Shown piece by piece: positions 1 to 64,000 of a stretch of DNA of 64,000 bases. A model generated the notes under the pieces. It searched no databases. It was not told the DNA's origin and saw nothing but the letters and a program-made list of their open reading frames with translations. The DNA is from Symbiodinium sp. CCMP2592 (lineage: Eukaryota > Sar > Dinophyceae > Suessiales > Symbiodiniaceae): positions 1,502,491 through 1,566,490 of the forward strand of contig CAJNDT010001001.1 in assembly GCA_905221615.1 (NCBI GenBank), in the 5' to 3' direction. Position numbers and translations under genes: made by a program. Every line of letters starts with the position of its first letter. Positions within the stretch are counted from its first letter, which is position 1.

Positions 1-68
1 CCTAAGCTATGGGAAATATGGTATGTTGCCTATTATGGGTAATGCAGGATTTATATCATCAACAGTAG
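1..68. mobile_element. MITE-like palindrome, family B (cut by window edge)
   Basis: This is the right half of an element seen complete at 14561-14668, with GGGTAATGCAGGATTTATAT and the end ATCATCAACAGTA. The left half lies outside the window. Confidence 0.6.
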
Positions 69-474
69 GGACTCTAAACCCTAAAGCCTGAACTGTAACA
101 CTTCGGAGTTTCAGGATTCGTTTAGGCGCTTCGGGTGTCAATCTAGATATATAAAAATCCTTGCAAGCTCAACCGTCAACACAGCTCTGGTGAGGTAATA
201 ACAAGACTAATATTCCAGTCATGTGTCGACAGTTACACTATATTCCAGCGGTAGTATACCCAAAAGCGGTGTTCTAACTGTTGAGGCCCCTTGATCATGG
301 AACCCTGATGGAATCCGTCTAAAAAGCGCATTAGAACCCTTTACGACGCCCTTACAGGAACCCCTATTCGATTTAAGAAGGCCTCTAAACTCTGAAGCCT
401 GAACCTTAGCCTTGTCGTAACTGTTCTAAAGCCCTAAACCATAAACCTTGAACCCAAACACTGGTAGGCAAAGG

Positions 475-565
475 GCCTTAAGTACCTATAGAGTCGAATG
501 TGGGTTTCTACAGTCGAAACTACCACTATGATTTTGGGAAGTATCCCGAATAACGCTGCTTCGGA
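475..565. mobile_element. Dispersed repeat, family V
   Basis: AGTACCTATAGAGTCGAATG, then TATGATTTTGGGAAGTATCCC. Related copies lie at 38097-38212 and 44266-44368. Divergence is high. Confidence 0.4.
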
Positions 566-749
566 CATTTGTTTGGTTTTGCGGCTCTCCTTTGTCTTGA
601 AATCCTAGACCCCTAAAGTCTAAAGCCCTAAACCCTAATAAACCCTATTCTGCGCACCCTATACTAGGGCTCCTGTATGAACGCCGTATGTGGTGAGCAC
701 CACAAAGGGCCGGCCTTGACTCAGCATGGGGTTTTCGGGTCTACCTTAA

Positions 750-846
750 CCTAGCAGAACCTACTTTTTGTAGGGTCCCTATAAATCCCATATTAGGGTT
801 TATAACAAGAGCCTACAAAAAAAGTAGGGTTTAGTAGGTCTAGGTA
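750..846. mobile_element. MITE-like palindrome, family L
   Basis: AACCTACTTTTTGTAGGG on the left is answered by CCTACAAAAAAAGTAGG on the right. Other copies are at 34801-34891 and 60856-60938. Confidence 0.55.
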
Positions 847-1020
847 GGGCTCAGGGTTTCTAGGGTTTAGGAGTTCGGGCTTAGGGTCTACAGTGGGTTC
901 AGGGTTTGGGGTCTACGGCGTGGGCTGGGTCTAGGGCCTTGAAACCCGCCGTCATCACCTCAACGCCCCCTTGCCCTCCAGATGATCTGTCACCCCTAAC
1001 TCCAGGAATATACTATACCT

Positions 1021-1107
1021 TGGGTACTGCCCCCACTCAGTAACAGTTGGATAATATAGCCGTAATATAGTTATATTAGGCCCTCTATAGTAGCCCGTAC
1101 CCCCAAT
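1021..1107. mobile_element. MITE-like palindrome, family I
   Basis: GGTACTGCCCCCACTCAGTAA at the left is repeated inverted and diverged at the right end; a better copy lies at 19972-20083. Confidence 0.45.
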
Positions 1108-1212
1108 CTACCAACAAACTGCTCAAAGGTTCAAGCAGCAAACGTTCACGGGTCGATCGATTGTAGTTCCTGTTCGTCCAGCGATTTCAATCTTTGTGTT
1201 TTGCAGGAGGTT

Positions 1213-1322
1213 ACCTTAAGGACGAAATGAACCCTAAAAGGGGCTAAGGTTCATACCATATAGTGGTTCATAGTATATGGGCACAGGGCCCCTTCTTTTA
1301 AGGGTCATTGGGTCCTTGAGGT
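1213..1322. mobile_element. MITE-like palindrome, family J
   Basis: CCTTAAGGACGAAATGAACC at the left faces GGGTCATTGGGTCCTTGAGG at the right. Sister copies lie at 18145-18256 and 19732-19850. Confidence 0.6.
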
Positions 1323-2047
1323 AAGCACAATGCAGACAATCCAAGAGCTTCGTGACGGTCTATGTCTACTAACTAATCGTCCATACTTTTAGTAGCTCCT
1401 TCTTGAGGTTAAATATACCCCTACCGTAATTGAACATTTTAGCATTTTTTGAGCTAGGGTACCCAGCCCCTAAGTACATATGCCCCCCCCCCCCCCCGAA
1501 CAAATCAAGAAACTTCACTTTTGTGGTACCCTGTAGTATGCAGTGATTTATGGAGCATCCAGGCATGGGATCTTCGCGAGTTTCAAGACGAAGGGTTCCG
1601 AGTTCTCGGGGTTATAGGAGTACCTAATCATTAGGGGTTAGGGGTTTCAGGGTTTAGGGCCGTTTGGGGTTTAGGGAGTGGGTCTCGAGGCTTAGAGTAG
1701 AAGTTTGGTCTCTGCTGCATCTCAGCTCAATCCGTTTTATTTTATCTGTGGGATCCGCGCGCTGCGATGCTGGGTTAATGGCGCACAGGACGCGGCTTCG
1801 TGAGCATCAGGGGTCCAGTTCCTGGTTCGTATTCCTGCAGGGTCGTATGCACTTACGTTGTACACAGCAGAGCCTCTACAATCTCAGACCCTGAACCCTA
1901 AATCGAATTGTGCAAGGTTAGGGCTCTAAAGTTGGCAAGGCGAATTCCAGACTTTATGCTTTGAACCTGCAAAGACCGGTCCCAAATATGAGCTTGTAAT
2001 CAATCAAGGATCACGGCTACTATACATGTTTTCGGCCTACTGAGTAT

Positions 2048-2157
2048 ACCTATAGTCTCCATTGTAGTTCCTGTTTTGGTTAACCAAAATCTGTATTATA
2101 GGGTCCTAACCATAAAACTGGTTAACCAAAAAACGAACTACAATGGAGACTATAGGT
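2048..2157. mobile_element. MITE-like palindrome, family E
   Basis: About 45-bp inverted ends: ACCTATAGTCTCCATTGTAG at the left and its complement at the right, each followed inward by GGTTAACCAAAA. A near copy is at 40234-40344. Confidence 0.75.
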
Positions 2158-2876
2158 AGCTGCTGTCACTGTAGTAGAATAGCGCCCAGCGCCCTCTTCT
2201 ATTTATCAAGGCCCCTTCATTAAGTTAGAGGCATTTTGCCCCTTCCTTGGTGTATGGCACCATCCAGCTGCGGGCCCCCGTCCTAAGACAGTCCACCCTG
2301 AGAGGGTTTAGGGTGTAGGGTTTCAGGGTTTAGGGTTCAGGGTTTAATCCCGATGCTGTGATATCTATCTTAAGATCCCAACCTGAGCTTCTACCATCCT
2401 AGGAACAAGTCTTACCAACCTGCGTGGGCCATACCACTAACAGCCCTTTCTCCCTTTCTTGAAAGAGCACCGGGATCGCTGTATCTTCAGCTTTGGAATA
2501 GGCCGTGTTGTTTCGAGCTTGCACGGGCGGAGCATGAGAACTCGTCCTTATAGTACAACTGTTAGCCAATGGTCGTCGTATACACCTAAACGTGCAAGGA
2601 GTTATACGGTGTCGTCGTAGTAGTATGTGAGCTTCTAAAGCCTTTCAGAACCCATGAAGCCCCAATACAGCCATTACAAAGCCTCATTGAGGCTGTACGG
2701 TGTGTTGGTATGCTCTATATCCTCAACTCAACCCTAATCATGTATGAGTAGTTCATCAAATCAGGGTCCCTTTGGCACCGCCTCATTTTGGGGGTCATAT
2801 AAGAAGGGATCCTAATATTGTAGAGAACGACCCATACATGAGCTTCAACAGCAAGAACCACTAAACTTCATTTAAC

Positions 2877-3058
2877 CCCAAAACCCCTGAGCCCCTGAAC
2901 CCCTAAACCCCTAAATCCCTGCACCCCTAAACCCCTTAACCCCTTAACCCGTAAACCCCCGAACCCCTGAACCCTAACTAAACCCCTAAACCCTACCTGA
3001 ATCCCTAAACCCCTAAATCCCTAAACCGTGCTGAACCCCTAAACCCTAAACCCTTCCA
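2877..3058. repeat. Degenerate telomere-like CCCTAAA block
   Basis: Imperfect tandem CCCCTAAA/CCCTAAA/CCCTGAA words. It is interstitial, not a chromosome end, because complex sequence continues on both sides. Confidence 0.7.
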
Positions 3059-3124
3059 CCGTTTCTGACCGAGAGCCAGGAGCCCGTCTGAGGCCAATGC
3101 TTGAGTTTAGGGCTTGTAGGGGTT

Positions 3125-3232
3125 TATAGTAGATTGGAACATGGATTTAGGAGGATTCATGCTGGGATCCCTTATACTTTACCCTAAGGGCATGGGGATA
3201 ATGATGTTCCAACTTTCTGGCTTCTACTGTAG
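3125..3232. mobile_element. MITE-like palindrome, family A (left end damaged)
   Basis: The right end GTTCCAACTTTCTGGCTTCT is intact; the left end has lost about 12 bases (TAGTAGATTGGAACAT). Inner GGATCCCTTATACTTTACC matches the other family A copies. Confidence 0.7.
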
Positions 3233-3540
3233 GAGGTTTGACAGGGGTTTAGGGGGTTTGAGGGGGGTTTAGATGCTTCGGGGTTTTTAGGACTTTTAAG
3301 GGACTTTGTGTTTGGGGGGGTTAGGATTTAGGGCTTCAGGGCTGTAGGGTTGAGAGTCTTTGGGTGTGTGGGGTTTGGGGTCTAGAGTCTGGGGATGAGG
3401 AGTTAGTGTCAGGGTTCAGGTTGCTTCAGTTGAGAGGTTTGTCGAGGGATCCTCATACAAGCCATAGCATGTCTTGGGTCCCTTGTTTTTCTGATAGCAT
3501 TGTAGTATATTATCCCGTGAAGCTGTGACATAAATCTCCC

Positions 3541-4140
3541 TGTTCAGACGTGGCCCAGTGGCGGAAGTAGGAAATATGCAACGGGTGTGCGCGATATCCG
3601 TACGGTATGCGCGGCCAGGGCCAAACAGGTGCGGGGGCCGTCCGGCTCTGCGATCTGGCGTATTGCTCCCACGCCGTGGTCCGAGGTCATACTGGAGGGT
3701 GAATGCCTGTTTGGCACCTCTCTGTTTTGTTCGCGAACCCTACCGTGCCCAGAGCGGATTCGACGCGCTTGAGTCCAGAGATTCGTCTTGTTCGACGCTT
3801 TGATGAAGATCTTGTCCGACGCCTTCAACTACCCGGGGCTTCCGTTTCCGAGGACTTGAAGCCAATTACGACGGAACATGAGTGGCCGCTTTGCCAACAT
3901 CCCAGGCTTCGCTTTAGGGTTGTAGGTTTTAGCAACAAGGGTATGTGTGTGTGTGTGTCATCTAGGAGTTCCTGCGGAATGTGTTCATCTCCGGCATTGC
4001 CACCTCAACGACTTATAGGTCTCACCTATGCCGCAATCATACGCCCCAAGCTAAACGCTCCAGAGACTGCCATGCCCTGCATGAAGGAATCCACTGCAAC
4101 TAAACCACGAGAAACGAGCTTCCATGTGACGTGAAAGCTA
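3541..4140. other. Unique island, possible exon or gene fragment
   Basis: This patch lacks telomere-like words and has overlapping open frames on both strands. The longest is 143 codons (+, 3703-4134), beginning MPVWHLSVLF. No domain is recognised. A short GT run lies at about 3943-3958. It could be a gene relic. Confidence 0.25.
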
Positions 4141-4837
4141 ATTACAACTTCGAATAGTTGCCCCATCTAGAATCACATACACAGCCTGTAGACCCCACTA
4201 CAGATCCCTCGATATAGGGGGCGTATTGATTGCAGTTGTTTCATCAGGGTTCTTTAAAGGGCTCTCAAGAGTCTCTCATTGGGTGTTATCATTTTGATAG
4301 GGCCGTTAATGTTTCTGAATAGGGTGTTATAATATGAGGTTCTGGCAAGGGTTCCACAAGAATTTGCAGTAGTTTGGAACAGGGCTTGTGATCCGGGCCT
4401 TAATCAATGATTGGAAACGTGCTTGGAGCGTATATCACAGTAGAACGAGTATACTACTACTACGTGATGCTGCAGGCTCCTATTTGTTATTATATGTGCA
4501 GTATGACTGGGGTTGTATTATGTGGGCGCTAGTAAGAGAGAGCTACTTCATACAAAGTTTCTGACTATACTGCAGAAATATCCGAAAGCTCGAAGCACCG
4601 AACCCATTTTCGAATTGTTCGGAGGATCTCACGGAAGGTTACGAAAAATGCCACACAGCCCAAAGACATAAATCAATTTCCCCACAGGCGACCTTATGGA
4701 GTAGTAGGATCCCTTAATCCCCATATACCCCTTAAAGCTCGTGAACCCTATGATATGATCCCAAAAAGCCCTGCAAGCCCTTCACCCTATCGACATTGCG
4801 CAGAACCTATGATCCCGAGAAGCCCTACTTATCATCT

Positions 4838-4960
4838 TAGTAGCTGAGTGGATAAGTGGATACACTTTACACTTTTTGGGCTTTTTGGGAGAATATTACC
4901 CACTATAAAACTGAAACTGTACACTTTGGGGGGGGGGGGCTTATGAACTCGGCAACTAGG
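4838..4960. mobile_element. Dispersed repeat, family S
   Basis: AGTAGCTGAGT, then TACACTTTACACTTTT, and later GTACACTTT plus a 12-G run (4928-4939) and GGCTTATGAACTCGGCAACT. A second copy is at 56458-56570, without the long G run. Confidence 0.6.
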
Positions 4961-5635
4961 CCATCCCTTGAAGCCCTAAGCCTGCCGAAAGACAGGCCAA
5001 ACACAGCCAAGGCCTGATTCTGGGAGTCAGAGATCTGCTTGAAAGGTGTACCTGTATCTCCAAACCCTACAAAATAGTAGTAGGCTATGATCCTCTCATT
5101 ATAGGGTCTAACCCCTAAAGCAGTAGGTTGTTGGATCCCCAGGTACGTTCAGGGATCAGACGGCTGGTTGTGGGGTTGCTAAACTGAGTTCTAGGATTTG
5201 GAGTGGTTACTGTTTGCTTTTTTTTGTGTGGGGACTTTTGCTTTTCTGTCTGTCGGCGTGGCTGTTCGAGTTGGTGGTTTGGTGTCGGTGTTAGAGGGAG
5301 GGAGGTGGGGGTGATTGAGGATTTTGGGCATTGGGTTAGGGCTTTTGGGGTGAATGGGTCACAACCGTTCACTTGTAACCATGCTGTTAGCATGCTTGCG
5401 AGATAGGGCATGGTATTGCGGATGGAACATGGATTTGCCCATCCTAAACCGTAAAACCGAAACCGAAATCCTCAAGCAGCTCTATAAGCCCTTCGAGTCT
5501 GATCAACCGTTCTAGAGCTTTTGCACTACAAACATTGCCTAGAGAGCTCGTTAAGCAAACCATCAACAGTATGGGAGGACTCTCCTTTGGTTTGTACTAT
5601 TTCACTAAACCTTGCAAGACGATATGTACCTTGAA

Positions 5636-5713
5636 AGGATTAAAGGTTCAGTTCCAATGTAGAGGTAGAAGGTTTTAGGGCCCCCGCTGTTAAGAGTCAT
5701 TTCGTCCTCAGGG
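5636..5713. mobile_element. Family J fragment, diverged
   Basis: AAGGTTCAGTTCC and AGAGTCATTTCGTCCTCAGG resemble the two ends of family J, but the middle is short and diverged. Confidence 0.3.
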
Positions 5714-6289
5714 AACCCTCAGACCCCACTGTATACCTTCATGCAGGTGCACTCATGCCAAGTCCTTCGACGCAGGAAGGCGGCGCGGAACATTCCCGAA
5801 CTTTTCTGCACATCGATTTTTGTTGTTGTTTGTGTGTTTTGGGGCATGTAGGGGTTTCCAGGTTGTTGAAGGAGTCAGGGGTCAGAGTTTCCTGGTCCGG
5901 GATTTAGGTCTCAGATCTTGATGGGTCCGAGCTTAGACTTTCAGTGTTGAGGACGGCCGGGGGTGGATGGCTTGGGGTGTAGAGCTTTAAGCTTTAGCGT
6001 TTGGGGTTGAGGACCAGGGCTAGGGGCTGGCGAGTGTGGATCCCCTGTGGTCCGGACCGCACGTGCTAGAGGTTGGGAATATGAAGGGTCTTCGTGTTGC
6101 AACTCGGAACACAAGGGTCTTGGGTTGAAGGCATGTTTGTGTTTTTTTTTAATATTGGGCTTTTGTGGAGTGTATGTCGGGGTCGTCTTGTATTTTGCTT
6201 GTCGTATACTTGGGGTTTTATTTGACGGGGTATACTTGCTTGTACAGGGTTACATAAACCGCTTTCGTGTCAATCAAGCTTCTTCTCCC

Positions 6290-6396
6290 TCGTGCTTACG
6301 AAGGAATGGGGGAATGGATCCCTATAGTTTTCCCTATACAAGCCCCAATAGTCCCTATAATCCATTGCCCCATTCGCTACTAAACACCAGACAGTC
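6290..6396. mobile_element. MITE-like palindrome, family M
   Basis: GTGCTTACGAAGGAATGGGG at the left faces CCCCATTCGCTACTAAACAC at the right, followed by CAGACAG. Related to 52375-52492 and 59333-59430. Confidence 0.6.
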
Positions 6397-6610
6397 GTCT
6401 GCTGTGCCCATGGTATACGGGAGCCTCGGTTATCTGCAAGCTGGGCTTCTCACAGTCCGTTCGTGATTCTGCTGCCCGGATTTCCCGGATGCCTCCTCTT
6501 TTGAAACTCCGATACAATACCTTTACAAAGTGCGACCCTATACATACCTAGCGCAATATGCTCTACGCAATTCCCTAGAAAAATTGGTGTTCGGCGGTAG
6601 TAGCAACTTC

Positions 6611-6670
6611 GAGATACGGTTGATGATATAAATCCTGCATTACCCATAATACGGAATATATTATTATTCC
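6611..6670. mobile_element. Family B half element
   Basis: The left end GATACGGTTGATGATATAAA plus TCCTGCATTACCCATAAT matches family B; the right end is missing or rearranged. Confidence 0.55.
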
Positions 6671-6750
6671 ATGGTTCTCTCTCCCCTGGCGTGCGCAAGG
6701 CCTGAAGCGCCAGGCCAGCTGTGCCGAGTTCCTTTCTTTCGGATCGAGTA

Positions 6751-6844
6751 GTTGTCAAAGTTATGGTCCCTTCTTGGGTACCCTAAATATTAGGTGCCGT
6801 ATCATATTTGGAACCCAAGAGGGCCCATAATTTTGACAACCACC
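6751..6844. mobile_element. MITE-like palindrome, family F
   Basis: GTTGTCAAAGTTATGGTCCC faces TTTTGACAACCACCC. The middle (CTAAATATTAGGTGCCGTAT) is the reverse complement of the other copies, so this one sits in the opposite orientation. Confidence 0.7.
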
Positions 6845-7844
6845 CGGATAGATTTAAGAGCTTTGGGTTGGCCCTGAAACGCTACAAACTTCAAGTTATG
6901 GTCGACGCGCATAGATTTCATTAAGGTTGGGGCTAGGGGGTTGAGGGTTTGCGGTTGAGGGGTTGTAGATTTGTAGGGGGTTAGGTTTAAAGCGGAAGCC
7001 AGACAATTGGAATGGAATAGCATTATCCTCATGCCTTACAAGAATCGTCGCAAGATTCCTTCCATACGGACGAAACGTTTCCCAAAGTTTTTAAGTTTCA
7101 AGTGGTAAACCTGACATGTTGCACTCTAGGTTCTGAATCCCACCTTCTGGACCCTAAACCCATGTATCCCAAAACCTTGTTCTAGCTCTTAAGGCCTTGA
7201 GAGTGGAGCCCCAAATCCCGTATAGAAAGACAACTAAGGGGTCCCTAAACCCTAAACCCGGTACCTTTGAGGGCTCCTGTAAGGGTGCCTTCAAGGGCTA
7301 CCTAATGGGCTCCTTTAAAGGAGCCCTCCACCCCAAAAGACGGAATTGGGGCTGAAGCCCCCCCCCACAAAGAGTTGGGGAGTTTTTAGATAGACGGTAG
7401 GGTTGAGGGTGGGGGGGGCGGGCTGGATTTCTTACATGTGTCCTTTTACAAGTTGACAAATGTTTAGGATACTTAAGGTGGGCATGTTGAGGGCCGCTTG
7501 GGGTTTACGTACCTTAAACTACCATAGCACTGTTTTGTTTTTATGTGTGAGAGCTCTTTATTATAGGGCCCTAACATGGGTTTGATCCTACAAGACGTTT
7601 GTTTTGGTCACATCAGGGCCTCCATGATTTGAATCGGATTCCTTCGGGTTCCTTATTATCCACATAATTACAAAATATACCATTACTGCCATAGTTTACC
7701 GTCCTAAACCCTAAACTGGCCCTAAACCCTATAACACCTAAACCCTAACGCCTAAACCCGACACCCTAAATCCCAAACCAATAGTAGGCTAAGGTGGGGT
7801 TCAAGTTGCATCTTGGAGGGTCGGAGGGCTACTGTACGGGCTTT

Positions 7845-8062
7845 AATAATTGGAATAGGGTTTTTCACAAGGGGTCCTTAAAGGGGCTGCTATAAGGGAT
7901 ACCACAGTAGGGTTCTATAATATGGGGACTTTAAGAAAACCCTATTCTAATTATTAAGGCCCCTACGTTAGAAACCGAGAGCCCCACTATAGATCCCTTA
8001 TCGAGCCCTTTAAGGACCCCTTCAAAACCCCTATTCTAACTATTAAGTCCCCTATAGTACCT
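7845..8062. mobile_element. Family H composite
   Basis: Contains two CCTATTCTAATTATTAAGG-type ends and the complement of one, with AGGGATACCACAGTAGGGTTC between. It matches the units in the 54187-54806 tandem array. Confidence 0.5.
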
Positions 8063-8129
8063 CCACGGAAGGCGATGCAAGCGCGCTCCTACCTGGAGCG
8101 ACATGAGCTGCTAAATTGGATGCAGGAGC

Positions 8130-8275
8130 TTAGAGGGTTTAGGGAAATCGGTTTCGGGTTTAGGGAAAAGGGTTTAGGGTTTAGGGAAAAATAGTTCAGG
8201 GAAGAGGGTTTAGGGTTTAGGGAAAAGGGTCTAGGTTTTAGGGACAAGGGTTTAGGGTTTGAGGTTCAGGTTCAG
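8130..8275. repeat. TTTAGGG-derived minisatellite
   Basis: About eight units of GGGTTTAGGGAAAA and variants in tandem, flanked by ordinary sequence. Confidence 0.6.
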
Positions 8276-8387
8276 GGGGTGCTGATAGGGTAAGGGGTTG
8301 TTCAGGATTCGGGCTTTTCGCAGATCAGGGGTTTACAGCAAACCCAAAGTTGCGGCCTTCAATCCTAGATTCTAGATGCGAGTTACG

Positions 8388-8605
8388 GATGAATGAATGA
8401 ATGTGTTGATGGATGTTTGTATGTATGTGTATGTAATTATGCATTTATGTGTATGCGTATGTATGTGTTTTGCGCTTGTAGTGTTGTGCGTGTTGTTGCA
8501 CGTTTGTATGTGTGTGTATGTCAATGTATGTATATGCAGATCTCCGCGTGTGCGCATGCATGTACGCACGCATGTGCGGATGCATGTACGCATGCACGTA
8601 TGTAG
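8388..8605. repeat. TG/TATG-rich microsatellite
   Basis: Degenerate TGTATG and GCATGTACG-type repeats make long but meaningless open frames on both strands. Confidence 0.7.
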
Positions 8606-9297
8606 TTGGAACTATGTACACATAACACAAAACAATCTGATGTTTTAGGTTTGGTTTCAAGTTCACCGCGTGCACGAAGTCAGTGTTGCAACCTTTAAGG
8701 TTTCAGGATGCGGGACGACGCATTTTCGGTGCCGGACCCAAACGGGGTTGAATGTTCAGGGTCCAGGGTCCATATGGGTTTAAGAATGGCCAAGATGTTA
8801 TAGGAATCTAAGATTTTGGGGTCTTATCGGGATTCATGTAGCGCTTATGTAGGGGTTTATAACCGGTCTTGGGAGTGACATAGGTACGGTTAGCTTTCAA
8901 GCTCCAAAACCCTACAAGACAAGCACCCGAGAACTCTTCTGCCCAGGACGTCCTCCAGAATCTGTTGAAAGATCAACCAGGTCGGCGAAACCCGGGAAAA
9001 TTGACAGAAAGCTCGTTGTCTAGGGTTCGGGGTTTTCGAGTTTTAGGGTTTCGGGCTTTAGGGTTTAGGGGCTTTAAAGGGTCCTTTGAGGTCGGCGAAA
9101 GCCGGAAGCCCGTTCCGTCTTATTGAGGTCTAAACCCTGAGCCCCGACACTTTAGATAATTCAGGTGCACCCTTAACCGTAACCTGAAGATTCGACCACC
9201 ATCACTAAGCCCTGAGCCAATCGGGCCCTGAGCAAGGGATTATTGGCAAAGGCTCAACGGTTTTGTGGACAGGTAAAGATTGAATTATTGCCAATGT

Positions 9298-9348
9298 TAT
9301 ATATATATATATATATATATGTTTGTTTTTTTTGTTGGGGGGGGGGGG
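9298..9348. repeat. (TA)n tract followed by a 12-G run
   Basis: TA dinucleotides 9298-9320, a T-rich spacer, then 12 G at 9337-9348. Confidence 0.8.
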
Positions 9349-9659
9349 CTCTTTAGAAAAAGTATGCGATAAACACCAGAACAGGTGGGTGTTTCGGAAG
9401 AATCGGCTGCTGTCGTCCGCGGAAATTAGGGCGTAGGACCGTGAAGGTTCAGGGTTAGGGGCGAGCCTTTTTTCGTAGGGTCTCTTGCAAAGAGGAAGTT
9501 CCCTTGAAGCCCAAGAGTCCATTTGCCAAGCATCATCTGCTCCTCAAAATGCGAACCTACAATGATTCTATGCTGAAAGCATTGATACAACTATCAAGCA
9601 AACACGTTAACCATACCTGTTGAAGGCCTTTCAACCTCGCGAACCTTATAAGACTCTAA

Positions 9660-9833
9660 ACCCGAAACTCGGAACCTCATAATACCCCACCCTCAACCCC
9701 AAACCTGCACCCTAAACTTAGGGCAGACCCAAAACCCTACAACCTCAAACCCCAAATTACCTTACCCGAAAGCCCAAACCTAAACCCCAAACCCCCAAAC
9801 CCATAATTCCCTAAACCGAACCTCAAAGCCAAA
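9660..9833. repeat. Degenerate CCCTAAA/CCCAAAC block
   Basis: Interstitial telomere-like words, drifting to CCCCAAACC, directly upstream of a family F element. Confidence 0.5.
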
Positions 9834-9834
9834 T

Positions 9835-9923
9835 GGGTGGTTGTCAAAATTAGGGTCCTTATTATAATACGGCACCTAATATTTAGGGTACACCAAAAGG
9901 GACCCTAATGTTGACAACCACCC
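9835..9923. mobile_element. MITE-like palindrome, family F
   Basis: GGGTGGTTGTCAAAATTAGG faces ATGTTGACAACCACCC; the middle is TACGGCACCTAATATTTAGG. One of five copies here. Confidence 0.75.
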
Positions 9924-11130
9924 AAATCCTAAACTTGGGGGAATCTCGATTTCTCGCAGATGATCCTTGGACCTTCATCGAGGCAAGTGTGCAGAAGAGG
10001 CGCAGAGGGCCATTTCCTGGCCACGTTTGAATGTTGCTATCCAGGGTTAGGCTTCTAAAGGGATGTTGAACTTGTAACGCCTTTTAATGTCTTAAGGGCT
10101 TAATTATCGGGCATTGGCGTAAGGCGGTTTTAAGGTGGTATGAGTCCTGTGTGGCTTTCAGACGGATGTTAGGGGTGCAGTGTTTGGCAGATTAGTTCCG
10201 CTGATTTGATGTGTTCAACATTTCCGGGATTCTGTTTGCAGCATGGGTTCGGCCACTAAGATTTGCGAAATCGTGGGCCGACAAGAGAAGCTGTACAGGT
10301 TTAGAAAATAGATCTTGTGTGCTGGTTTTTGGTAGGCTGTTACCCTAAGGGTCCAGGTAGCCATCTAGTATATTAATACACTTTGGCCCAATGGACCTAT
10401 GTAGGGAGTACTTCAAGGCCAATGTATATACTGTTTGGGTACATGGACCCTGAGGGTTCGGGTGTAGGTAGGGATTCACAGGTTTCGCACCTTTGGATCT
10501 TGGTTCTGGAAGTCATCCCCTTGTGTTTTGAATGTCACAGAAAGAGCCCACCGTACCCAATCATTAGTTAGATACTCAGGTTCGAGATAGCAAAGTTGTG
10601 ACTAGTGTTTTTTGGAACCTATGTTTAGCCACTTGATTCCTTAGGGTACTGCAGACTGCAAGGTTTGGAGGTTTAGGTCGAAAGGGATTCAGGCGAGCAC
10701 AAGCTTTAAGGACGACCTTGCATGGAAGCCCGTTGTCTAGCTGTTGTTGCCTTTGGTCCTAATGCCTCGCATTTCAGGAACCTGCCATGACCCCAAAACT
10801 CCTAGCACATGTTTCCCGATGCAAAGCATGGGACCTTGTACAAGTCCCTGCAACCTGCTTGGCGCGAGCTCATCTAAGCCTGTAAACTACCTGAATCGTC
10901 AATTCCTAATATTGCTTCAAGCCTAAATAGATACCGAATACCCAATTTTAGTCCTTCTCTGTTATCCCAAAATTGCTTAAAGCCTCTGTAAATAAATACC
11001 GGATACCCAATTTCAGCCCTTCTCTGTTATCCCGCTTCGAATAAGTGAGGCGCCCTTTCTTATTGAACCTGCAGCCCTGACTACCAAGTTTCAGCCCTGA
11101 TGCCGTGCATGCTACGAGATGGACGTAAAG

Positions 11131-11232
11131 GGAACTCCAGAAAGTTGGAATATGCATTAATGGTAGGATCCCCTATAATTTACCTTAAAGGGGTTACGAT
11201 AATGATATTCCAACTTTCTGGCTTCTACTGTA
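11131..11232. mobile_element. MITE-like palindrome, family A
   Basis: The right end is the standard TTGG-complement TTCCAACTTTCTGGCTTCT; the left end is GGAACTCCAGAAAGTTGGAA, a variant terminus also seen at the right end of 43040-43142. Confidence 0.75.
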
Positions 11233-11285
11233 CTTGCACGAATGATTAGGGTCTTTTTGGGTTAGTATTGGTAATCGTTCAGGCT

Positions 11286-11406
11286 TGTATGTTACCCCAA
11301 GGGTCCAAAGGACACCCAATAATTAGGTACTCGGTTTTCGGATAGTAGTTATGTAGGTTAGGATTTTGGAGAGTATATGATTATTGGGTACTTGGACCCT
11401 TGTATG
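11286..11406. mobile_element. Dispersed repeat, family R
   Basis: CCCAAGGGTCCAAAGGACAC to TTGGGTACTTGGACCCTTG, an imperfect palindrome directly abutting the family D element. Sister at 52589-52697. Confidence 0.5.
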
Positions 11407-11494
11407 TTACCCTGGGGATCAAAATAGCCCAAAACCCTTGTATAGCATGGTCTTTGGGCCCAAAAGCCTTAATCTATGAGTCCTTAGATCCCTA
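11407..11494. mobile_element. Dispersed repeat, family D
   Basis: GGGATCAAAATAGCCCAAAA to TGAGTCCTTAGATCC, with GGTCTTTGGGCCCAAAAGCC between. Nearly the same at 34982-35071 and 45968-46055. Confidence 0.7.
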
Positions 11495-12509
11495 TATGGT
11501 ATCTTATCCAACCAGCGGCCTTGTGAATCTGTAGCGCTTCAACTCTGAGCTGCTTACCGTAGCTTCTTGTCTAATGCCAGCAGTACCCTCTTTAGACCCC
11601 TGCATACAATTGTAATATGATATCATATAATATGCATATATACATGCAGAATATGTACTGCTCATTTGAATATCTACTTGTCCAAAAGCTCGTTTAGAGC
11701 AAGCAGAAGACCTTTCGTCTTGCGAAGGTTTGCAGTTTCGGGTTTAGGAATCCTCGAAAGTGGAAATAAGCTGCAAGGAAGGCAACGAAACTTCCGAAGC
11801 TGCAGCACGGAGCCGTCCTTCCAGTGGTGCGAACCGACCTGCTGTTTGGGTCTGTTTTGAGCGTTCGGGGTCTCGGCGTTTTTGGGGCTGAAAGGCACCG
11901 GTCCCCCGGTATTGCTTTGATTGGCATGCTGGGTGGTTTCATGAGCAGAAACGAAGAGGAAAGAGGGTTCCCTCAGAACCAAGGGGAGGCTTTGAAGCAT
12001 ATGGGCCTACAGTGTGGGATTCAGCAAGGATTTGGGCTTCAGCGGTTTGGGGGTTGTGGAACTTTAAGCATGTTTGCTTTCGGGGTTCAGGGTTGAGGGT
12101 TTCGCGAATTTCGGATTGAAGGTTTCTTTTGGTTTAGGGTTTCGGGGTGGAGGCAGGGGTTCGTTCAAGGTTTGTCTTACAGAGCAAAGTAGAGCTTCTA
12201 GAAAGATCAGAAACAGGGGCTCCTGTCCGGTATCTACATATGTCCTAAGATGTTCTGCAAGCTGCACCTCCAACATTCGACATCATGCGGGTTTCTAGCA
12301 CTATGGGTCCAAGTACCTACGTATTAAGCATGGTTAATTCCTTCCCTCTAATATTAAAGCCTCCCCTCCCCAATATTACAACCTCCGGCCCCATGAGTTT
12401 TGCGGTTTCGGGCCCAGAATTGAAGGTTAATGCAAAAACCATTACCCGGGGGGTAGGGTTGTACGAGTCTTAATAGAGCCAAGACGACAGTAGTATTAAA
12501 CCGACAGGA

Positions 12510-12800
12510 CCCAGAGCTTTAGGGTTTAGGGGTTTCGGGCTAAGAGCCCGTAAGTAAACCCTAAACCCTAAACCCCCCAAAAGCGCTAAGCGTTGCAGGT
12601 TTAGGGCTTAGGGGTTCAGGCTTGGGCTGTTAAACCGACAGGGCCAGGACTTTAAGGTTTATGGGTTTAGGGCTTAAGGCGTCGGGCTTGGACTTATGGC
12701 TTCAGAGGTTAAGTTTGGGGCTGTAGGTAGTCCTAAACCGAAAGGACCAGGACTTCAGGGGTGAGGGGCTAGGAGTTTAGGGCTTTGGGGCTTTAGGCGT
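12510..12800. repeat. Mixed TTTAGGG/CCCTAAA block
   Basis: TTTAGGG words interrupted near 12550-12580 by a short CCCTAAA patch, and by two phrases sharing AAACCGACAGG (12500 and 12633). Confidence 0.45.
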
Positions 12801-13529
12801 ATCTACATGGTTGTCTCTATTTCTAAGCCGTAGGCCCCTTCCGGATTCGATATGTTTGCGAGGGAGCCTTAAGCTCTAAACATTATTCCTCGGCAACCGT
12901 TAGCTCACGGTTTAGGGTTGGGGGGTTCAGGGTTTAGGGTTTAGGGGTCGCCCCCACGAAAAAAAAACAGACTGTTGGCCTAGCGCGGCTCCACCAAGCC
13001 CACAACTGGGCTCGAACCTGGAACATCGACTGTACAACCGTTTAGGAACAAAGCTTGTGCATACAGCCCCTATGGAACCCTGTTACAAGCAAAGAAACAG
13101 CTTAAGCCTTCACACGGAAGTTTACCCCCTCACTCATGGCGTTGCATATCAATCAGAGACCTCCGAAACCGTGCCGAAACCCTAAAGCCCTAAAGCCTAA
13201 ACCCCGTAAACCCTATTAAAGCCCACAAGCCGGAAATCCCTAAACCCCAAAACACCCTGAGAGACTGCAACATTATGCGTGATTTAGCCCGAAACCGCAA
13301 GCATCTGCACAACCCCAAAAACCTGCAAGCGCAGCAGTTGCCGTGGACGTTTATTAGAGCCTAAGCACCCATGGGCAAGGACCATTAAGGCTCTGCTAAA
13401 GGGTACTTTGCGGGGTGCTGGTAAACCCATGCTAGAGCCATGGAACCAAACTGGAGCATTCGTCAAATCCCGACGACGGCCCGAAGGCGTGGGTTTGTCT
13501 CTTTGGGGCTTTGGGCTCACGGTTCAGGG

Positions 13530-13665
13530 GGTTTGGGGTTTAGGGGTTTTAGGGGTTTAGGGATTTCTTGGCTTGTGGGCTTTAATAGGGTTTATAGTAG
13601 GGTCTAGGCTTGAGGCCTTTAGGGTTTAGGGTTTAGGGTTTGGGTTTGGGGGTTTCGGTTTCAGG
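13530..13665. repeat. TTTAGGG block
   Basis: Imperfect tandem TTTAGGG/TTTGGGG words on the + strand; a CCCTAAA patch lies upstream at about 13180-13260. Confidence 0.5.
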
Positions 13666-14036
13666 GATGAACTTCGTTCTTCTGTTGGGGATCACCTCAA
13701 GCGCGAGGTGTCTCCGTCGTTGTCGCCTGTCTTTCCCCGGCACGATACCAAAACGGCACCTGTGCACGCTTACAGAGCTAGGGACGGAGAGTGGGTCAAC
13801 ATTTTTCTGTTGGTGTTACAAGTTGTCGCTTCGATGGCAAGGTTTCATAGGTAACAGGGCTGACATGTGGTTAGCTCCTCTTCAATTGACGCAGGTCCAT
13901 GTGGCAACCTACCCCTAAACCCTAAACCCTAAACCCAGCATCTACTTGGTTGTATAATGGACCTGACAACGAGGCAGGCCCAAGTTGGTTAACGTGGGTC
14001 CAGAGATCCCGAACCCTCAGCATCGCACTTGGACGG

Positions 14037-14153
14037 TCATGGGACTTAGTAAGTATGGTTATAAGTACCTTAATTGGGGTTATAAGTAATTATAAGTACA
14101 GTTACCTTAATTATAAGCCTAGTTACTAAGTCCCATGATCCTCTAAGCACCAT
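14037..14153. mobile_element. MITE-like palindrome, family G
   Basis: TCATGGGACTTAGTAAGTA at the left and CTAGTTACTAAGTCCCATGA at the right, with GGTTATAAGTA words inside. Close to 57968-58099. Confidence 0.75.
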
Positions 14154-14264
14154 CAATTCCTAGCTACACTGGGACCGAGGCTTCGGGTTTTGGCATCTCC
14201 ACGCGCCCAAACTCAACATCCGGAACCCAAAGCCCGGAACTCCAGAACCCTAAGCCCTAGTATA

Positions 14265-14460
14265 GGGGCCGAAATCATTACCAATACTATTTTGGGGGTT
14301 CCTCGTCATAGCTACAGTATAATGGGGCCCCAATAATTACCCTGTTCTGATTATTAAGGCCCCTATAGTATAGTACCCTTATAGCAATTATCCCTTATAG
14401 TAGCACTTATAGACCCCGTTCAAAAGGAACCCCTATTCTAATTATTAAGGCCCCGTTTCT
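14265..14460. mobile_element. Family H composite
   Basis: ATCATTACCAATACTATTTT near the left and two TCTAATTATTAAGGCCCC-type ends to the right; probably two overlapping copies. Confidence 0.5.
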
Positions 14461-14560
14461 TTTCAGCCCGTATCTCTGCGGGGAGGCCTGCTGCGTCACT
14501 GGAGCCGACTACGAAGCCACGGCTGGGGTCGAGTGTGCTAGGCAGAGCTGGGCTTGCGGA

Positions 14561-14668
14561 GATACGGCTGATGATACAAATCCTGCATTACCTAGAGGAC
14601 CCTAAACTATAGCAATTATGGTATAGTCCCTATTATGGGTAATGCAGGATTTCTATCATCAACAGTAG
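14561..14668. mobile_element. MITE-like palindrome, family B, complete
   Basis: GATACGGCTGATGATACAAA and TCCTGCATTACC at the left; GGTAATGCAGGATTTCTATC and ATCAACAGTA at the right. The best full copy in the window. Confidence 0.75.
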
Positions 14669-15340
14669 TGTTTAGGGTTTAGGGAGGCAGCGTAGGCCTT
14701 GATGTCTTAATATACGGGCCTGGAAATTGCCTTTTTCCATTTTGGGGGTTCCTAATTTATCGTGTGCTGGGCCTCCGAAGACCTCAACACAACTACTGCC
14801 AAATCCCAAGCTACAGCGACCTCGAAATCCCATACCCAATACTGGTCATATACGCTGATAAAGCCAATTCCTAAACCTCAGTTCCCACACCCTTCGGGTT
14901 GTTCATGAACGAACCCTTGCAAGACCCCTTTGACAGAGTCCTCGAACATCTCTCTGAAGGACACCGAAACCCTAATTTTTTTAAATGCTAAGCCCTTTAA
15001 AGGAGCCCTTTCAAGAACCTTATGAATCCTTGACAGGAACCGTAAAGGAACCGTCTAGTCCCCTTAGAGGAGCCCTTGCAAAAGGTTCCGTACTAAGATT
15101 AAGAAAGAATTACGTGGTCCACAAACCGCAGAAGGACAAATGTTGATTCCTTTGCCCACAGCCGCTGCAGCTTGCTCTTGGCATCTCTGTGTCACCGAAT
15201 GTTAGCGATTTAGAGACTAGAGTCACTAGAGACCGTGCTAATCTGACTTGTAGGCCGTATCAGCGACCTGTACCAACAGTTCTGTAGGACCATTCTTGGT
15301 ATAGGATTGTTGTCGGGCTTCTGTCACTTCCCAAGAGGCC

Positions 15341-17019
15341 ATGGCATGTCCCAGCGAAGTTGCGCCAGAGCTGCTCGACAGCCACGAAAACCCTGTCGTT
15401 GCCCGCTTGGTCAGCAGAGTGGCCAGCATGGAACCTGTCGACAAAAGCATCCTCAGAGCGACTCCCGCTTGGCAAGTGCTACAATCCTTCGGTGCTGCCT
15501 TGCGGTGGACCAACCAGGATTTGTATGAACGGAGCTTCCCAGTGAAGTTGATCAAAGTTTTTTGGAGCCACAGCTGGCATGGCAACAACTACATGAAGAG
15601 GCTGCTGTTGCTTTTGCTGTACAACGGGCCTGCTGCAGCAATTACTGCCACCATCTCAGCTCTGTTGGTGATGTGGTTGCAGATTGCGGGGTTACTTCCT
15701 GGCATCCTAAGAGTTACTGGGCCTCGGAGTATCATACTTCAATTTTGTCTGGGACCTGTTTGTTAATTGAAGGGAACCATCAATCTATATTTTGTCTCCA
15801 CGGTTACTTCAAACCCCAGGTTTCCAGGACGCCGCTCGATCGAGGAATGGAGCTGGTGTTTTTTCCGTGGTGTACGCTGACGGCAGGGTTTGTCTTCGTG
15901 GTCGTGCTTCTGATATGGAATTCGAGGGTCTTGATCTTCCTTGACCAGGTATGTATCAATCAGAGGGATGCAGAGCAAAAGGCCAAGGGAATTATGAGCA
16001 TTGGCGCCTTCCTCAAGTACTCCGAGCAGTTTTTGCTTGTTTGGGATAGCACTTATGCTGGGCGCCTATGGTGCCTGCTAGAGCTTGCAGCATTCCTGAC
16101 AAGTCATCAACAGCCCGAGAAGAAAGTTACTATCAGACTGACAGCCATGGCCCCCTGCATCTTGGGCGTTGGATTTGCCCTCTGGGCTTCGATGATACAT
16201 TTCATTTTGTCTAGCGAGCAAACTCCTCTGGACACCCTGGTGCTTCTGCTGACACGGTGGTTCTTTCTATACGTTACCGCATCGTACCTGCGTGAGCACT
16301 ACCGAAGCACGGAGATTCTGCTCAAGCAGCTTTCTGACTTCACAGTTCAAGGTGCCCGTTGTCATTGCTGCAACGATGGAGAGATTTGTACTGCCAGTGT
16401 CTGTGATCGTGCAATCATAGATCGATGCCTTCAAATATGGTATGGGTCTGTCGAGGCCTTCGAGGTGACTGTAAGGACGCGTGTCAAAGCCATGCTATAC
16501 CGCCAATTGGGTGGATTGTTGTTTCCGTATGGTTGGCAAGTCATTGGTTCCTTGCCTCTCTTTTGGGGCTTTGCAGATATCATCGCAGCTCGCGGACGTA
16601 TCGGAAACTGGAACGTGGCGGGAATCTTCTTCCTGGGTGCTCTCACTTGGTGTTTCTTTCTGTTTCCGTTCATCTTCCAAGCGACACTGCTTTTGGCGGG
16701 TTATTTTCGCCAGCAGCAGAGCCACGTCTGGCTGGACAGGCTGAAAAGCGCTGCCGTGGCATTTGTGCTGACTGCACTATCTTTTGTCTTTCTGTGGACA
16801 TCGAGTCTTATGCCTGATGTCTTCTCGGCATGTCTTTGGATGGGCGGTTCAGTGCTGCTCTTTGGAGCATCATCGGTAGTTCTCCGACATCAGGCTTGGC
16901 GAACAGAGCAGACGTTGGAGTCAATCGAAAAAGGTGCAGGGGAGTCGGGTCTGGCCGTTGTGGCTGGGAAGCCGCTTGGGGATGAGCTTTCAGTCGATCC
17001 CCAGAGCATGTCAGCCTGA
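15341..17019 (+). CDS. Multi-pass membrane protein with TIR-like core, two exons
   Basis: Two open frames join across a 107-bp intron (exon 1 15341-15712, exon 2 15820-17019) to give about 523 residues. Residues 76-80 read SHSWH, 165-172 LDQVCINQ and 207-213 LWCLLEL. This order resembles TIR boxes, and Glu212 sits where the catalytic Glu of NAD-cleaving TIR domains sits (WCLxEL). About eight hydrophobic segments are visible (near 87-115, 134-157, 234-255, 262-280, 358-378, 390-418, 433-453, 459-478). The first two lie between the SHSWH and LDQVCINQ boxes, so the core is split by membrane helices. A Cys-rich patch (CHCC, 305-308) follows. From memory, dinoflagellates have a large family of this pattern. 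I chose the ATG at 15341 because the N-terminal frame is open from there through the SHSWH box. NADase or signalling activity is inference. A purely structural role is equally possible. Confidence 0.8.
15713..15819 (+). other. Intron of the TIR-like membrane protein gene
   Basis: It starts GT at 15713 and ends AG at 15818-15819, followed by G, the AG|G acceptor typical of dinoflagellates. It is phase 0 on both sides and joins the frame holding SHSWH to the frame holding LDQVCINQ. Without it exon 1 would run to a stop at 15764-15766. An alternative is a GC donor near 15720 with the acceptor at 15826-15827, which also restores the frame. Confidence 0.6.
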
Positions 17020-17650
17020 GCACCGACTAAACATGGAGTTGTCGGACCGCTTTGTGAGGGACCACCTCTGGCAATGACGACAGGACGATAATCAGAATGA
17101 TGCGTATCTTGCTGCCATAATTGCTGTACTACCTTTGTTTGTCCTGTACTATGGCAAGTGCTGCGACTCTTCGGATACTAGCTGTATGTGCAGGGCTCCA
17201 GCGAGGGATGCTCTGAGGCTTCCTAGTTGCTAGCTGTCTTTCGGACCGGCTTTTAACACTCTTCGTGTTATCAGCAGAGTCCCAAAACTACAGGATTTTT
17301 CGCGAAGCCTCATCCAAATGAATGTTGGCTTCGTCAAGCCGGAGCGGCCGAGGCTTTTAACTACGAGCAGCTACCAGGATCAGAACAAGTACTTTCGGCT
17401 TAGGATTCTCATGTTTACTGCTGCTAGCGGTCACTACCTCGTGATCCCCCCACTGCTCATAACCAGTCTGAGCCGTTCTAGCGACAGTATCTGCTAAGAT
17501 CACTCCAGATTTGAGTCATCCTTGAGGATGAATGATCGAGTTCCGGTGAGTCTCTGTAACAGAGCGGGAACTACCGGACTAGCCTCGTAGCAGTCTCACA
17601 TGCTCGGCGTGCGAGCTTGGATGGCCAAGACTCAAGAAGTTTGCTTTGAA
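17020..17650. other. 3' flank of the TIR-like gene, unique sequence
   Basis: This stretch is free of TTTAGGG blocks and palindromic elements, has gene-like base composition, and holds no open frame worth calling. It is probably the 3' UTR and flank. No poly(A) signal is recognisable, as expected for dinoflagellates. Confidence 0.4.
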
Positions 17651-17654
17651 GCTT

Positions 17655-17755
17655 ATATAGTGACCTAAATCATTACCAATACTACTATGGGGTTCCTTAT
17701 TATTCCTATTATAGCATAAATGGCCCTATTCTAATCATTATGGCCCCATAGTACC
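17655..17755. mobile_element. MITE-like palindrome, family H short form
   Basis: AAATCATTACCAATACTAC on the left and CCCTATTCTAATCATTATGG on the right. Confidence 0.55.
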
Positions 17756-17862
17756 ACGTTGTTTGGGCTATACAGAGCTCGCATGAGGATGAGCTGCGGA
17801 CCACAGGCTCAGCTCTGAGCGTGGCCATTCGCAAAAGGACGTCAGGAGTGCCACGATGCCTA

Positions 17863-17947
17863 TACCCAGAGGCCCCATAGTAGCTCCTTTTTGGGGATTA
17901 CCCTATAGGGTTCTATATATGCAACCCAAAAAGGAACTTAGAGTATC
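17863..17947. mobile_element. MITE-like palindrome, family K
   Basis: TACCCAGAGGCCCCATAGTA and CTCCTTTTTGGGG at the left; AACCCAAAAAGGAACTTAG at the right, where the end is eroded. Better copy at 39374-39470. Confidence 0.6.
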
Positions 17948-18144
17948 ATGTGTGAGGGTTTAGGGTTCAGTATCGCTCCGTGATGTAATCTTGACGGTTG
18001 ACCTGTAGTAGTTCGTTCAGAAAACTGGACATGTCAGAGACTGTGGCCTTCTCAGAAGCGAAATGCCCTTGAACTCTTCGGCCCACCTGCGTTCAAGAGA
18101 ATCTTACGTCCCGGAAGCCATTTCTTCCCGTAAGTAAGCTTAAA

Positions 18145-18256
18145 CCTGAAGGACCAAATGACCCTCAAAAGTAGGGGCCCTATACCCATATACTATGAAT
18201 CCCTGTATGGTCGATGAACCTTAGACCCTTTCAGGGTGCATTTCGCCCTCAAGGAA
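18145..18256. mobile_element. MITE-like palindrome, family J
   Basis: CCTGAAGGACCAAATGACCC at the left, GGGTGCATTTCGCCCTCAAGG at the right; centre CATATACTATGAATCCCT. Confidence 0.65.
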
Positions 18257-18309
18257 GGCCTCTGGGCCACACGTTCACTCATTCGGCCTGACAGCTGAGC
18301 AACCTGAAC

Positions 18310-18560
18310 TTGCATCAGGCTAAACCCCAAACCCCTATTATGAACCCAATAAACCCCAAAACCTCAAACCTTACCCAAAACCCTAAACTCTAAACCCCAA
18401 GACCGTATATACACCCAACCCCAAGACCCTAATCTCTAAACCCCAGAACCTTAAACCCTATCCCAGGACCTTAAATTCTAAACCCCAAAACCTTATATGA
18501 ACCCAACCCCAAAACCCTAAACTCTAAACCCTAAACCCTAACCCCAAGACCTGAAACCCC
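18310..18560. repeat. CCCTAAA-type telomere-like block
   Basis: CCCTAAAC, CCCCAAAAC and similar words with a longer internal period (phrases such as ACCTTATAT.GAACCCAACCCC recur). It faces an inverted TTTAGGG block at 18640-18845. Confidence 0.65.
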
Positions 18561-18639
18561 TAAAAAAAGCCTCGGGAGCCCCAAGCGCCAAGCTTCCCAA
18601 GCAACAGGCGCCTCGGCCGTCCTGGTCTTTACGAGGTGC

Positions 18640-18845
18640 TCCTTAGGGTTTAGGATTTTTAGAGTTTGGGGTTTTTAGGGTTTAGGGTTTAGGGGTTTAG
18701 GGTTTAGGGGTTTAGGGTTTAGGGGTTTAGGGTCTAGAGTTTCTAGGGTTTAAGGGTTTAGGGTTTCTAGTTTCTGGGGTTTAGGGTTTAGGGGTTTGGG
18801 GCTTAGGGGTTTAGGGTTTAGGGGTTTTGGGTTTATTGGCTATAA
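18640..18845. repeat. TTTAGGG-type telomere-like block
   Basis: Dense TTTAGGG/TTTAGGGG tandem words on the + strand, inverted relative to the block just upstream, with an 80-base unrelated spacer. Confidence 0.75.
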
Positions 18846-18929
18846 ACTCAACTTTTCAACTTTTAAGGGAGTCGATTCTGACAGTTTCAACTTTTATTTC
18901 CTTGGGTTTGGAGGCAGTGAGGCTCTAAA

Positions 18930-19034
18930 CCAAGAGGGTCCATATATGCTGTTTCTATGGAAATAGGTCCCCAAAGACCATCCCCATTGTAGTTTTTGGG
19001 GCCTAGTTCCATAATAGTAGTGCATATGGACCCT
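18930..19034. mobile_element. MITE-like palindrome, family W
   Basis: AGAGGGTCCATATATGCTGT and TCCATGG-type arm at the left, GCATATGGACCCTCT at the right. A looser relative may lie at about 19870-19930. Confidence 0.55.
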
Positions 19035-19539
19035 CTGGGAAAGATGCTTGGGTTCAGGGCTGCGGGGTTGTTAGGATTGTTACTGTTTCGGTTTCAGGAG
19101 TTTTAGGGATTTTTCGGGTTTTAGATTTGTTTTGCGGTTTCGGTTTTAGGTGTTTTTGGTTTCGGATGTTGATTTGTTGGTTTAGGGTTTCGGGCCTCAA
19201 GGAATTGGCTTCCGTGGGGTTCCACATTACAGCTGTAGCAAAGGTACCCCCAGTTCCCGTTCTAAATCTATGTATACATATATATAAATGAAACCCTAAA
19301 CCTCAAACCTCAAACCCCTTTACTGTAAACCCTTAAACCCTTAAACTTTCCTTAAACCCTAAAGCCCTGAACCCTAAACGTATTTTGCAGGTCATATCTG
19401 AATCCAAGGAGTCCGCAACAAGCCTGGCATTGATGTCTTGGCGACTCGGTCGCGCAGACCTAGAGCCTAAAGGTGAATTGCAAAACTCCAACATCCTGAA
19501 AGCCCAAAACCCCTAACCGCTAAACCCCTAAAGCCCCTT

Positions 19540-19655
19540 AATGTAGGAACCTGATTAAGAAACCCTGTCCCTATAAACCCCCTATTTATATTCGGATTCA
19601 CATAAGGAACCCTATTAAAGGCCCAAGGTTTCTGAATCAGGCTCCTATATTATCC
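19540..19655. mobile_element. MITE-like palindrome, family O
   Basis: TAGGAACCTGATTAAGAAAC at the left and GTTTCTGAATCAGGCTCCTA at the right. Compare 42018-42241. Confidence 0.7.
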
Positions 19656-19731
19656 TAAACCCTAAACCCTTTTGGAGCCCTTTAAAGGAACCCTCACAGT
19701 TCCTACATTGAACCCCTACCCGAAAACCCCT

Positions 19732-19850
19732 ACCTGAAGGACCAAATGACTCTTAAAACTAGGGGCCCTAGACCTATATACTCTGAATCCCTATATGGTA
19801 TACGAATACGAACCTTAAACCCTTTTAGGGTTCAATTCGTCCTTAAGGTA
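19732..19850. mobile_element. MITE-like palindrome, family J
   Basis: CCTGAAGGACCAAATGACTC at the left, GGTTCAATTCGTCCTTAAGG at the right. Confidence 0.7.
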
Positions 19851-19971
19851 TAGTTGAGGTTAACTCTATCTTCGTTATGGTTTTAGGGACCTAGTTCCAT
19901 AGTGGTAGTATATGAGGAGCCTCTAGGTTATAGTTCCTACACTGAACCTCTAGCCCATCCCCCAATAGACC

Positions 19972-20083
19972 CTAGGTACGGCCCCCCATACAGTAAGAGT
20001 CTATAATAGGGCTACTATTAAGGTCCTACTATATCTATATTATGAGTATTATTCAACTATTACTGAGTGGGGGCCGTACCTGA
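19972..20083. mobile_element. MITE-like palindrome, family I
   Basis: AGGTACGGCCCCCCATACAG at the left and ACTGAGTGGGGGCCGTACCT at the right; centre is TA-rich. Confidence 0.7.
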
Positions 20084-20154
20084 AATAGACCCCTAAACGC
20101 TTTCGGGAGGCATCTGAGCATCACCACCGGCCGTCTCCAGAAGGCCCCGGGGCG

Positions 20155-20290
20155 CAGGGCGCTTTAGGGGCTTAGGGGCTTTAGGGTGTAGGGGTTTAGG
20201 GTTTAGGGGACTTAGGGTTTAGGGTTGAGGGGATTTGGGGTTTAGGGGTTTAGGGTTTAGGGGTTTAGGGTTTAGTGCATTTAGGTTTTT
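20155..20290. repeat. TTTAGGG-type telomere-like block
   Basis: Tandem TTTAGGG/TTAGGGG words on the + strand. Confidence 0.65.
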
Positions 20291-20383
20291 TTGGGTGGGA
20301 TTTGGGGATTAGGGGTTTCAGGGCTCTGAGGGTTTATCGGGTTTTGTGCCTTAGGCTGGTGGGATCTTGGGGCTTTATTTAGG

Positions 20384-20496
20384 CTAGGACCTAGAGTAGG
20401 CCCTTATTCCCTTTTTTGGGGGTTCAGGTTCCCTTATAAGCCCCTTTAAACCAAAAAGGGCACCCTTTTTGTTCCTAGGCTACTCTTAGGTCTAGT
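20384..20496. mobile_element. MITE-like palindrome, family C
   Basis: The 113 bp here match 36452-36564 with no difference that I can find; flanks differ. Ends are CTAGGACCTAGAGTAGG and CTACTCTTAGGTCTAGT. It sits inside a TTTAGGG-rich patch. Confidence 0.8.
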
Positions 20497-20924
20497 AGGG
20501 TTTAGGGAGTTTAGGCAGTTTTTTGTTATCGGGCCTCAGGGTTATAGGGTTTGGGGGGGTTTTAGGGTTATGGGGTTTGGGGAGTTTAGGGTTGCAGCGT
20601 GTTCTTTTGTAATGGTTTCAGGGTTCTACTACAAAGGTTTAGGATTTGGAGCTAAGGTTCATGTGTGCTTGTAAGTAGCCGAAGGTGTAGCTGCTCCCTA
20701 CTCAAACTGCATAGCTGGAGGTAGACGTAATGTAGCTCGTGCTGTTGTTTGAACCCAATCTGACAGACTTCCCAATCCTACTCATGACCGGCCATGACCC
20801 TTCAAAGAAATGTCGTCCTGCCGGCGATAAACCCTAGCCCTAGCCCCTTGTTTACTTGTATGAAGTACCCGCACTACGAAATATGGCCAACTCAACTCCG
20901 CAGCCGCCTACTCTAGACCCTAAG

Positions 20925-21335
20925 CCCGTAATCCCTAAACACTAAACTCCTCAAAGCCAAAGCCCTCAACGTCCTAATTTCCTAAACCCTCAAAACCCTA
21001 AACTCCGAACCCCAGACCTCAAGCCCCCATTTAGCCCTAAAGCCCCACAGCCGAAACCCTAAAGCCCTCCTATGAAAAACCCCAAATCCCCAAGGCATCA
21101 TCCTGTAGCCTACCGAATACAGGGGCCGGGCTTGTGGGTGTGTATCATAGTATAGTTCTACATGAGGAGCCCCTATAATCGCCTTGTAAGCTCAAACCCC
21201 AAAGCTCCAAAGAACCTAAACGCCCAAACCCTGAACCCCGAAAGCCCTTAAACCCTAGACCCCTAAATCCTAAACCCCTAAACCCTAAACCCCTGAACCC
21301 TAACCCTTAAAGCCCCTAAAGCCCCTATGCCCTTC
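20925..21335. repeat. CCCTAAA-type telomere-like blocks
   Basis: Two dense patches (about 20925-21070 and 21185-21335) of CCCTAAA/CCCCTAAA/CCCTGAA words, opposite in orientation to the block at 20155-20290. Confidence 0.6.
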
Positions 21336-21354
21336 AAGCCCAAACTCCCATCAC

Positions 21355-21404
21355 GAATACAGGCTCAAGGTTTCTTAAGCAGGTTCCTACATTATCCTCA
21401 ACCC
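21355..21404. mobile_element. Family O half element
   Basis: GGTTTCTTAAGCAGGTTCCT and ACATTATCC match the right end of family O only. Confidence 0.5.
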
Positions 21405-21572
21405 TAAGCCCTTTTGGATCCCGTTAAAGCTATAGTTCCGACACTGAACCCCTAGCCTAACCCCTATAGACCCCTCCCAAACTCCCATCTGCTGCGCCAG
21501 GTCTCGCGCCGAGCCATTCGAAGGGCCTCGCGGAAAGGCTTCAAGGCTGGGTGGGTTCCATAGTAGGATCCT

Positions 21573-21674
21573 ATGACTGGGTGGCAATTTGGGAAACTCG
21601 TTAATTTCCCTTATGGTTCCTATAGAGGTACCTATTCATAAATACTTTTCAGAGCCCCCAAAACTACAACCCTG
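21573..21674. mobile_element. MITE-like palindrome, family T
   Basis: ACTGGGTGGCAATTTGGG at the left, AAAACTACAACCCTG at the right; GAGGTACCTATTCATAAATA inside is shared with the neighbour at 21701-21791. Confidence 0.55.
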
Positions 21675-21700
21675 ATAAGAATGGGGCTTATATAATTACT

Positions 21701-21791
21701 GGGTTGTGCTTTGGGATAATTTTTAATATCCCTTATTTCCTTATAAAGGGAACCTATTCATAAATAACTTTCAAAGGTTTTAAAGCACAAC
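21701..21791. mobile_element. MITE-like palindrome, family T (LINE target)
   Basis: TACTGGGTTGTGCTTTGGGA at the left and AAAGCACAACCCA at the right. The LINE inserted at its right edge: the duplicated target begins with its last eight bases. Confidence 0.65.
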
Positions 21792-21798
21792 CCAGATT
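21787..21798. repeat. Target-site duplication, 3' side of the LINE
   Basis: ACAACCCAGATT is identical to 34253-34264. The match stops on both sides after 12 bases. Its first eight bases are the last bases of a palindromic element (21701-21791), so the LINE landed at the edge of that element. Confidence 0.75.
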
Positions 21799-21863
21799 CT
21801 GTTTCTGTTTCTGTGGTTGGATCGTCGAGCCGCGTCTTGCGGCGCATCCCAAAAATGGTGAAT
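21799..21863 (-). other. LINE 3' UTR with CAGAAA-type tail
   Basis: Sixty-five bases between the RT stop and the target-site duplication. On the minus strand it ends CACAGAAACAGAAACAG, a short hexamer run, rather than poly(A). Confidence 0.55.
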
Positions 21864-24800
21864 TCAAGACTGACGTGCATACAAACCCTGTGTCCAGTAT
21901 GAGCGGGTAATGTCACGTGGACCTTCGGTAGACCTAGCTGCGATGTAGGCCTCAATCCATTCAGTGACCTCGGGAGCAGGTCGGTAGATAGGACGGAAGA
22001 TGTCCAAGGTGACATCCTCTGAGAGGAAGTCAATGCCCGCCAACCTTTCGTCTGCGGTGGGAAGGACTGGATGATAAACCCAACTGGTCTGTTCGGTGCC
22101 ACGATAGGACTGCCACTTACCTTTTTTAAGAAGGGCCTCCCGCCGTTTATCGGCAGCCTCAACAGTCCGTATCTGCTCAATGGACAAGGGAGGTACCAGG
22201 CAGCTCATCCTACGAAGGCAGACGTCACACCGTTTAAGATGGAGCTGTACCTGGTAAGGGGTGCCATACCACTTATTGCAGGCAAGGCAATAAGGGCCAA
22301 ACGTGAAGTGTCGAGAAGGACTCCACACGCGGTGTCGTCTGGCTAAATGAGCACCCAGGTGTTTCCGCAACGGGAATGTCTTCTCACAGAGATAACAGGA
22401 GAAGACTGGTGGAGGGTCGGCACCTGCTGTGCCTTGTGAGGACGCAACTGTGTGCTGAGGATCACCGTGACGCACACAAGTATCCTTAGAGGATCGGTCC
22501 GTCAGATGCTCTAACTCTGCAACAAACAGTTTCTGTGCCTTCTTGACCTGGTGCAACCACCATTTGGGGTCCTCGACCAAGGAATCCAATAAGGCATAGA
22601 CCGGATCTTGCCTATGAAAGACGTCTCGAATGGCGGGCACATACTGACCGACAAGAGATATGTCGTGCGCAAGTTGTTGCAACCACGAGCTGGGTCTGTG
22701 CTGCTCATAGTGTAACAGTATGGCGTGCCTGAGAGCTGTTGGTCCATGCAGTGTAAGCTGATGTAAGAACGCAGCACGTGCGTGTGCGAGCGCGAGTGGT
22801 GGCGAAGGCGCCTGTGCAAGATGCAAAACCTGAAGGCTGGAGGGCTGTTTTTCTGGAGCAACTCTAGGACAGAGTGCCCGCCAAACCTTGACGTACGCAC
22901 GATCCCAGGTGCGCTGATGGATGGCCGCAGGCAAGACAAGGGCGGACCCGGAGTGTACCAACCTAGAAACTGCAAGCGCGCGAAGGAGGGATCTGCGAAC
23001 GGGTAGGGGAATATCGCGGTTGCTGAAGAGCTGGTGGCGGAGTGGCTTGGTGACACCAAGAGCCTGTGACTGACGTAAAAGGAGGTCTGCCCTGGGAACT
23101 CCGTTCGACGTCAGAATACCTCCAAGGTGTCGGTAGGCATGGACTATAGGCATGATATGTTGCTCGGAAGTGACAGAATCATGCACAGACAATCCATAGC
23201 CCTCCTGAGTCTCAACGACATGGTTGGAGTGGCGCCGCCAATCATGCGAGGCAGGAAGCAGCACAGCGGTTTTTGCAACATCGAATGTTAACTTCATGCC
23301 AATGGCAGACGCTTGTGCCGTCGCAACCTCAATCGTGCGCACAATGCGATGTAGGAGGGTCTCGGGAACACTCCCGGTAACTGGCAGATAGTAGTCGTCC
23401 GCCCATGCTGGGCATGAAAGGTGCTGAGCAGTGGGATCTTCGGCGCCTGTAGCCCAGGGATGCTGATGGCGTAGAGGGTCGAGTGGGGGGAGCAGCTCTC
23501 CTTGTTGCAGGGCTCCTGAAAGGGTTTGCAAATATGCCCCAAAAGCTAGTGCGAAGAGTATGTCTGCGGCTGGATCACCTGGTCGTGTACCGCAAAAGGT
23601 CATGGTGAGAACGTCATAAGCCTCAATTCTAAACCACGTGGCCCTCATCATGTCTTGAATGAGTGCGACAAGCTGTTCAGGAGTCTCAAGACTGGGCAGA
23701 ATGGCAAGACGTTGCAGCTGACCCATCAATTCCTCAGTAGCTTGATGTGGCACTCCAATGCGGTGCAGGAGCTCCAGCAGGTGAGCATCCGTGTCATGAC
23801 AAGGCAGAAGGGTTTGCCTCAGGACGCGGTAGAAAGCTGCTTGGACATCCACAAAGATTAGCCCCCAAAGCTTCTTTTGTGCGTGGTGCTGCAGCTGGAA
23901 ACTCCGAGCTGTAAGCGAAATAGCCTCTATGCCTATACCTCCCAGGGCACCAAGCTGTAGCGGAAGTTTGCTGGAGGCATGGACAGGGATAAGTTGGTTC
24001 CTGAGGAACCTGTGATAGATTTTTGCAGGCACTGAGGAAACGAGTATAGAGCGAAAGTGGTTGCACTGTAAGGAGGCCCCAATCTTCTTGGCGAGGCAGC
24101 ACAACACACCTCCTCTGAACTCGATGGGTTCTCGTAGAGAGAGGGTTGTTTTGAGTGTTATCGGCAGCAGACTCAGAGCGGCAGCAGCAGGGTTGATGCG
24201 CAATAGGTCAGCGGTTATACCGTCGGGCCCGGAGGCCTTGTTGGCCTTAAGCCGCAGGATGATGCCTTCAAGATCCAACAAGGTAGGGATGGAACGGACA
24301 TCAAAAGGTGCTTGTGGCTGTGCCTGCCGGTGAAAACACTCGCTGTATTCCTCAGCGCGTACGACGACCCCGGCTTCTTGGCTTGCAAAGTGCCGGCGCC
24401 AACATTCCGCCTTTTCTTGAGGACTTCGGACGTAGTTACCGTGTTCATCAAGAATGGTGGGGAGAGGGCGGAGGCCACTACGTCTGGCAGAGCGAGCCTT
24501 AGGAAAAGCTCGCTTGACCGCCTTATATAGCTCAGAGGGATTACGCAAGTCCTGGAGACTGACCTGTGTGACAAGACTGTCTAGATAGCCGATCCTGTCA
24601 GCCTCGACACTTTTTCGAGATTGTCGGACGAAGTACTGGAGTAGTGCGGAAGCAAAGGCTTCGCTGTAATCCAGTTCGCGTAACCAGGAGCTGGCGGCTC
24701 GTCTCGCAGCAAGCCCAAAGGTTTGACCACCACACGCAAGCCGGAATGCAGCGAAAGCAATGAGTCGAAGTCGTCGATGCCTTTCTGCTGTTTCGGCACG

Positions 24801-25970
24801 CAGGTACTGTCGCAACGCCCTACAGTGTCGGACAAGGTCGAGTGTGGCATGCTGAAGGAATGGCTGACGGGCCTGTGGTCGGTCGACCGAAGTGATGGAG
24901 CATCCAGCCTCGACCCATGTGTCGACGAAAGCCCTGTATTGATCGTCAACATCTCGATCCCAAGCGGCGGTGGGCAATTGTGAAAGAAGCTGTTGCTGCA
25001 GGCGGCATTTCTCTGGATTATCATCCTTGCGAGGTCGGACACACTTACGACGGCATTGGTTATATGCCGTAGCTAAAACCTGTCTATCATAGCGGACTGT
25101 AACCTTAACGGGATGGTGATCCTCTCTAAGCTGAAGGGCCTCAAACCCAACGAGGACCGAGGAAGTGACATAGAAAGACTTCCAGTCCAGGGGTAGCGCA
25201 ACAAAATCAAGTCTGTGGTCCAGTCCCATGCATGATCGCCATGTGCCGGCGGGCCCTTGATGCATAGCTGCACATGTGGATGGCAGAAAAAGGGCAGCCT
25301 GGATCAGCATCTCATGAAACATGGAACCCGCAGGATTTTCTTCGTCGGCCTGATGTCCTGAGACATGCTCGGTCTCGATACTTCCAACATGGGCATTGGT
25401 GTCAAACAGGCAGATGAGGTCGGCCCCTGCAGGTTTTTTGGCAGCATCGGTGGCTCGTTGTCGCCAGAAGTCGGCGACCTCTTGGTAAGGGTGGTTGGCG
25501 AGCGAAGGTGCATGCCCCACAATGACAAACAGCTTGAGATGTGGGGCTGTAATGGTAGCATTGAGATGTCTCTCAGAGTGTCCAAGCACAACGACGTGAC
25601 TCTCCTTGAAATATAGCTTGGTATCTCGGATCACAGCGTAAGGCTCTGATCGTGACAGCCATAGAGCGCACCCACCAACACCACGGTCAGTGGCAGCTGA
25701 CTGGAAGATAAAGTAGCGATCATCTGTTGCAGTGACTGACTCGGGCAGGCGTGTCTCCTGGAGCCCAATAATGTGTGGACGATGGACGTCCAGTTCTCGC
25801 TGCAGAATGGCCTTTCTGCCGATCATACGCATGCCGACTGCAGCCTGAGACCCTGCACGACCTTTGACATCCCTGAGTGTCAGCACGTTGTAAGAGACAC
25901 GTGATGTGATAAGTGATGTGACCTTCAGGGTCGCTGGCAGGTTGTACACCTTGTTGTGGGGCAGGAACAA
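21864..25970 (-). CDS. LINE ORF2, fourth segment: EEP endonuclease, reverse transcriptase, zinc fingers
   Basis: 1,368 residues from a nominal TTG; coding really continues from the RNase H frame by a +1 change, and a TAG lies just upstream in this frame. Endonuclease motifs: YNVLTLRD (27-34), GLQETR with Glu72, FDTNAH with Asp190/Asn192, RLDFV (Asp255) and EDHHPV (Asp284/His285). Reverse transcriptase: NKASGPDGIT (577-586), motif A FVDVQAAF (Asp708), motif B GTRPGDPAAD (794-803) and motif C WADDY (Asp858/Asp859), with Trp-Ala instead of the usual Tyr-Ala. A C2H2 finger lies at 1192-1213 (CYLC...H...H) and a C2HC-type finger at about 1228-1248; these may bind target DNA or element RNA. The EEP domain nicks DNA for target-primed reverse transcription. 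All catalytic residues are present, so this part looks functional. Confidence 0.9.
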   Translation of the reverse strand: MFLPHNKVYNLPATLKVTSLITSRVSYNVLTLRDVKGRAGSQAAVGMRMIGRKAILQRELDVHRPHIIGLQETRLPESVTATDDRYFIFQSAATDRGVGGCALWLSRSEPYAVIRDTKLYFKESHVVVLGHSERHLNATITAPHLKLFVIVGHAPSLANHPYQEVADFWRQRATDAAKKPAGADLICLFDTNAHVGSIETEHVSGHQADEENPAGSMFHEMLIQAALFLPSTCAAMHQGPAGTWRSCMGLDHRLDFVALPLDWKSFYVTSSVLVGFEALQLREDHHPVKVTVRYDRQVLATAYNQCRRKCVRPRKDDNPEKCRLQQQLLSQLPTAAWDRDVDDQYRAFVDTWVEAGCSITSVDRPQARQPFLQHATLDLVRHCRALRQYLRAETAERHRRLRLIAFAAFRLACGGQTFGLAARRAASSWLRELDYSEAFASALLQYFVRQSRKSVEADRIGYLDSLVTQVSLQDLRNPSELYKAVKRAFPKARSARRSGLRPLPTILDEHGNYVRSPQEKAECWRRHFASQEAGVVVRAEEYSECFHRQAQPQAPFDVRSIPTLLDLEGIILRLKANKASGPDGITADLLRINPAAAALSLLPITLKTTLSLREPIEFRGGVLCCLAKKIGASLQCNHFRSILVSSVPAKIYHRFLRNQLIPVHASSKLPLQLGALGGIGIEAISLTARSFQLQHHAQKKLWGLIFVDVQAAFYRVLRQTLLPCHDTDAHLLELLHRIGVPHQATEELMGQLQRLAILPSLETPEQLVALIQDMMRATWFRIEAYDVLTMTFCGTRPGDPAADILFALAFGAYLQTLSGALQQGELLPPLDPLRHQHPWATGAEDPTAQHLSCPAWADDYYLPVTGSVPETLLHRIVRTIEVATAQASAIGMKLTFDVAKTAVLLPASHDWRRHSNHVVETQEGYGLSVHDSVTSEQHIMPIVHAYRHLGGILTSNGVPRADLLLRQSQALGVTKPLRHQLFSNRDIPLPVRRSLLRALAVSRLVHSGSALVLPAAIHQRTWDRAYVKVWRALCPRVAPEKQPSSLQVLHLAQAPSPPLALAHARAAFLHQLTLHGPTALRHAILLHYEQHRPSSWLQQLAHDISLVGQYVPAIRDVFHRQDPVYALLDSLVEDPKWWLHQVKKAQKLFVAELEHLTDRSSKDTCVRHGDPQHTVASSQGTAGADPPPVFSCYLCEKTFPLRKHLGAHLARRHRVWSPSRHFTFGPYCLACNKWYGTPYQVQLHLKRCDVCLRRMSCLVPPLSIEQIRTVEAADKRREALLKKGKWQSYRGTEQTSWVYHPVLPTADERLAGIDFLSEDVTLDIFRPIYRPAPEVTEWIEAYIAARSTEGPRDITRSYWTQGLYARQS

Positions 25971-26778
25971 CAGGAGGGTCTAGCTGTCGGAGTCTAGTAG
26001 CCTCGGATTCCATGGCAAAGAGTGTGGGAACGTCATGTCGGGGGCCTGCAAGCATCCATGCCCAGGCAAATAAGGGATATGCGCAGAAGCAGGCTGGCCA
26101 TTTTGGCTGGCAGCGTTCCCATACATCAGTGACACGACGCCGTGCTGTCTTGGCAACTGCATCCGATGCTTCATTGCCCAAGGCTCCAGAGTGTCCCTGA
26201 ACATGTCTGCCACAGACCTGTGTAAGCCTCGCGAGAAGTTGTCGCAGCGCAATGGTTGCCTGAATAAGCGAAGCTCCGACCTCCGGGATGGGGTACGAAA
26301 GCTGCTTCCATTCGCCAAAAACACAGTTGCCTGCAGCATTGGCATCGTAGTAAAAGGTCACCGTTGCATGGTAGGCCGGTGTGTGCTCAACAGCCCAAAC
26401 CAGACTCCAGAAGAGCGCGAGCATTTCCCCTGTGAGGGCTGTGTCGCCAGCTTCCCCAACGTGGAAAGGGGTGTCTGGCGGAGTGGCCTGTTCACCAGCG
26501 CCGCCATAGAAATATAGGCTGTCGCTGTATCTGTACCCAGCTGGTTGTGGCACTATGTCACGGAGTGTCAGGGCCTGTTTTTGGTGACATGTGACCGGCA
26601 AAGCCTCAGTCAACCGAATGAGACGCGGCGGATGACGGTCGTGGACCGTCTCAAGTTGGCAGTGGAAGTGCTCAACCAAAGTGTCGAGAAGAGTAACGGC
26701 ATTGAAGAAAGCATCAGAATCTGGCCGACAAAGCGCTTCCTCAAGGAGGGTGGGGCCTGGCAGCTCAACAGCGAACGC
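25720..26778 (-). CDS. LINE ORF2, third segment: RNase H domain
   Basis: The frame opens at 26778, just after an in-frame TAG and 11 bases before the previous segment's stop, and is +1 relative to it. Counting from the TTG at 26679, the RNase H carboxylates appear as Asp53 (YSDSLYFYGG), Glu85 (LTGEMLALF), Asp112 (YYDANAAG) and Asp173 (NEASDAVAK), with His163 in the GHSG loop. All four acidic positions are kept, so the fold is probably catalytic and would remove template RNA during reverse transcription. Residues after about 235 (below about 25975) are likely out-of-frame, because the endonuclease frame takes over there. An RNase H placed before the endonuclease and RT is unusual for LINEs. 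Confidence 0.7.
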   Translation of the reverse strand, partial: AFAVELPGPTLLEEALCRPDSDAFFNAVTLLDTLVEHFHCQLETVHDRHPPRLIRLTEALPVTCHQKQALTLRDIVPQPAGYRYSDSLYFYGGAGEQATPPDTPFHVGEAGDTALTGEMLALFWSLVWAVEHTPAYHATVTFYYDANAAGNCVFGEWKQLSYPIPEVGASLIQATIALRQLLARLTQVCGRHVQGHSGALGNEASDAVAKTARRRVTDVWERCQPKWPACFCAYPLFAWAWMLAGPRHDVPTLFAMESEATRLRQLDPPVVPAPQQGVQPASDPEGHITYHITCLLQRADTQGCQRSCRVSGCSRHAYDRQKGHSAARTGRPSSTHYWAPGDTPARVSHCNR

Positions 26779-29700
26779 CTATTTCTTCCGGATCATGACA
26801 GCCATCAGGGTAGAGGAAGGGAGCGCGGTCCCTGATAGTATCTATCCGACCACGACACGGCGTAGGAACGGCCCGTGAAATGTGTACCCGGCCAACAGGA
26901 TCAGAAGAGTGGCGGCATGATGCTGTGAAGGATCTGTCAATGGCAGTGCTACTGCCAAGAACGGTCGTGACATCGGGACAGGCGGATGAATCAGTGGAAA
27001 ATGTAGGGACTGTACGGTCGTGACCAATGTTCTGGTAGAGGTCAAGACCATGGGCCCCCCATTGAGGAGAGAATTGCATAGCAGCTACCTGCTGGTAGCA
27101 GAGTAGACACTGAAAACATACTAACCCCAAAGCAAATCGTGGACCAGTGGCAACCCCTCCATGGACAAGTGGACAGCCACAAAGGCTCGCAAGGACTGGG
27201 AAAAGGCTGTGCAGCAACGCCGGAAGAAGGACGGTGGTGACAGAGGTGTCCCCGGGCGGCCCTGTAGGGAGGGCTTCGTGTATGCAAACCCAGTTCCACA
27301 TAACTCCAATATCACATCGAGCAAGAAAGGCGCAGCTGACAGCGAAAACACACAGGACGGACAGTCCAACAGTGCAGTCATGGCTGATGCGGCGGCCGGC
27401 TGTGTATGGACAACCTGCATAGCATACTCCCTGATTATAGTGGACAGTAGGCGAGGAAGTAGTGTACGCAGAGGGTTGTTGGCGTGACCCTCCGGTGCCA
27501 GCATCATCGCCGTGTGAGGTCCCCTCGGAAGGTGCGACCGATGATGTGTCAGGCTGGGAGTCAGCAGGATGATCGGGGATGTCCGTGTTATGGCTGGGTC
27601 GGCGACCATCGTCCGGCGGATCATTCCCGTCCTCATCATCGGAACTGGAGAGGTCATGGGGCGGAGGGTAGTAGAAATAGATTTCAACGACATCCCCATC
27701 CTCGACATGCAGTGTCCTGAGAAGTGGCCTGATGGCTGATCTGTTGCGAACATACCCGAAGACTGCACCTGTAGGCATTCGAGGAGTAAATCTAGCAAGA
27801 ATGCTGTCAACAGGAAGCCGCCCTTGTGGCGCACGATACCAGGAAAAGCCCAACAGCACAGGCCGCAAGTCCAATATACATATGGCATCCCGGTGTCTGT
27901 CTCTGGTGGACGCGACGTTGGTAGTGGCAACATAAAGATGTCGGACGAGCTGGCCGCACGAAGTATGATCTGTGAGAGGAGGACGCGCAGGACATAAAAG
28001 CAAGCGTCCTGGCTGCACAGCTAAGAGCTGCGCGAGATCCTGCCTAAAATGCCGTCGGCGCGTGGGTGCAACGGTAAAGCGCAGACGTCGGTCATCAGCA
28101 AGTACCCAAGCATGTTCAGCGTAGTCGCCCGGGAAGAGCCAAGTGGTGCACCAACCTGTTTCACTGCGAAGCATTGCAGCAAGATCAGATTGATACTGTG
28201 GCAGTTCTCCGGCCCGCGAGATCTGAATAAGGTCTCCAGATTCTAGATCAATCGGATAGTTATCTGGAATGGGCCAAGGCATTGTTCGAACAAATACAGC
28301 GAAATTGTCTGTGTCGTCAATATCTGCGGCAGAAAGGAGCATCCGACGATTGACGCGCTCGGGGAGCGACAGACAAAAAACTCCACCTCCGATGTGTGTG
28401 CAATCAAACGCAACAATGGAAGTGTGGAGTCTCCAGGGCGGTAGGAGCACGCACAAAGCAGCCTGTGGCCAAGGTTGTGGTCGAACTGGCCGCACGATGG
28501 GAAACCTATCGTGAAAATAGGGCTCTCGGGCAGCATCAACAATGGCAACGGCTTCAGCAGTAGATATGCCTTTCGGAAGTCGCACCGTAAGCCATTCTGG
28601 AACACAGTCTTGACCCAGGAGGAAGAAAGGGGCGTTAATGTAGTCACACACTGCTGTTTGCGAACCAGGAGGCATGGTGTCAGGAGCTGGAACTGGCGAG
28701 GACGTCTCGTCAGCAGCTGAACCAGCTGCATTACGGGACGTATGTGCAGCAACACGGTCAGCAGGTGCAGCATCACTAGGTGACTCCTGACGTCCTCGGT
28801 GACTGTCAGAGCTGGTGGCATCCGGAGTGAGCATGGTCTGACATACTGGCAGTTCCTTAATCGGCTGCTGGCTTGCGGCAATGCGGACAATGTGATGCAT
28901 CTGTAGCTTAACGCCCGGACCAACAGCATGGTGATGTGGGGCGATAGCAGCGACGTCATGGGCGACTGTCATGAGTTGAGGGACGGGGAATACAGCGGTA
29001 AAACGGACAGCACAGACGGGGCGAGTGCACTTATCAAACACAGCACGCACAACTGAGCTACGACCATGTGTCTGACTGTTCTCAATGGAAGGTGGTGGCG
29101 CGGAGTCAGGTGCAGTATCTGGTACTGACGCTGTGCGCCGACGTACACGCCTGGCCGCATGTGACCCTCGATCAGCTTGAGAACCGCCAGGACCGGCAGA
29201 ACCCGCAGGTCCATCCTCCCCGCCTGAGGAGTCTGCATCAGATGAATCAGGAGAGACAGATGCTTGACGGTTGGCGATGAAATCAACTGTAACAACCTCA
29301 CCAGCATGTACATGGAGTGTGCCTAAGACATCCCTGCGACCGCCAAGTATGCGAACATGAGTGCCGATGGGTGCCTTGGGAGTGGCATCCGCAAGCAGAA
29401 GTGCCTCATCAACAATGCCGTCATTGGCAAAGCCCCATGTCAGACTACCGAGGATGGGCCTAGCGTCGTATATGTAGACAACTTCATGACGACGAGTGTG
29501 AGCCGAGTCGACAGGATTGTCACTGGACACAACAAGTACATTGTCAGCAAGAATGCCTTGGTCGAACGAATCCCGTAATGGTGGTCGGGCAGGCTGCAAT
29601 ATAAAGCCCGGGTTCAGCTCGAGAGCCTCGGTGACAAACTGCCGTACAAACCTTTCATTGTTGGGTGGCATCTGCAACCGGACGGCGACTTCATCCGTCA

Positions 29701-30151
29701 TGACATGCAGCCATGTACCTGGTCGTACAGGCAAAGAGGGATTTGGCTCCCAACCTGCGGTGTCCAAGAGTCGGGCAGAGATGTCTTGATCAACACCAAG
29801 GACTTCACCAATCGGCAGGAAGCGAACGCAAAAACCGCTTGCAAGCTCAATGGACTCAGCGTCGGTCATAGGTCCTGCGAGGCCTGGGACATAGACCTCA
29901 AGATCGGAGTCCGCAGGGAAGCCAGCTGTGGAAAGAAGGGTGGCTCTGTCAGCCCGGTCTTTGACCTCTGCACAAAAAACCGTTGCATTGACTCGTGAGC
30001 AGTCGAGTATGACATAGATGGTGCGACACCAGACTGGAAGCGCAAGCAGTGTGGCGTAACCATTTACAGGCTGTGGCTGTGCAGGCTGAACCCAAGAGAA
30101 GCGCTGACGACGCAGAGTCGGCCTGGCTGCTTGTATCCTATCATGGATCAA
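26765..30151 (-). CDS. LINE ORF2, second segment: repeat modules 2 and 3, membrane-like tail
   Basis: 1,128 residues. The nominal start at 30151 is a TTG and is probably not a real start: the first residues align with the middle of module 2, whose beginning (YIPEVLTLLVPG) is in the previous frame. Module 2 covers residues 1-293 and module 3 residues 516-834. Shared landmarks are LLALPVW / VLLPPW, LASGFCVRF / LESGDLIQI, LQPARPPLRD / LCPARPPLTD, and YIYDARPILG / CILDLRPVLLG. Each module ends in a Ser/Asp linker (SSDADSSGGED; SSSDDEDGNDPPDD). Residues 926-945, 968-990 and 1003-1025 are hydrophobic and could span a membrane. The end (RAVPTPCRGRID) leads into the RNase H segment one frame on. Module function is unknown to me. 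Confidence 0.6.
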   Translation of the reverse strand: MIHDRIQAARPTLRRQRFSWVQPAQPQPVNGYATLLALPVWCRTIYVILDCSRVNATVFCAEVKDRADRATLLSTAGFPADSDLEVYVPGLAGPMTDAESIELASGFCVRFLPIGEVLGVDQDISARLLDTAGWEPNPSLPVRPGTWLHVMTDEVAVRLQMPPNNERFVRQFVTEALELNPGFILQPARPPLRDSFDQGILADNVLVVSSDNPVDSAHTRRHEVVYIYDARPILGSLTWGFANDGIVDEALLLADATPKAPIGTHVRILGGRRDVLGTLHVHAGEVVTVDFIANRQASVSPDSSDADSSGGEDGPAGSAGPGGSQADRGSHAARRVRRRTASVPDTAPDSAPPPSIENSQTHGRSSVVRAVFDKCTRPVCAVRFTAVFPVPQLMTVAHDVAAIAPHHHAVGPGVKLQMHHIVRIAASQQPIKELPVCQTMLTPDATSSDSHRGRQESPSDAAPADRVAAHTSRNAAGSAADETSSPVPAPDTMPPGSQTAVCDYINAPFFLLGQDCVPEWLTVRLPKGISTAEAVAIVDAAREPYFHDRFPIVRPVRPQPWPQAALCVLLPPWRLHTSIVAFDCTHIGGGVFCLSLPERVNRRMLLSAADIDDTDNFAVFVRTMPWPIPDNYPIDLESGDLIQISRAGELPQYQSDLAAMLRSETGWCTTWLFPGDYAEHAWVLADDRRLRFTVAPTRRRHFRQDLAQLLAVQPGRLLLCPARPPLTDHTSCGQLVRHLYVATTNVASTRDRHRDAICILDLRPVLLGFSWYRAPQGRLPVDSILARFTPRMPTGAVFGYVRNRSAIRPLLRTLHVEDGDVVEIYFYYPPPHDLSSSDDEDGNDPPDDGRRPSHNTDIPDHPADSQPDTSSVAPSEGTSHGDDAGTGGSRQQPSAYTTSSPTVHYNQGVCYAGCPYTAGRRISHDCTVGLSVLCVFAVSCAFLARCDIGVMWNWVCIHEALPTGPPGDTSVTTVLLPALLHSLFPVLASLCGCPLVHGGVATGPRFALGLVCFQCLLCYQQVAAMQFSPQWGAHGLDLYQNIGHDRTVPTFSTDSSACPDVTTVLGSSTAIDRSFTASCRHSSDPVGRVHISRAVPTPCRGRIDTIRDRAPFLYPDGCHDPEEIGVRC

Positions 30152-32759
30152 AGGCAGTCGGCCCGGGAACCAAGAGCGTCAGCACTTCCGGTATGTATTC
30201 GGGCACATGTATCATAAAGGTCGCAAGAAATTCGGCCTCGGTTGTAGAGGTATCGGCAGAATCGGAACTGGACTCAGCGCCGCCTCCGAGGGAATTAGAC
30301 GCACCACTGTCATGTGTGGGGCGTCTAGGAGATCTGCTTCTTGGGCGGCTGTCCTCAACGTACGTATTCTCTTGGCCACCCAAGACAGCAGCATCAGAGG
30401 TAACAACTGGATGAACATGAGGATCATCCGATAAGATCTCACTGTCAGCCTGTTCCTCAATGGCATGCTGCAACGAAACGGGGTTGGGATTGCGGCTTGG
30501 GACGTATGAAGCAAAGATGACTGCGCCTGGAGGGTAGTTGAGAATATGTTCCTGCGCAATGGCTCTTTCAAGATGCAACTCCCAACGAACAGGGGTGAAG
30601 GTGTTCAGCAGCCCGTAGAATTCGGAGAAGGGCAGTCGTCCCGTTGGTGTAGCAACAAGTTCCCATCCTTGCAAAAGTGCTCTGGTATCAACAAGCCCGA
30701 TGACAGGTGTGACACTATGTGGGCAGGACAGCTCGGTGGTCTCAGGCACAAGTCCAGAGGCACCATATATCGCCTGGCACGGGCGACCTTGTAGGGAAAC
30801 ATCGGAGATTGGTGGGACGGCTGGCTGCAGTGATAATTCATTTACCGGAATCCGAAGTATGTGAGCAACGACAGCTATATCCCCAATCGCAGTCTCCTCA
30901 GGGAAGTCAACAGCTTTGACGCCTTGGTCCGAAACCACGGCTATAATGTTGCCCCTGCGACCTGTGGGGATGTATGGGTCGCTGTCCCACGCGTACGAGG
31001 ACACTAGAATGTCTTCGAAGTAGTAATACGCGCCCGGAAGCGCGTAACGGGGCGTGAAGAACACGCACACGCCGGAATGCAGGTCAACGACTTCATCTGG
31101 AGGCAGTGGCGCCGCATTGGCACCAATGTATACGTCGACCTGGGCTTCTTCTTGTAACCCGACTAGCCGCAGCAAAGCCGAACGACTGGCAGCCGTAGGT
31201 CCGACGTCTGTGTAGAGTCTCCCATCGATGTCCTGTAAATCAAAGCACACGGCGATGTCGTTATATGCCCAGGCGGGCATAGCAAGCACAAGGGCATAAT
31301 TTGGCGACGGCATGGGTCTCACAGGAATGATGTGAGGAAACAGCCTTGCTTGGATGGGGTCACGCTCAACACTGATTAACTGTATGGCAGCAACAAGGTC
31401 AGTGGGCGGAGCAATGCGGATTTGGAACCGCTCAAGCACGTAGCCCGGGACAAGAAGTCCGACAGTCAATTCTGCGGCAGGCTCTGCATAGGCGGCACCC
31501 TCTGCATGGGCTTCAACATCGTAGTCCTGTGCATCCTCTGCAGGGAGGGTCGGCCAAGGCCTGTGATCATTGGCCTCGATTTCACGGAGATTGACAAGGA
31601 CCTCCCTGTGAGCGGCAGAGCCAGAAGAGGGCTCCTGATCAAGTCTGCAGCTACGGTGGCCATGAGAAGGTACACCTCCAGCACTTGATTGCCTGGGAGT
31701 GGCACGCGGAAGCGGTGAACCTCGGGCAGGGCTCCTGTTGGCAACGCGCCTGCGCTTGTGTCCGCGCAAAGATCCTGTGTACACCCATCCCAGACAAGGT
31801 CTATTAGGAGAACCCACAACTCCTAAGGTAACCACAAGGCTGGGTGGAACGCGGAGGGTGCAGAGATTCAGGAGTCTCCACAACGGCTCATGTCGGCCAG
31901 GAACAGCTCGCAAAAGTAAGGCACAAAGAGAAAGTGCCAAGATGCCCAAAAAGTCCAAGTACATTGGGACAACATAGTGACCGAGCAAGTTGAGGTAGCG
32001 AAGAAACAAGTCGTCTGCGCGAGTCTGATCGTGACCAGACCTAGCTGCCGTGTCGACAACAAGTGCAGCTGATTCCTGCTTTGAGGCCGTGCACCGCCGA
32101 GTGCCAGAAGGAGCGGGGCTGGTGAAACCCCCAAAACTATTAAAACACCAGTAACCAAAACCTGCCGGGAAGGACACGTATTCATCCGGCTGCTGAATGG
32201 ATAGTGTAATAGGCGATTGCTGTGTGAGTGTCACGGGGGTGCCAGTTGGACACGCGGGAGACCCTGAGCCACCGATTCTCCTCTTTGGCGCATGTACAAC
32301 TGCCCTCACGTGAACACATAACGAATTGCAGCACTTGGAGCGTGGAGCCGGAGTGACACTCAAACCAATACTGAGATTGTGCAGGAGGGCAGTATGGTCT
32401 GAGGCATCGGAAGCCAACGGCAGTGGAGGTGTAGGAGGACAAGACTGGGATGAGAAGCCAAGATTGTCCCAGTCTGCTGTAAGTCGAAACCAGCAGAGTG
32501 AAGGGCCGGAAGACGAAAGGGAGAAAGAGGTGTTGGTGTGAGTCGAAGGTCCACATGTACAAACACCCGGAGGGTGAAACCTACGGTGCTGTACAGCCTC
32601 CTCAGAATCGTACAATACAGGTCCAGCCTTCACTGTCGGGGAGGGATACAGACATCCGCGACGCAGCAGAAACAGGATAGTTCTTGACCGATAGGCAGCG
32701 CCTGCCAGCCGAACATGTCCGTCTCTTTTGCCAGCGCAGGTCTGTCCCTCCCCGAAACA
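30141..32759 (-). CDS. LINE ORF2, first segment: hydrophobic region and repeat module 1
   Basis: This frame is open from far upstream, but before 32762 it is only a shadow of ORF1, so I count it from there (about 870 residues). No ATG in this frame lies near the start; the first good one is at 31964 and opens a very hydrophobic stretch (YLDFLGILALSLCALLL) that looks like a signal or membrane anchor. The alternative is entry by -1 frameshift from ORF1 or by reinitiation. Bases 31445-30500 encode module 1 of a roughly 310-residue unit repeated twice more downstream. Its landmarks are VLAMPAW, LHSGVCVFF and LQPAVPPISD. An acidic/serine linker with RSRSPRR follows, then the first 18 or so residues of module 2, where the frame stops. 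The next frame is +1. I know no function for the module. Confidence 0.6.
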   Translation of the reverse strand, partial: CFGEGQTCAGKRDGHVRLAGAAYRSRTILFLLRRGCLYPSPTVKAGPVLYDSEEAVQHRRFHPPGVCTCGPSTHTNTSFSLSSSGPSLCWFRLTADWDNLGFSSQSCPPTPPLPLASDASDHTALLHNLSIGLSVTPAPRSKCCNSLCVHVRAVVHAPKRRIGGSGSPACPTGTPVTLTQQSPITLSIQQPDEYVSFPAGFGYWCFNSFGGFTSPAPSGTRRCTASKQESAALVVDTAARSGHDQTRADDLFLRYLNLLGHYVVPMYLDFLGILALSLCALLLRAVPGRHEPLWRLLNLCTLRVPPSLVVTLGVVGSPNRPCLGWVYTGSLRGHKRRRVANRSPARGSPLPRATPRQSSAGGVPSHGHRSCRLDQEPSSGSAAHREVLVNLREIEANDHRPWPTLPAEDAQDYDVEAHAEGAAYAEPAAELTVGLLVPGYVLERFQIRIAPPTDLVAAIQLISVERDPIQARLFPHIIPVRPMPSPNYALVLAMPAWAYNDIAVCFDLQDIDGRLYTDVGPTAASRSALLRLVGLQEEAQVDVYIGANAAPLPPDEVVDLHSGVCVFFTPRYALPGAYYYFEDILVSSYAWDSDPYIPTGRRGNIIAVVSDQGVKAVDFPEETAIGDIAVVAHILRIPVNELSLQPAVPPISDVSLQGRPCQAIYGASGLVPETTELSCPHSVTPVIGLVDTRALLQGWELVATPTGRLPFSEFYGLLNTFTPVRWELHLERAIAQEHILNYPPGAVIFASYVPSRNPNPVSLQHAIEEQADSEILSDDPHVHPVVTSDAAVLGGQENTYVEDSRPRSRSPRRPTHDSGASNSLGGGAESSSDSADTSTTEAEFLATFMIHVPEYIPEVLTLLVPGPTAFDP

Positions 32760-32761
32760 TG

Positions 32762-34015
32762 TCACTCCATGCCAGCCAGACCGGGTGGATGTGCTTGAGC
32801 ACTGTCCTCGTCGAAGTCGTCCTCGATGACTTGACATGGCACCGGTCCTGTAGGCCTCACGGCTCCGCTGGCCGTCGAGGGATCCTGTTGGTTCGTCAGC
32901 TGGGCTCGTTCGATCTCGCGTCGTCTCTCCAACTTGCCGGCCAGCTGTGAGGATGGGGAAGTTGTGTGTGCAACTCCAGACGGCAATGTCTTCACAGGCT
33001 GTCGTGGTCTGATCTGACCCGCCCCATGCTCGGTCCTGGGAGCCGATGCCACATGGGTCCCTGGGATTGCTGGCTCCTCTGTGGCCCGTTGCATTGGTCC
33101 CATCGTGTGTGTAGGAAGCTCTGCACCTGCCACGGGTTCGGCTCCGGGTCCTGGCAAAGGTGGACCTGACCGTCCACTGTCCGGAAAGGCCCCAGCATGG
33201 CCTTGGTTGGGCGACATCGCATTGTAGGGTGCGTGCTGTTCCGGAATGCGCATTGAGGGCCCGCTCGGAACGGCACTCGGAGCTGTCGTTGGGTCCACAC
33301 TTGGTCCAGGCATCGGGCCAGCAGCTCCAAGTGACTGTAGAAAGGCGAGCATGTCCGTGGACAGGCGCCGACTCGATGCTGTAGCAGCCGCTGGCTCGAC
33401 ACCCGTAGTGCCAAAGGCCCTTTGGAGTACAGCATTCGCATCGTTCTCTTCCCTTCGTTCCTGCTGCCAGGTGCGAGTAAGGTGGTCCCATGCATCCTCG
33501 ACAGGAGTGGCATCGGGCAAAGTCTCCAGAGTGTGCACTCGCCGGAGATTGGCCCTGGCTTCCTCCTGTGTACGCAAAGCCTCGCGGTAATCCTCGGCGA
33601 GGCGGTGGGCTTCCTTGGTGTACTTGTCGTGCTCGCGAAGATATGACTTCCGAAGTGACTCGAGGTAGGCAGCCCACTGTGCCTCTCGCTTGGCTTGGTT
33701 CTGTGCGATTTGCCTCACTTTCTGCTCTGCACGACGCGCACCATTCAGCGCGTCCTGAACAACACTGACCAATCTCTCGTTGGCATCCTCCATGTCCTCG
33801 TCCCCACCCTTCCTGCCAGAGCCCTTGCCTGGCACGTTCCTGGTGACCTCCATGCTGTCGTAGGTGGGGAACCTGGCATCTGACTGGCGTCCACTCGTGG
33901 CCTTGCGGTAGTCCGGCGACCACGCACCACGCCAGTAACGCCCAGCACCGCGTCCACGGGCTGAGCCTCCATGGTCTGTAGGCTGTTGTGAGCTTTTCCA
34001 TTTCGGCCAGCCCAT
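32762..34015 (-). CDS. LINE ORF1, Gag-like coiled-coil protein
   Basis: About 417 residues from the ATG at 34015 (MGWPKW...). The frame is open further upstream to 34348, but the LINE begins near 34252 and no earlier in-frame ATG lies inside it, so I take 34015. The N-terminus is Gly/Arg-rich (GRGAGRYWRG), a plausible nucleic-acid binding tail. A charged heptad-rich stretch follows (about residues 60-165, rich in Glu, Arg and Lys), likely a coiled coil for multimerisation. The C-terminal half is Pro/Ser/Thr-rich and disordered, ending in an acidic DDFDEDS patch. I see no CCHC knuckle. In LINEs the first ORF packages the RNA, so a Gag role is inferred from position and composition. ORF2 sequence begins directly after the stop in the -1 frame. 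Confidence 0.65.
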   Translation of the reverse strand: MGWPKWKSSQQPTDHGGSARGRGAGRYWRGAWSPDYRKATSGRQSDARFPTYDSMEVTRNVPGKGSGRKGGDEDMEDANERLVSVVQDALNGARRAEQKVRQIAQNQAKREAQWAAYLESLRKSYLREHDKYTKEAHRLAEDYREALRTQEEARANLRRVHTLETLPDATPVEDAWDHLTRTWQQERREENDANAVLQRAFGTTGVEPAAATASSRRLSTDMLAFLQSLGAAGPMPGPSVDPTTAPSAVPSGPSMRIPEQHAPYNAMSPNQGHAGAFPDSGRSGPPLPGPGAEPVAGAELPTHTMGPMQRATEEPAIPGTHVASAPRTEHGAGQIRPRQPVKTLPSGVAHTTSPSSQLAGKLERRREIERAQLTNQQDPSTASGAVRPTGPVPCQVIEDDFDEDSAQAHPPGLAGME

Positions 34016-34252
34016 TACACGACGGTAGCGAGGTCGTGTATGATGATCCTCCAATCGCCGGAGGTCCGCGTATCGAGGAGGAAATCCCTGTTGTAGGGAA
34101 GCTCGGACTCGTATCCGAGCTTTTGACCGACGAAGCCGTAGTCGTCGGTGCCAAGAAGGGCTGGGCGGCGCGATGGCTCTCGAAAGACTTGTGCTCCGCA
34201 CACTGGGGCTACGATGTTCCCACAGGCTCCGCTGTTGGGCAATTCGAGCCCT
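34016..34252 (-). other. LINE 5' UTR
   Basis: About 237 bases between the duplicated target site and the ORF1 ATG. LINEs usually carry an internal promoter here, but no motif is recognisable. Confidence 0.4.
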
Positions 34253-34264
34253 ACAACCCAGATT
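34253..34264. repeat. Target-site duplication, 5' side of the LINE
   Basis: This is a second exact copy of ACAACCCAGATT, just upstream (minus strand) of the LINE 5' UTR. It shows that this copy is not 5'-truncated relative to its own insertion. Confidence 0.75.
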
Positions 34265-34981
34265 ACCAATAACCCTCGGGGCCTCTTTCGTGGGCTCTTT
34301 AAGGGTTCCCTGATAAGGCTTTTTGAGGAGTAATTTGTTCGGTTCCATACGTGCTGAGGGTTTAGGGCCGTGGGGGTTTGGGGTTGAGGGTGTTTGGGGT
34401 TTAGCGCTTCAGGGGTTTAGCCATAAACCCTCGGCTGTAAGTCCAGGAGCCCAGGGATGAAGGTAGGAAAGAAGCCCTTCCCTTAAGGCGCCTTGAGGGT
34501 TACTTTAATGGTTCTATACGGGTGTTCGGGTCTACAAGCGGTTTGGATTTAAGTTGACATAGACGCTTGAAGGTTTATTCGTACCGTTTCGTAGGCTTGC
34601 GTGTATAGCGTGCGCACAACACAGCCTTGTTCTATTCACTAAGCTGGATTAAGGCTCCCTTGTGTAAGGCAGTGTAAGGACCCTTACATGAGCAGTTCTC
34701 TTAATCAGGGTCCCTTTGAGGGTCCTTTTTGTACGGGTGCCATAATAACTATTTTGGTGGCCTTACAAGGGACCCTAGTTTCGAGAACTACCTTAAACTG
34801 CCATAACCTACTTTTTTGCAGGTTCTTATTAGAAGCCCTAATATGGAATGTATAGGGGGCCCTACAAAAAAGTAGGTTTTGGTAGGTTAGTGTACCGATG
34901 TGGGATTTCCCCAGCTACCTTGATCCCACCCTCGGAGTTCGGATTCTTGGGGCTCCTGTCCGGGCCCTTTTAACGGAATCC
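34265..34981. other. Short gene-free stretch upstream of the LINE
   Basis: TTTAGGG words near 34360-34410 and one family L element. No gene. Confidence 0.5.
34801..34891. mobile_element. MITE-like palindrome, family L
   Basis: AACCTACTTTTTTGCAGG at the left, CCTACAAAAAAGTAGGTTTT at the right, with CCCTAATATGGAATG between. Confidence 0.65.
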
Positions 34982-35071
34982 CTTACCCTGGGGATCAAAA
35001 TAGCCCAACAGCCTTACATAATATGGTCTTTGGGCCCAAAAGCCTTAATATATGAGTCCTTAGATCCCTAG
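34982..35071. mobile_element. Dispersed repeat, family D
   Basis: Same ends as at 11407-11494: GGGATCAAAATAGCCCAA and TGAGTCCTTAGATCC. Confidence 0.7.
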
Positions 35072-35510
35072 GGCTACGGCTTGCTTGAACAGCTCCTTCA
35101 GAACCCTTTTCAATGCCGTCTAGCTGTCGGAGTGGGCTTTCGGGAACTTCTGTGTGGACTTCATCCAGTCGGCTGGCACAGCAAGGCCCTCATTGAAGAA
35201 GTTGAAGGCCATGCCGTGGCACTGCGACGCCCGTGGGGGACCTTTTGTCAGCAGGATTTCCGCCATTTTCGGATATACTCAGCCTCTGCAACAATGGTCC
35301 CTGCCGCCCAATCGGCGCATGCCGTGGCAGAAATTGGAGGCACACTGCCAACATTGCTTAGAGAGGTGCGACGTCCCCGCCTCGTGGTGCATACAACGGC
35401 ACTGCTCGTTGGAGCTTAGCTCGTTGTGTGTTGCTTTCTACGCGTGCCACAAGCGAAAAGATCAGAGCTCTGACATCAGAACACCGGTAAGACCAACTAC
35501 TGACCCGTAA
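35072..35510 (+). other. Unique island, possible exon or gene fragment
   Basis: Repeat-free and richer in G+C than its surroundings. Two overlapping + frames are open: 35081-35419 and 35154-35510. The second has a cysteine/histidine patch (AHCQHCLERCDVPASWC) that could bind zinc. Neither matches a family I know, and no splice structure is evident. It may be a gene remnant or one exon. Confidence 0.25.
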
Positions 35511-36451
35511 GGGTTTAGGGTTTAGGAGCTACTCATCCTATCCCCTTGTAGCCGCTTCAACCCCCTAATTCGCTTCAACCCTTAACGGCTTTGAGCCCTA
35601 AAGCCCAAGCCCGAAAGACATGACATGAGAAAGGGATGCTTAAAGACTCTGAGCCTTAAAGCCCTGAAGCTCAAACCCAAAAGATGTGATATAGGGATGA
35701 GAGTATGTACACTTGTGCCTCCCCGTGCCTTCGAAGGCGCCTATCGTGAAGCCCTGGTACGGCCCCTGCATGACGTAACTGTGATGATACTTCCATATAG
35801 GCGCCTCAACCCTATTGTCCGAAATCCTACCCCCTGAACCCCCCAACCCTAAACAAAAAAATCAGAATCGGAAAGAGGTGAACACGAAGTACAAGGGGGC
35901 AGTCTCGTATGGTACCGTCTCACAGGAGGCCGTGAGCGAAACATAGGTCGTGGTTTGCGGCTTCAGAGGCTGTAGGATTTTAAGTTGCTTTTGAGGGTTT
36001 AGGGGTTTGGGGGTCAGGGTGTCTAGGCTATGGGATTCAGGAATTTGAGAGAACAGTTCGTGTGAGGGACTTAACTTTAAAGTCCTAAAGTTAAGGGTTT
36101 TAAGACCCTTGGCCCTATGCCCAACGACTGAGCCCCTTAAACCGCCAAACCACCGACCACACGCAACAAGCAAAACTAAGTTTAAACTTTGAGCCCCGGA
36201 AACCCTGCAAGCCCGCGACTGGCGAAAAACGCCACCTTAATCTATGCCCGAAACCCTGAGACTGCTAGAACCGTACCGCCCTGCACCCTTTAAGACCTCA
36301 GAAAGCCTCTGCAGCCATAGTACAAAACCGGGGAGACTTGAAATGCTCAAAAGCACTTAAAAGTTTCGGACACATCAATAAGAACCTCTTTGAAACCTAG
36401 ACTCACCGACACTTTCTACTAAAGATCTAACACCCTATGGCAAAATGTCTT

Positions 36452-36564
36452 CTAGGACCTAGAGTAGGCCCTTATTCCCTTTTTTGGGGGTTCAGGTTCC
36501 CTTATAAGCCCCTTTAAACCAAAAAGGGCACCCTTTTTGTTCCTAGGCTACTCTTAGGTCTAGT
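36452..36564. mobile_element. MITE-like palindrome, family C
   Basis: Appears identical to 20384-20496 over all 113 bp, same orientation, different flanks. Suggests recent copying. Confidence 0.8.
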
Positions 36565-36857
36565 CTTAGCAAACCCTGAAGAGCCCTTCAATGCTAACTC
36601 CCTGAACCTCTAAATGCTAAAGCCCCCACATCCTTAAGTCCTTTGCAGCCTTAAGCCCCCATAGCTGCAAATCCTTCATGCCCCGTAACCCCTGTAGGCC
36701 GGCGCCATAGAGCTCAAGAGCCCTTTTAACCTCGGTAGATGTTGTAGAGAGAGGGCAGAGGAATTGCCTTTACTGGAGAGGCTTGGGCTCAGAGCCTCGG
36801 GGGATCGCAGACGGCCTCTTTCATTGCTTTGGCAGTGCTTGAGGGCTTTGTTCATGT

Positions 36858-36918
36858 GGGAGTTTCGGAAAATAGGGGACCCTAATACAATGGCCTCTAA
36901 TCTTCGGAAACTCCCACG
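36858..36918. mobile_element. MITE-like palindrome, family N, short
   Basis: TGGGAGTTTCGGAAAATAGG at the left, CTTCGGAAACTCCCA at the right, within an otherwise unique patch. Confidence 0.6.
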
Positions 36919-38096
36919 TGCCTGGGATGGTCTTCCTGTTTCTCGTTCGAGGATGTGTGCGCGGCGGTAGGTGGGCGATGGCGATGCTGGTATGAAGGCA
37001 CGAACAGCCTTTACTTGGTGCCCAAGTACAAGACCAAGGTGGCTGCTATACGGGTGTTACTGTGCTGCCGTAAGTGCAGCCCGCGCGCCCTCTCAGGCAA
37101 AGCCAGAGGAGGCATTAAATGTGATGGAAAGGGGCCAAGGGACAGAGGATGTTCGCGAGAGTGCGGCTGGCACATGGCCTGCCCAAGGAAAGGAGCATCA
37201 GACACTCGAAAATCTCGGCGAGGCGGGACAGCCCGAATTGTACGCCCGTGAAGTGACTCCTGAACTCCACTTTCCCATCAATCGAACGGCGTCCATACAA
37301 CAACTGTTTTGCCGGTGCATTGTGGCCCGACCTCTTCTCAAACTGTACAATTAATGAAAGCCCTATAGGGCCCTAGGGCCTAGGGCTTGCATTGCAAGGC
37401 AGCATTGTACCGTTCTCTAGGGCGCTCGGCTAGTGTCTCTGCCCCAACGCTGCAAGTGTGGCCTCTACTTTCCGTTCCTGCATTGTGCGTGATGCTATTA
37501 AGTACTGTCACTGGACCCATTTTTCACGAGGATGCGCCGAGTTGACCCCTTCCGATGAACTCTTTTCGACCCTAACAAAGTCTTCAGACCCTCAAACCCA
37601 ACCCTAAATATATCTTAATCAACCTTACACCTTAACCCCTACAGTTGGCCCTAAGCCCGAAACCCAGCCTTCAGAGTACCGCTTCAAAAGCCTAAACTGC
37701 CCTCGAAAGGAGCTCGAAGAAGCCGCGCGAATCCGCAGCGAGTACGGCGCCGAACGGCCGCAGCAGGCAGGGTTTATGGGTGTAGGGTTCAAGGCAACAT
37801 CGCTTTGTTTTGAACCGTTTAGGGATTAAGGTAGGGGTTTAGGGCTTTGGGTCTGGGGGCTGGAAGCCACTTCCGGAAGCCGGGTCGGCACCCTAAATCC
37901 TTTCAGACCTCAAACGGCAGAACCACCAATAACCATTGCTGGTAGTTCCATGGGGTTTAGATTTAATGAGCAACGACAAAAAGCAGGTTATGGTAGTTTG
38001 AGGTAAGTCTTAAATCTTGGACGACCGTTGATTGTTCAGAATGGGCAACCCAATTTTGCTGCCCCTAAAGCATAAACGCTACAAACCCAAGCCCAA

Positions 38097-38212
38097 AGGG
38101 TCCAAAGTACCTACATAGTCGAATGTAGGGATGATATACTAGGAATTACTATTATGATTTGGGGAAGTATTCCCCACAACAGTACCTAGAACCCTTTGGG
38201 AAGATACAGGAA
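38097..38212. mobile_element. Dispersed repeat, family V
   Basis: AGTACCTACATAGTCGAATG, TATGATTTGGGGAAGTATTC and CCTAGAACCCTTTGGG; related copies at 475-565 and 44266-44368. Confidence 0.5.
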
Positions 38213-38507
38213 AGAGCCACTTTTGCCGGGGTCGAAGCCCTTTTTGCCTTCTGGTTCCACACAAGTCCGAGTCCCAAACACTCCGTGGTAAGGTTCCTTA
38301 TCATGACTTCTGTGTAGGGTGTGTATGTAAATATACATATATATATATGCTTTATCTGGGTGTAGTGCGAACATGTGCAAGCTCCAGGCAATATTTGTAG
38401 TCTTAATGTATTGTCCGGATGTTTGTTCGTACTGAAATACTTTGCATATATTGCGCTTCTAAAACTCCATAAAGACAGCCCTCTTAACCCTTCATCCAAT
38501 CACTTGC

Positions 38508-38588
38508 CTTGGTTAGCAGGGAATGGAGGAATGGGGTACAATTATATACTACTATTATTACCGTTCTTCCATTCCCTACTAACCAAGG
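38508..38588. mobile_element. MITE-like palindrome, family M variant
   Basis: CTTGGTTAGCAGGGAATGG faces CCATTCCCTACTAACCAAG. Confidence 0.7.
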
Positions 38589-38611
38589 GTAAGATATGAG
38601 CAAGAGGGCCC

Positions 38612-38712
38612 ATATGGGAGTTTCCGAAGATGAGGGAGTAGTACCTCATTCTGGGAGTCCTTAGAATTTGGATCCTACTATTTAGGGTACTATATTAGGG
38701 TCCATAAACAGG
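38612..38712. mobile_element. Family N, right end lost
   Basis: TGGGAGTTTCCGAAGATGAG at the left and GGATCCTACTATTTAGGGTA inside match 49961-50066, but no inverted right end follows. Confidence 0.5.
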
Positions 38713-39373
38713 GAATCCCCAATCGGCTTGATGTCTGGTCTCTCGGAGAAGACCCTGCGGTCTGCATGACAGCGCCCACCACGCCTCCCACAGCTCCCAA
38801 CCCCCGTAGTTGAGGAATATACCTTGTGAATCATCATTTAGGAGCGCGCCGTAATTTAAGATGTATTCCTGTGTAGATTAGGGCAGTACGTTCTGCCCAG
38901 CCTTGCTGCTTTCAACTGATGGTGAATACCAGGATTCGCCTGCCTCAAACGGCACTTTGGATGCGTCGGGGATGCGCTTATTGCCTTTTGAGGTTTATGC
39001 TTTTCTGGTTGCAAACCCTGTTTCAACAACGCCGTAAAGTTCTAAGTCCAATACCATGCCTCTAAACCCCAATCCCTTGTTGCGCAGGCTCAATCGGCTC
39101 TTCCGGCAGCCAAGAAGAGGTCAAGCACAGGGTTGCCAGGGTTGTTAACACAGTGCCACATTGAGTAGCTATAAGAGTTGGTAAGACAGTTCAAAAACTT
39201 TTGCAGGTGTTTAAATAGGGCTTTGTTGGGTTGTAAACAGGAAGTAAGGTTTGTTTTGGGTGTTGTAGAGGTTGTGCCACAGGTTCTCCAGTTCTTGTGG
39301 GAATAGAAACCCAAAAGCTCTAGTTCAAGTCCGAACCCTAAACCCTAAACCAAACCCTAAACCCTTATAGACC

Positions 39374-39470
39374 CTACCCGGAGGCCCCAAAGTAGTTCCT
39401 TTTTGGGTTTACCTTATGGAATGCTATATATATGAACCCAAAAAGGAACTACTTTGGGGCCTATGGGTAA
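39374..39470. mobile_element. MITE-like palindrome, family K, complete
   Basis: TACCCGGAGGCCCCAAAGTA at the left and TACTTTGGGGCCTATGGGTA at the right; a hairpin of about 40-bp arms. Confidence 0.8.
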
Positions 39471-39824
39471 ACCCTAGACCTTTAGGTATAGACCCCAAGA
39501 CGAGCTCAGAACTGCCTTGGAAGGCTTCTGCTGAAGCGCTTGCAGCAACCGGGGCAGGTGGGTTTCGCATGGTTTTTGAGGTTTGCGGCTTTGGATTTTA
39601 GGGCTTGGGATTTTGAAGTTTGTGGCTTTGGATGTAAAGGCTTAGGGTTTAGGGTTTAAACCCTAAGCCGCAGGGTTTTGAAGTTTGTGGGTTTTGATTT
39701 TCGGGCTTCGGTGTTGGTGTCTGTGTGACATCATAGGGCTTAGTGGTGCAAGGTTTGTAGTTTATCCTGTTCTGCCTTTAGATGAGACGGCTAACGTTAG
39801 CCGTCTAATTAATTAGGCCCTATA

Positions 39825-39925
39825 AGCCCTGAACCCTAAACCCTAAAACCCTAAACCCTGAACCCCTAAACCCTAAACCCCCAAACCTTAAACCCTACAC
39901 CCTAACCCCTAAACCCCAAAACCCT
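39825..39925. repeat. CCCTAAA-type telomere-like block
   Basis: About twelve CCCTAAA/CCCTGAA/CCCCAAA words in tandem. Confidence 0.65.
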
Positions 39926-40045
39926 AAGCTGAAAAGCCCGCAACAACTCCCTAAGCTGCTAGCCCCTGGCGCATGGCCTCCGGAGGGACTTGGGAGCGCT
40001 GATTCTTCGAAGCCTTCCTTCTATATTATAGTACCTTTAATTAGA

Positions 40046-40160
40046 GGTACTTAGAAATACTTTTATTTTTTTGGTTATTATAATCCCTAAGAAACAGCTA
40101 AAATTATAATGTTTGCTAGGGTTCTAAGTTCAGTATAGTTTATAGATACCCTATACATAG
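40046..40160. mobile_element. Dispersed repeat, family Q
   Basis: TTGGTTATTATAATCCCTAA, GAAACAGCTA and GCTAGGGTTCTAAGTTCAGT; second copy at 60532-60655. Internal inverted symmetry is weak. Confidence 0.55.
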
Positions 40161-40233
40161 AAACCCTTCTTCCTTATAGACTTTCAAAAGGCTCTAACTA
40201 TGATAGCCTATGAGGCTCATCTACGAAGACAGT

Positions 40234-40344
40234 ACCTATAGTCTCCATTGTAGTTCCATTTTTGGTTAACCCAAATCTCTATTTTTTTGGTCCTAACCAT
40301 AGAACTGGTTAACCAAAAAAATGACTACAATGGAGACTATAGGT
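40234..40344. mobile_element. MITE-like palindrome, family E
   Basis: ACCTATAGTCTCCATTGTAG at the left and CTACAATGGAGACTATAGGT at the right, nearly the same as 2048-2157. A damaged right end recurs at 40594-40639. Confidence 0.75.
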
Positions 40345-40388
40345 TAATTATGAGGGCCCCAAAAAGCACATCATCATAAGCATTTCAT

Positions 40389-40452
40389 GGTGATATCCCT
40401 GCCGTATTGGGCTTCATTCAAGGGGGTTTATATGGGATATCCCTATTCATAT
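40389..40452. mobile_element. Short palindrome, family U
   Basis: TGATATCCCTGCCGTATTGG to TATGGGATATCCCTATTC; its reverse complement recurs, diverged, at 47168-47232. Confidence 0.5.
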
Positions 40453-40775
40453 TTTTGCTTATGTGCTTTCTCAGGGCCCCAATTGAAGCTGCACTGCTCC
40501 TCCGTCCCGCATGTCTCAAGCAATGGGCGTGCCTCTGGTCTTCATTGTACTTGCTTTTTTGGTTTAACAGTTTTCTTGTTAGAGGATCCTACAAGGTAAC
40601 TCAAAAACAAGGAACTACAATGGAGACTTGGAGACTATAAGCAGGGTTTATTGTTGCAGGTCTGGGGTTAGCAGGCCCTAGCCGTGCACAGGCTGGCGTA
40701 CCGGGTTTTGTGTCCATCCCCTTGCAGCCTCCAAACGCTGGGCACTGGACCCTGAATCCCCGGAAGCATCTTCAT

Positions 40776-40892
40776 ACCCAGAGACTCCAATATCCCTGAT
40801 TTAAGGAACATATACCTTAAGTTCTGATAGGAGCCCTAATATGATTTAAGGTAATTATATTCCTTAGTTCAAGGATATTAGAGTGTCTGGGT
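40776..40892. mobile_element. MITE-like palindrome, family P
   Basis: ACCCAGAGACTCCAATATCC at the left and GGATATTAGAGTGTCTGGGT at the right. A left-end fragment lies at 41408-41464. Confidence 0.65.
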
Positions 40893-42017
40893 ACCGTCAT
40901 TGCCACACTACACAAAAGCTCTGATACACCCTTAGCAACCCGTATAGTAGAGCTCTTGAACAGCAACCTACTCCAGATATTCAGGCCCTTGAAGGAACCC
41001 TGTCAAAAGCACTGCACCCTTAGCCCTAATGCCCTAATTCCGAAAGCCCAAACCCCTAAAGCCAAGAACACCTAAACCCTAAACCCTCATAGTTCCCCTT
41101 ATAAAGATCCTTCTAGAAGCCTCGATAGGTACCCTGAAAACTAGCCTTCAAGAAGCTCCTTTAACGCCCTAAACCCTAAGACGCCCTTTATGGAACCCTG
41201 GCCCCTGGAAGGAACCCTTCATCCCTTTCTTCTTGTTGGGAGAGAGGCAAAGGCGGGCTATGGTGCGGCCATTCTCCAGCTGAGCGCCCGGCAGCGTGAG
41301 ATGAGGCCTGTTAGGGACCCGGTAGAGGGTTCCTTTCAAGGGATACTATGTTGGTGGTGTGCGATTCTCTGGTAGCGGAGGCACTGTCGAGGGTTTTCTA
41401 TAGGGGTTCTCGTTCCCAGAGACTCCAAAAGATTTTTATTCAAGGTATGTTCCTTATTTGATGGGATTTCGAGCCTCCAGGGTTTGTGGAACTTTGGAGG
41501 GTTTTGTGGTTTAGGTCAGAGAGCCCAAGACTCCATTGAGTACGGAATAGAGGGGGCTTTGGTATTGTGCTATGTAGGTTCTTATCGGGCCATCAGAGGG
41601 CGCATAATATGAAGTTCAATGGAACTCCCATAACTGTGTACCTATGGAATACGTGAAAGTAGCCTTCATTGTATAGGGAACCGAACAGTATCCTTTAAGT
41701 TAGATGCTTTAGTTAAACGTTATTGGACTCTCTGAGTGCTGAGCTGACGCACAGGAGCCTTGGTAAGCTTAGGGGTCGGTGGCTCTTCTTGTTTAAGCAG
41801 GGCTCTTGGAGTTTATTGAGTCTGTCCCTGTGTCATGAATTGAAATGTGAGTATGCGGACTTTGGAAAGGGCTCCTGCCCAGGGGATTCAAGCGGCTGAG
41901 CGGGTTTCGGTTTCGGAAAGGTTTCTACCTAGGTTCCTGGGCAGTGCCCTTGTGCCACCGTTGTTTGGTCCCCCAACACTGGTCATAAAACAAGAAAAGT
42001 AGTTATCCTGGCTGTAG

Positions 42018-42076
42018 GTAATAGAAGAACTTGATTAAGAAACCCTGGGTCCTTATTTGGGCTCCTTATTTGAACC

Positions 42077-42127
<51 letters not shown>

Positions 42128-42132
42128 GTATA

Positions 42133-42165
<33 letters not shown>

Positions 42166-42241
42166 CTATACATATATAGATATATATATATATATATTGG
42201 GGGTTATAGGGCTAGGGTTTCTTAATCAGGTTCCTACATTA
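42018..42241. mobile_element. Family O with expanded (AT)n core
   Basis: Left end GAACTTGATTAAGAAACCCT, right end AGGGTTTCTTAATCAGGTTC. The middle (42079-42198) is about 120 bp of nearly pure AT, absent from the copy at 19540-19655. Confidence 0.75.
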
Positions 42242-42337
42242 CTGGGGTACTATGGAAACTAGTAGGGTCATTCAGTGGTCTTCGCTTCAGAGGTCCCTGC
42301 GCTTCCACACACTCCATTGCACACACCATCGAAAAGA

Positions 42338-42450
42338 TACTATAGGGGACCTTAATACTTGGAAAAGGGTTTTGGGGGATTCCTGATTATAACTTATAGT
42401 TTCATACACCCCCAAACCCTATTCAATTCTAATTATTAAGGCCCTTGCAT
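42338..42450. mobile_element. MITE-like palindrome, family H
   Basis: GGGGACCTTAATACTTGGAA at the left, TTCTAATTATTAAGGCCC at the right, with TTTTGGGGGATTCCTGATTA inside. Confidence 0.6.
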
Positions 42451-43039
42451 TAGGGTTCAGGCAGACGTCTGTAAAACTTTTGTATGTCTCCGGCTTAAAG
42501 GAGAAGTCGGCTGAAACCTACAGAGCTTCGTGGTTGAGGATTACCACCGGTTTGGATTTTGGGTCTTGGGCTCAACTAGTTGATTAGTCAATGACGTCTG
42601 CTTGCGTTATAGCCTTGCTTCGAAGTCAAAGACCATCATGTCTCTGCATATTCCAAGGCTCTCGAACTAGCTAGAGTTCGAAACCGATACTGCTACTCGC
42701 GATACTACTTATTACTTATGACAAGTTTTCAACCAGAACCACCTTAAATCTTATACTTGGACCGGAAAAACTCTGCGGAAACGTCTCCAAGATTCAAGAT
42801 CGTGCCAGGGAGGATCCCGAATCGGAAGAAGCTGCCGAGGACGCCGGGGCTTTCCTGGGCTTAGGGCTTTGGGGGTTTGGGGTTTAGGGTTTAGGGGTGT
42901 AGGGTTTAGGGTTTAGCCGTAATTAGGGAACTATCCACGTGAACAGACAGCTCCTTGGCCCAAAAGCGTGATGCTAAAGTTGGGAGGTCCAACCCAAACT
43001 TCAAGCCATACACCCCCTGAAGTCTTGAACCCACAGCGC

Positions 43040-43142
43040 TACAGTAGAAGCCAGAAAGTTGGAATATCATTATCTTAGCCCCTTTAAGGTAAATTATAGG
43101 GGATCCTATCACTAATCCATATTCCAACTTTCTGGAGTTCCC
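43040..43142. mobile_element. MITE-like palindrome, family A
   Basis: TACAGTAGAAGCCAGAAAGT at the left; the right end switches to the TTTCTGGAGTTCCC variant. Confidence 0.75.
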
Positions 43143-43639
43143 TTTAGGAGATTTTTGGTTCAGGCTTGAGGCCCCCGGTTCACCTGAATTCCGGGATTTA
43201 GTCCTACGATTCCTTGCTTGAAAGTTATACTGGCTCCCTGGAACCCCCACAAACCACAACATTCTGAAGCGTCAGAGCGCCCCTTCTTTTGTTTCTGGGC
43301 CTTAAGGACTGATAGTACTGGTCCTCATTGAAGCCTGAACCACAAACCTCACAACCCTGCCTGCAACCCCCCGAGTTGAAACCGCAAAACCTTGAAAACA
43401 AGCCACCCTTGAAACTCTACTTATGGCCTCACGGGCATTTGTAAGTCCGTCACAGACCCGGTCATGATGAGCAGAACTCCAAGTGGGGAACTTTAGCCTC
43501 TGCTCACATTGCTCAAGAGCCCTAAACCATATGAACCCCAAACCCTAAAACAAAAAGGCCCCTTGATCCTGCAGGCAACCAGACCTAAACGCCCCATAAG
43601 CGCTAAAGACAGCTATTTGGACAGAACCCTAACGCCAAA

Positions 43640-43775
43640 TCAATTTAGGGTTTAGGTTTCGGGTCCACGGTTAGAGGGTTTGGGGTTTAAGGGTTTGGGG
43701 TTTAGGGCTTACGGGTTGCGGCTTGGGGTTTAGGGTTTAGGGTCTGGGGTTTAAGGTCTGCAGGGTTTAAGGTTG
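43640..43775. repeat. TTTAGGG-type telomere-like block
   Basis: TTTAGGG/TTTGGGG/TTTAAGGG words on the + strand. Confidence 0.55.
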
Positions 43776-44265
43776 GGCGTTGAAGCTAAGTCTACAACCC
43801 CGGACACAGCCACAGGAGCAAGCTGAGTCGAAACCCTCGGTCGAAACTTCCGATGCCGAGGTGATTGGAAAGTAATGTCCCAAATTTTGAGGAAATTAGG
43901 GTTGATTGGTTTAGGGTCTTAGGTTTGGGTGTGTTTTCGGTTTGGGGCTTATAAGAGGGTACAGATTTCAGCGGTTTCAGGGTTTAGGGTTGAGGGGTTG
44001 AGAAAACCTGACTAATCAGCACAAGGCCCATAATTTGGACTGTTATGCAGGATTTCCAATTCATATCGTGGATGTGCTTATTGTGTGGGTGCTCGTTTCA
44101 AGATTTGCCAAACTGTGGGTAAAAACATTTCTAGCGATATCCCCGCATTGCTATAACATAGTGCTACGACTGGCAAAACATACAGTGTAATGTCCGGACC
44201 TGGTTCCTTAACGTTCGCGATTGTGGAGCGTGATTGTGATGCCATGGATTTAGTGTGCACCGGGT

Positions 44266-44368
44266 CTATAAGCACCTATATGGTAGACTATAGGGTTTCT
44301 GTAGTAGGAATCCTTATACCGATTTGGGAAAGAACTCCGCCTAAGCAGTATCTAGAACCCTTTGCCAG
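44266..44368. mobile_element. Dispersed repeat, family V
   Basis: AGCACCTATATGGTAGACTA, GATTTGGGAAAGAACTCC and TATCTAGAACCCTTTG align with 38097-38212. Confidence 0.45.
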
Positions 44369-44959
44369 TCCCGGATGGTTTGGTGTGGACGCAAGATGCC
44401 CTTGTGCACTTTTGTGTCAATGACTTGGGCAGCAATGCAACGCAGTAAGCAACTGGCGACCGGCCAACCGAGCAGCCTCTTGCTGTCGTTAGGGACTGCT
44501 TGCACTGTCCCATCCCCTCCGCGGTCACATCAATGGCCTCGACGGATATGGTCCCCAAACACTGAGAGTTGGGATTGTCCAGGTTCTAATATTAAGTACA
44601 ACAAGCCAACACATGGGCTCTGCTGACTTAGGGTGTCTCCGGGTTTAGGGTGTAATGTTCCGTTTAAAAAACTTCGTCTGGGTTTCATTCCCGCATTCCT
44701 GCATTTATAGACAGTCTCTAAGCACTCCCCGCCCGCAACCCTAAACCGTAAACCCTGAACCCCAACTCCAACGCTCAGAACCCTAAACTAAGCCATCGCC
44801 CCTGAAACTATCGGCCGGCACTAAATGCATTCTCTCCGTTGTGAGTCCTTTACCATAGAAGGCTTCTAAGGCCCCATACAACTCACTCTAGCAGAACCCT
44901 TAATTAAACCCGAACCCTGTTGAAGTTGTTGAGGTTAGGTTGGGCCCCTACACCTCCTT

Positions 44960-45050
44960 ATACGGTTGATGGTACAATCCTGCATTACCTTAAGGGCCCT
45001 AAACTATGGGAATATCGGTATATTCCTTATTATGGGTATAGCAGGATATA

Positions 45051-45116
<66 letters not shown>

Positions 45117-45128
45117 GCATCAACAGTC
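44960..45128. mobile_element. Family B with expanded (AT)n and (ATC)n
   Basis: Left half is normal (TACGGTTGATGGTACAATCC). In the right arm, between GCAGGAT and ATCAACAGT, an AT run (about 45046-45087) and an ATC run (about 45086-45115) have grown. Confidence 0.75.
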
Positions 45129-45217
45129 TCATAAAATTGGAAAGGTCGGTGAGAGTGCCCCTGAGACGATGCAACTTTCTGCTGCGACCGAAGTGGAGGC
45201 TTGGAGGTTTGCCCTGC

Positions 45218-45326
45218 TAGGACCCAGAGAAGGCCCTTATTCCTTTTTTTAGGGTTCAGGTTCCCTTATAACTCCCTTTAAGCCGAAAAGGGCACCCTTT
45301 TTATTCCTGGGTTACTCTTAGGTCTC
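45218..45326. mobile_element. MITE-like palindrome, family C
   Basis: CTAGGACCCAGAGAAGGCCC and GTTACTCTTAGGTCT ends; a few percent to ten percent diverged from the identical pair. Confidence 0.7.
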
Positions 45327-45342
45327 GCCTGCGGCTGGAATA

Positions 45343-45460
45343 TACAGTAGAAGCCAGAAAGTTGGAACATCATTATCCTCATGCCCTTAAGGTAAGGTAT
45401 AAGGGATCCTAGCACTAATCCTCCTAGAGCCATGTTCCAACTTTCTGGCTTCTACTGTAG
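45343..45460. mobile_element. MITE-like palindrome, family A, complete
   Basis: ACAGTAGAAGCCAGAAAGTT at the left and its exact complement at the right. It sits 17 bp after family C and directly before family H: three elements in a row. Confidence 0.85.
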
Positions 45461-45553
45461 GGGCCTCTAGCAATTACCCATACTATTTTGGGGGCTCCTG
45501 ATTGTAAGTATAGTATAATAGGCCCCAAAACCCTATTCTAATTTTCTAAGGCC
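45461..45553. mobile_element. MITE-like palindrome, family H
   Basis: GGGGCCTCTAGCAATTACCC at the left, CTATTCTAATTTTCTAAGG at the right. Confidence 0.6.
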
Positions 45554-45755
45554 CCCATGTTAGGGTTTCGGGTTTAGGGCTGGCTTAGCAGGGCTTTGGA
45601 GTTTGGGGTTGCGAGTCTAGAGGCTTCAGTGTTTCGGGGTTTAAGCGTTTACGGTTCTGGGTTTGTTGATTTCGGATTTAGGGTCTGGTTTCTGGGACCC
45701 TAGCCTAAGCACAAGAACAGGCTGTCGATGAAGTTCTTATCCATGCAACAGTAAT

Positions 45756-45857
45756 GGGTGGTTGTCAAAATTATGGTCCCTTTTTGGGTCCCTATTATAA
45801 TGCGGCACCTAATATTTAGGGTATCCCAAAAAAGGACGCTAATTTTGACAACTGCCC
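45756..45857. mobile_element. MITE-like palindrome, family F
   Basis: GGGTGGTTGTCAAAATTATG at the left, AATTTTGACAACTGCCC at the right; centre GCGGCACCTAATATTTAGG. Confidence 0.75.
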
Positions 45858-45967
45858 AGATGGTCTACCATAAACAGCATCGAGGGACCTGGGCACGCGA
45901 GATCCACCCTGAAGTGCCTAAGCCCCACTCTAGTCATGAAGGCCCCTACATCACAGAAGCCTTATAG

Positions 45968-46055
45968 TAACCTGGGGATCAAAATAGCCCAAAAGTCTTG
46001 TATGCGATGGTCTTTGGGCCCGAAAGCCTTAATATATGAGTCCTTAGATCCTTAG
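45968..46055. mobile_element. Dispersed repeat, family D
   Basis: TAACCTGGGGATCAAAATAG to TGAGTCCTTAGATCC; third copy in the window. Confidence 0.7.
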
Positions 46056-46533
46056 GGGTAACCCTTTTCAAGCCTTATTAAGTCCGGCTAAACATGTGGA
46101 AAGGACAACTCTGGCGGCGACAGCTTCTCCAACTTGCCCGGCCTTGCCGATACAGCGGGAGACCCGCAGCATGAGGGCCTAGGGTGTAAGGTTTAAGGTT
46201 TAGGGTTGTCGGGTTCCGGGCCCAAGCTGTGACCGTGAAGGAACTGTAGACTCTTGTAAAGTGTATTTATGGGGCTGTGCACGGTGCTATTCTTCCTTTT
46301 GAGATAAGGGGTTACCAGTACGGACTGTTATCGTGTGTTAAGGGTTTACTATTGGCCAGTACCGCCCTTTTACCTTGTTGCTTGGTCGATCGGTCGACCT
46401 GCCCATATTGCGACTGACTGCGGGGCCTAGTTAGCGAACATGAGGGTTGCAGCTTCCGGGCTTTGCAGGCTGGAGTTAGACTTTTCTGGGTTTAGGAGTT
46501 TGGGGTTTAGTGTCTCGGAGTTTAATTACTGTT

Positions 46534-46647
46534 TACTTGGAGGTTCATGGGCAGTTATAAGTTATAAGTATATTAGGGTAACTATACTTATAACCCATAT
46601 TCGGGGACTTATAACCCCACTTATATCTACCCCTAAACCTCCAAGTA
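46534..46647. mobile_element. MITE-like palindrome, family G2
   Basis: TACTTGGAGGTTCATGGGCA at the left, CCCCTAAACCTCCAAGTA at the right; the interior TTATAAGTATA is shared with family G. Confidence 0.7.
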
Positions 46648-47167
46648 CAGCTGCAGTCTACCCAGGGCGACCAAACCCTTCGTTAAAGATTCGACAAGCA
46701 GTATACAGAAACACCCTACGAAAATGTTCTGTGGTGGATTCCCTTTCCCCCTTGAACCCTAAACCCTAAACCCTGAAAACCTAAACCCTGAAACCCTAAA
46801 CCCTATGGCCTGTACGAAAAAAGACACCCTCAGGATCGACATGGGATCCTCATGTTGATCCGCACAACTGAAGCAATCCCAAACGCATGCCAGGTCTACC
46901 CAAGTCTGCTTCGAAAACTGTTCTGGGCCTTCCTAGGTCCTAGTCATCGTGGTCTCTACTTATGATCCCTCAAATCCTACACCCTCGCGGAAACCGAAGT
47001 GTAGAGCCCTTATCAACAAGTCCCTTTTTTGATGCCCGTGCCCCCAAACCCTAAAACCCCGATGAACCAAACATCAACCTGAGCTCTAAACCAAGCATCC
47101 TAAGCTCCAAACCGTTCGGAAAACCAAACCCGACAGGGATCCAACAAAAACGAACAAATAAACTATC

Positions 47168-47232
47168 GGATAGAGATATCCCATACACATCTCTTTATAA
47201 TCAAGCCCAGTAAGGTAGGGATATCCCTGTAA
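47168..47232. mobile_element. Short palindrome, family U
   Basis: GGATAGAGATATCCCATACA to GGTAGGGATATCCCT; reverse complement relative of 40389-40452. Confidence 0.45.
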
Positions 47233-47329
47233 AACGCCCGTGTTTGTGTCCTTTTTTTGGGGGGCCCTGCCTTTTTAGTAACCCTTACAGTATTAGTACC
47301 CTTCAAAAACCCCCTTAAAGGGAACCCTT

Positions 47330-47790
47330 ACATAATGAACCCTTAAAAGGAATCCTTAAAGGACTCCTTCAAGGACCCCATTAAGAGGAGCGCGTTGAAG
47401 GAAGCTTGAAATGAGCCCTTGAAAGGAACCCTGAAAGGAACTCTTAAAAGGACCAGGACCCCTTAAAGGAACCCCTTAAAAGGAGAAATAGAGGAGCCCC
47501 TAAAAGGACCCTCAAAAGGAATCCCTTAAAGAATAGAGGAGCCCCTAAAAGGACCCTTAGAAGGAAGCCCTAAAAGGAGCAATAGAGGAGCCCTTGAAAG
47601 GAACCTTGAAAGGAACTCTTAAAAGGACCGGGACCCTTTAAAGGAAACCCTTAAACGAAGCCTTAAAAAGGAGCAATAGAGGAGCCGCTAAAAGGCCCCT
47701 TGAAAGGAATCCCTTAAAGGAAGCTTTGAAAGGGAGCAATAGTGGAGCCCCTAAAAGGACCCCTTAAGGGAACCCCTTAAAGGACCCCTT
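47330..47790. repeat. Degenerate AAAGGA(A/C)CCC minisatellite
   Basis: Units built of CCCTTAAAGG and CCCCTAAAAGG words. A longer unit of about 50-90 bp, starting GGAGCAATAGAGGAGCCC, recurs at least four times between 47485 and 47760. Confidence 0.65.
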
Positions 47791-47919
47791 CTGGCCCCAA
47801 GCCCGAGGTTCTCCGTCGCCGGGCCGTTTGCCTGGAGAACTGGGAAGGCGAGCGTCGGGAGTTTCGAAAGATCGGAAAAGTGTTCTTCAGCGGTAAGGCT
47901 CCCTGTGCCTATATGGTAT

Positions 47920-47999
47920 GTATATAAATACAGAATACATATATATACGTACATACATATATATATATACACACATATGTATGTATGTATGTATGTATT
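47920..47999. repeat. TATG/TA microsatellite
   Basis: ACATATATATAC and (GTAT)n runs; produces spurious open frames. Confidence 0.7.
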
Positions 48000-48965
48000 T
48001 CTTAATTTTTTGACATCAGTCTTTTAAGGGGTTCCTTTATGGGCACTTTAAGACCTAAGTACATACATTTTAGGTACATGGAGCCGGAGGCTTGAGGTAC
48101 ATCACCGTATGATATAGTAAGTAAACGTGCATTATGGTGTATTGTGACCTTTCTTATATGGGCTTTAAATGTTCGTGTCAAGCTTTGTATGCGGATCTTA
48201 ACGTAGACGGCGAGTTGATAAACTTCTTTTTGAAGGCATGCATACTCCAACCCCTGTCGATGAGAGTCCAGATTAAGGAGGGTGTGTGTCTACATTGTGG
48301 GTTAGACGTGCATATATGGCTCTCACAGGGGCATCGGTGTATGTTGCCTGGAAGTTTGCATGTTGGGACTATGGAAGGTTTTACATAATAGCTTAAAGTT
48401 CCCGTTCGAGACTGGCCTTTCGTAGGCATTTCACTCTTGTTCGTGCTTAGGTTTTGGTTTGTTTGTGTTTTTTTTTGTCTGGGGTTTGGGGCCGAGAGCT
48501 TCAAAGTTCTAGATTGCGGAACCCATCTAAATCTCCTGAATTTAGAGTTATTGTTAAGGCCCAGCATGCGGACAGCTTCGTTCCGTGACAAGCCTCGTTC
48601 CCACAGCCGTATCATTTTGTCCCAGTGTCAAGTTCTGAAGCACTTCACCCACAAGCCCCCATCAAACCCTGAATCTAAACCCTACGCCCCAAACCCTAAA
48701 TGCCTAAATATCTAAAGAACATCCCCCGCCTTATAGTTCGTTGCTGCCCCCTGCTCCGTCTAGTGCACCGCGACAGTTAGCGCAACACCAAAACCTTATT
48801 CTAATTGGTACCAAAACCCCTTGCATTTAACCCTTCATCCTCAACACACTAGAACCTCTAGAGAAATCGTCTACAGGAGCGTCCAGAAACCCTTTAAATG
48901 AATCTCCATAGTAAACGGGGTGAGGGTGGCCAGCTGCAATGGCGTGGATCTTAGTTGAAGTTGCC

Positions 48966-49084
48966 TTACTTGGAGGTTAAGGGGTAGTTATAAGTGGGGT
49001 TATAAGTAGGAACGCAACTATACTTATAAGCTATATCATGGGACTTTTAACCCCACTCATAACTACCCCTGAACCTCCAAGTAA
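48966..49084. mobile_element. MITE-like palindrome, family G2
   Basis: TTACTTGGAGGTTAAGGGGT at the left, CCCTGAACCTCCAAGTAA at the right. Confidence 0.75.
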
Positions 49085-49440
49085 GGAAGTAAGGTGCTCT
49101 GAAGGTTTCATTCAAGGCTCGCTCCCATCTAGGGATTCATAGTTGAGGCTGGGCCCGACTTTGAGTGTCATGTCGTCCTTAAGGTGGGATTTCTTGCTTA
49201 AGGGGTTTATCGCGGGCTTCTGGTTTTTAGCGCTTAGGATTCCAAGATGTTAATTAGGGTATAGTGTTTAGGGTGTGGCCCACTTGAGTCCAGTGGCAAA
49301 AACGGGTGTGGCCCATTTCCGTTGATAAGGATTGCAAGAGAGATGCGAACATAAGGTCCTTTCAAGACTTAGGCCTACAGTAGAGCGTCCTAAGCTTTAA
49401 CTGTGGGTCTAGGCCTTTGCAGTACAGAGCGTTTACGATT

Positions 49441-49935
49441 TCAGGATTGGCCGAGTTTTGTACGGATCTAACTCAGTAACTCGGGTTGTGAAGACATGGG
49501 CAGTAATTAAGTGCCATCAGAAGTCGTGGTATGTATGGCACTGGCAGAAGCAGCGGTCGAACAAACATGCAGCACGTAGCAATAGCACTATCAAGGGCAG
49601 CTGTGGCAATAGTGCTACCGAAACTGTGCAGTCATCCCCCAATATCCTAAAGTCTTTTTTTGGGCTCGCCGATCTCGGCAACGACATCATCGTTTTCAGG
49701 CGTAGTTCTGATGTCGAATACCCCTTGATCACACAAGCCTTTCCATCATTCCATGAACACGTCCATAGCGACGACATCTCCTACAGGCGCCGAAGTAGGA
49801 AGTCATTGAAGGTACACATAGTGTCCTCATTAAAGACCATGTATGAAGATGCCGCCGGGATGACGTCTTCGAGATATGCGTCTGGAGCGTACTTACAAGG
49901 TCAGCCCTCCTTTGTGATCAGATGCTCCCAACTGT
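49441..49935 (+). other. Unique island, possible exon or gene fragment
   Basis: Repeat-free, with an open + frame of 159 codons (49458-49937). A stretch FFGLADLGNDIIVFRRSSDV looks protein-like, but I recognise no family. A minus-strand frame also overlaps. Confidence 0.25.
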
Positions 49936-50094
49936 AAGTCGATCTTGTCACACGCTCCATCTTGGGAGTTCCGAAAATTGGGGTACCTTATTTTGGGGCC
50001 CTTATAATAAGGATCCTACTATTTAGGGTACTCTATTAGGGTCCCCTTTTTTCGGAAACTCCCAAGTCGATCTTGTCACACGCTCGATCTTGGG
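49936..50094. repeat. Direct repeat bracketing a family N element
   Basis: AAGTCGATCTTGTCACACGC plus TC(C/G)ATCTTGGGA occurs at 49936 and again at 50064, about 31 bp with one mismatch, exactly 128 bp apart, on either side of the palindrome. Confidence 0.7.
49961..50066. mobile_element. MITE-like palindrome, family N, complete
   Basis: CTTGGGAGTTCCGAAAATTG at the left, TTCGGAAACTCCCAAG at the right; GGATCCTACTATTTAGGGTA inside. Confidence 0.75.
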
Positions 50095-50400
50095 ATCATG
50101 TTGTCGAGGACTTTGCCGATGGCTGTTCTGCCGATCGCGGGTTTCTTCTTTTCTAAAATAGCGGCCTTCCCATTTTCAGCGAAACCTTCTTCCTTCTAAA
50201 TGCTTCACTAACGGAGGCCCTTGTTCTTCTCGTCCCATACAACACTAAAGTTACTACGGTATAGTATACCGTATCATCTACTTGCTCTTGCCTTCTCTCT
50301 AAGGCGCTCAGCGCCGCACAGCGCCTTGCGGAAAATCCGCGAGGCGCTACAGCCACATCGCTGCAGGCCAACCCTACGGCTCCAGTTAATGAAGGGGCCG

Positions 50401-50627
50401 TGATGGTGAAGCTAGGATTCCCTTTAAAGGGCTCACTGAAAGATCTATAGCAGTAGGGTTCTATACTACAGGGGACGTAAGAATTAGCAAACCCATGGGC
50501 TTCAGTTAATGTAGGGTTCCCCTGAAAGGGTTCTTAAAAATGGTCCTACTGGGGTTACGATAAGGGGCTGTTATAGTGATGGGGGGATGCGATATAGGGG
50601 CCGTAATAATGATAATTAGCAATAAAA
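50401..50627. mobile_element. Family H composite, reverse orientation
   Basis: TTAATGTAGGGTTCCCCTGA and GGTCCTACTGGGGTTACGAT are reverse-complement relatives of the 54187-54806 units. Confidence 0.45.
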
Positions 50628-50684
50628 TATTGACCAATCTTCTCAAGTCTTTCTGCGCGCAAACAGTTGCATCTTGTTGTGGTC

Positions 50685-50845
50685 GTTCTCTCCATCTCCA
50701 TCTCCGTCTCCCTCTATCTCTCTTTCTCTCTTTCTCTCTTTCTCTCTTTCTCTCTCTCTCTCTCTCTGTGTCGCTCGTTTTAAAATTAAAACAGATACAT
50801 ATGTACATATATATATATATAGTGTATATATGTATATGTATGATG
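50685..50845. repeat. (TCTC/TTTC)n tract then (AT)n tract
   Basis: Pyrimidine run 50685-50768, with polypurine on the other strand, followed by AT-rich 50795-50845. Confidence 0.8.
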
Positions 50846-50930
50846 TACACACTTCTCCTTCTCACCTGATCATGCTGTGAGATTCGTAAGTTGCTTTGGT
50901 GACGGTACACGTGAGGTCAATCACTCAATA

Positions 50931-50985
50931 TGTGTGTATATGTAAATGCATGCATGTATGTAAGTAAGTAAGTATGTATGTAGGT
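50931..50985. repeat. (GTAT/GTAA)n microsatellite
   Basis: TGTATG and AAGTAAGTA words in tandem. Confidence 0.65.
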
Positions 50986-51762
50986 GTGACAGATCCCTCG
51001 CTCTCGCTCTCTGTCTCTCTTCGTCTGCGTGCATATGATTGCTGCCTACTGACATCGCTTGCGGCTCCCATTTTGCGGTCGTGTTTGTCAGGCCCTGCTA
51101 CAATCATTTTAAGTAGTCTCTTTTCGACGATGTTCCAAGCCAGAGTCGACGGTTCACAATGGCGTTCGTTCTTAGGGTCCAGATGTGGCTTCCCAAAATG
51201 AATCGTGGGCACACCTCAACTGAACTCTCTACTCGCAGCACATGATCCTGCTCTGTAGTGGGCCTACGCACTGAAAGCGGTTTGAGCGTTCATAGGTCGA
51301 TATCCATAGTCTCTGACTATGAGAAGTATGTACCTGCCGTCGCTCCATCAGACTTTGGGTATGTGCTCACATTCGCTCAATCCTAGTACATATTTTGAGC
51401 CATGATATCACCGTACCTAAGACTGATACCAAATGGAAGCCTTGCAGCCCCATCACCGCTCCCACACAATATCTTGCGATCAGAATATATAGACGTGCTG
51501 GGCTGTGCGAAGCTTCAGCCCGGGCTCCAACCGTAAAACCCGATGCTGTTGCAGGCGGCGGCACGGGCATTCAGTTCTACAGGCGAGCATGCGACTTTGC
51601 TGAAGTTGTCCTCGGGTTTGGAGTTTAGCAGGTGTCACGGATTTGGGTTTTGTCTGTTCAGAGGTATAGCTCGTTTTGTGGGAGACTTGATAAGTGGCTC
51701 CACCGTTATGATTGCTTCACTGACTTTCGCTCCCGGGTTCTATAAGATGTCGACTGACATGA

Positions 51763-51860
51763 GGCCTTAATAGTCACCTATACTTTTTTGGGGGAGGCTC
51801 CTTCTTATCATTGTGGTAGAACGGGCCCCCAAACCCTATTCTAATGATTAAGGCCTCTAT
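51763..51860. mobile_element. MITE-like palindrome, family H short form
   Basis: GAGGCCTTAATAGTCACCTA at the left, TTCTAATGATTAAGGCCTC at the right. Confidence 0.6.
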
Positions 51861-51972
51861 TCCACACGACGCTTAAAGGTCTAAACCCTAAAACCTATAA
51901 ACCCTGCGCTCCGACAACTACATAAACCGAGGTCGACCTGCTGGATGGGGACTGCAGATGTGGTGAAGAATC

Positions 51973-52052
51973 CCTGGGGTCCCATGTACCCAAATAGAGT
52001 AGAGGGTTCCTTTAAGGGTTCCCCTATACTGCTTGGGTACATGGAACCTTCG
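51973..52052. mobile_element. Short palindrome, family R-like
   Basis: GGGGTCCCATGTACCCAAAT faces CTTGGGTACATGGAACC. A lone right arm (TTTGGGTACATGGACCC) lies at about 10434-10451. Confidence 0.55.
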
Positions 52053-52374
52053 GGCAGAGCAATCCTTTGGAGCTCCCTCTCAAACTTAGACTGGAACATA
52101 TTCCGATTTTGCAGGGCCCCTAAATTCAACCCTTAATTCCGGAGCTTTAGCCACGAGCTCCGATATAATCATTGTCGTATTCCTTGAACCCTAAGCTAAT
52201 ACTACAAATACAAGACCCAAGCTTGAAGCTATTATACAAGCCCCAGTATAAACTGTCTGATTCTTGGTAGGGAATGGGTTCCTGCAAGGGCTCCTTTAAG
52301 GGTTCCTATAAGGGACATACTATAAGGGATATACTATAAGGGATATACTATATGGGTTTAGGGTTCTTAGTAGG

Positions 52375-52492
52375 CTGTCTGGTTCTTAGTAGGGTATGGA
52401 GCAATGGATTATGGGGATTATTCTTGGAGATAGGGACTACTATAGGGATCCATTCCCGCATTCCCTACTAAGCACCAGACAGTAAATCCTAC
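52375..52492. mobile_element. MITE-like palindrome, family M
   Basis: CTGTCTGGTTCTTAGTAGGG at the left, CCCTACTAAGCACCAGACAG at the right. A lone left arm with short ATACTATAAGGG repeats precedes it (52256-52360). Confidence 0.75.
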
Positions 52493-52588
52493 CTCCATAA
52501 ACCGCAAACCCAAAACCCTGTTATGATTTCCTTCTTCAGGCACTCAACAAAGGTATATAAGCTAGAAGCCAGGAAGTTGAAACACACG

Positions 52589-52697
52589 GGCCAAAGGACC
52601 CAATAATTAGGTATTCGGTTTTTGGGATAGTCGTTAGGTAGGTTACTTTGTTGGAGAGTATATTATATAAGAATTACTCGGACCCTTAGGGTTTGTA
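52589..52697. mobile_element. Dispersed repeat, family R
   Basis: CCAAAGGACCCAATAATTAG, GGATAGTCGTTAGGTAGGTT and TTGGAGAGTATAT align with 11286-11406. Confidence 0.55.
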
Positions 52698-53902
52698 TCC
52701 CGGCGATGTCGAAGCCGAGGCTCTCGCGTCGGAGCTGCTTCTTTCTCTCCGTGATGGCGGCGTAGACCGCGAGGCCGTTTAGAGATTTCCGGCTTCGGTC
52801 CTTTAGGGTTTAGGGTTGAGGGCAGCTCGGGCGCAAGGCTTTCATGGAAGCTTCAGAAAGAGGATTTAAGAGAGAGGTGTTGGTGGGTTTTGATAGATCT
52901 TTTCATGGCATTTGGGAAACAGGGTTTCAATTCGAGCCTTCAATTGAGGGTGTTAGCGATTGTTAACGGTGTTTGATGTGGTTTTGGACGGTTTCAAAGG
53001 GTGTTTATAGGGTTTTAGAGTGGGTGTAACGTTTTTTCGAAGCTTCTTACAGTGCGTGGCATGGTTTGTTGGGGCTCTTATGGGGTCTTGAGAAAACTCA
53101 TAGACAGGCTTTTATGTTTTGCGCCGCCCATCTCCTGGCCATCCGATCATAACTTACTTGTTGTTGGTCCTTCGGGTTCTTGTCACAGGTTAGAGGTTCT
53201 AAGTGCCATGGTGACAATGGGCGTGATGTTTAGTCTGAGCTATCTGCACCTGGGAGAGGTTGTGTTTGTTCCCGTTTGGGGTCATGGCCTCTTCTGTGGC
53301 GGACTCCAATATGTTTGTTCAGCTCACGACGATGGCCTTGACAACTTGCGATGAAGCTCGTTTTGTACATTCCGCAAGAATATGGAAGCAGTAACGGCAG
53401 TAATGATGATGCCACAGGATATCTATCGACGAGCTGAGACGTAGTCGAAGCCTGAACTGCATAGTCCCATAGTCCGGCTGCCCAACCCTTAACTAGCAAA
53501 ACCCCAAGGCCCTAAGGGTCCAAGTAGTCAATATGCATATACTGCCCGAATACATCATCTTGGATGTCTACATGTTTGATCCTCAGGGTTACAGCCAAAT
53601 TCCTTGAATTTTCGTCTGCGCGCCGCTCGATCGCAAAACTAGCGAAGCCTTCCCTAAGGCCTACATCCTAAGTCCTTTATCTGCCCCGAGCCCTTAACTT
53701 TAAACCTGCCTTTAAAATTAAACCTAAGCCCCCCAAACCTTTAACTCAAGTAGCGAGAAAGCTGAGACCTAAACCCCAGAAGCTGTAACGCATATTTCTA
53801 AACCCTGCCAAGCTTCAAGGCCAGAAGTGCTAAATCCTGCACCCTGCCCAGAGACTGCAGCACTGCCTACTCAAAAAGCATTCCTTAAACCGTGTGCATA
53901 TG

Positions 53903-54003
53903 AGTGGTTGTCATAGTTAGGGTCCCTTCTTGGGTCCTTATTATAATACGGCACCTACTATTTAGGGTACCCCAAAAAGCTGTCCTATTTTTGACAACTA
54001 CCC
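53903..54003. mobile_element. MITE-like palindrome, family F
   Basis: AGTGGTTGTCATAGTTAGGG at the left, TTTTTGACAACTACCC at the right. Confidence 0.7.
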
Positions 54004-54186
54004 ATATGTTTAGATTTCGGCTGCTGGGGTCTGCAAGTAAAACAACCGTATGCAACCCCTATGTTCAATCTTTTTAGACGAGACAAACCCTTTGTAACAC
54101 CCTGTACAACCTGTTGCGGGGCCCTTTTGAAACCTTTTGAAAGCCTGTTCAGAGCCGAATCGCGCCATTCCAAAACCTTGTCAGAG

Positions 54187-54806
54187 ACCCTATTCTAATT
54201 ATCAAGGCCCCTACATTATAGTACCCTTACAGCATCCCTTATGGTAGCCCCACGAAGGACCCCTTTAAACGGAACGCCTATTCTGATCATAATGATCAGA
54301 ATGACATTAAGGCCCCGACATTATAGAACCCTACTATAGATCCCCTATAGACCCCTTAAAAAGGAACCCTTAAAGGACCCCCCTAGGTAATCATTAAGGC
54401 CCCTATTCTAATTACTCCGGTACAAAACCTGTAAAGGCTTGTAAATCCATATAAAACCCTCACCCTATAAAGCGGTATACAGCCTTCAAAAAGCAACCGT
54501 TACTCTAATTATTAAGGCCCCTATATTACAGTACCCTTATAGCAATTATCCCTTATGGTAGCCCCTATAAGGACCCCTTTAAAAGGGAACCCCTACTCGA
54601 AGTATTAAAGGCCCCTACATTATGGAACCCTGCTATAGATCCCTTATAGACCCTTTCAAAAGGAACCCTTAGGCAATCATTAAGGCCCCTATTCTAACTA
54701 CTCATGTCAAAACCTGTAAAAGCTTGTAAATCCATATAAAACCTTAGCCCTATAAAGCCGTATACAGCCTTTAAAAAGAAACCCCTATTTTAAAGGCCCC
54801 TATATC
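54187..54806. repeat. Tandem pair of 310-bp units built from family H
   Basis: GTACCCTTA starts corresponding phrases at 54221 and 54531, and AAAACCTGTAAA(A/G)GCTTG recurs with similar spacing. Each unit holds two or three AATTATTAAGGCCCC-type ends. Confidence 0.7.
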
Positions 54807-54883
54807 ACCAGGTCTTACAGCGACGCCTCGACGTTGGTTCGGCCTCGGCTCTCTTCGAGGAGGTCGCTGTCCGAGCAGGCCCC

Positions 54884-55345
54884 AGGGTTGAGGGGTTTAG
54901 GAATTTGGGTTTTGGGGTTTAGGGTTTAGGGTTTAAGGGAGGGTTTAGTGTCTAGGGTTTAGGGTTTAAGGGAAGGTTTAGTTAGTTTAGTGGTTTAGGA
55001 GTTTAGGGTTTTGGGGTTTAGGGGTTTAAGGGAAGGTTTAGTGTTTAGGGTTTAGGGTTTAAGGGAAGGTTTAGTTAGTTTAGTGGTTTAGGAGTTTAGG
55101 GTTTTGGGGTTTAGGGGTTTAAGGGAAGGTTTAGTGTTTAGTTTAGGGTTTAGGGAAGGTTTAGTTAGGTGGTTTAGGAGTTTAGGGTTTTGGGGTTTAG
55201 GGGTTTAAGGGAAGGTTTAGTGTTTAGTTTAGGTTTAGGTTTAAGGTTTAAGGTTTAGGGGTTAGTTTAGTGGTTTAGGAGGTTAAGGTTTTGTTTTTAG
55301 GGGTGTAAGGGAGGGTTTTGTGTTTGGGGTTTAGGGTTTATGCCG
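54884..55345. repeat. TTTAGGG-derived minisatellite with long higher-order unit
   Basis: Built of TTTAGGG, TTTAAGGGAAGG and TTTAGTTAG words. The phrase GGAGTTTAGGGTTTTGGGG recurs near 55000, 55090 and 55173, giving a higher-order unit of roughly 85-95 bp. Confidence 0.75.
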
Positions 55346-56060
55346 ATGACAATCCAGAAGCGAATTTACATAAGTTATGACGGCTCAAAGGATCTAGAGA
55401 GATCTGTACTGTCTCCAACGCAGATCAAAATCGTCTAACACACAAGGACCAGGGACACGCAGTGCACTTGGCGAATAAACCTCACCATGAGCCTTCCGAA
55501 ATAGTGCCCCAGCCTGAAATGACTGTAACGTCCGAATTGAAACACTATCACAGGACGCCACAGGCCTCATGCCTAAAGATTGCACGGGGAAAGTGACACC
55601 TAAACAGCGGAGTGCGCGGCTTGGGGCTATCTCCCACGGCACTTCAACACTCTAAAAAAACTCACGGGGCACATGTAACAAGTCTGTACACTGTTTGTTT
55701 AGCGGTTGCCTACTTAAGGATAATTCTTGCCAAGCAGTGTCATGTGCCCAGCACACCCGAGCAGTTCAGTTCGGGCAGGCAGCTTCGCTGGTCTGGATTT
55801 CTGCGAAAAGCCAGTGATGTTGATTGAAAATGCAGTCGCAAAAGTGATTCAAGATTATAGCACTTGTAAGGTGCATGCCTTGAAAGCGGCGCCTATTTAC
55901 AAGTCGTTCGACAAGGTCCTCTGGCACCCACAGACCTCTGCCGGCTATGGCTATGAACGCGAAGACGGCTCCTTTAGCAAGAAGGGTGACACAGGCGTGT
56001 ACCATGCCCCGTGAAGAGGCGGGCAATCGCCCTACTCCATGGGTACAGATCCGCTGTCCG
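55346..56060. other. Unique island, possible exon or gene fragment
   Basis: Repeat-free. A + frame 55727-56014 (95 codons) contains IENAVAKVIQDYSTCKVHAL and KSFDKVLWHPQTSAGYGY, which looks protein-like; other frames overlap on both strands. No family recognised. Confidence 0.25.
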
Positions 56061-56457
56061 CAAGCAACAAGCAACGCTATTTGCCAAGATTTGGCCCGTT
56101 GGATTGCGGTCTTTTACAGGGTTTAGGGTTAGGGGTTTAGGGTTCAGGTTTTAGGCTTTAGGGAGGGAGACTTTAAGGGTTCCGTAACGTACCTTAGTTT
56201 AAGTTTTAGGGCTCGTTTTGGGGTCAGGGGTGCAGAAGTTTAGCTCTTTTTCATGGCTTCCATGTTACAGGATTCTGTAAGGCTGTTTTTGTTGCGGGTT
56301 TTCAATGGTTTCTGGGTTTTGGGTTCTGTTTCGTTTCTATATTGGTGCTGGGAGCGGGGTGATTGAAAATTGCATTTGAGTTGTTGGTCTAGGCTTGGAC
56401 TTTGGGTGTGGCAGAGCTGTGGGGGTATAGACGGTACAGGGGGTCATGTTTTTACCT

Positions 56458-56570
56458 TAGTAGCTGAGTGAATACACTTTACACTTTTGGGGATAATACA
56501 AACCACTAAAAAAACTGACAGTGTACATCTTTTTGGGGCTTATGAATTCAGCAACTAGGCTACAATCTTC
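56458..56570. mobile_element. Dispersed repeat, family S
   Basis: TTAGTAGCTGAGTGAATACA, CTTTACACTTTTGGGG and GGCTTATGAATTCAGCAACT align with 4838-4960. Confidence 0.65.
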
Positions 56571-56959
56571 TGCAGAAGAGTCTGAAAGCTGATGCCGAAG
56601 GGGAGTTGCCTGAGGTGCAAGACTGGAAAGGCTTTTCCCGGCCCTCTGCCGGTGAAGGAGTGCAAGGTTGAACTTTAAGTTACTCACAGAAGCCGATGGT
56701 ACTTGCTAACATAGGAACACTATCTCTCTACAATCTTGATACTTAGGACCAGTTTGGATTTGGAAGCCCTATACCCTTGAACCCAAAAGGCGGACGAATC
56801 CTCGAGCCGTAAACCCCCAACCCTATGCCCTTAACCCTTAAACCTTCACACCAACCCTGAAAGGAACCCGTGGTATGCCCCTTGTATGAGCCCTTAAAGG
56901 AAATTCTGAAGGAACCCGTTTAGAAGCGTTAACTTGACCCCTCAGCCCTAGCCTAATCC

Positions 56960-57107
56960 AGGGGCCTTAATAAGTAGAATAGGGTTTTGCGGCTCATTAT
57001 ACTATAATGGGCCCAAATAGTATAGGTAATCATTGAGGCCCCTATACTATAAAACCTTACTATAGAGGAACCCTTTAAAGAGAACCCTATTCTAATTAAT
57101 TAAGCAG
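56960..57107. mobile_element. Family H, paired copies
   Basis: GGGGCCTTAATAAGTAGAAT at the left, then GTAATCATTGAGGCCCC, then CCCTATTCTAATTAATTAAG. Confidence 0.5.
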
Positions 57108-57967
57108 GCCCCATATAGAAACTATATTATACTCCCTAAGACCTAAATCCTAAACCCTAAAACTGAAATAAGGGCTGAGTTTTTGGAGTGCATGCCTGAA
57201 AAGGTGGGCTGGCGAGACATCAAAAGTCCGATGCACTTTAAAAGAAAGCCTTAAAACCCTGAACCTTACCCCAGAAACCCAGGCCCTAAACCGTACAACC
57301 TGACACCCTAAACCTATTTAGGGCCACTCCAGTATGCTTTCTCTTGCAAGGACTCGAGCTACAATCCGCCGGTTACTTTGCGGATGCCTGGGAGGCCGGC
57401 GGATGTTTGTTGGAGGCCTCATCAAAGGTAGGGTTAAGGATTTGGGGTTTAGGGTTTACGGTTTAAAGGTCCAGGGTTTAGGATTTAGTTTAGGGTTTAG
57501 AGTCTAGGGTTCTATCCAGAATCCCGCAAGGGCCCTTTGATAGAGCCCTTATGGTCCTTAATAGTGGGTATATGGGGTAGATTAGAGGGTCGTTGGGGGT
57601 CTGGGAAGGTAGGTAGGATTTAACATCCCTACAAAAAGGACTTGCATGTTGGGGTTACCCCACAACGCTTTCGTACTTAGGCCTTAAAGTGCCCATATAG
57701 AAACCATGTTAAGGCCTCGGTATAGACGAATTATACGGGTGCTTGGAGCCTTCGGGATTGTAAGCCCCAGGCTTCAATCCCCATGACCTCTGAACCTGAA
57801 CCTTTTCGATCCTAGGCCCTCAACCCGGGGCACCAAAGCTTACACCCTTCACTCTGAACTCAAAGCCCCTGACCCAAAGCCCCGACGCCTTACCCTATCC
57901 CTCCAAGGACCTCATAGCTAGGGCCCTAGACCCCTTGAGGACCCCATAATAAGGTCCCTGGAGGCAT

Positions 57968-58099
57968 ACTTGGAGGATCATGGGACTTAGTAAGTATGGT
58001 TATAAGTACCTTAATTGGGGTTATAAGTAATATAAGTAATTATAAGTATAGTTACCTTACTTATAACCCTAGTTATTAAGTCCCATGATCCTCTAAGTA
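57968..58099. mobile_element. MITE-like palindrome, family G
   Basis: ACTTGGAGGATCATGGGACT at the left and AGTCCCATGATCCTCTAAGT at the right. Confidence 0.8.
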
Positions 58100-58185
58100 G
58101 GGTTAAATTAGCTTCACCCAAAACGGATGGCTGGAGGCCCTCATGGCAGCGAGCGCCCAGTCGACCAGCTCAGCCGTCTAGTTTG

Positions 58186-58289
58186 GTGGGTAGTTGTCGA
58201 AATTATGGTCCCTTTTTGGGTCCCTGTTATGATACAGCACCTATTATTTAGGGTGCCCAAAAAGGGCACTCTGATTTTGACAACCACCC
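58186..58289. mobile_element. MITE-like palindrome, family F
   Basis: GGGTAGTTGTCGAAATTATG at the left, GATTTTGACAACCACCC at the right. Confidence 0.75.
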
Positions 58290-58504
58290 TGGTGTGTTCC
58301 ATCCCCTCTAAAGGGTGTCTGTCGGAAGAATCTGCGGGTTAAGGGTCAAGGCTTGTCAGTGTTTGGGGTTTAATTTAGGAACCTGATGAAGGAATCCTTG
58401 GCTTATAACCCCAAAATACCAGGATTCATGTAAGGGAAGGTTTGTTTTGAAAGGTTCGTCTAAGGGATCTATAAGGGTTTCGGGTTCCTGGAATGGTTCC
58501 TTTC

Positions 58505-58665
58505 CTATCCATATGTATGTATTTGTATATGCATGTATGTAGGTATGTTGGTATGTTGGTATGGTATGGTATTGTATGCCATGGTATGGTATGGTATGGA
58601 ATGGAAGTATGGATGTATGGATGATTATGGAAGTATGTTTGTACGTATGTATGTATGAGGGATCG
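58505..58665. repeat. (GTAT)n / (GGTAT)n microsatellite
   Basis: GTATGTAT words pass into GGTATGGTAT and back. Confidence 0.75.
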
Positions 58666-58735
58666 ATGAGGCCTTCCTGGTTACATTTGTCGCACTGGGG
58701 ATTTTCGGATCCGAGGTAGGCTTTGTATTTGGAGA

Positions 58736-58852
58736 TACGGTAGAAGCCGGAAAGTTGGAACATTATTATCCTCATGCCCTTAAGGTAAAGTATAAGGGAT
58801 CCTAGCACTAATCCTCCTAAAGCCATGTTCCAACTTTCTGGCTTCTACTGTA
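58736..58852. mobile_element. MITE-like palindrome, family A, complete
   Basis: TACGGTAGAAGCCGGAAAGT at the left and CTTTCTGGCTTCTACTGTA at the right; the interior almost equals 45343-45460. Confidence 0.85.
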
Positions 58853-59332
58853 AGGTATTTTGTTTACGCTTTGCTTCACAGGCTTAGCAGGCCTTTTCAT
58901 GGGCTGCGGGGTTGCATTATTTGCGGTTTGTGTGAGGGTACAAACCTGAAGCCCTCAACCCTAAACCCCTACACCCTTAAACCCTTAAACTCTAAATTAA
59001 ACCCTCAATCCCTAAAACCCTAACTCCCAAACCTCAAACCTAAACCACCTCGACCGTGCAGCCCTGAACTCACACCGAAAGCTCTAGCCCTGCAGCCGCA
59101 AAATCAGGATTTCAACGTAGCATCCTAGCCGCCATGGGATTTGGATTGTTGAGGGTTTAGTTGGTTGAAAAGATCAGCCTGTTTTGGGCGAGGGTACAGA
59201 TATTCATCATCCCTGAATCCCACAAAACCATAACCGCCGTTCAACATGTAGAGTCCTACCGTCTACAATGCAACACTGCAGGTACTTCCGACCCTTGAGA
59301 AATGTGCATACTTGCACTGGAAGTACAAGGCA

Positions 59333-59430
59333 ACCCTAGGGAAGGAGGGAATGGATTATGGAGACGAGAATTGGGGATTATATAGGGACTACTGCAGGGA
59401 TCCATTCGCCCATGCCCTACGAAGAACAAG
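59333..59430. mobile_element. MITE-like palindrome, family M
   Basis: CTAGGGAAGGAGGGAATGG at the left, CCATTCGCCCATGCCCTACG at the right; GGGACTACTGCAGGGATCC inside. Confidence 0.6.
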
Positions 59431-60531
59431 TACAAAGCAAGCTTAGGCCGGATCTCAGAAAGTCGTTTCGCAAGCCGACACTGAAGGCACGGGGAAGCAA
59501 GGTTTAGGGTTTAGGGTTTGTGGTTTACTTTTGAGGGTGAGATTTTTGTTTGGGGGGTCTTAGGGTTTGAAGTTTACGGGGGGGCGAGATAAAGGCCTAC
59601 CGGGTGACCTATACCATCTGCCGAACCTTAAGTACAGATTCACGTTCATGAAGCCTCTTTCCTGGAGGGCCTTAAGTGTTGGAATCCGAACATCATCTAA
59701 GTTCCTGAGTAGTACCCTTTTGCCCTTTTTTCTTTGTAGGTTTCCTGATTAAAGCCAAATAGTAGTAAAAAGGGCACCCTTATTATGAAGGGGCCGCCTA
59801 GTCATTGACGGAGATGGTTTAAGCCAGGGATTTGCTAGGTTAAGGACCCGCAGGCCCTCTTAAGAGTACTTGGGGGCTTAGGGTTTGGGCTTAGGGTTTA
59901 GGGTTTAGGGTTTAGGGTGTGGGTCCTAGTAAGAGGGTTGAATGCAGGATCCTTACGATCTGGACCAAGCATGTGACCTCGCAGTCTCATAAGCCCGCAA
60001 AACATCGCTAACTGCATCCCTAAACCAAAATGAAAAAATCAGAAATCTTAGCCCTCCGAGAAGATCCCAACCCCAGTAGGGCTTTGGAAAGTCCTATAAT
60101 TAGGGTCTTGAGTAAGGGTGTCAGAAGGTCCTGAAGAATTGCCGAGTGCTTTAGGTGCCCAGTCTTGACAGTCAAGAGGCTTGTGGGATGGAGGGTCGAA
60201 GTTTGATGAGGGCTTAGGGTGTAATGTGGTTTGGGATCGTAATACCCCAAATTATACGATACTGCTTTGGGTGCTCAGGAATTGAAACCCGAGTCGCGTG
60301 ATTTGTCGGAGGGCTTTTCTAGTCTGGCAGCTGCAACTCGGGTCGAGGGTTCAAGGTGAATGTATAATCAATCGATGGATTTCCGTTTCTCCTCGGTCCA
60401 TCTTTTGTCTTGCAAGGTCCTGCAGTGCTTCTACCAAAACCTGATCGATATCGAATTCCGCTAGAAACCCCGACCCTGTTTACTCTCAGATGGGTGCCTT
60501 AAGAACTAGACTAGGGCTTTCGGGCATTTTA

Positions 60532-60655
60532 TACTCAGGGGTACTTAGATTTTTTGTTTTGGTTATTATAACCCCTAAGAAACAGCTACAATTAAAATTG
60601 TTGCTAGGGTTCTAAATTCAGTATAGTAGTATACTATAGATGCAATCAGGAGTCA
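60532..60655. mobile_element. Dispersed repeat, family Q
   Basis: TTGGTTATTATAACCCCTAA, GAAACAGCTA and GCTAGGGTTCTAAATTCAGT, as at 40046-40160. Confidence 0.55.
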
Positions 60656-60729
60656 TAACACAGTACTCGCCATTACTTACGCCGCTATATCATACTTCCA
60701 ACTCCCGCTTTGCACTCCTTCGTTTTGTT

Positions 60730-60865
60730 GTCCCTAAACCCTAAAGCCCTAAACCCCTGAACCCTAAACCCTAAAACCCTGAACCCAAAACCCGAATAAA
60801 CCCTAAACCCTCCCTAGTCCCCTAAAGTCTTTGCAACCCTACCTAAACCCCGAAGAACCTACATT
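60730..60865. repeat. CCCTAAA-type telomere-like block
   Basis: CCCTAAA/CCCTGAA words in tandem, decaying to the right. Confidence 0.6.
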
Positions 60866-60938
60866 TGTAAGGACTTATATAAAGAAATCATAATAAGGAA
60901 CCCTAAAAAAGGTAGGTTCTTCAGGGTCAAGGTACTTA
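60856..60938. mobile_element. MITE-like palindrome, family L
   Basis: AAGAACCTACATTTGTAAGG at the left, AAAAAGGTAGGTTCTT at the right. Confidence 0.6.
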
Positions 60939-61025
60939 GAGGATCATGGGACTTAGTAACTAGGGTTATAATTAAGGCAACCATACTTATAATTCCTTAT
61001 AGCCCCAATTAAGGTAAACCTTGTT
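60934..61025. mobile_element. Family G, right end lost
   Basis: ACTTAGAGGATCATGGGACT and AGTAACTAGGGTTATAA at the left; ends in CCCCAATTAAGGTAAACC without the inverted terminus. Confidence 0.6.
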
Positions 61026-62145
61026 TGTGAAAGGCTTTGGCTCTGGTCTCCGAGCGACTCTGCAGTGACACCTCGACGACTCCAAAAGAGCAGGTCCCGT
61101 AGGGGGCTATAGAGTTCCTTTAAGGGATCCATTTAGGGGGATTAGGGTTTCTTCAATTGGTTTTAGGGTTTCGTTGAGAGCTTTGATGCTTTGAGTTTAG
61201 GGTTTGTATGTTTAGGGTTTCTGCTGAGGGGTGCTCGGGTTATTCAGAGGTCATCGCCTACTATTTTGTTGGTTTTGGGGTTCTCGGGAGGTCTAGGGTA
61301 CGTTTTGGGCTTCCGTAAGGGTGTTTATCTGGGCCTCTTGACGGGCTTACGGTTGATCAGGGCTTGCCTGCACCCTCTGGAACCTACCTTGTTGGGTCTT
61401 CTTACTTTGATTACCTTGTGTAACTCCTGAAAAAATAGAGTTTTCCGGGTCAAATATAGCGTTTCATGCTTGAGGATGAGGGTCTGAGGGTAGTTCTTGC
61501 GGGTCTTTGGGAATTTGAGGTTGTTTAGTTGCCGTTGGTGTTCAGGGTACAAGGGTTTTAGGGGGCTTAGGGCTTAGGGTATAGAGTTTGGGGTTACGTT
61601 TAGGGTATAGTGCAGCAGGTATCTGGTGGTTTACTAACGTGCTTACCTGGACCCTTCAATGCAGTTTTTGTGTTGGGACTGCAGGATAGGTGGCTATATG
61701 GTCCTGTCGGGGTCTTGGGGTTCAGGGTCAATGTAGCGGCCTTAATTTTCACAGTAGCTAGTATAGTCAGGAGCATTTAGCATAGTAGTTAGAGTAGGTC
61801 GGGGGTCTTTCAGAGGATATCGCTGCCAGCCAGCCGCTCGCAGGCAGCTCGGTGATAGCAACGATCTTCCATGTTTCATTCTAACCAATGTGTATGAACA
61901 CAAAAGAGCTGGTCCTTGGGGTTTAGGGTTTTTGGGTTCGGCTTTCTCAGAAGGTGCGCACGGTATTTGTGGAAGATCTGTCAGTACCAGCGATTTCTGT
62001 TGTCTTTCGCCGTGATTTGAATTGTGAATTGGCTTCGTCACTTGACACGGTGCCCTAACGGTGTTGGAGGATGTTCCAGGGTTTGAAATCATTCCAGATT
62101 CCAGGGCTTGACATGACTACTGGCACGCTGCACATAAATAATTAA

Positions 62146-62245
62146 GCTAGGATGCCAAGAAGTATCCAGGTTCCCTATAATCTATAAAGTTACCCCATAC
62201 CAAGAAGGGAGCCCTTCTTATTCCTCGGTTATTGGGCATCCTAGC
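62146..62245. mobile_element. Palindrome related to family C
   Basis: GCTAGGATGCC faces GGGCATCCTAGC. Inside, CAGGTTCCCTATAA and CTTCTTATTCCTCGGTTA recall family C. Confidence 0.5.
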
Positions 62246-64000
62246 AAGGATTTCCGAAGCACTATATCTCCATGTGCTGTTGTGGTAGACTCCAAACCCC
62301 TGAAACGCTAAAGACGATGAACTCTAAACTCCTGAGAGCTTAATTTGGAAAGGCCCCAAAAAGCATACCCCCGCAACCTTAAAAATCCTACGCCCCCAAC
62401 CCTGGAAACCTCCACCCCTAATCCTAAAAACCGATGACAAAGACGACCGGTGCCCTGGCTACGGGAGGTCAGATACCTTCGGGGCGCCCTGGACGCTGAG
62501 GCTTTCATTTTTCCGGGGCTCTAAGGGAGCTGAAAAGCATTTAGGCTTGGGGTTTAGGGCTTTGGGATTACTTTCCCAAATCATACTTTGGGCTCAAGGC
62601 TCGCGGGTGTTTCTAGTAGGGTTCCACAGGATTTTCTTGGATTTCTTGTGGCAGCGCCATCGCAGCGCCCTATGCTGTTTGGGAGAGATCTCCTCATTGA
62701 AATTGAGAAACTGACTACTTTAATGCAAAAGTAGGATGGGAGGGTGCCTGGATTGAAGGGCATGCTGGGGAACCGAACCCTAAACTGAATTAACTCAGTC
62801 CAGCATCGCTTAGGGTTTTTTTGAAGGGTGGACACGAGGATCCTCTGAAGTTTGCGAAGGCCTTGTAGGGTTAGGGACTGAGGGTTTACAGTAAGGCTCC
62901 GGACTTTTGGCTCTACCGGGTAAGGTTTAGGGTACGGGTTTAGGGTTATGAGGTTTGGGGCCGGGACTCAGGGAAAGGATTTATGGTTCAGGGTACAGGT
63001 TTCGCAGGGGTTGCTTCTCTGCCAGAAGATAGAGAGCTTCGATTCCCAGCATTTGCTCGGACAGGGTGGCTTCTCAGAGGAACGCGACCGACCCAAGATA
63101 TGATCCGCTGCGTCGTGCCCACACCTCATGCTCAATATGCCGCAGGTTTTAGGTCTGGATGAACCCAGACATTTTTCGCTTAGCCCGGCAGGGACACCTA
63201 CAAACCTGGACCTCCAAATCCGACATCCAAGCCAGAGAAGCACCCTAACGGTTACCCTAATCTACAACCAGTACCAAATCCGCACGCTCTTCACTACAAG
63301 CAGGTCGTTCTTCAAGGGCTGGCCCGTGATCGCAAGGAGGCCATTAGCTGAGAAGGGAAAAGGAACAGTCGAGGGCTCATAGGGCTTGGGGTGTATAAGG
63401 ATTGGGCTCTGGGTTCAGGGTGGTCATGTGGCAAGTTGTGCATCGGAGATTCTGCAGGCTGAGGAAAAATTTGAGACAAAATGCATTTCGACGTCTTCTC
63501 AGCTCAGACCCTACACCCCAACCCTATACAGGGGATAAGGTCAGTGAGCTGATGGCGCTGCCTACAACAGGGTTTTGGGTTCACAGTAGGGTGGTTGCGG
63601 GCTCACGGTTTAGGGTAGTTGCGGGTCACAGCGAATCGCTTCCAGAAGTTTGCGCTGGGTTTCTCCAGGCTGGAGTCGAGGGGTTCCCTTCCCAAACTGA
63701 TTAACGGGAATCATTTTTTGGGAGTCAGCATGTGATGGTGCGTAACTTGCCACCCCTTAAACTTGAAGCCTGAACTTTAAACCTGGAACAGTCCATGGTC
63801 CATTATAGGTTTATGGTTTGTAGCGTTCAGGAATCTAGGCGTCTCTCTCGGACATTTATCTGAAGTAAACCAGCCACAGTAATTTAGTGAGTGTAAATGA
63901 ATGTAACTAGGACGTTGGATGTACAGGGCCAAGACCCAGAAAAAACACCGGCCCCAAACACAGAGTTTCAAAGAAGTACCGCCAAAGCCTGGGCCCACGC

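Follow-up and report, generated by a model that had tools for sequence, protein, structure and literature searches.

Arrays of predicted ubiquitin-like units in giant LINE elements of Symbiodinium sp. CCMP2592, and their discordance with the reverse transcriptase

The window analysed here is a stretch of 64,000 nucleotides from the genome of Symbiodinium sp. CCMP2592, and a retroelement occupies its minus strand from approximately position 34408 to 21797. All features of the element given below lie on this strand. An ORF1-like reading frame (32762–34408), which differs in frame from ORF2 and has a coiled-coil look by eye and a basic WHRR..R..RS motif near its start, is closest to that of C4975, a relative in the same genome. 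The ORF2 frame contains a hydrophobic, TM-like segment (31911–31988), which is followed by module M1 (30420–31472; 1 Lys, 18 Arg; four predicted ubiquitin-fold units), an RSRSPRR motif in the M1–M2 linker (30321–30341), module M2 (open part 29240–30118, with 2 Lys and 22 Arg; first part about 30144–30230, in a different frame) and module M3 (27641–28648; 1 Lys, 34 Arg), the last and most conserved of the three. Behind M3 lie a GDDAGTGGS motif (27485–27511), two hydrophobic segments in the interval between the modules and RNase H (27173–27370) and a RAVPTPCR motif (26852–26875). A DAGTG core follows the last module in all 11 elements examined, and a [LIV][PA]TPCR motif precedes RNase H in all 11, one of them having VATPCR. 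The RNase H-like region itself (25720–26778) is decayed and silent in Pfam. It is followed by an APE-type endonuclease with a connector (24300–25979; Exo_endo_phos E 2.1e-4, under the curated cut-off), a reverse transcriptase (RT) (22803–24299; LINE-1 ORF2p E 5e-4), in which WADDY is found at 23391–23405, a C-terminal region with C2H2-type zinc fingers (21864–22802; zf-C2H2_jaz E 9e-5) and a 3′ UTR (21797–21863). The sequence APKRRIGGSG was also seen between ORF1 and the TM-like segment (32262–32291), with varied forms in 9 of 10 relatives by eye.

An APE-type endonuclease ahead of the RT and a 3′ UTR with a short tandem-repeat or poly-A tail characterise LINEs, and both are found here; the identification of the element as a giant dinoflagellate LINE, present here in decayed form, is strongly supported, and the LINE ORF2 that the earlier note had called in a dinoflagellate proved correct. 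The decay is seen as frame breaks close to 30150 and 26770 and in the interval 25979–25720. By eye, the 3′ UTR consists of a hairpin, GCCGC-AAGAC-GCGGC (21829–21843), and a CAGAAA tail (21797–21813), a region that is probably the 3′ end of the element. A counterpart in C1235, GCCAC-AAGAC-GTGGC, shares the AAGAC loop and has one compensatory change of a stem pair, and short repeats also lie near the 3′ ends of C1235, C561 and C4975 (all by eye). The AAGAC hairpin is a possible recognition site for the RT.

The three module segments reported previously are present on the minus strand and alignable across the landmarks named at that time, and the acidic, serine-rich linkers between them are real. 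Smith–Waterman scores of 184 (M1–M2), 207 (M1–M3) and 334 (M2–M3) were obtained, where 1000 shuffles of each pair reached at most 58, 66 and 59, with blastp E values of 1.6e-17, 3.8e-21 and 4e-39 and single-sequence hhalign probabilities of 97.2, 97.1 and 99.5%, respectively. Each module was found from a profile of the other two (E 1e-32 to 1e-46), and a wrong-frame slice standing in for M3, used as a frame control, gave no match. Absent profile similarity or differing folds had been named as outcomes that would speak against a triplication; instead the segments match, and the predicted fold of M1 has the order of that of M3. M2 had been read as one open frame at 30200–29270, of which the module stands but the single frame does not, because the window copy shifts frame near 30150. 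The view that the module lies outside the standard domains also held, since neither the window copy nor 38 module members gave a significant Pfam match. The best Pfam matches among the 38, to Multi_ubiq (E 0.032) and ThiS (E 0.047), came from one member each and are both to beta-grasp families, without being significant; PHROGs and PDB sequences likewise gave no significant match (best PDB E 0.26). No ubiquitin-type Pfam profile therefore places the module in the ubiquitin family by sequence.

The 1.1-Gb genome was also searched. M3 as query gave at least 125 scored matches among 1186 candidates and a second last module at least 121 among 1177, which together mark at least 155 distinct places, although a single element may account for more than one of them through its several modules. 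Open frames of at least 3000 codons contain 52 of the 125 M3 matches, and frames of at least 4000 contain 23, the longest having 4881. An RT query gave at least 86 scored matches among 1460 candidates. A same-strand module lies upstream of 42 of these 86, 41 of them at 4.06–5.04 kb and one at 8.18 kb, and none was found upstream when the RT places were shifted by 20 or 50 kb. The other 44 had no upstream module among the matches listed; they may be elements without modules, or their modules may fall outside the scored matches. Searches of viral contigs (RT region and module), genome contigs (module), plasmids (M3) and phages (RT), in which only close relatives can be reached, found none outside this genome. 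The dinoflagellate spliced-leader 21-mer has 429 exact matches in the genome (217 + 212; reversed control 0), which marks the host as a dinoflagellate; no element-strand match with up to two mismatches lies near a 5′ end of the elements, where relics of it were sought; two stray matches lie elsewhere.

Ten relatives were examined, giving with the window element 11 elements and 35 modules. Nine elements have three modules and two (C957b and C4900) have four, and one module of C957a is interrupted by a stop. In C4900 (L040) and C957b (L033) the fourth module is divergent and lies upstream of the other three. The modules sit upstream of the endonuclease and RT, both of which are found in all ten relatives, with the RNase H-like region in nine. 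C561, C1857, C1235, C957b and C4900 each have one frame of 3,987–4,760 codons that is already open upstream of the modules and stays unbroken until ORF2 ends; in C4668 the modules and RT also share a single frame, and four relatives are broken earlier. The ORF2 frame is open across ORF1 (34208–32760 in the window) in most relatives as well, and the first 350–443 codons of the five unbroken frames overlap ORF1. Dual coding in this overlap was considered and rejected on a dN/dS of 1.56 (one pair, C1857/C4973), and ORF2 was therefore counted from the ORF1 stop, which leaves at most approximately 3,560–4,340 residues of ORF2 proper in the five unbroken copies. Among five relatives scanned with Pfam, Exo_endo_phos was above cut-off in three and RVT_1 was found under cut-off in two. 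Of the five C-terminal pieces, four have RNase_H ahead of the endonuclease (L023, L032, L034 and L039; E 1.2e-4 to 0.015, all under the curated cut-off); C1857 and the window element gave no Pfam RNase_H match, and their RNase H-like region was found by phmmer. RNase H-bearing LINE clades (the I group) have RNase H after the RT, a position in which it is not found here, and RNase H ahead of the endonuclease is an unusual order for a LINE.

Structures were predicted for M3 and M1. The AlphaFold2 model of M3, built from 38 rows (pLDDT 94.1, pTM 0.90), shows four consecutive strand-strand-helix-strand-strand units of approximately 78 residues each, and that of M1, built from nine rows of which none was a last module, is less confident (pLDDT 72.7, pTM 0.51) and repeats this succession of strands and helices. 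When the 38-module profile was aligned with itself, positions 187–325 resembled 20–145 (E 4e-4, probability 36%) and 77–145 matched 255–325 (E 9e-4, probability 23%); each module thus seems to consist of two similar halves, a relationship weak by sequence and clear in the predicted structure. A Foldseek search of the PDB with the whole M3 model gave 1135 matches, and all 31 of those at E <= 1e-3 are ubiquitin or ubiquitin-like (UBL) chains by entry title. The top match is linear tetra-ubiquitin (7yui_A, E 5.2e-8), and many USP7 UBL arrays (from E 1.3e-7), ubiquitin complexes of ABIN-1, TNIP2 and optineurin, ISG15, di-ubiquitins and a Citrobacter multi-ubiquitin are also present, with talin FERM heads ranking just beneath. 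The predicted model thus has both the unit topology and the structural ubiquitin match expected of a beta-grasp fold, with low whole-module TM-scores (0.15–0.26 by query in the best 50 of 1135 matches), as would be expected if the angles between units differ from those in the matches. That each module of approximately 310 residues is composed of four ubiquitin-fold units is, as a prediction, well supported. The units do not look like conjugatable UBLs, as M3 has no unit-end Gly-Gly by eye and a single lysine in 336 residues.

Lysine is scarce throughout the arrays. The last modules contain 14 lysines in 3509 codons, where codon-position composition predicts 55, and their K/(K+R) ratio is 0.044. 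Upstream modules (0.125) and linkers (0.139) are also lysine-poor, less so than the last modules, compared with 0.268–0.358 in RNase H, endonuclease, RT and ORF1 (endonuclease 0.271, RT 0.327, ORF1 0.358). M1–M3 of the window together have 4 Lys and 74 Arg in 980 residues, which makes them a lysine desert. The 35 modules taken together are net acidic, at −2.9 per 100 residues. Of 23 linkers (two pieces severed by a frame change included), 14 have RSRS-type motifs, with at least one in each of the 11 elements, as against a mean of 0.81 and a maximum of 5 in 2000 shuffles; none of the 11 last modules and none of the 11 RTs has one. All 11 elements have a hydrophobic segment 495–645 nucleotides ahead of their first module, and in 8 of the 11 at least one segment above threshold follows the last module; some of these segments have AxA-like ends by eye.

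Purifying selection on the modules is well supported. Four near-copy pairs gave last-module dN/dS values of 0.22 (L006/L007), 0.11 (L010/L012), 0.12 (L011/L015) and 0.12 (L004/L005), and two more, L006/L009 (0.14) and L007/L009 (0.16), are not independent of the first; the six pairs differ at 5 to 66 nucleotides and contain no stops. In the three closest pairs, alignments of 3–4 kb are 97.0–98.4% identical, so some elements have moved recently. Between C1857 and C4973, dN/dS is 0.07 in the sole module with a defined dS (14 of the 15 module pairs had none) and 0.05 in the endonuclease/RT; dS is here close to saturation or beyond it, and codons containing stops or N were dropped. Along ORF2 (eight frames, of which three have breaks in or close to the enzyme region), the last module is approximately as conserved as the RT and the upstream modules are less so.

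Phylogenetic comparison of the modules places the last modules of all 11 elements on one side of a branch (support 93/96, marginally under the level that the program stars; 94% of bootstrap trees); the last module represents an old lineage that has become fixed. Upstream modules require several label changes on the tree and must therefore have been gained, lost or duplicated. When the window element was compared with the relatives tile by tile, the closest relative, where tiles match, was C4975 or C561 over ORF1 and the array as far as the end of M3, and C1235 over RNase H and the remainder of ORF2, which puts a chimeric joint at about 27485–26875. M3 is 61–62% identical to its counterparts in C561 and C4975, and the RT of the window is closest to C2713 and C3101 (64%) genome-wide among the matches listed. 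Judged from its sequence, the window element is a chimera.

The same discordance is general among the relatives examined. Over 55 element pairs, identity in the last module is unrelated to identity in the RT (rho −0.04, Mantel p 0.61), whereas endonuclease and RT identities go together (rho 0.81, Mantel p 0.0002); the longest RT piece only was used for C291, and the RNase H comparison covers 45 pairs, C957a having no RNase H match. Upstream modules track the last module (0.44, p 0.003) and not the RT (0.09, p 0.20) in Mantel tests. ORF1 identity did not correlate with that of the last module (rho 0.22, p 0.2) in 36 pairs of short and divergent pieces, C291 and C4973 being without ORF1 and the C561 piece having 125 residues. 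Approximately unbiased (AU) tests, for which groups were named after the trees had been seen and the long-branched C957a was excluded, reject three RT groupings on module data (p 4e-6, 8e-65 and 5e-5) and four module groupings on RT data (p 1e-67 to 1e-33). C1857 and C4975, for example, are 55% identical in the last module and 25% in the RT. Exchange of the arrays as a block between distant RT lineages, with the window copy as one such chimera, is well supported. Mere adjacency of two decayed elements, through a nested or 5′-truncated insertion or a misassembly and without recombination, would account for a window copy that is frame-broken, with one break near the joint; this is quite improbable, as the joint falls at a homologous inter-domain place on the same strand and discordance is also seen in relatives, some of them unbroken (C1857, C4900, C957b).

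As a LINE, the element is of a kind already known, from which it departs in its size, its order of domains, its ubiquitin-like arrays and the exchange of cassettes. LINE ORF2 proteins are two-enzyme machines of about 1,000–1,500 residues. The present elements share with LINE-1 and its ORF2p (PDB 8uw3) an ORF1 of coiled-coil look, an APE endonuclease, an RT, zinc fingers and a microsatellite 3′ tail, and differ in frames of up to 4,760 codons in the copies examined and 4,881 genome-wide, in the 12–16 predicted ubiquitin-like units ahead of the enzymes, in RNase H ahead of the endonuclease and in the TM-like segments. SymbioLINE-Dnmt of Symbiodinium is likewise a LINE of a dinoflagellate that has gained an accessory domain on which purifying selection acts, according to the part of PMC5890265 consulted; that domain is a DNA methyltransferase in ORF1, whereas the arrays lie in ORF2, and a Pfam scan of the window ORF1 found no DNA methylase. 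Among host proteins, the USP7 HUBL (PDB 2ylm, 4wpi), a platform for partners, also strings UBL units in tandem along a single chain (2ylm, Foldseek E 2.4e-7), at 11–12% identity; here there are four units per module and few lysines, and, unlike in USP7, no deubiquitinase was found by Pfam in the element pieces scanned. Linear polyubiquitin and bacterial multi-ubiquitin (7yui, 9d5a; E 5.2e-8 and 8.2e-4) have head-to-tail units of approximately 76–78 residues, at 8–10% identity, and differ from the almost lysine-free units described here, which in M3 lack unit-end Gly-Gly. The UBL shuttles RAD23A, UBQLN1/2 and BAG6 have long stretches that are poor in lysine and keep arginine, in some of which added lysines are ubiquitylated; these deserts are mostly disordered and lie beside a UBL, whereas here the UBL units themselves are lysine-poor (PMC10169902, in the part consulted). 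The part consulted of PMC6338049 does not mention ubiquitin, and no title or abstract opening among the open-licence PMC papers listed describes such an array.

The preferred explanation, to which a probability of roughly 40% is given, is that host ubiquitin-receptor or chromatin proteins dock at many points on the array, which would be protected from tagging by its lack of lysine and could be separated from the RT. Units resembling those of linear polyubiquitin or the USP7 HUBL would form a platform that offers many surfaces to such proteins and would thereby direct the RNP towards repair factors or sites in the nucleus and guard it from turnover. With lysine absent and arginine kept, the recruited ubiquitin machinery could not tag the element's own protein, in parallel with what has been proposed for the UBL shuttles RAD23A, UBQLN1/2 and BAG6, and the RSRS motifs of the linkers may assist targeting to the nucleus or speckles. 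If the array handles the host and the RT the template, the two could recombine, and a lineage would gain a new host interface on an old engine. The predicted fold, the selection on the modules, the scarcity of lysine, the RSRS motifs and the exchange of arrays speak for this explanation. Against it stand the low TM-scores, the lack of a significant sequence match to ubiquitin, the missing unit-end Gly-Gly in M3 and the milder lysine shortage of linkers and upstream modules, and the TM-like segments flanking the array are not an obvious match for a platform that is soluble and nuclear. The architectural or binding role suggested in the earlier note survives in one of its forms, as host-factor capture agrees with ubiquitin-like arrays and nothing was found in support of a capsid; its overall interpretation is partly supported. 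The fullest version of the docking explanation, in which a giant dinoflagellate LINE superfamily carries a nearly lysine-free polyubiquitin mimic of 12–16 units, trades it between RT lineages approximately 25% identical, commandeers host ubiquitin receptors with it and is shielded from tagging, is offered tentatively and is somewhat doubtful as a whole.

The main rival is a passive scaffold, in which the ubiquitin-like units have nothing to do with the ubiquitin system and are just a robust fold used as rods and spacers, multimerising ORF2p or spacing it within the RNP. Many proteins use beta-grasp units as general-purpose scaffolds, talin FERM lobes come just under the ubiquitin chains in the fold search, a significant sequence match to ubiquitin is absent, and module copy number varies while upstream modules turn over, all of which such a scaffold would accommodate. 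A mere spacer would have no need to lose lysine and keep arginine, however, nor would it call for a last module conserved about as well as the RT, and the scaffold is considered unlikely. The TM-like segments ahead of every array and behind most of them speak for a tether, by which the units would bind the element RNA or ORF1p and bring what they bind to a membrane-bound RT complex, as modelled on the Ubl domains of coronavirus nsp3. That the ORF1 half of the window element groups with its modules agrees with this, but the net acidity of the modules disfavours RNA binding and the identities of ORF1 and the last module are uncorrelated, so that a tether appears improbable. Were the hydrophobic segments instead a signal and an anchor, with the modules facing the ER lumen or the cell exterior as in an envelope-like array, few lysines would help to avoid ER-associated degradation and the AxA-like ends would make sense. 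N-glycosylation sequons are not enriched (15 against 17.3 expected), A2 has no invariant or nearly invariant cysteine, and the RSRS motifs point to the nucleus; a lumenal array is accordingly given very little credence, and an Env-like ectodomain was rejected for want of sequon enrichment.

ORF2 is here approximately three times its textbook size, and much of the extra length is a conserved, predicted ubiquitin-like chain. Dinoflagellate chromosomes are permanently condensed, and if the array recruits ubiquitin-system or chromatin factors, as the docking explanation holds, it would offer a handle on how retrotransposons are targeted and evade turnover in them. Exchange between arrays and RTs indicates that LINEs can evolve through recombination of domain cassettes, like the structural and replicase genes of viruses, and RT trees alone would therefore mislead. 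The elements are also a source of natural, nearly lysine-free polyubiquitin-like proteins. Elsewhere in the window, an open frame of 485 codons on the plus strand (15562–17019), with several hydrophobic stretches and no Pfam match, is possibly a host membrane protein, and interstitial telomere-like repeat arrays of the TTTAGGG type are scattered through it, for example at 18643–18835 and 54884–55340.
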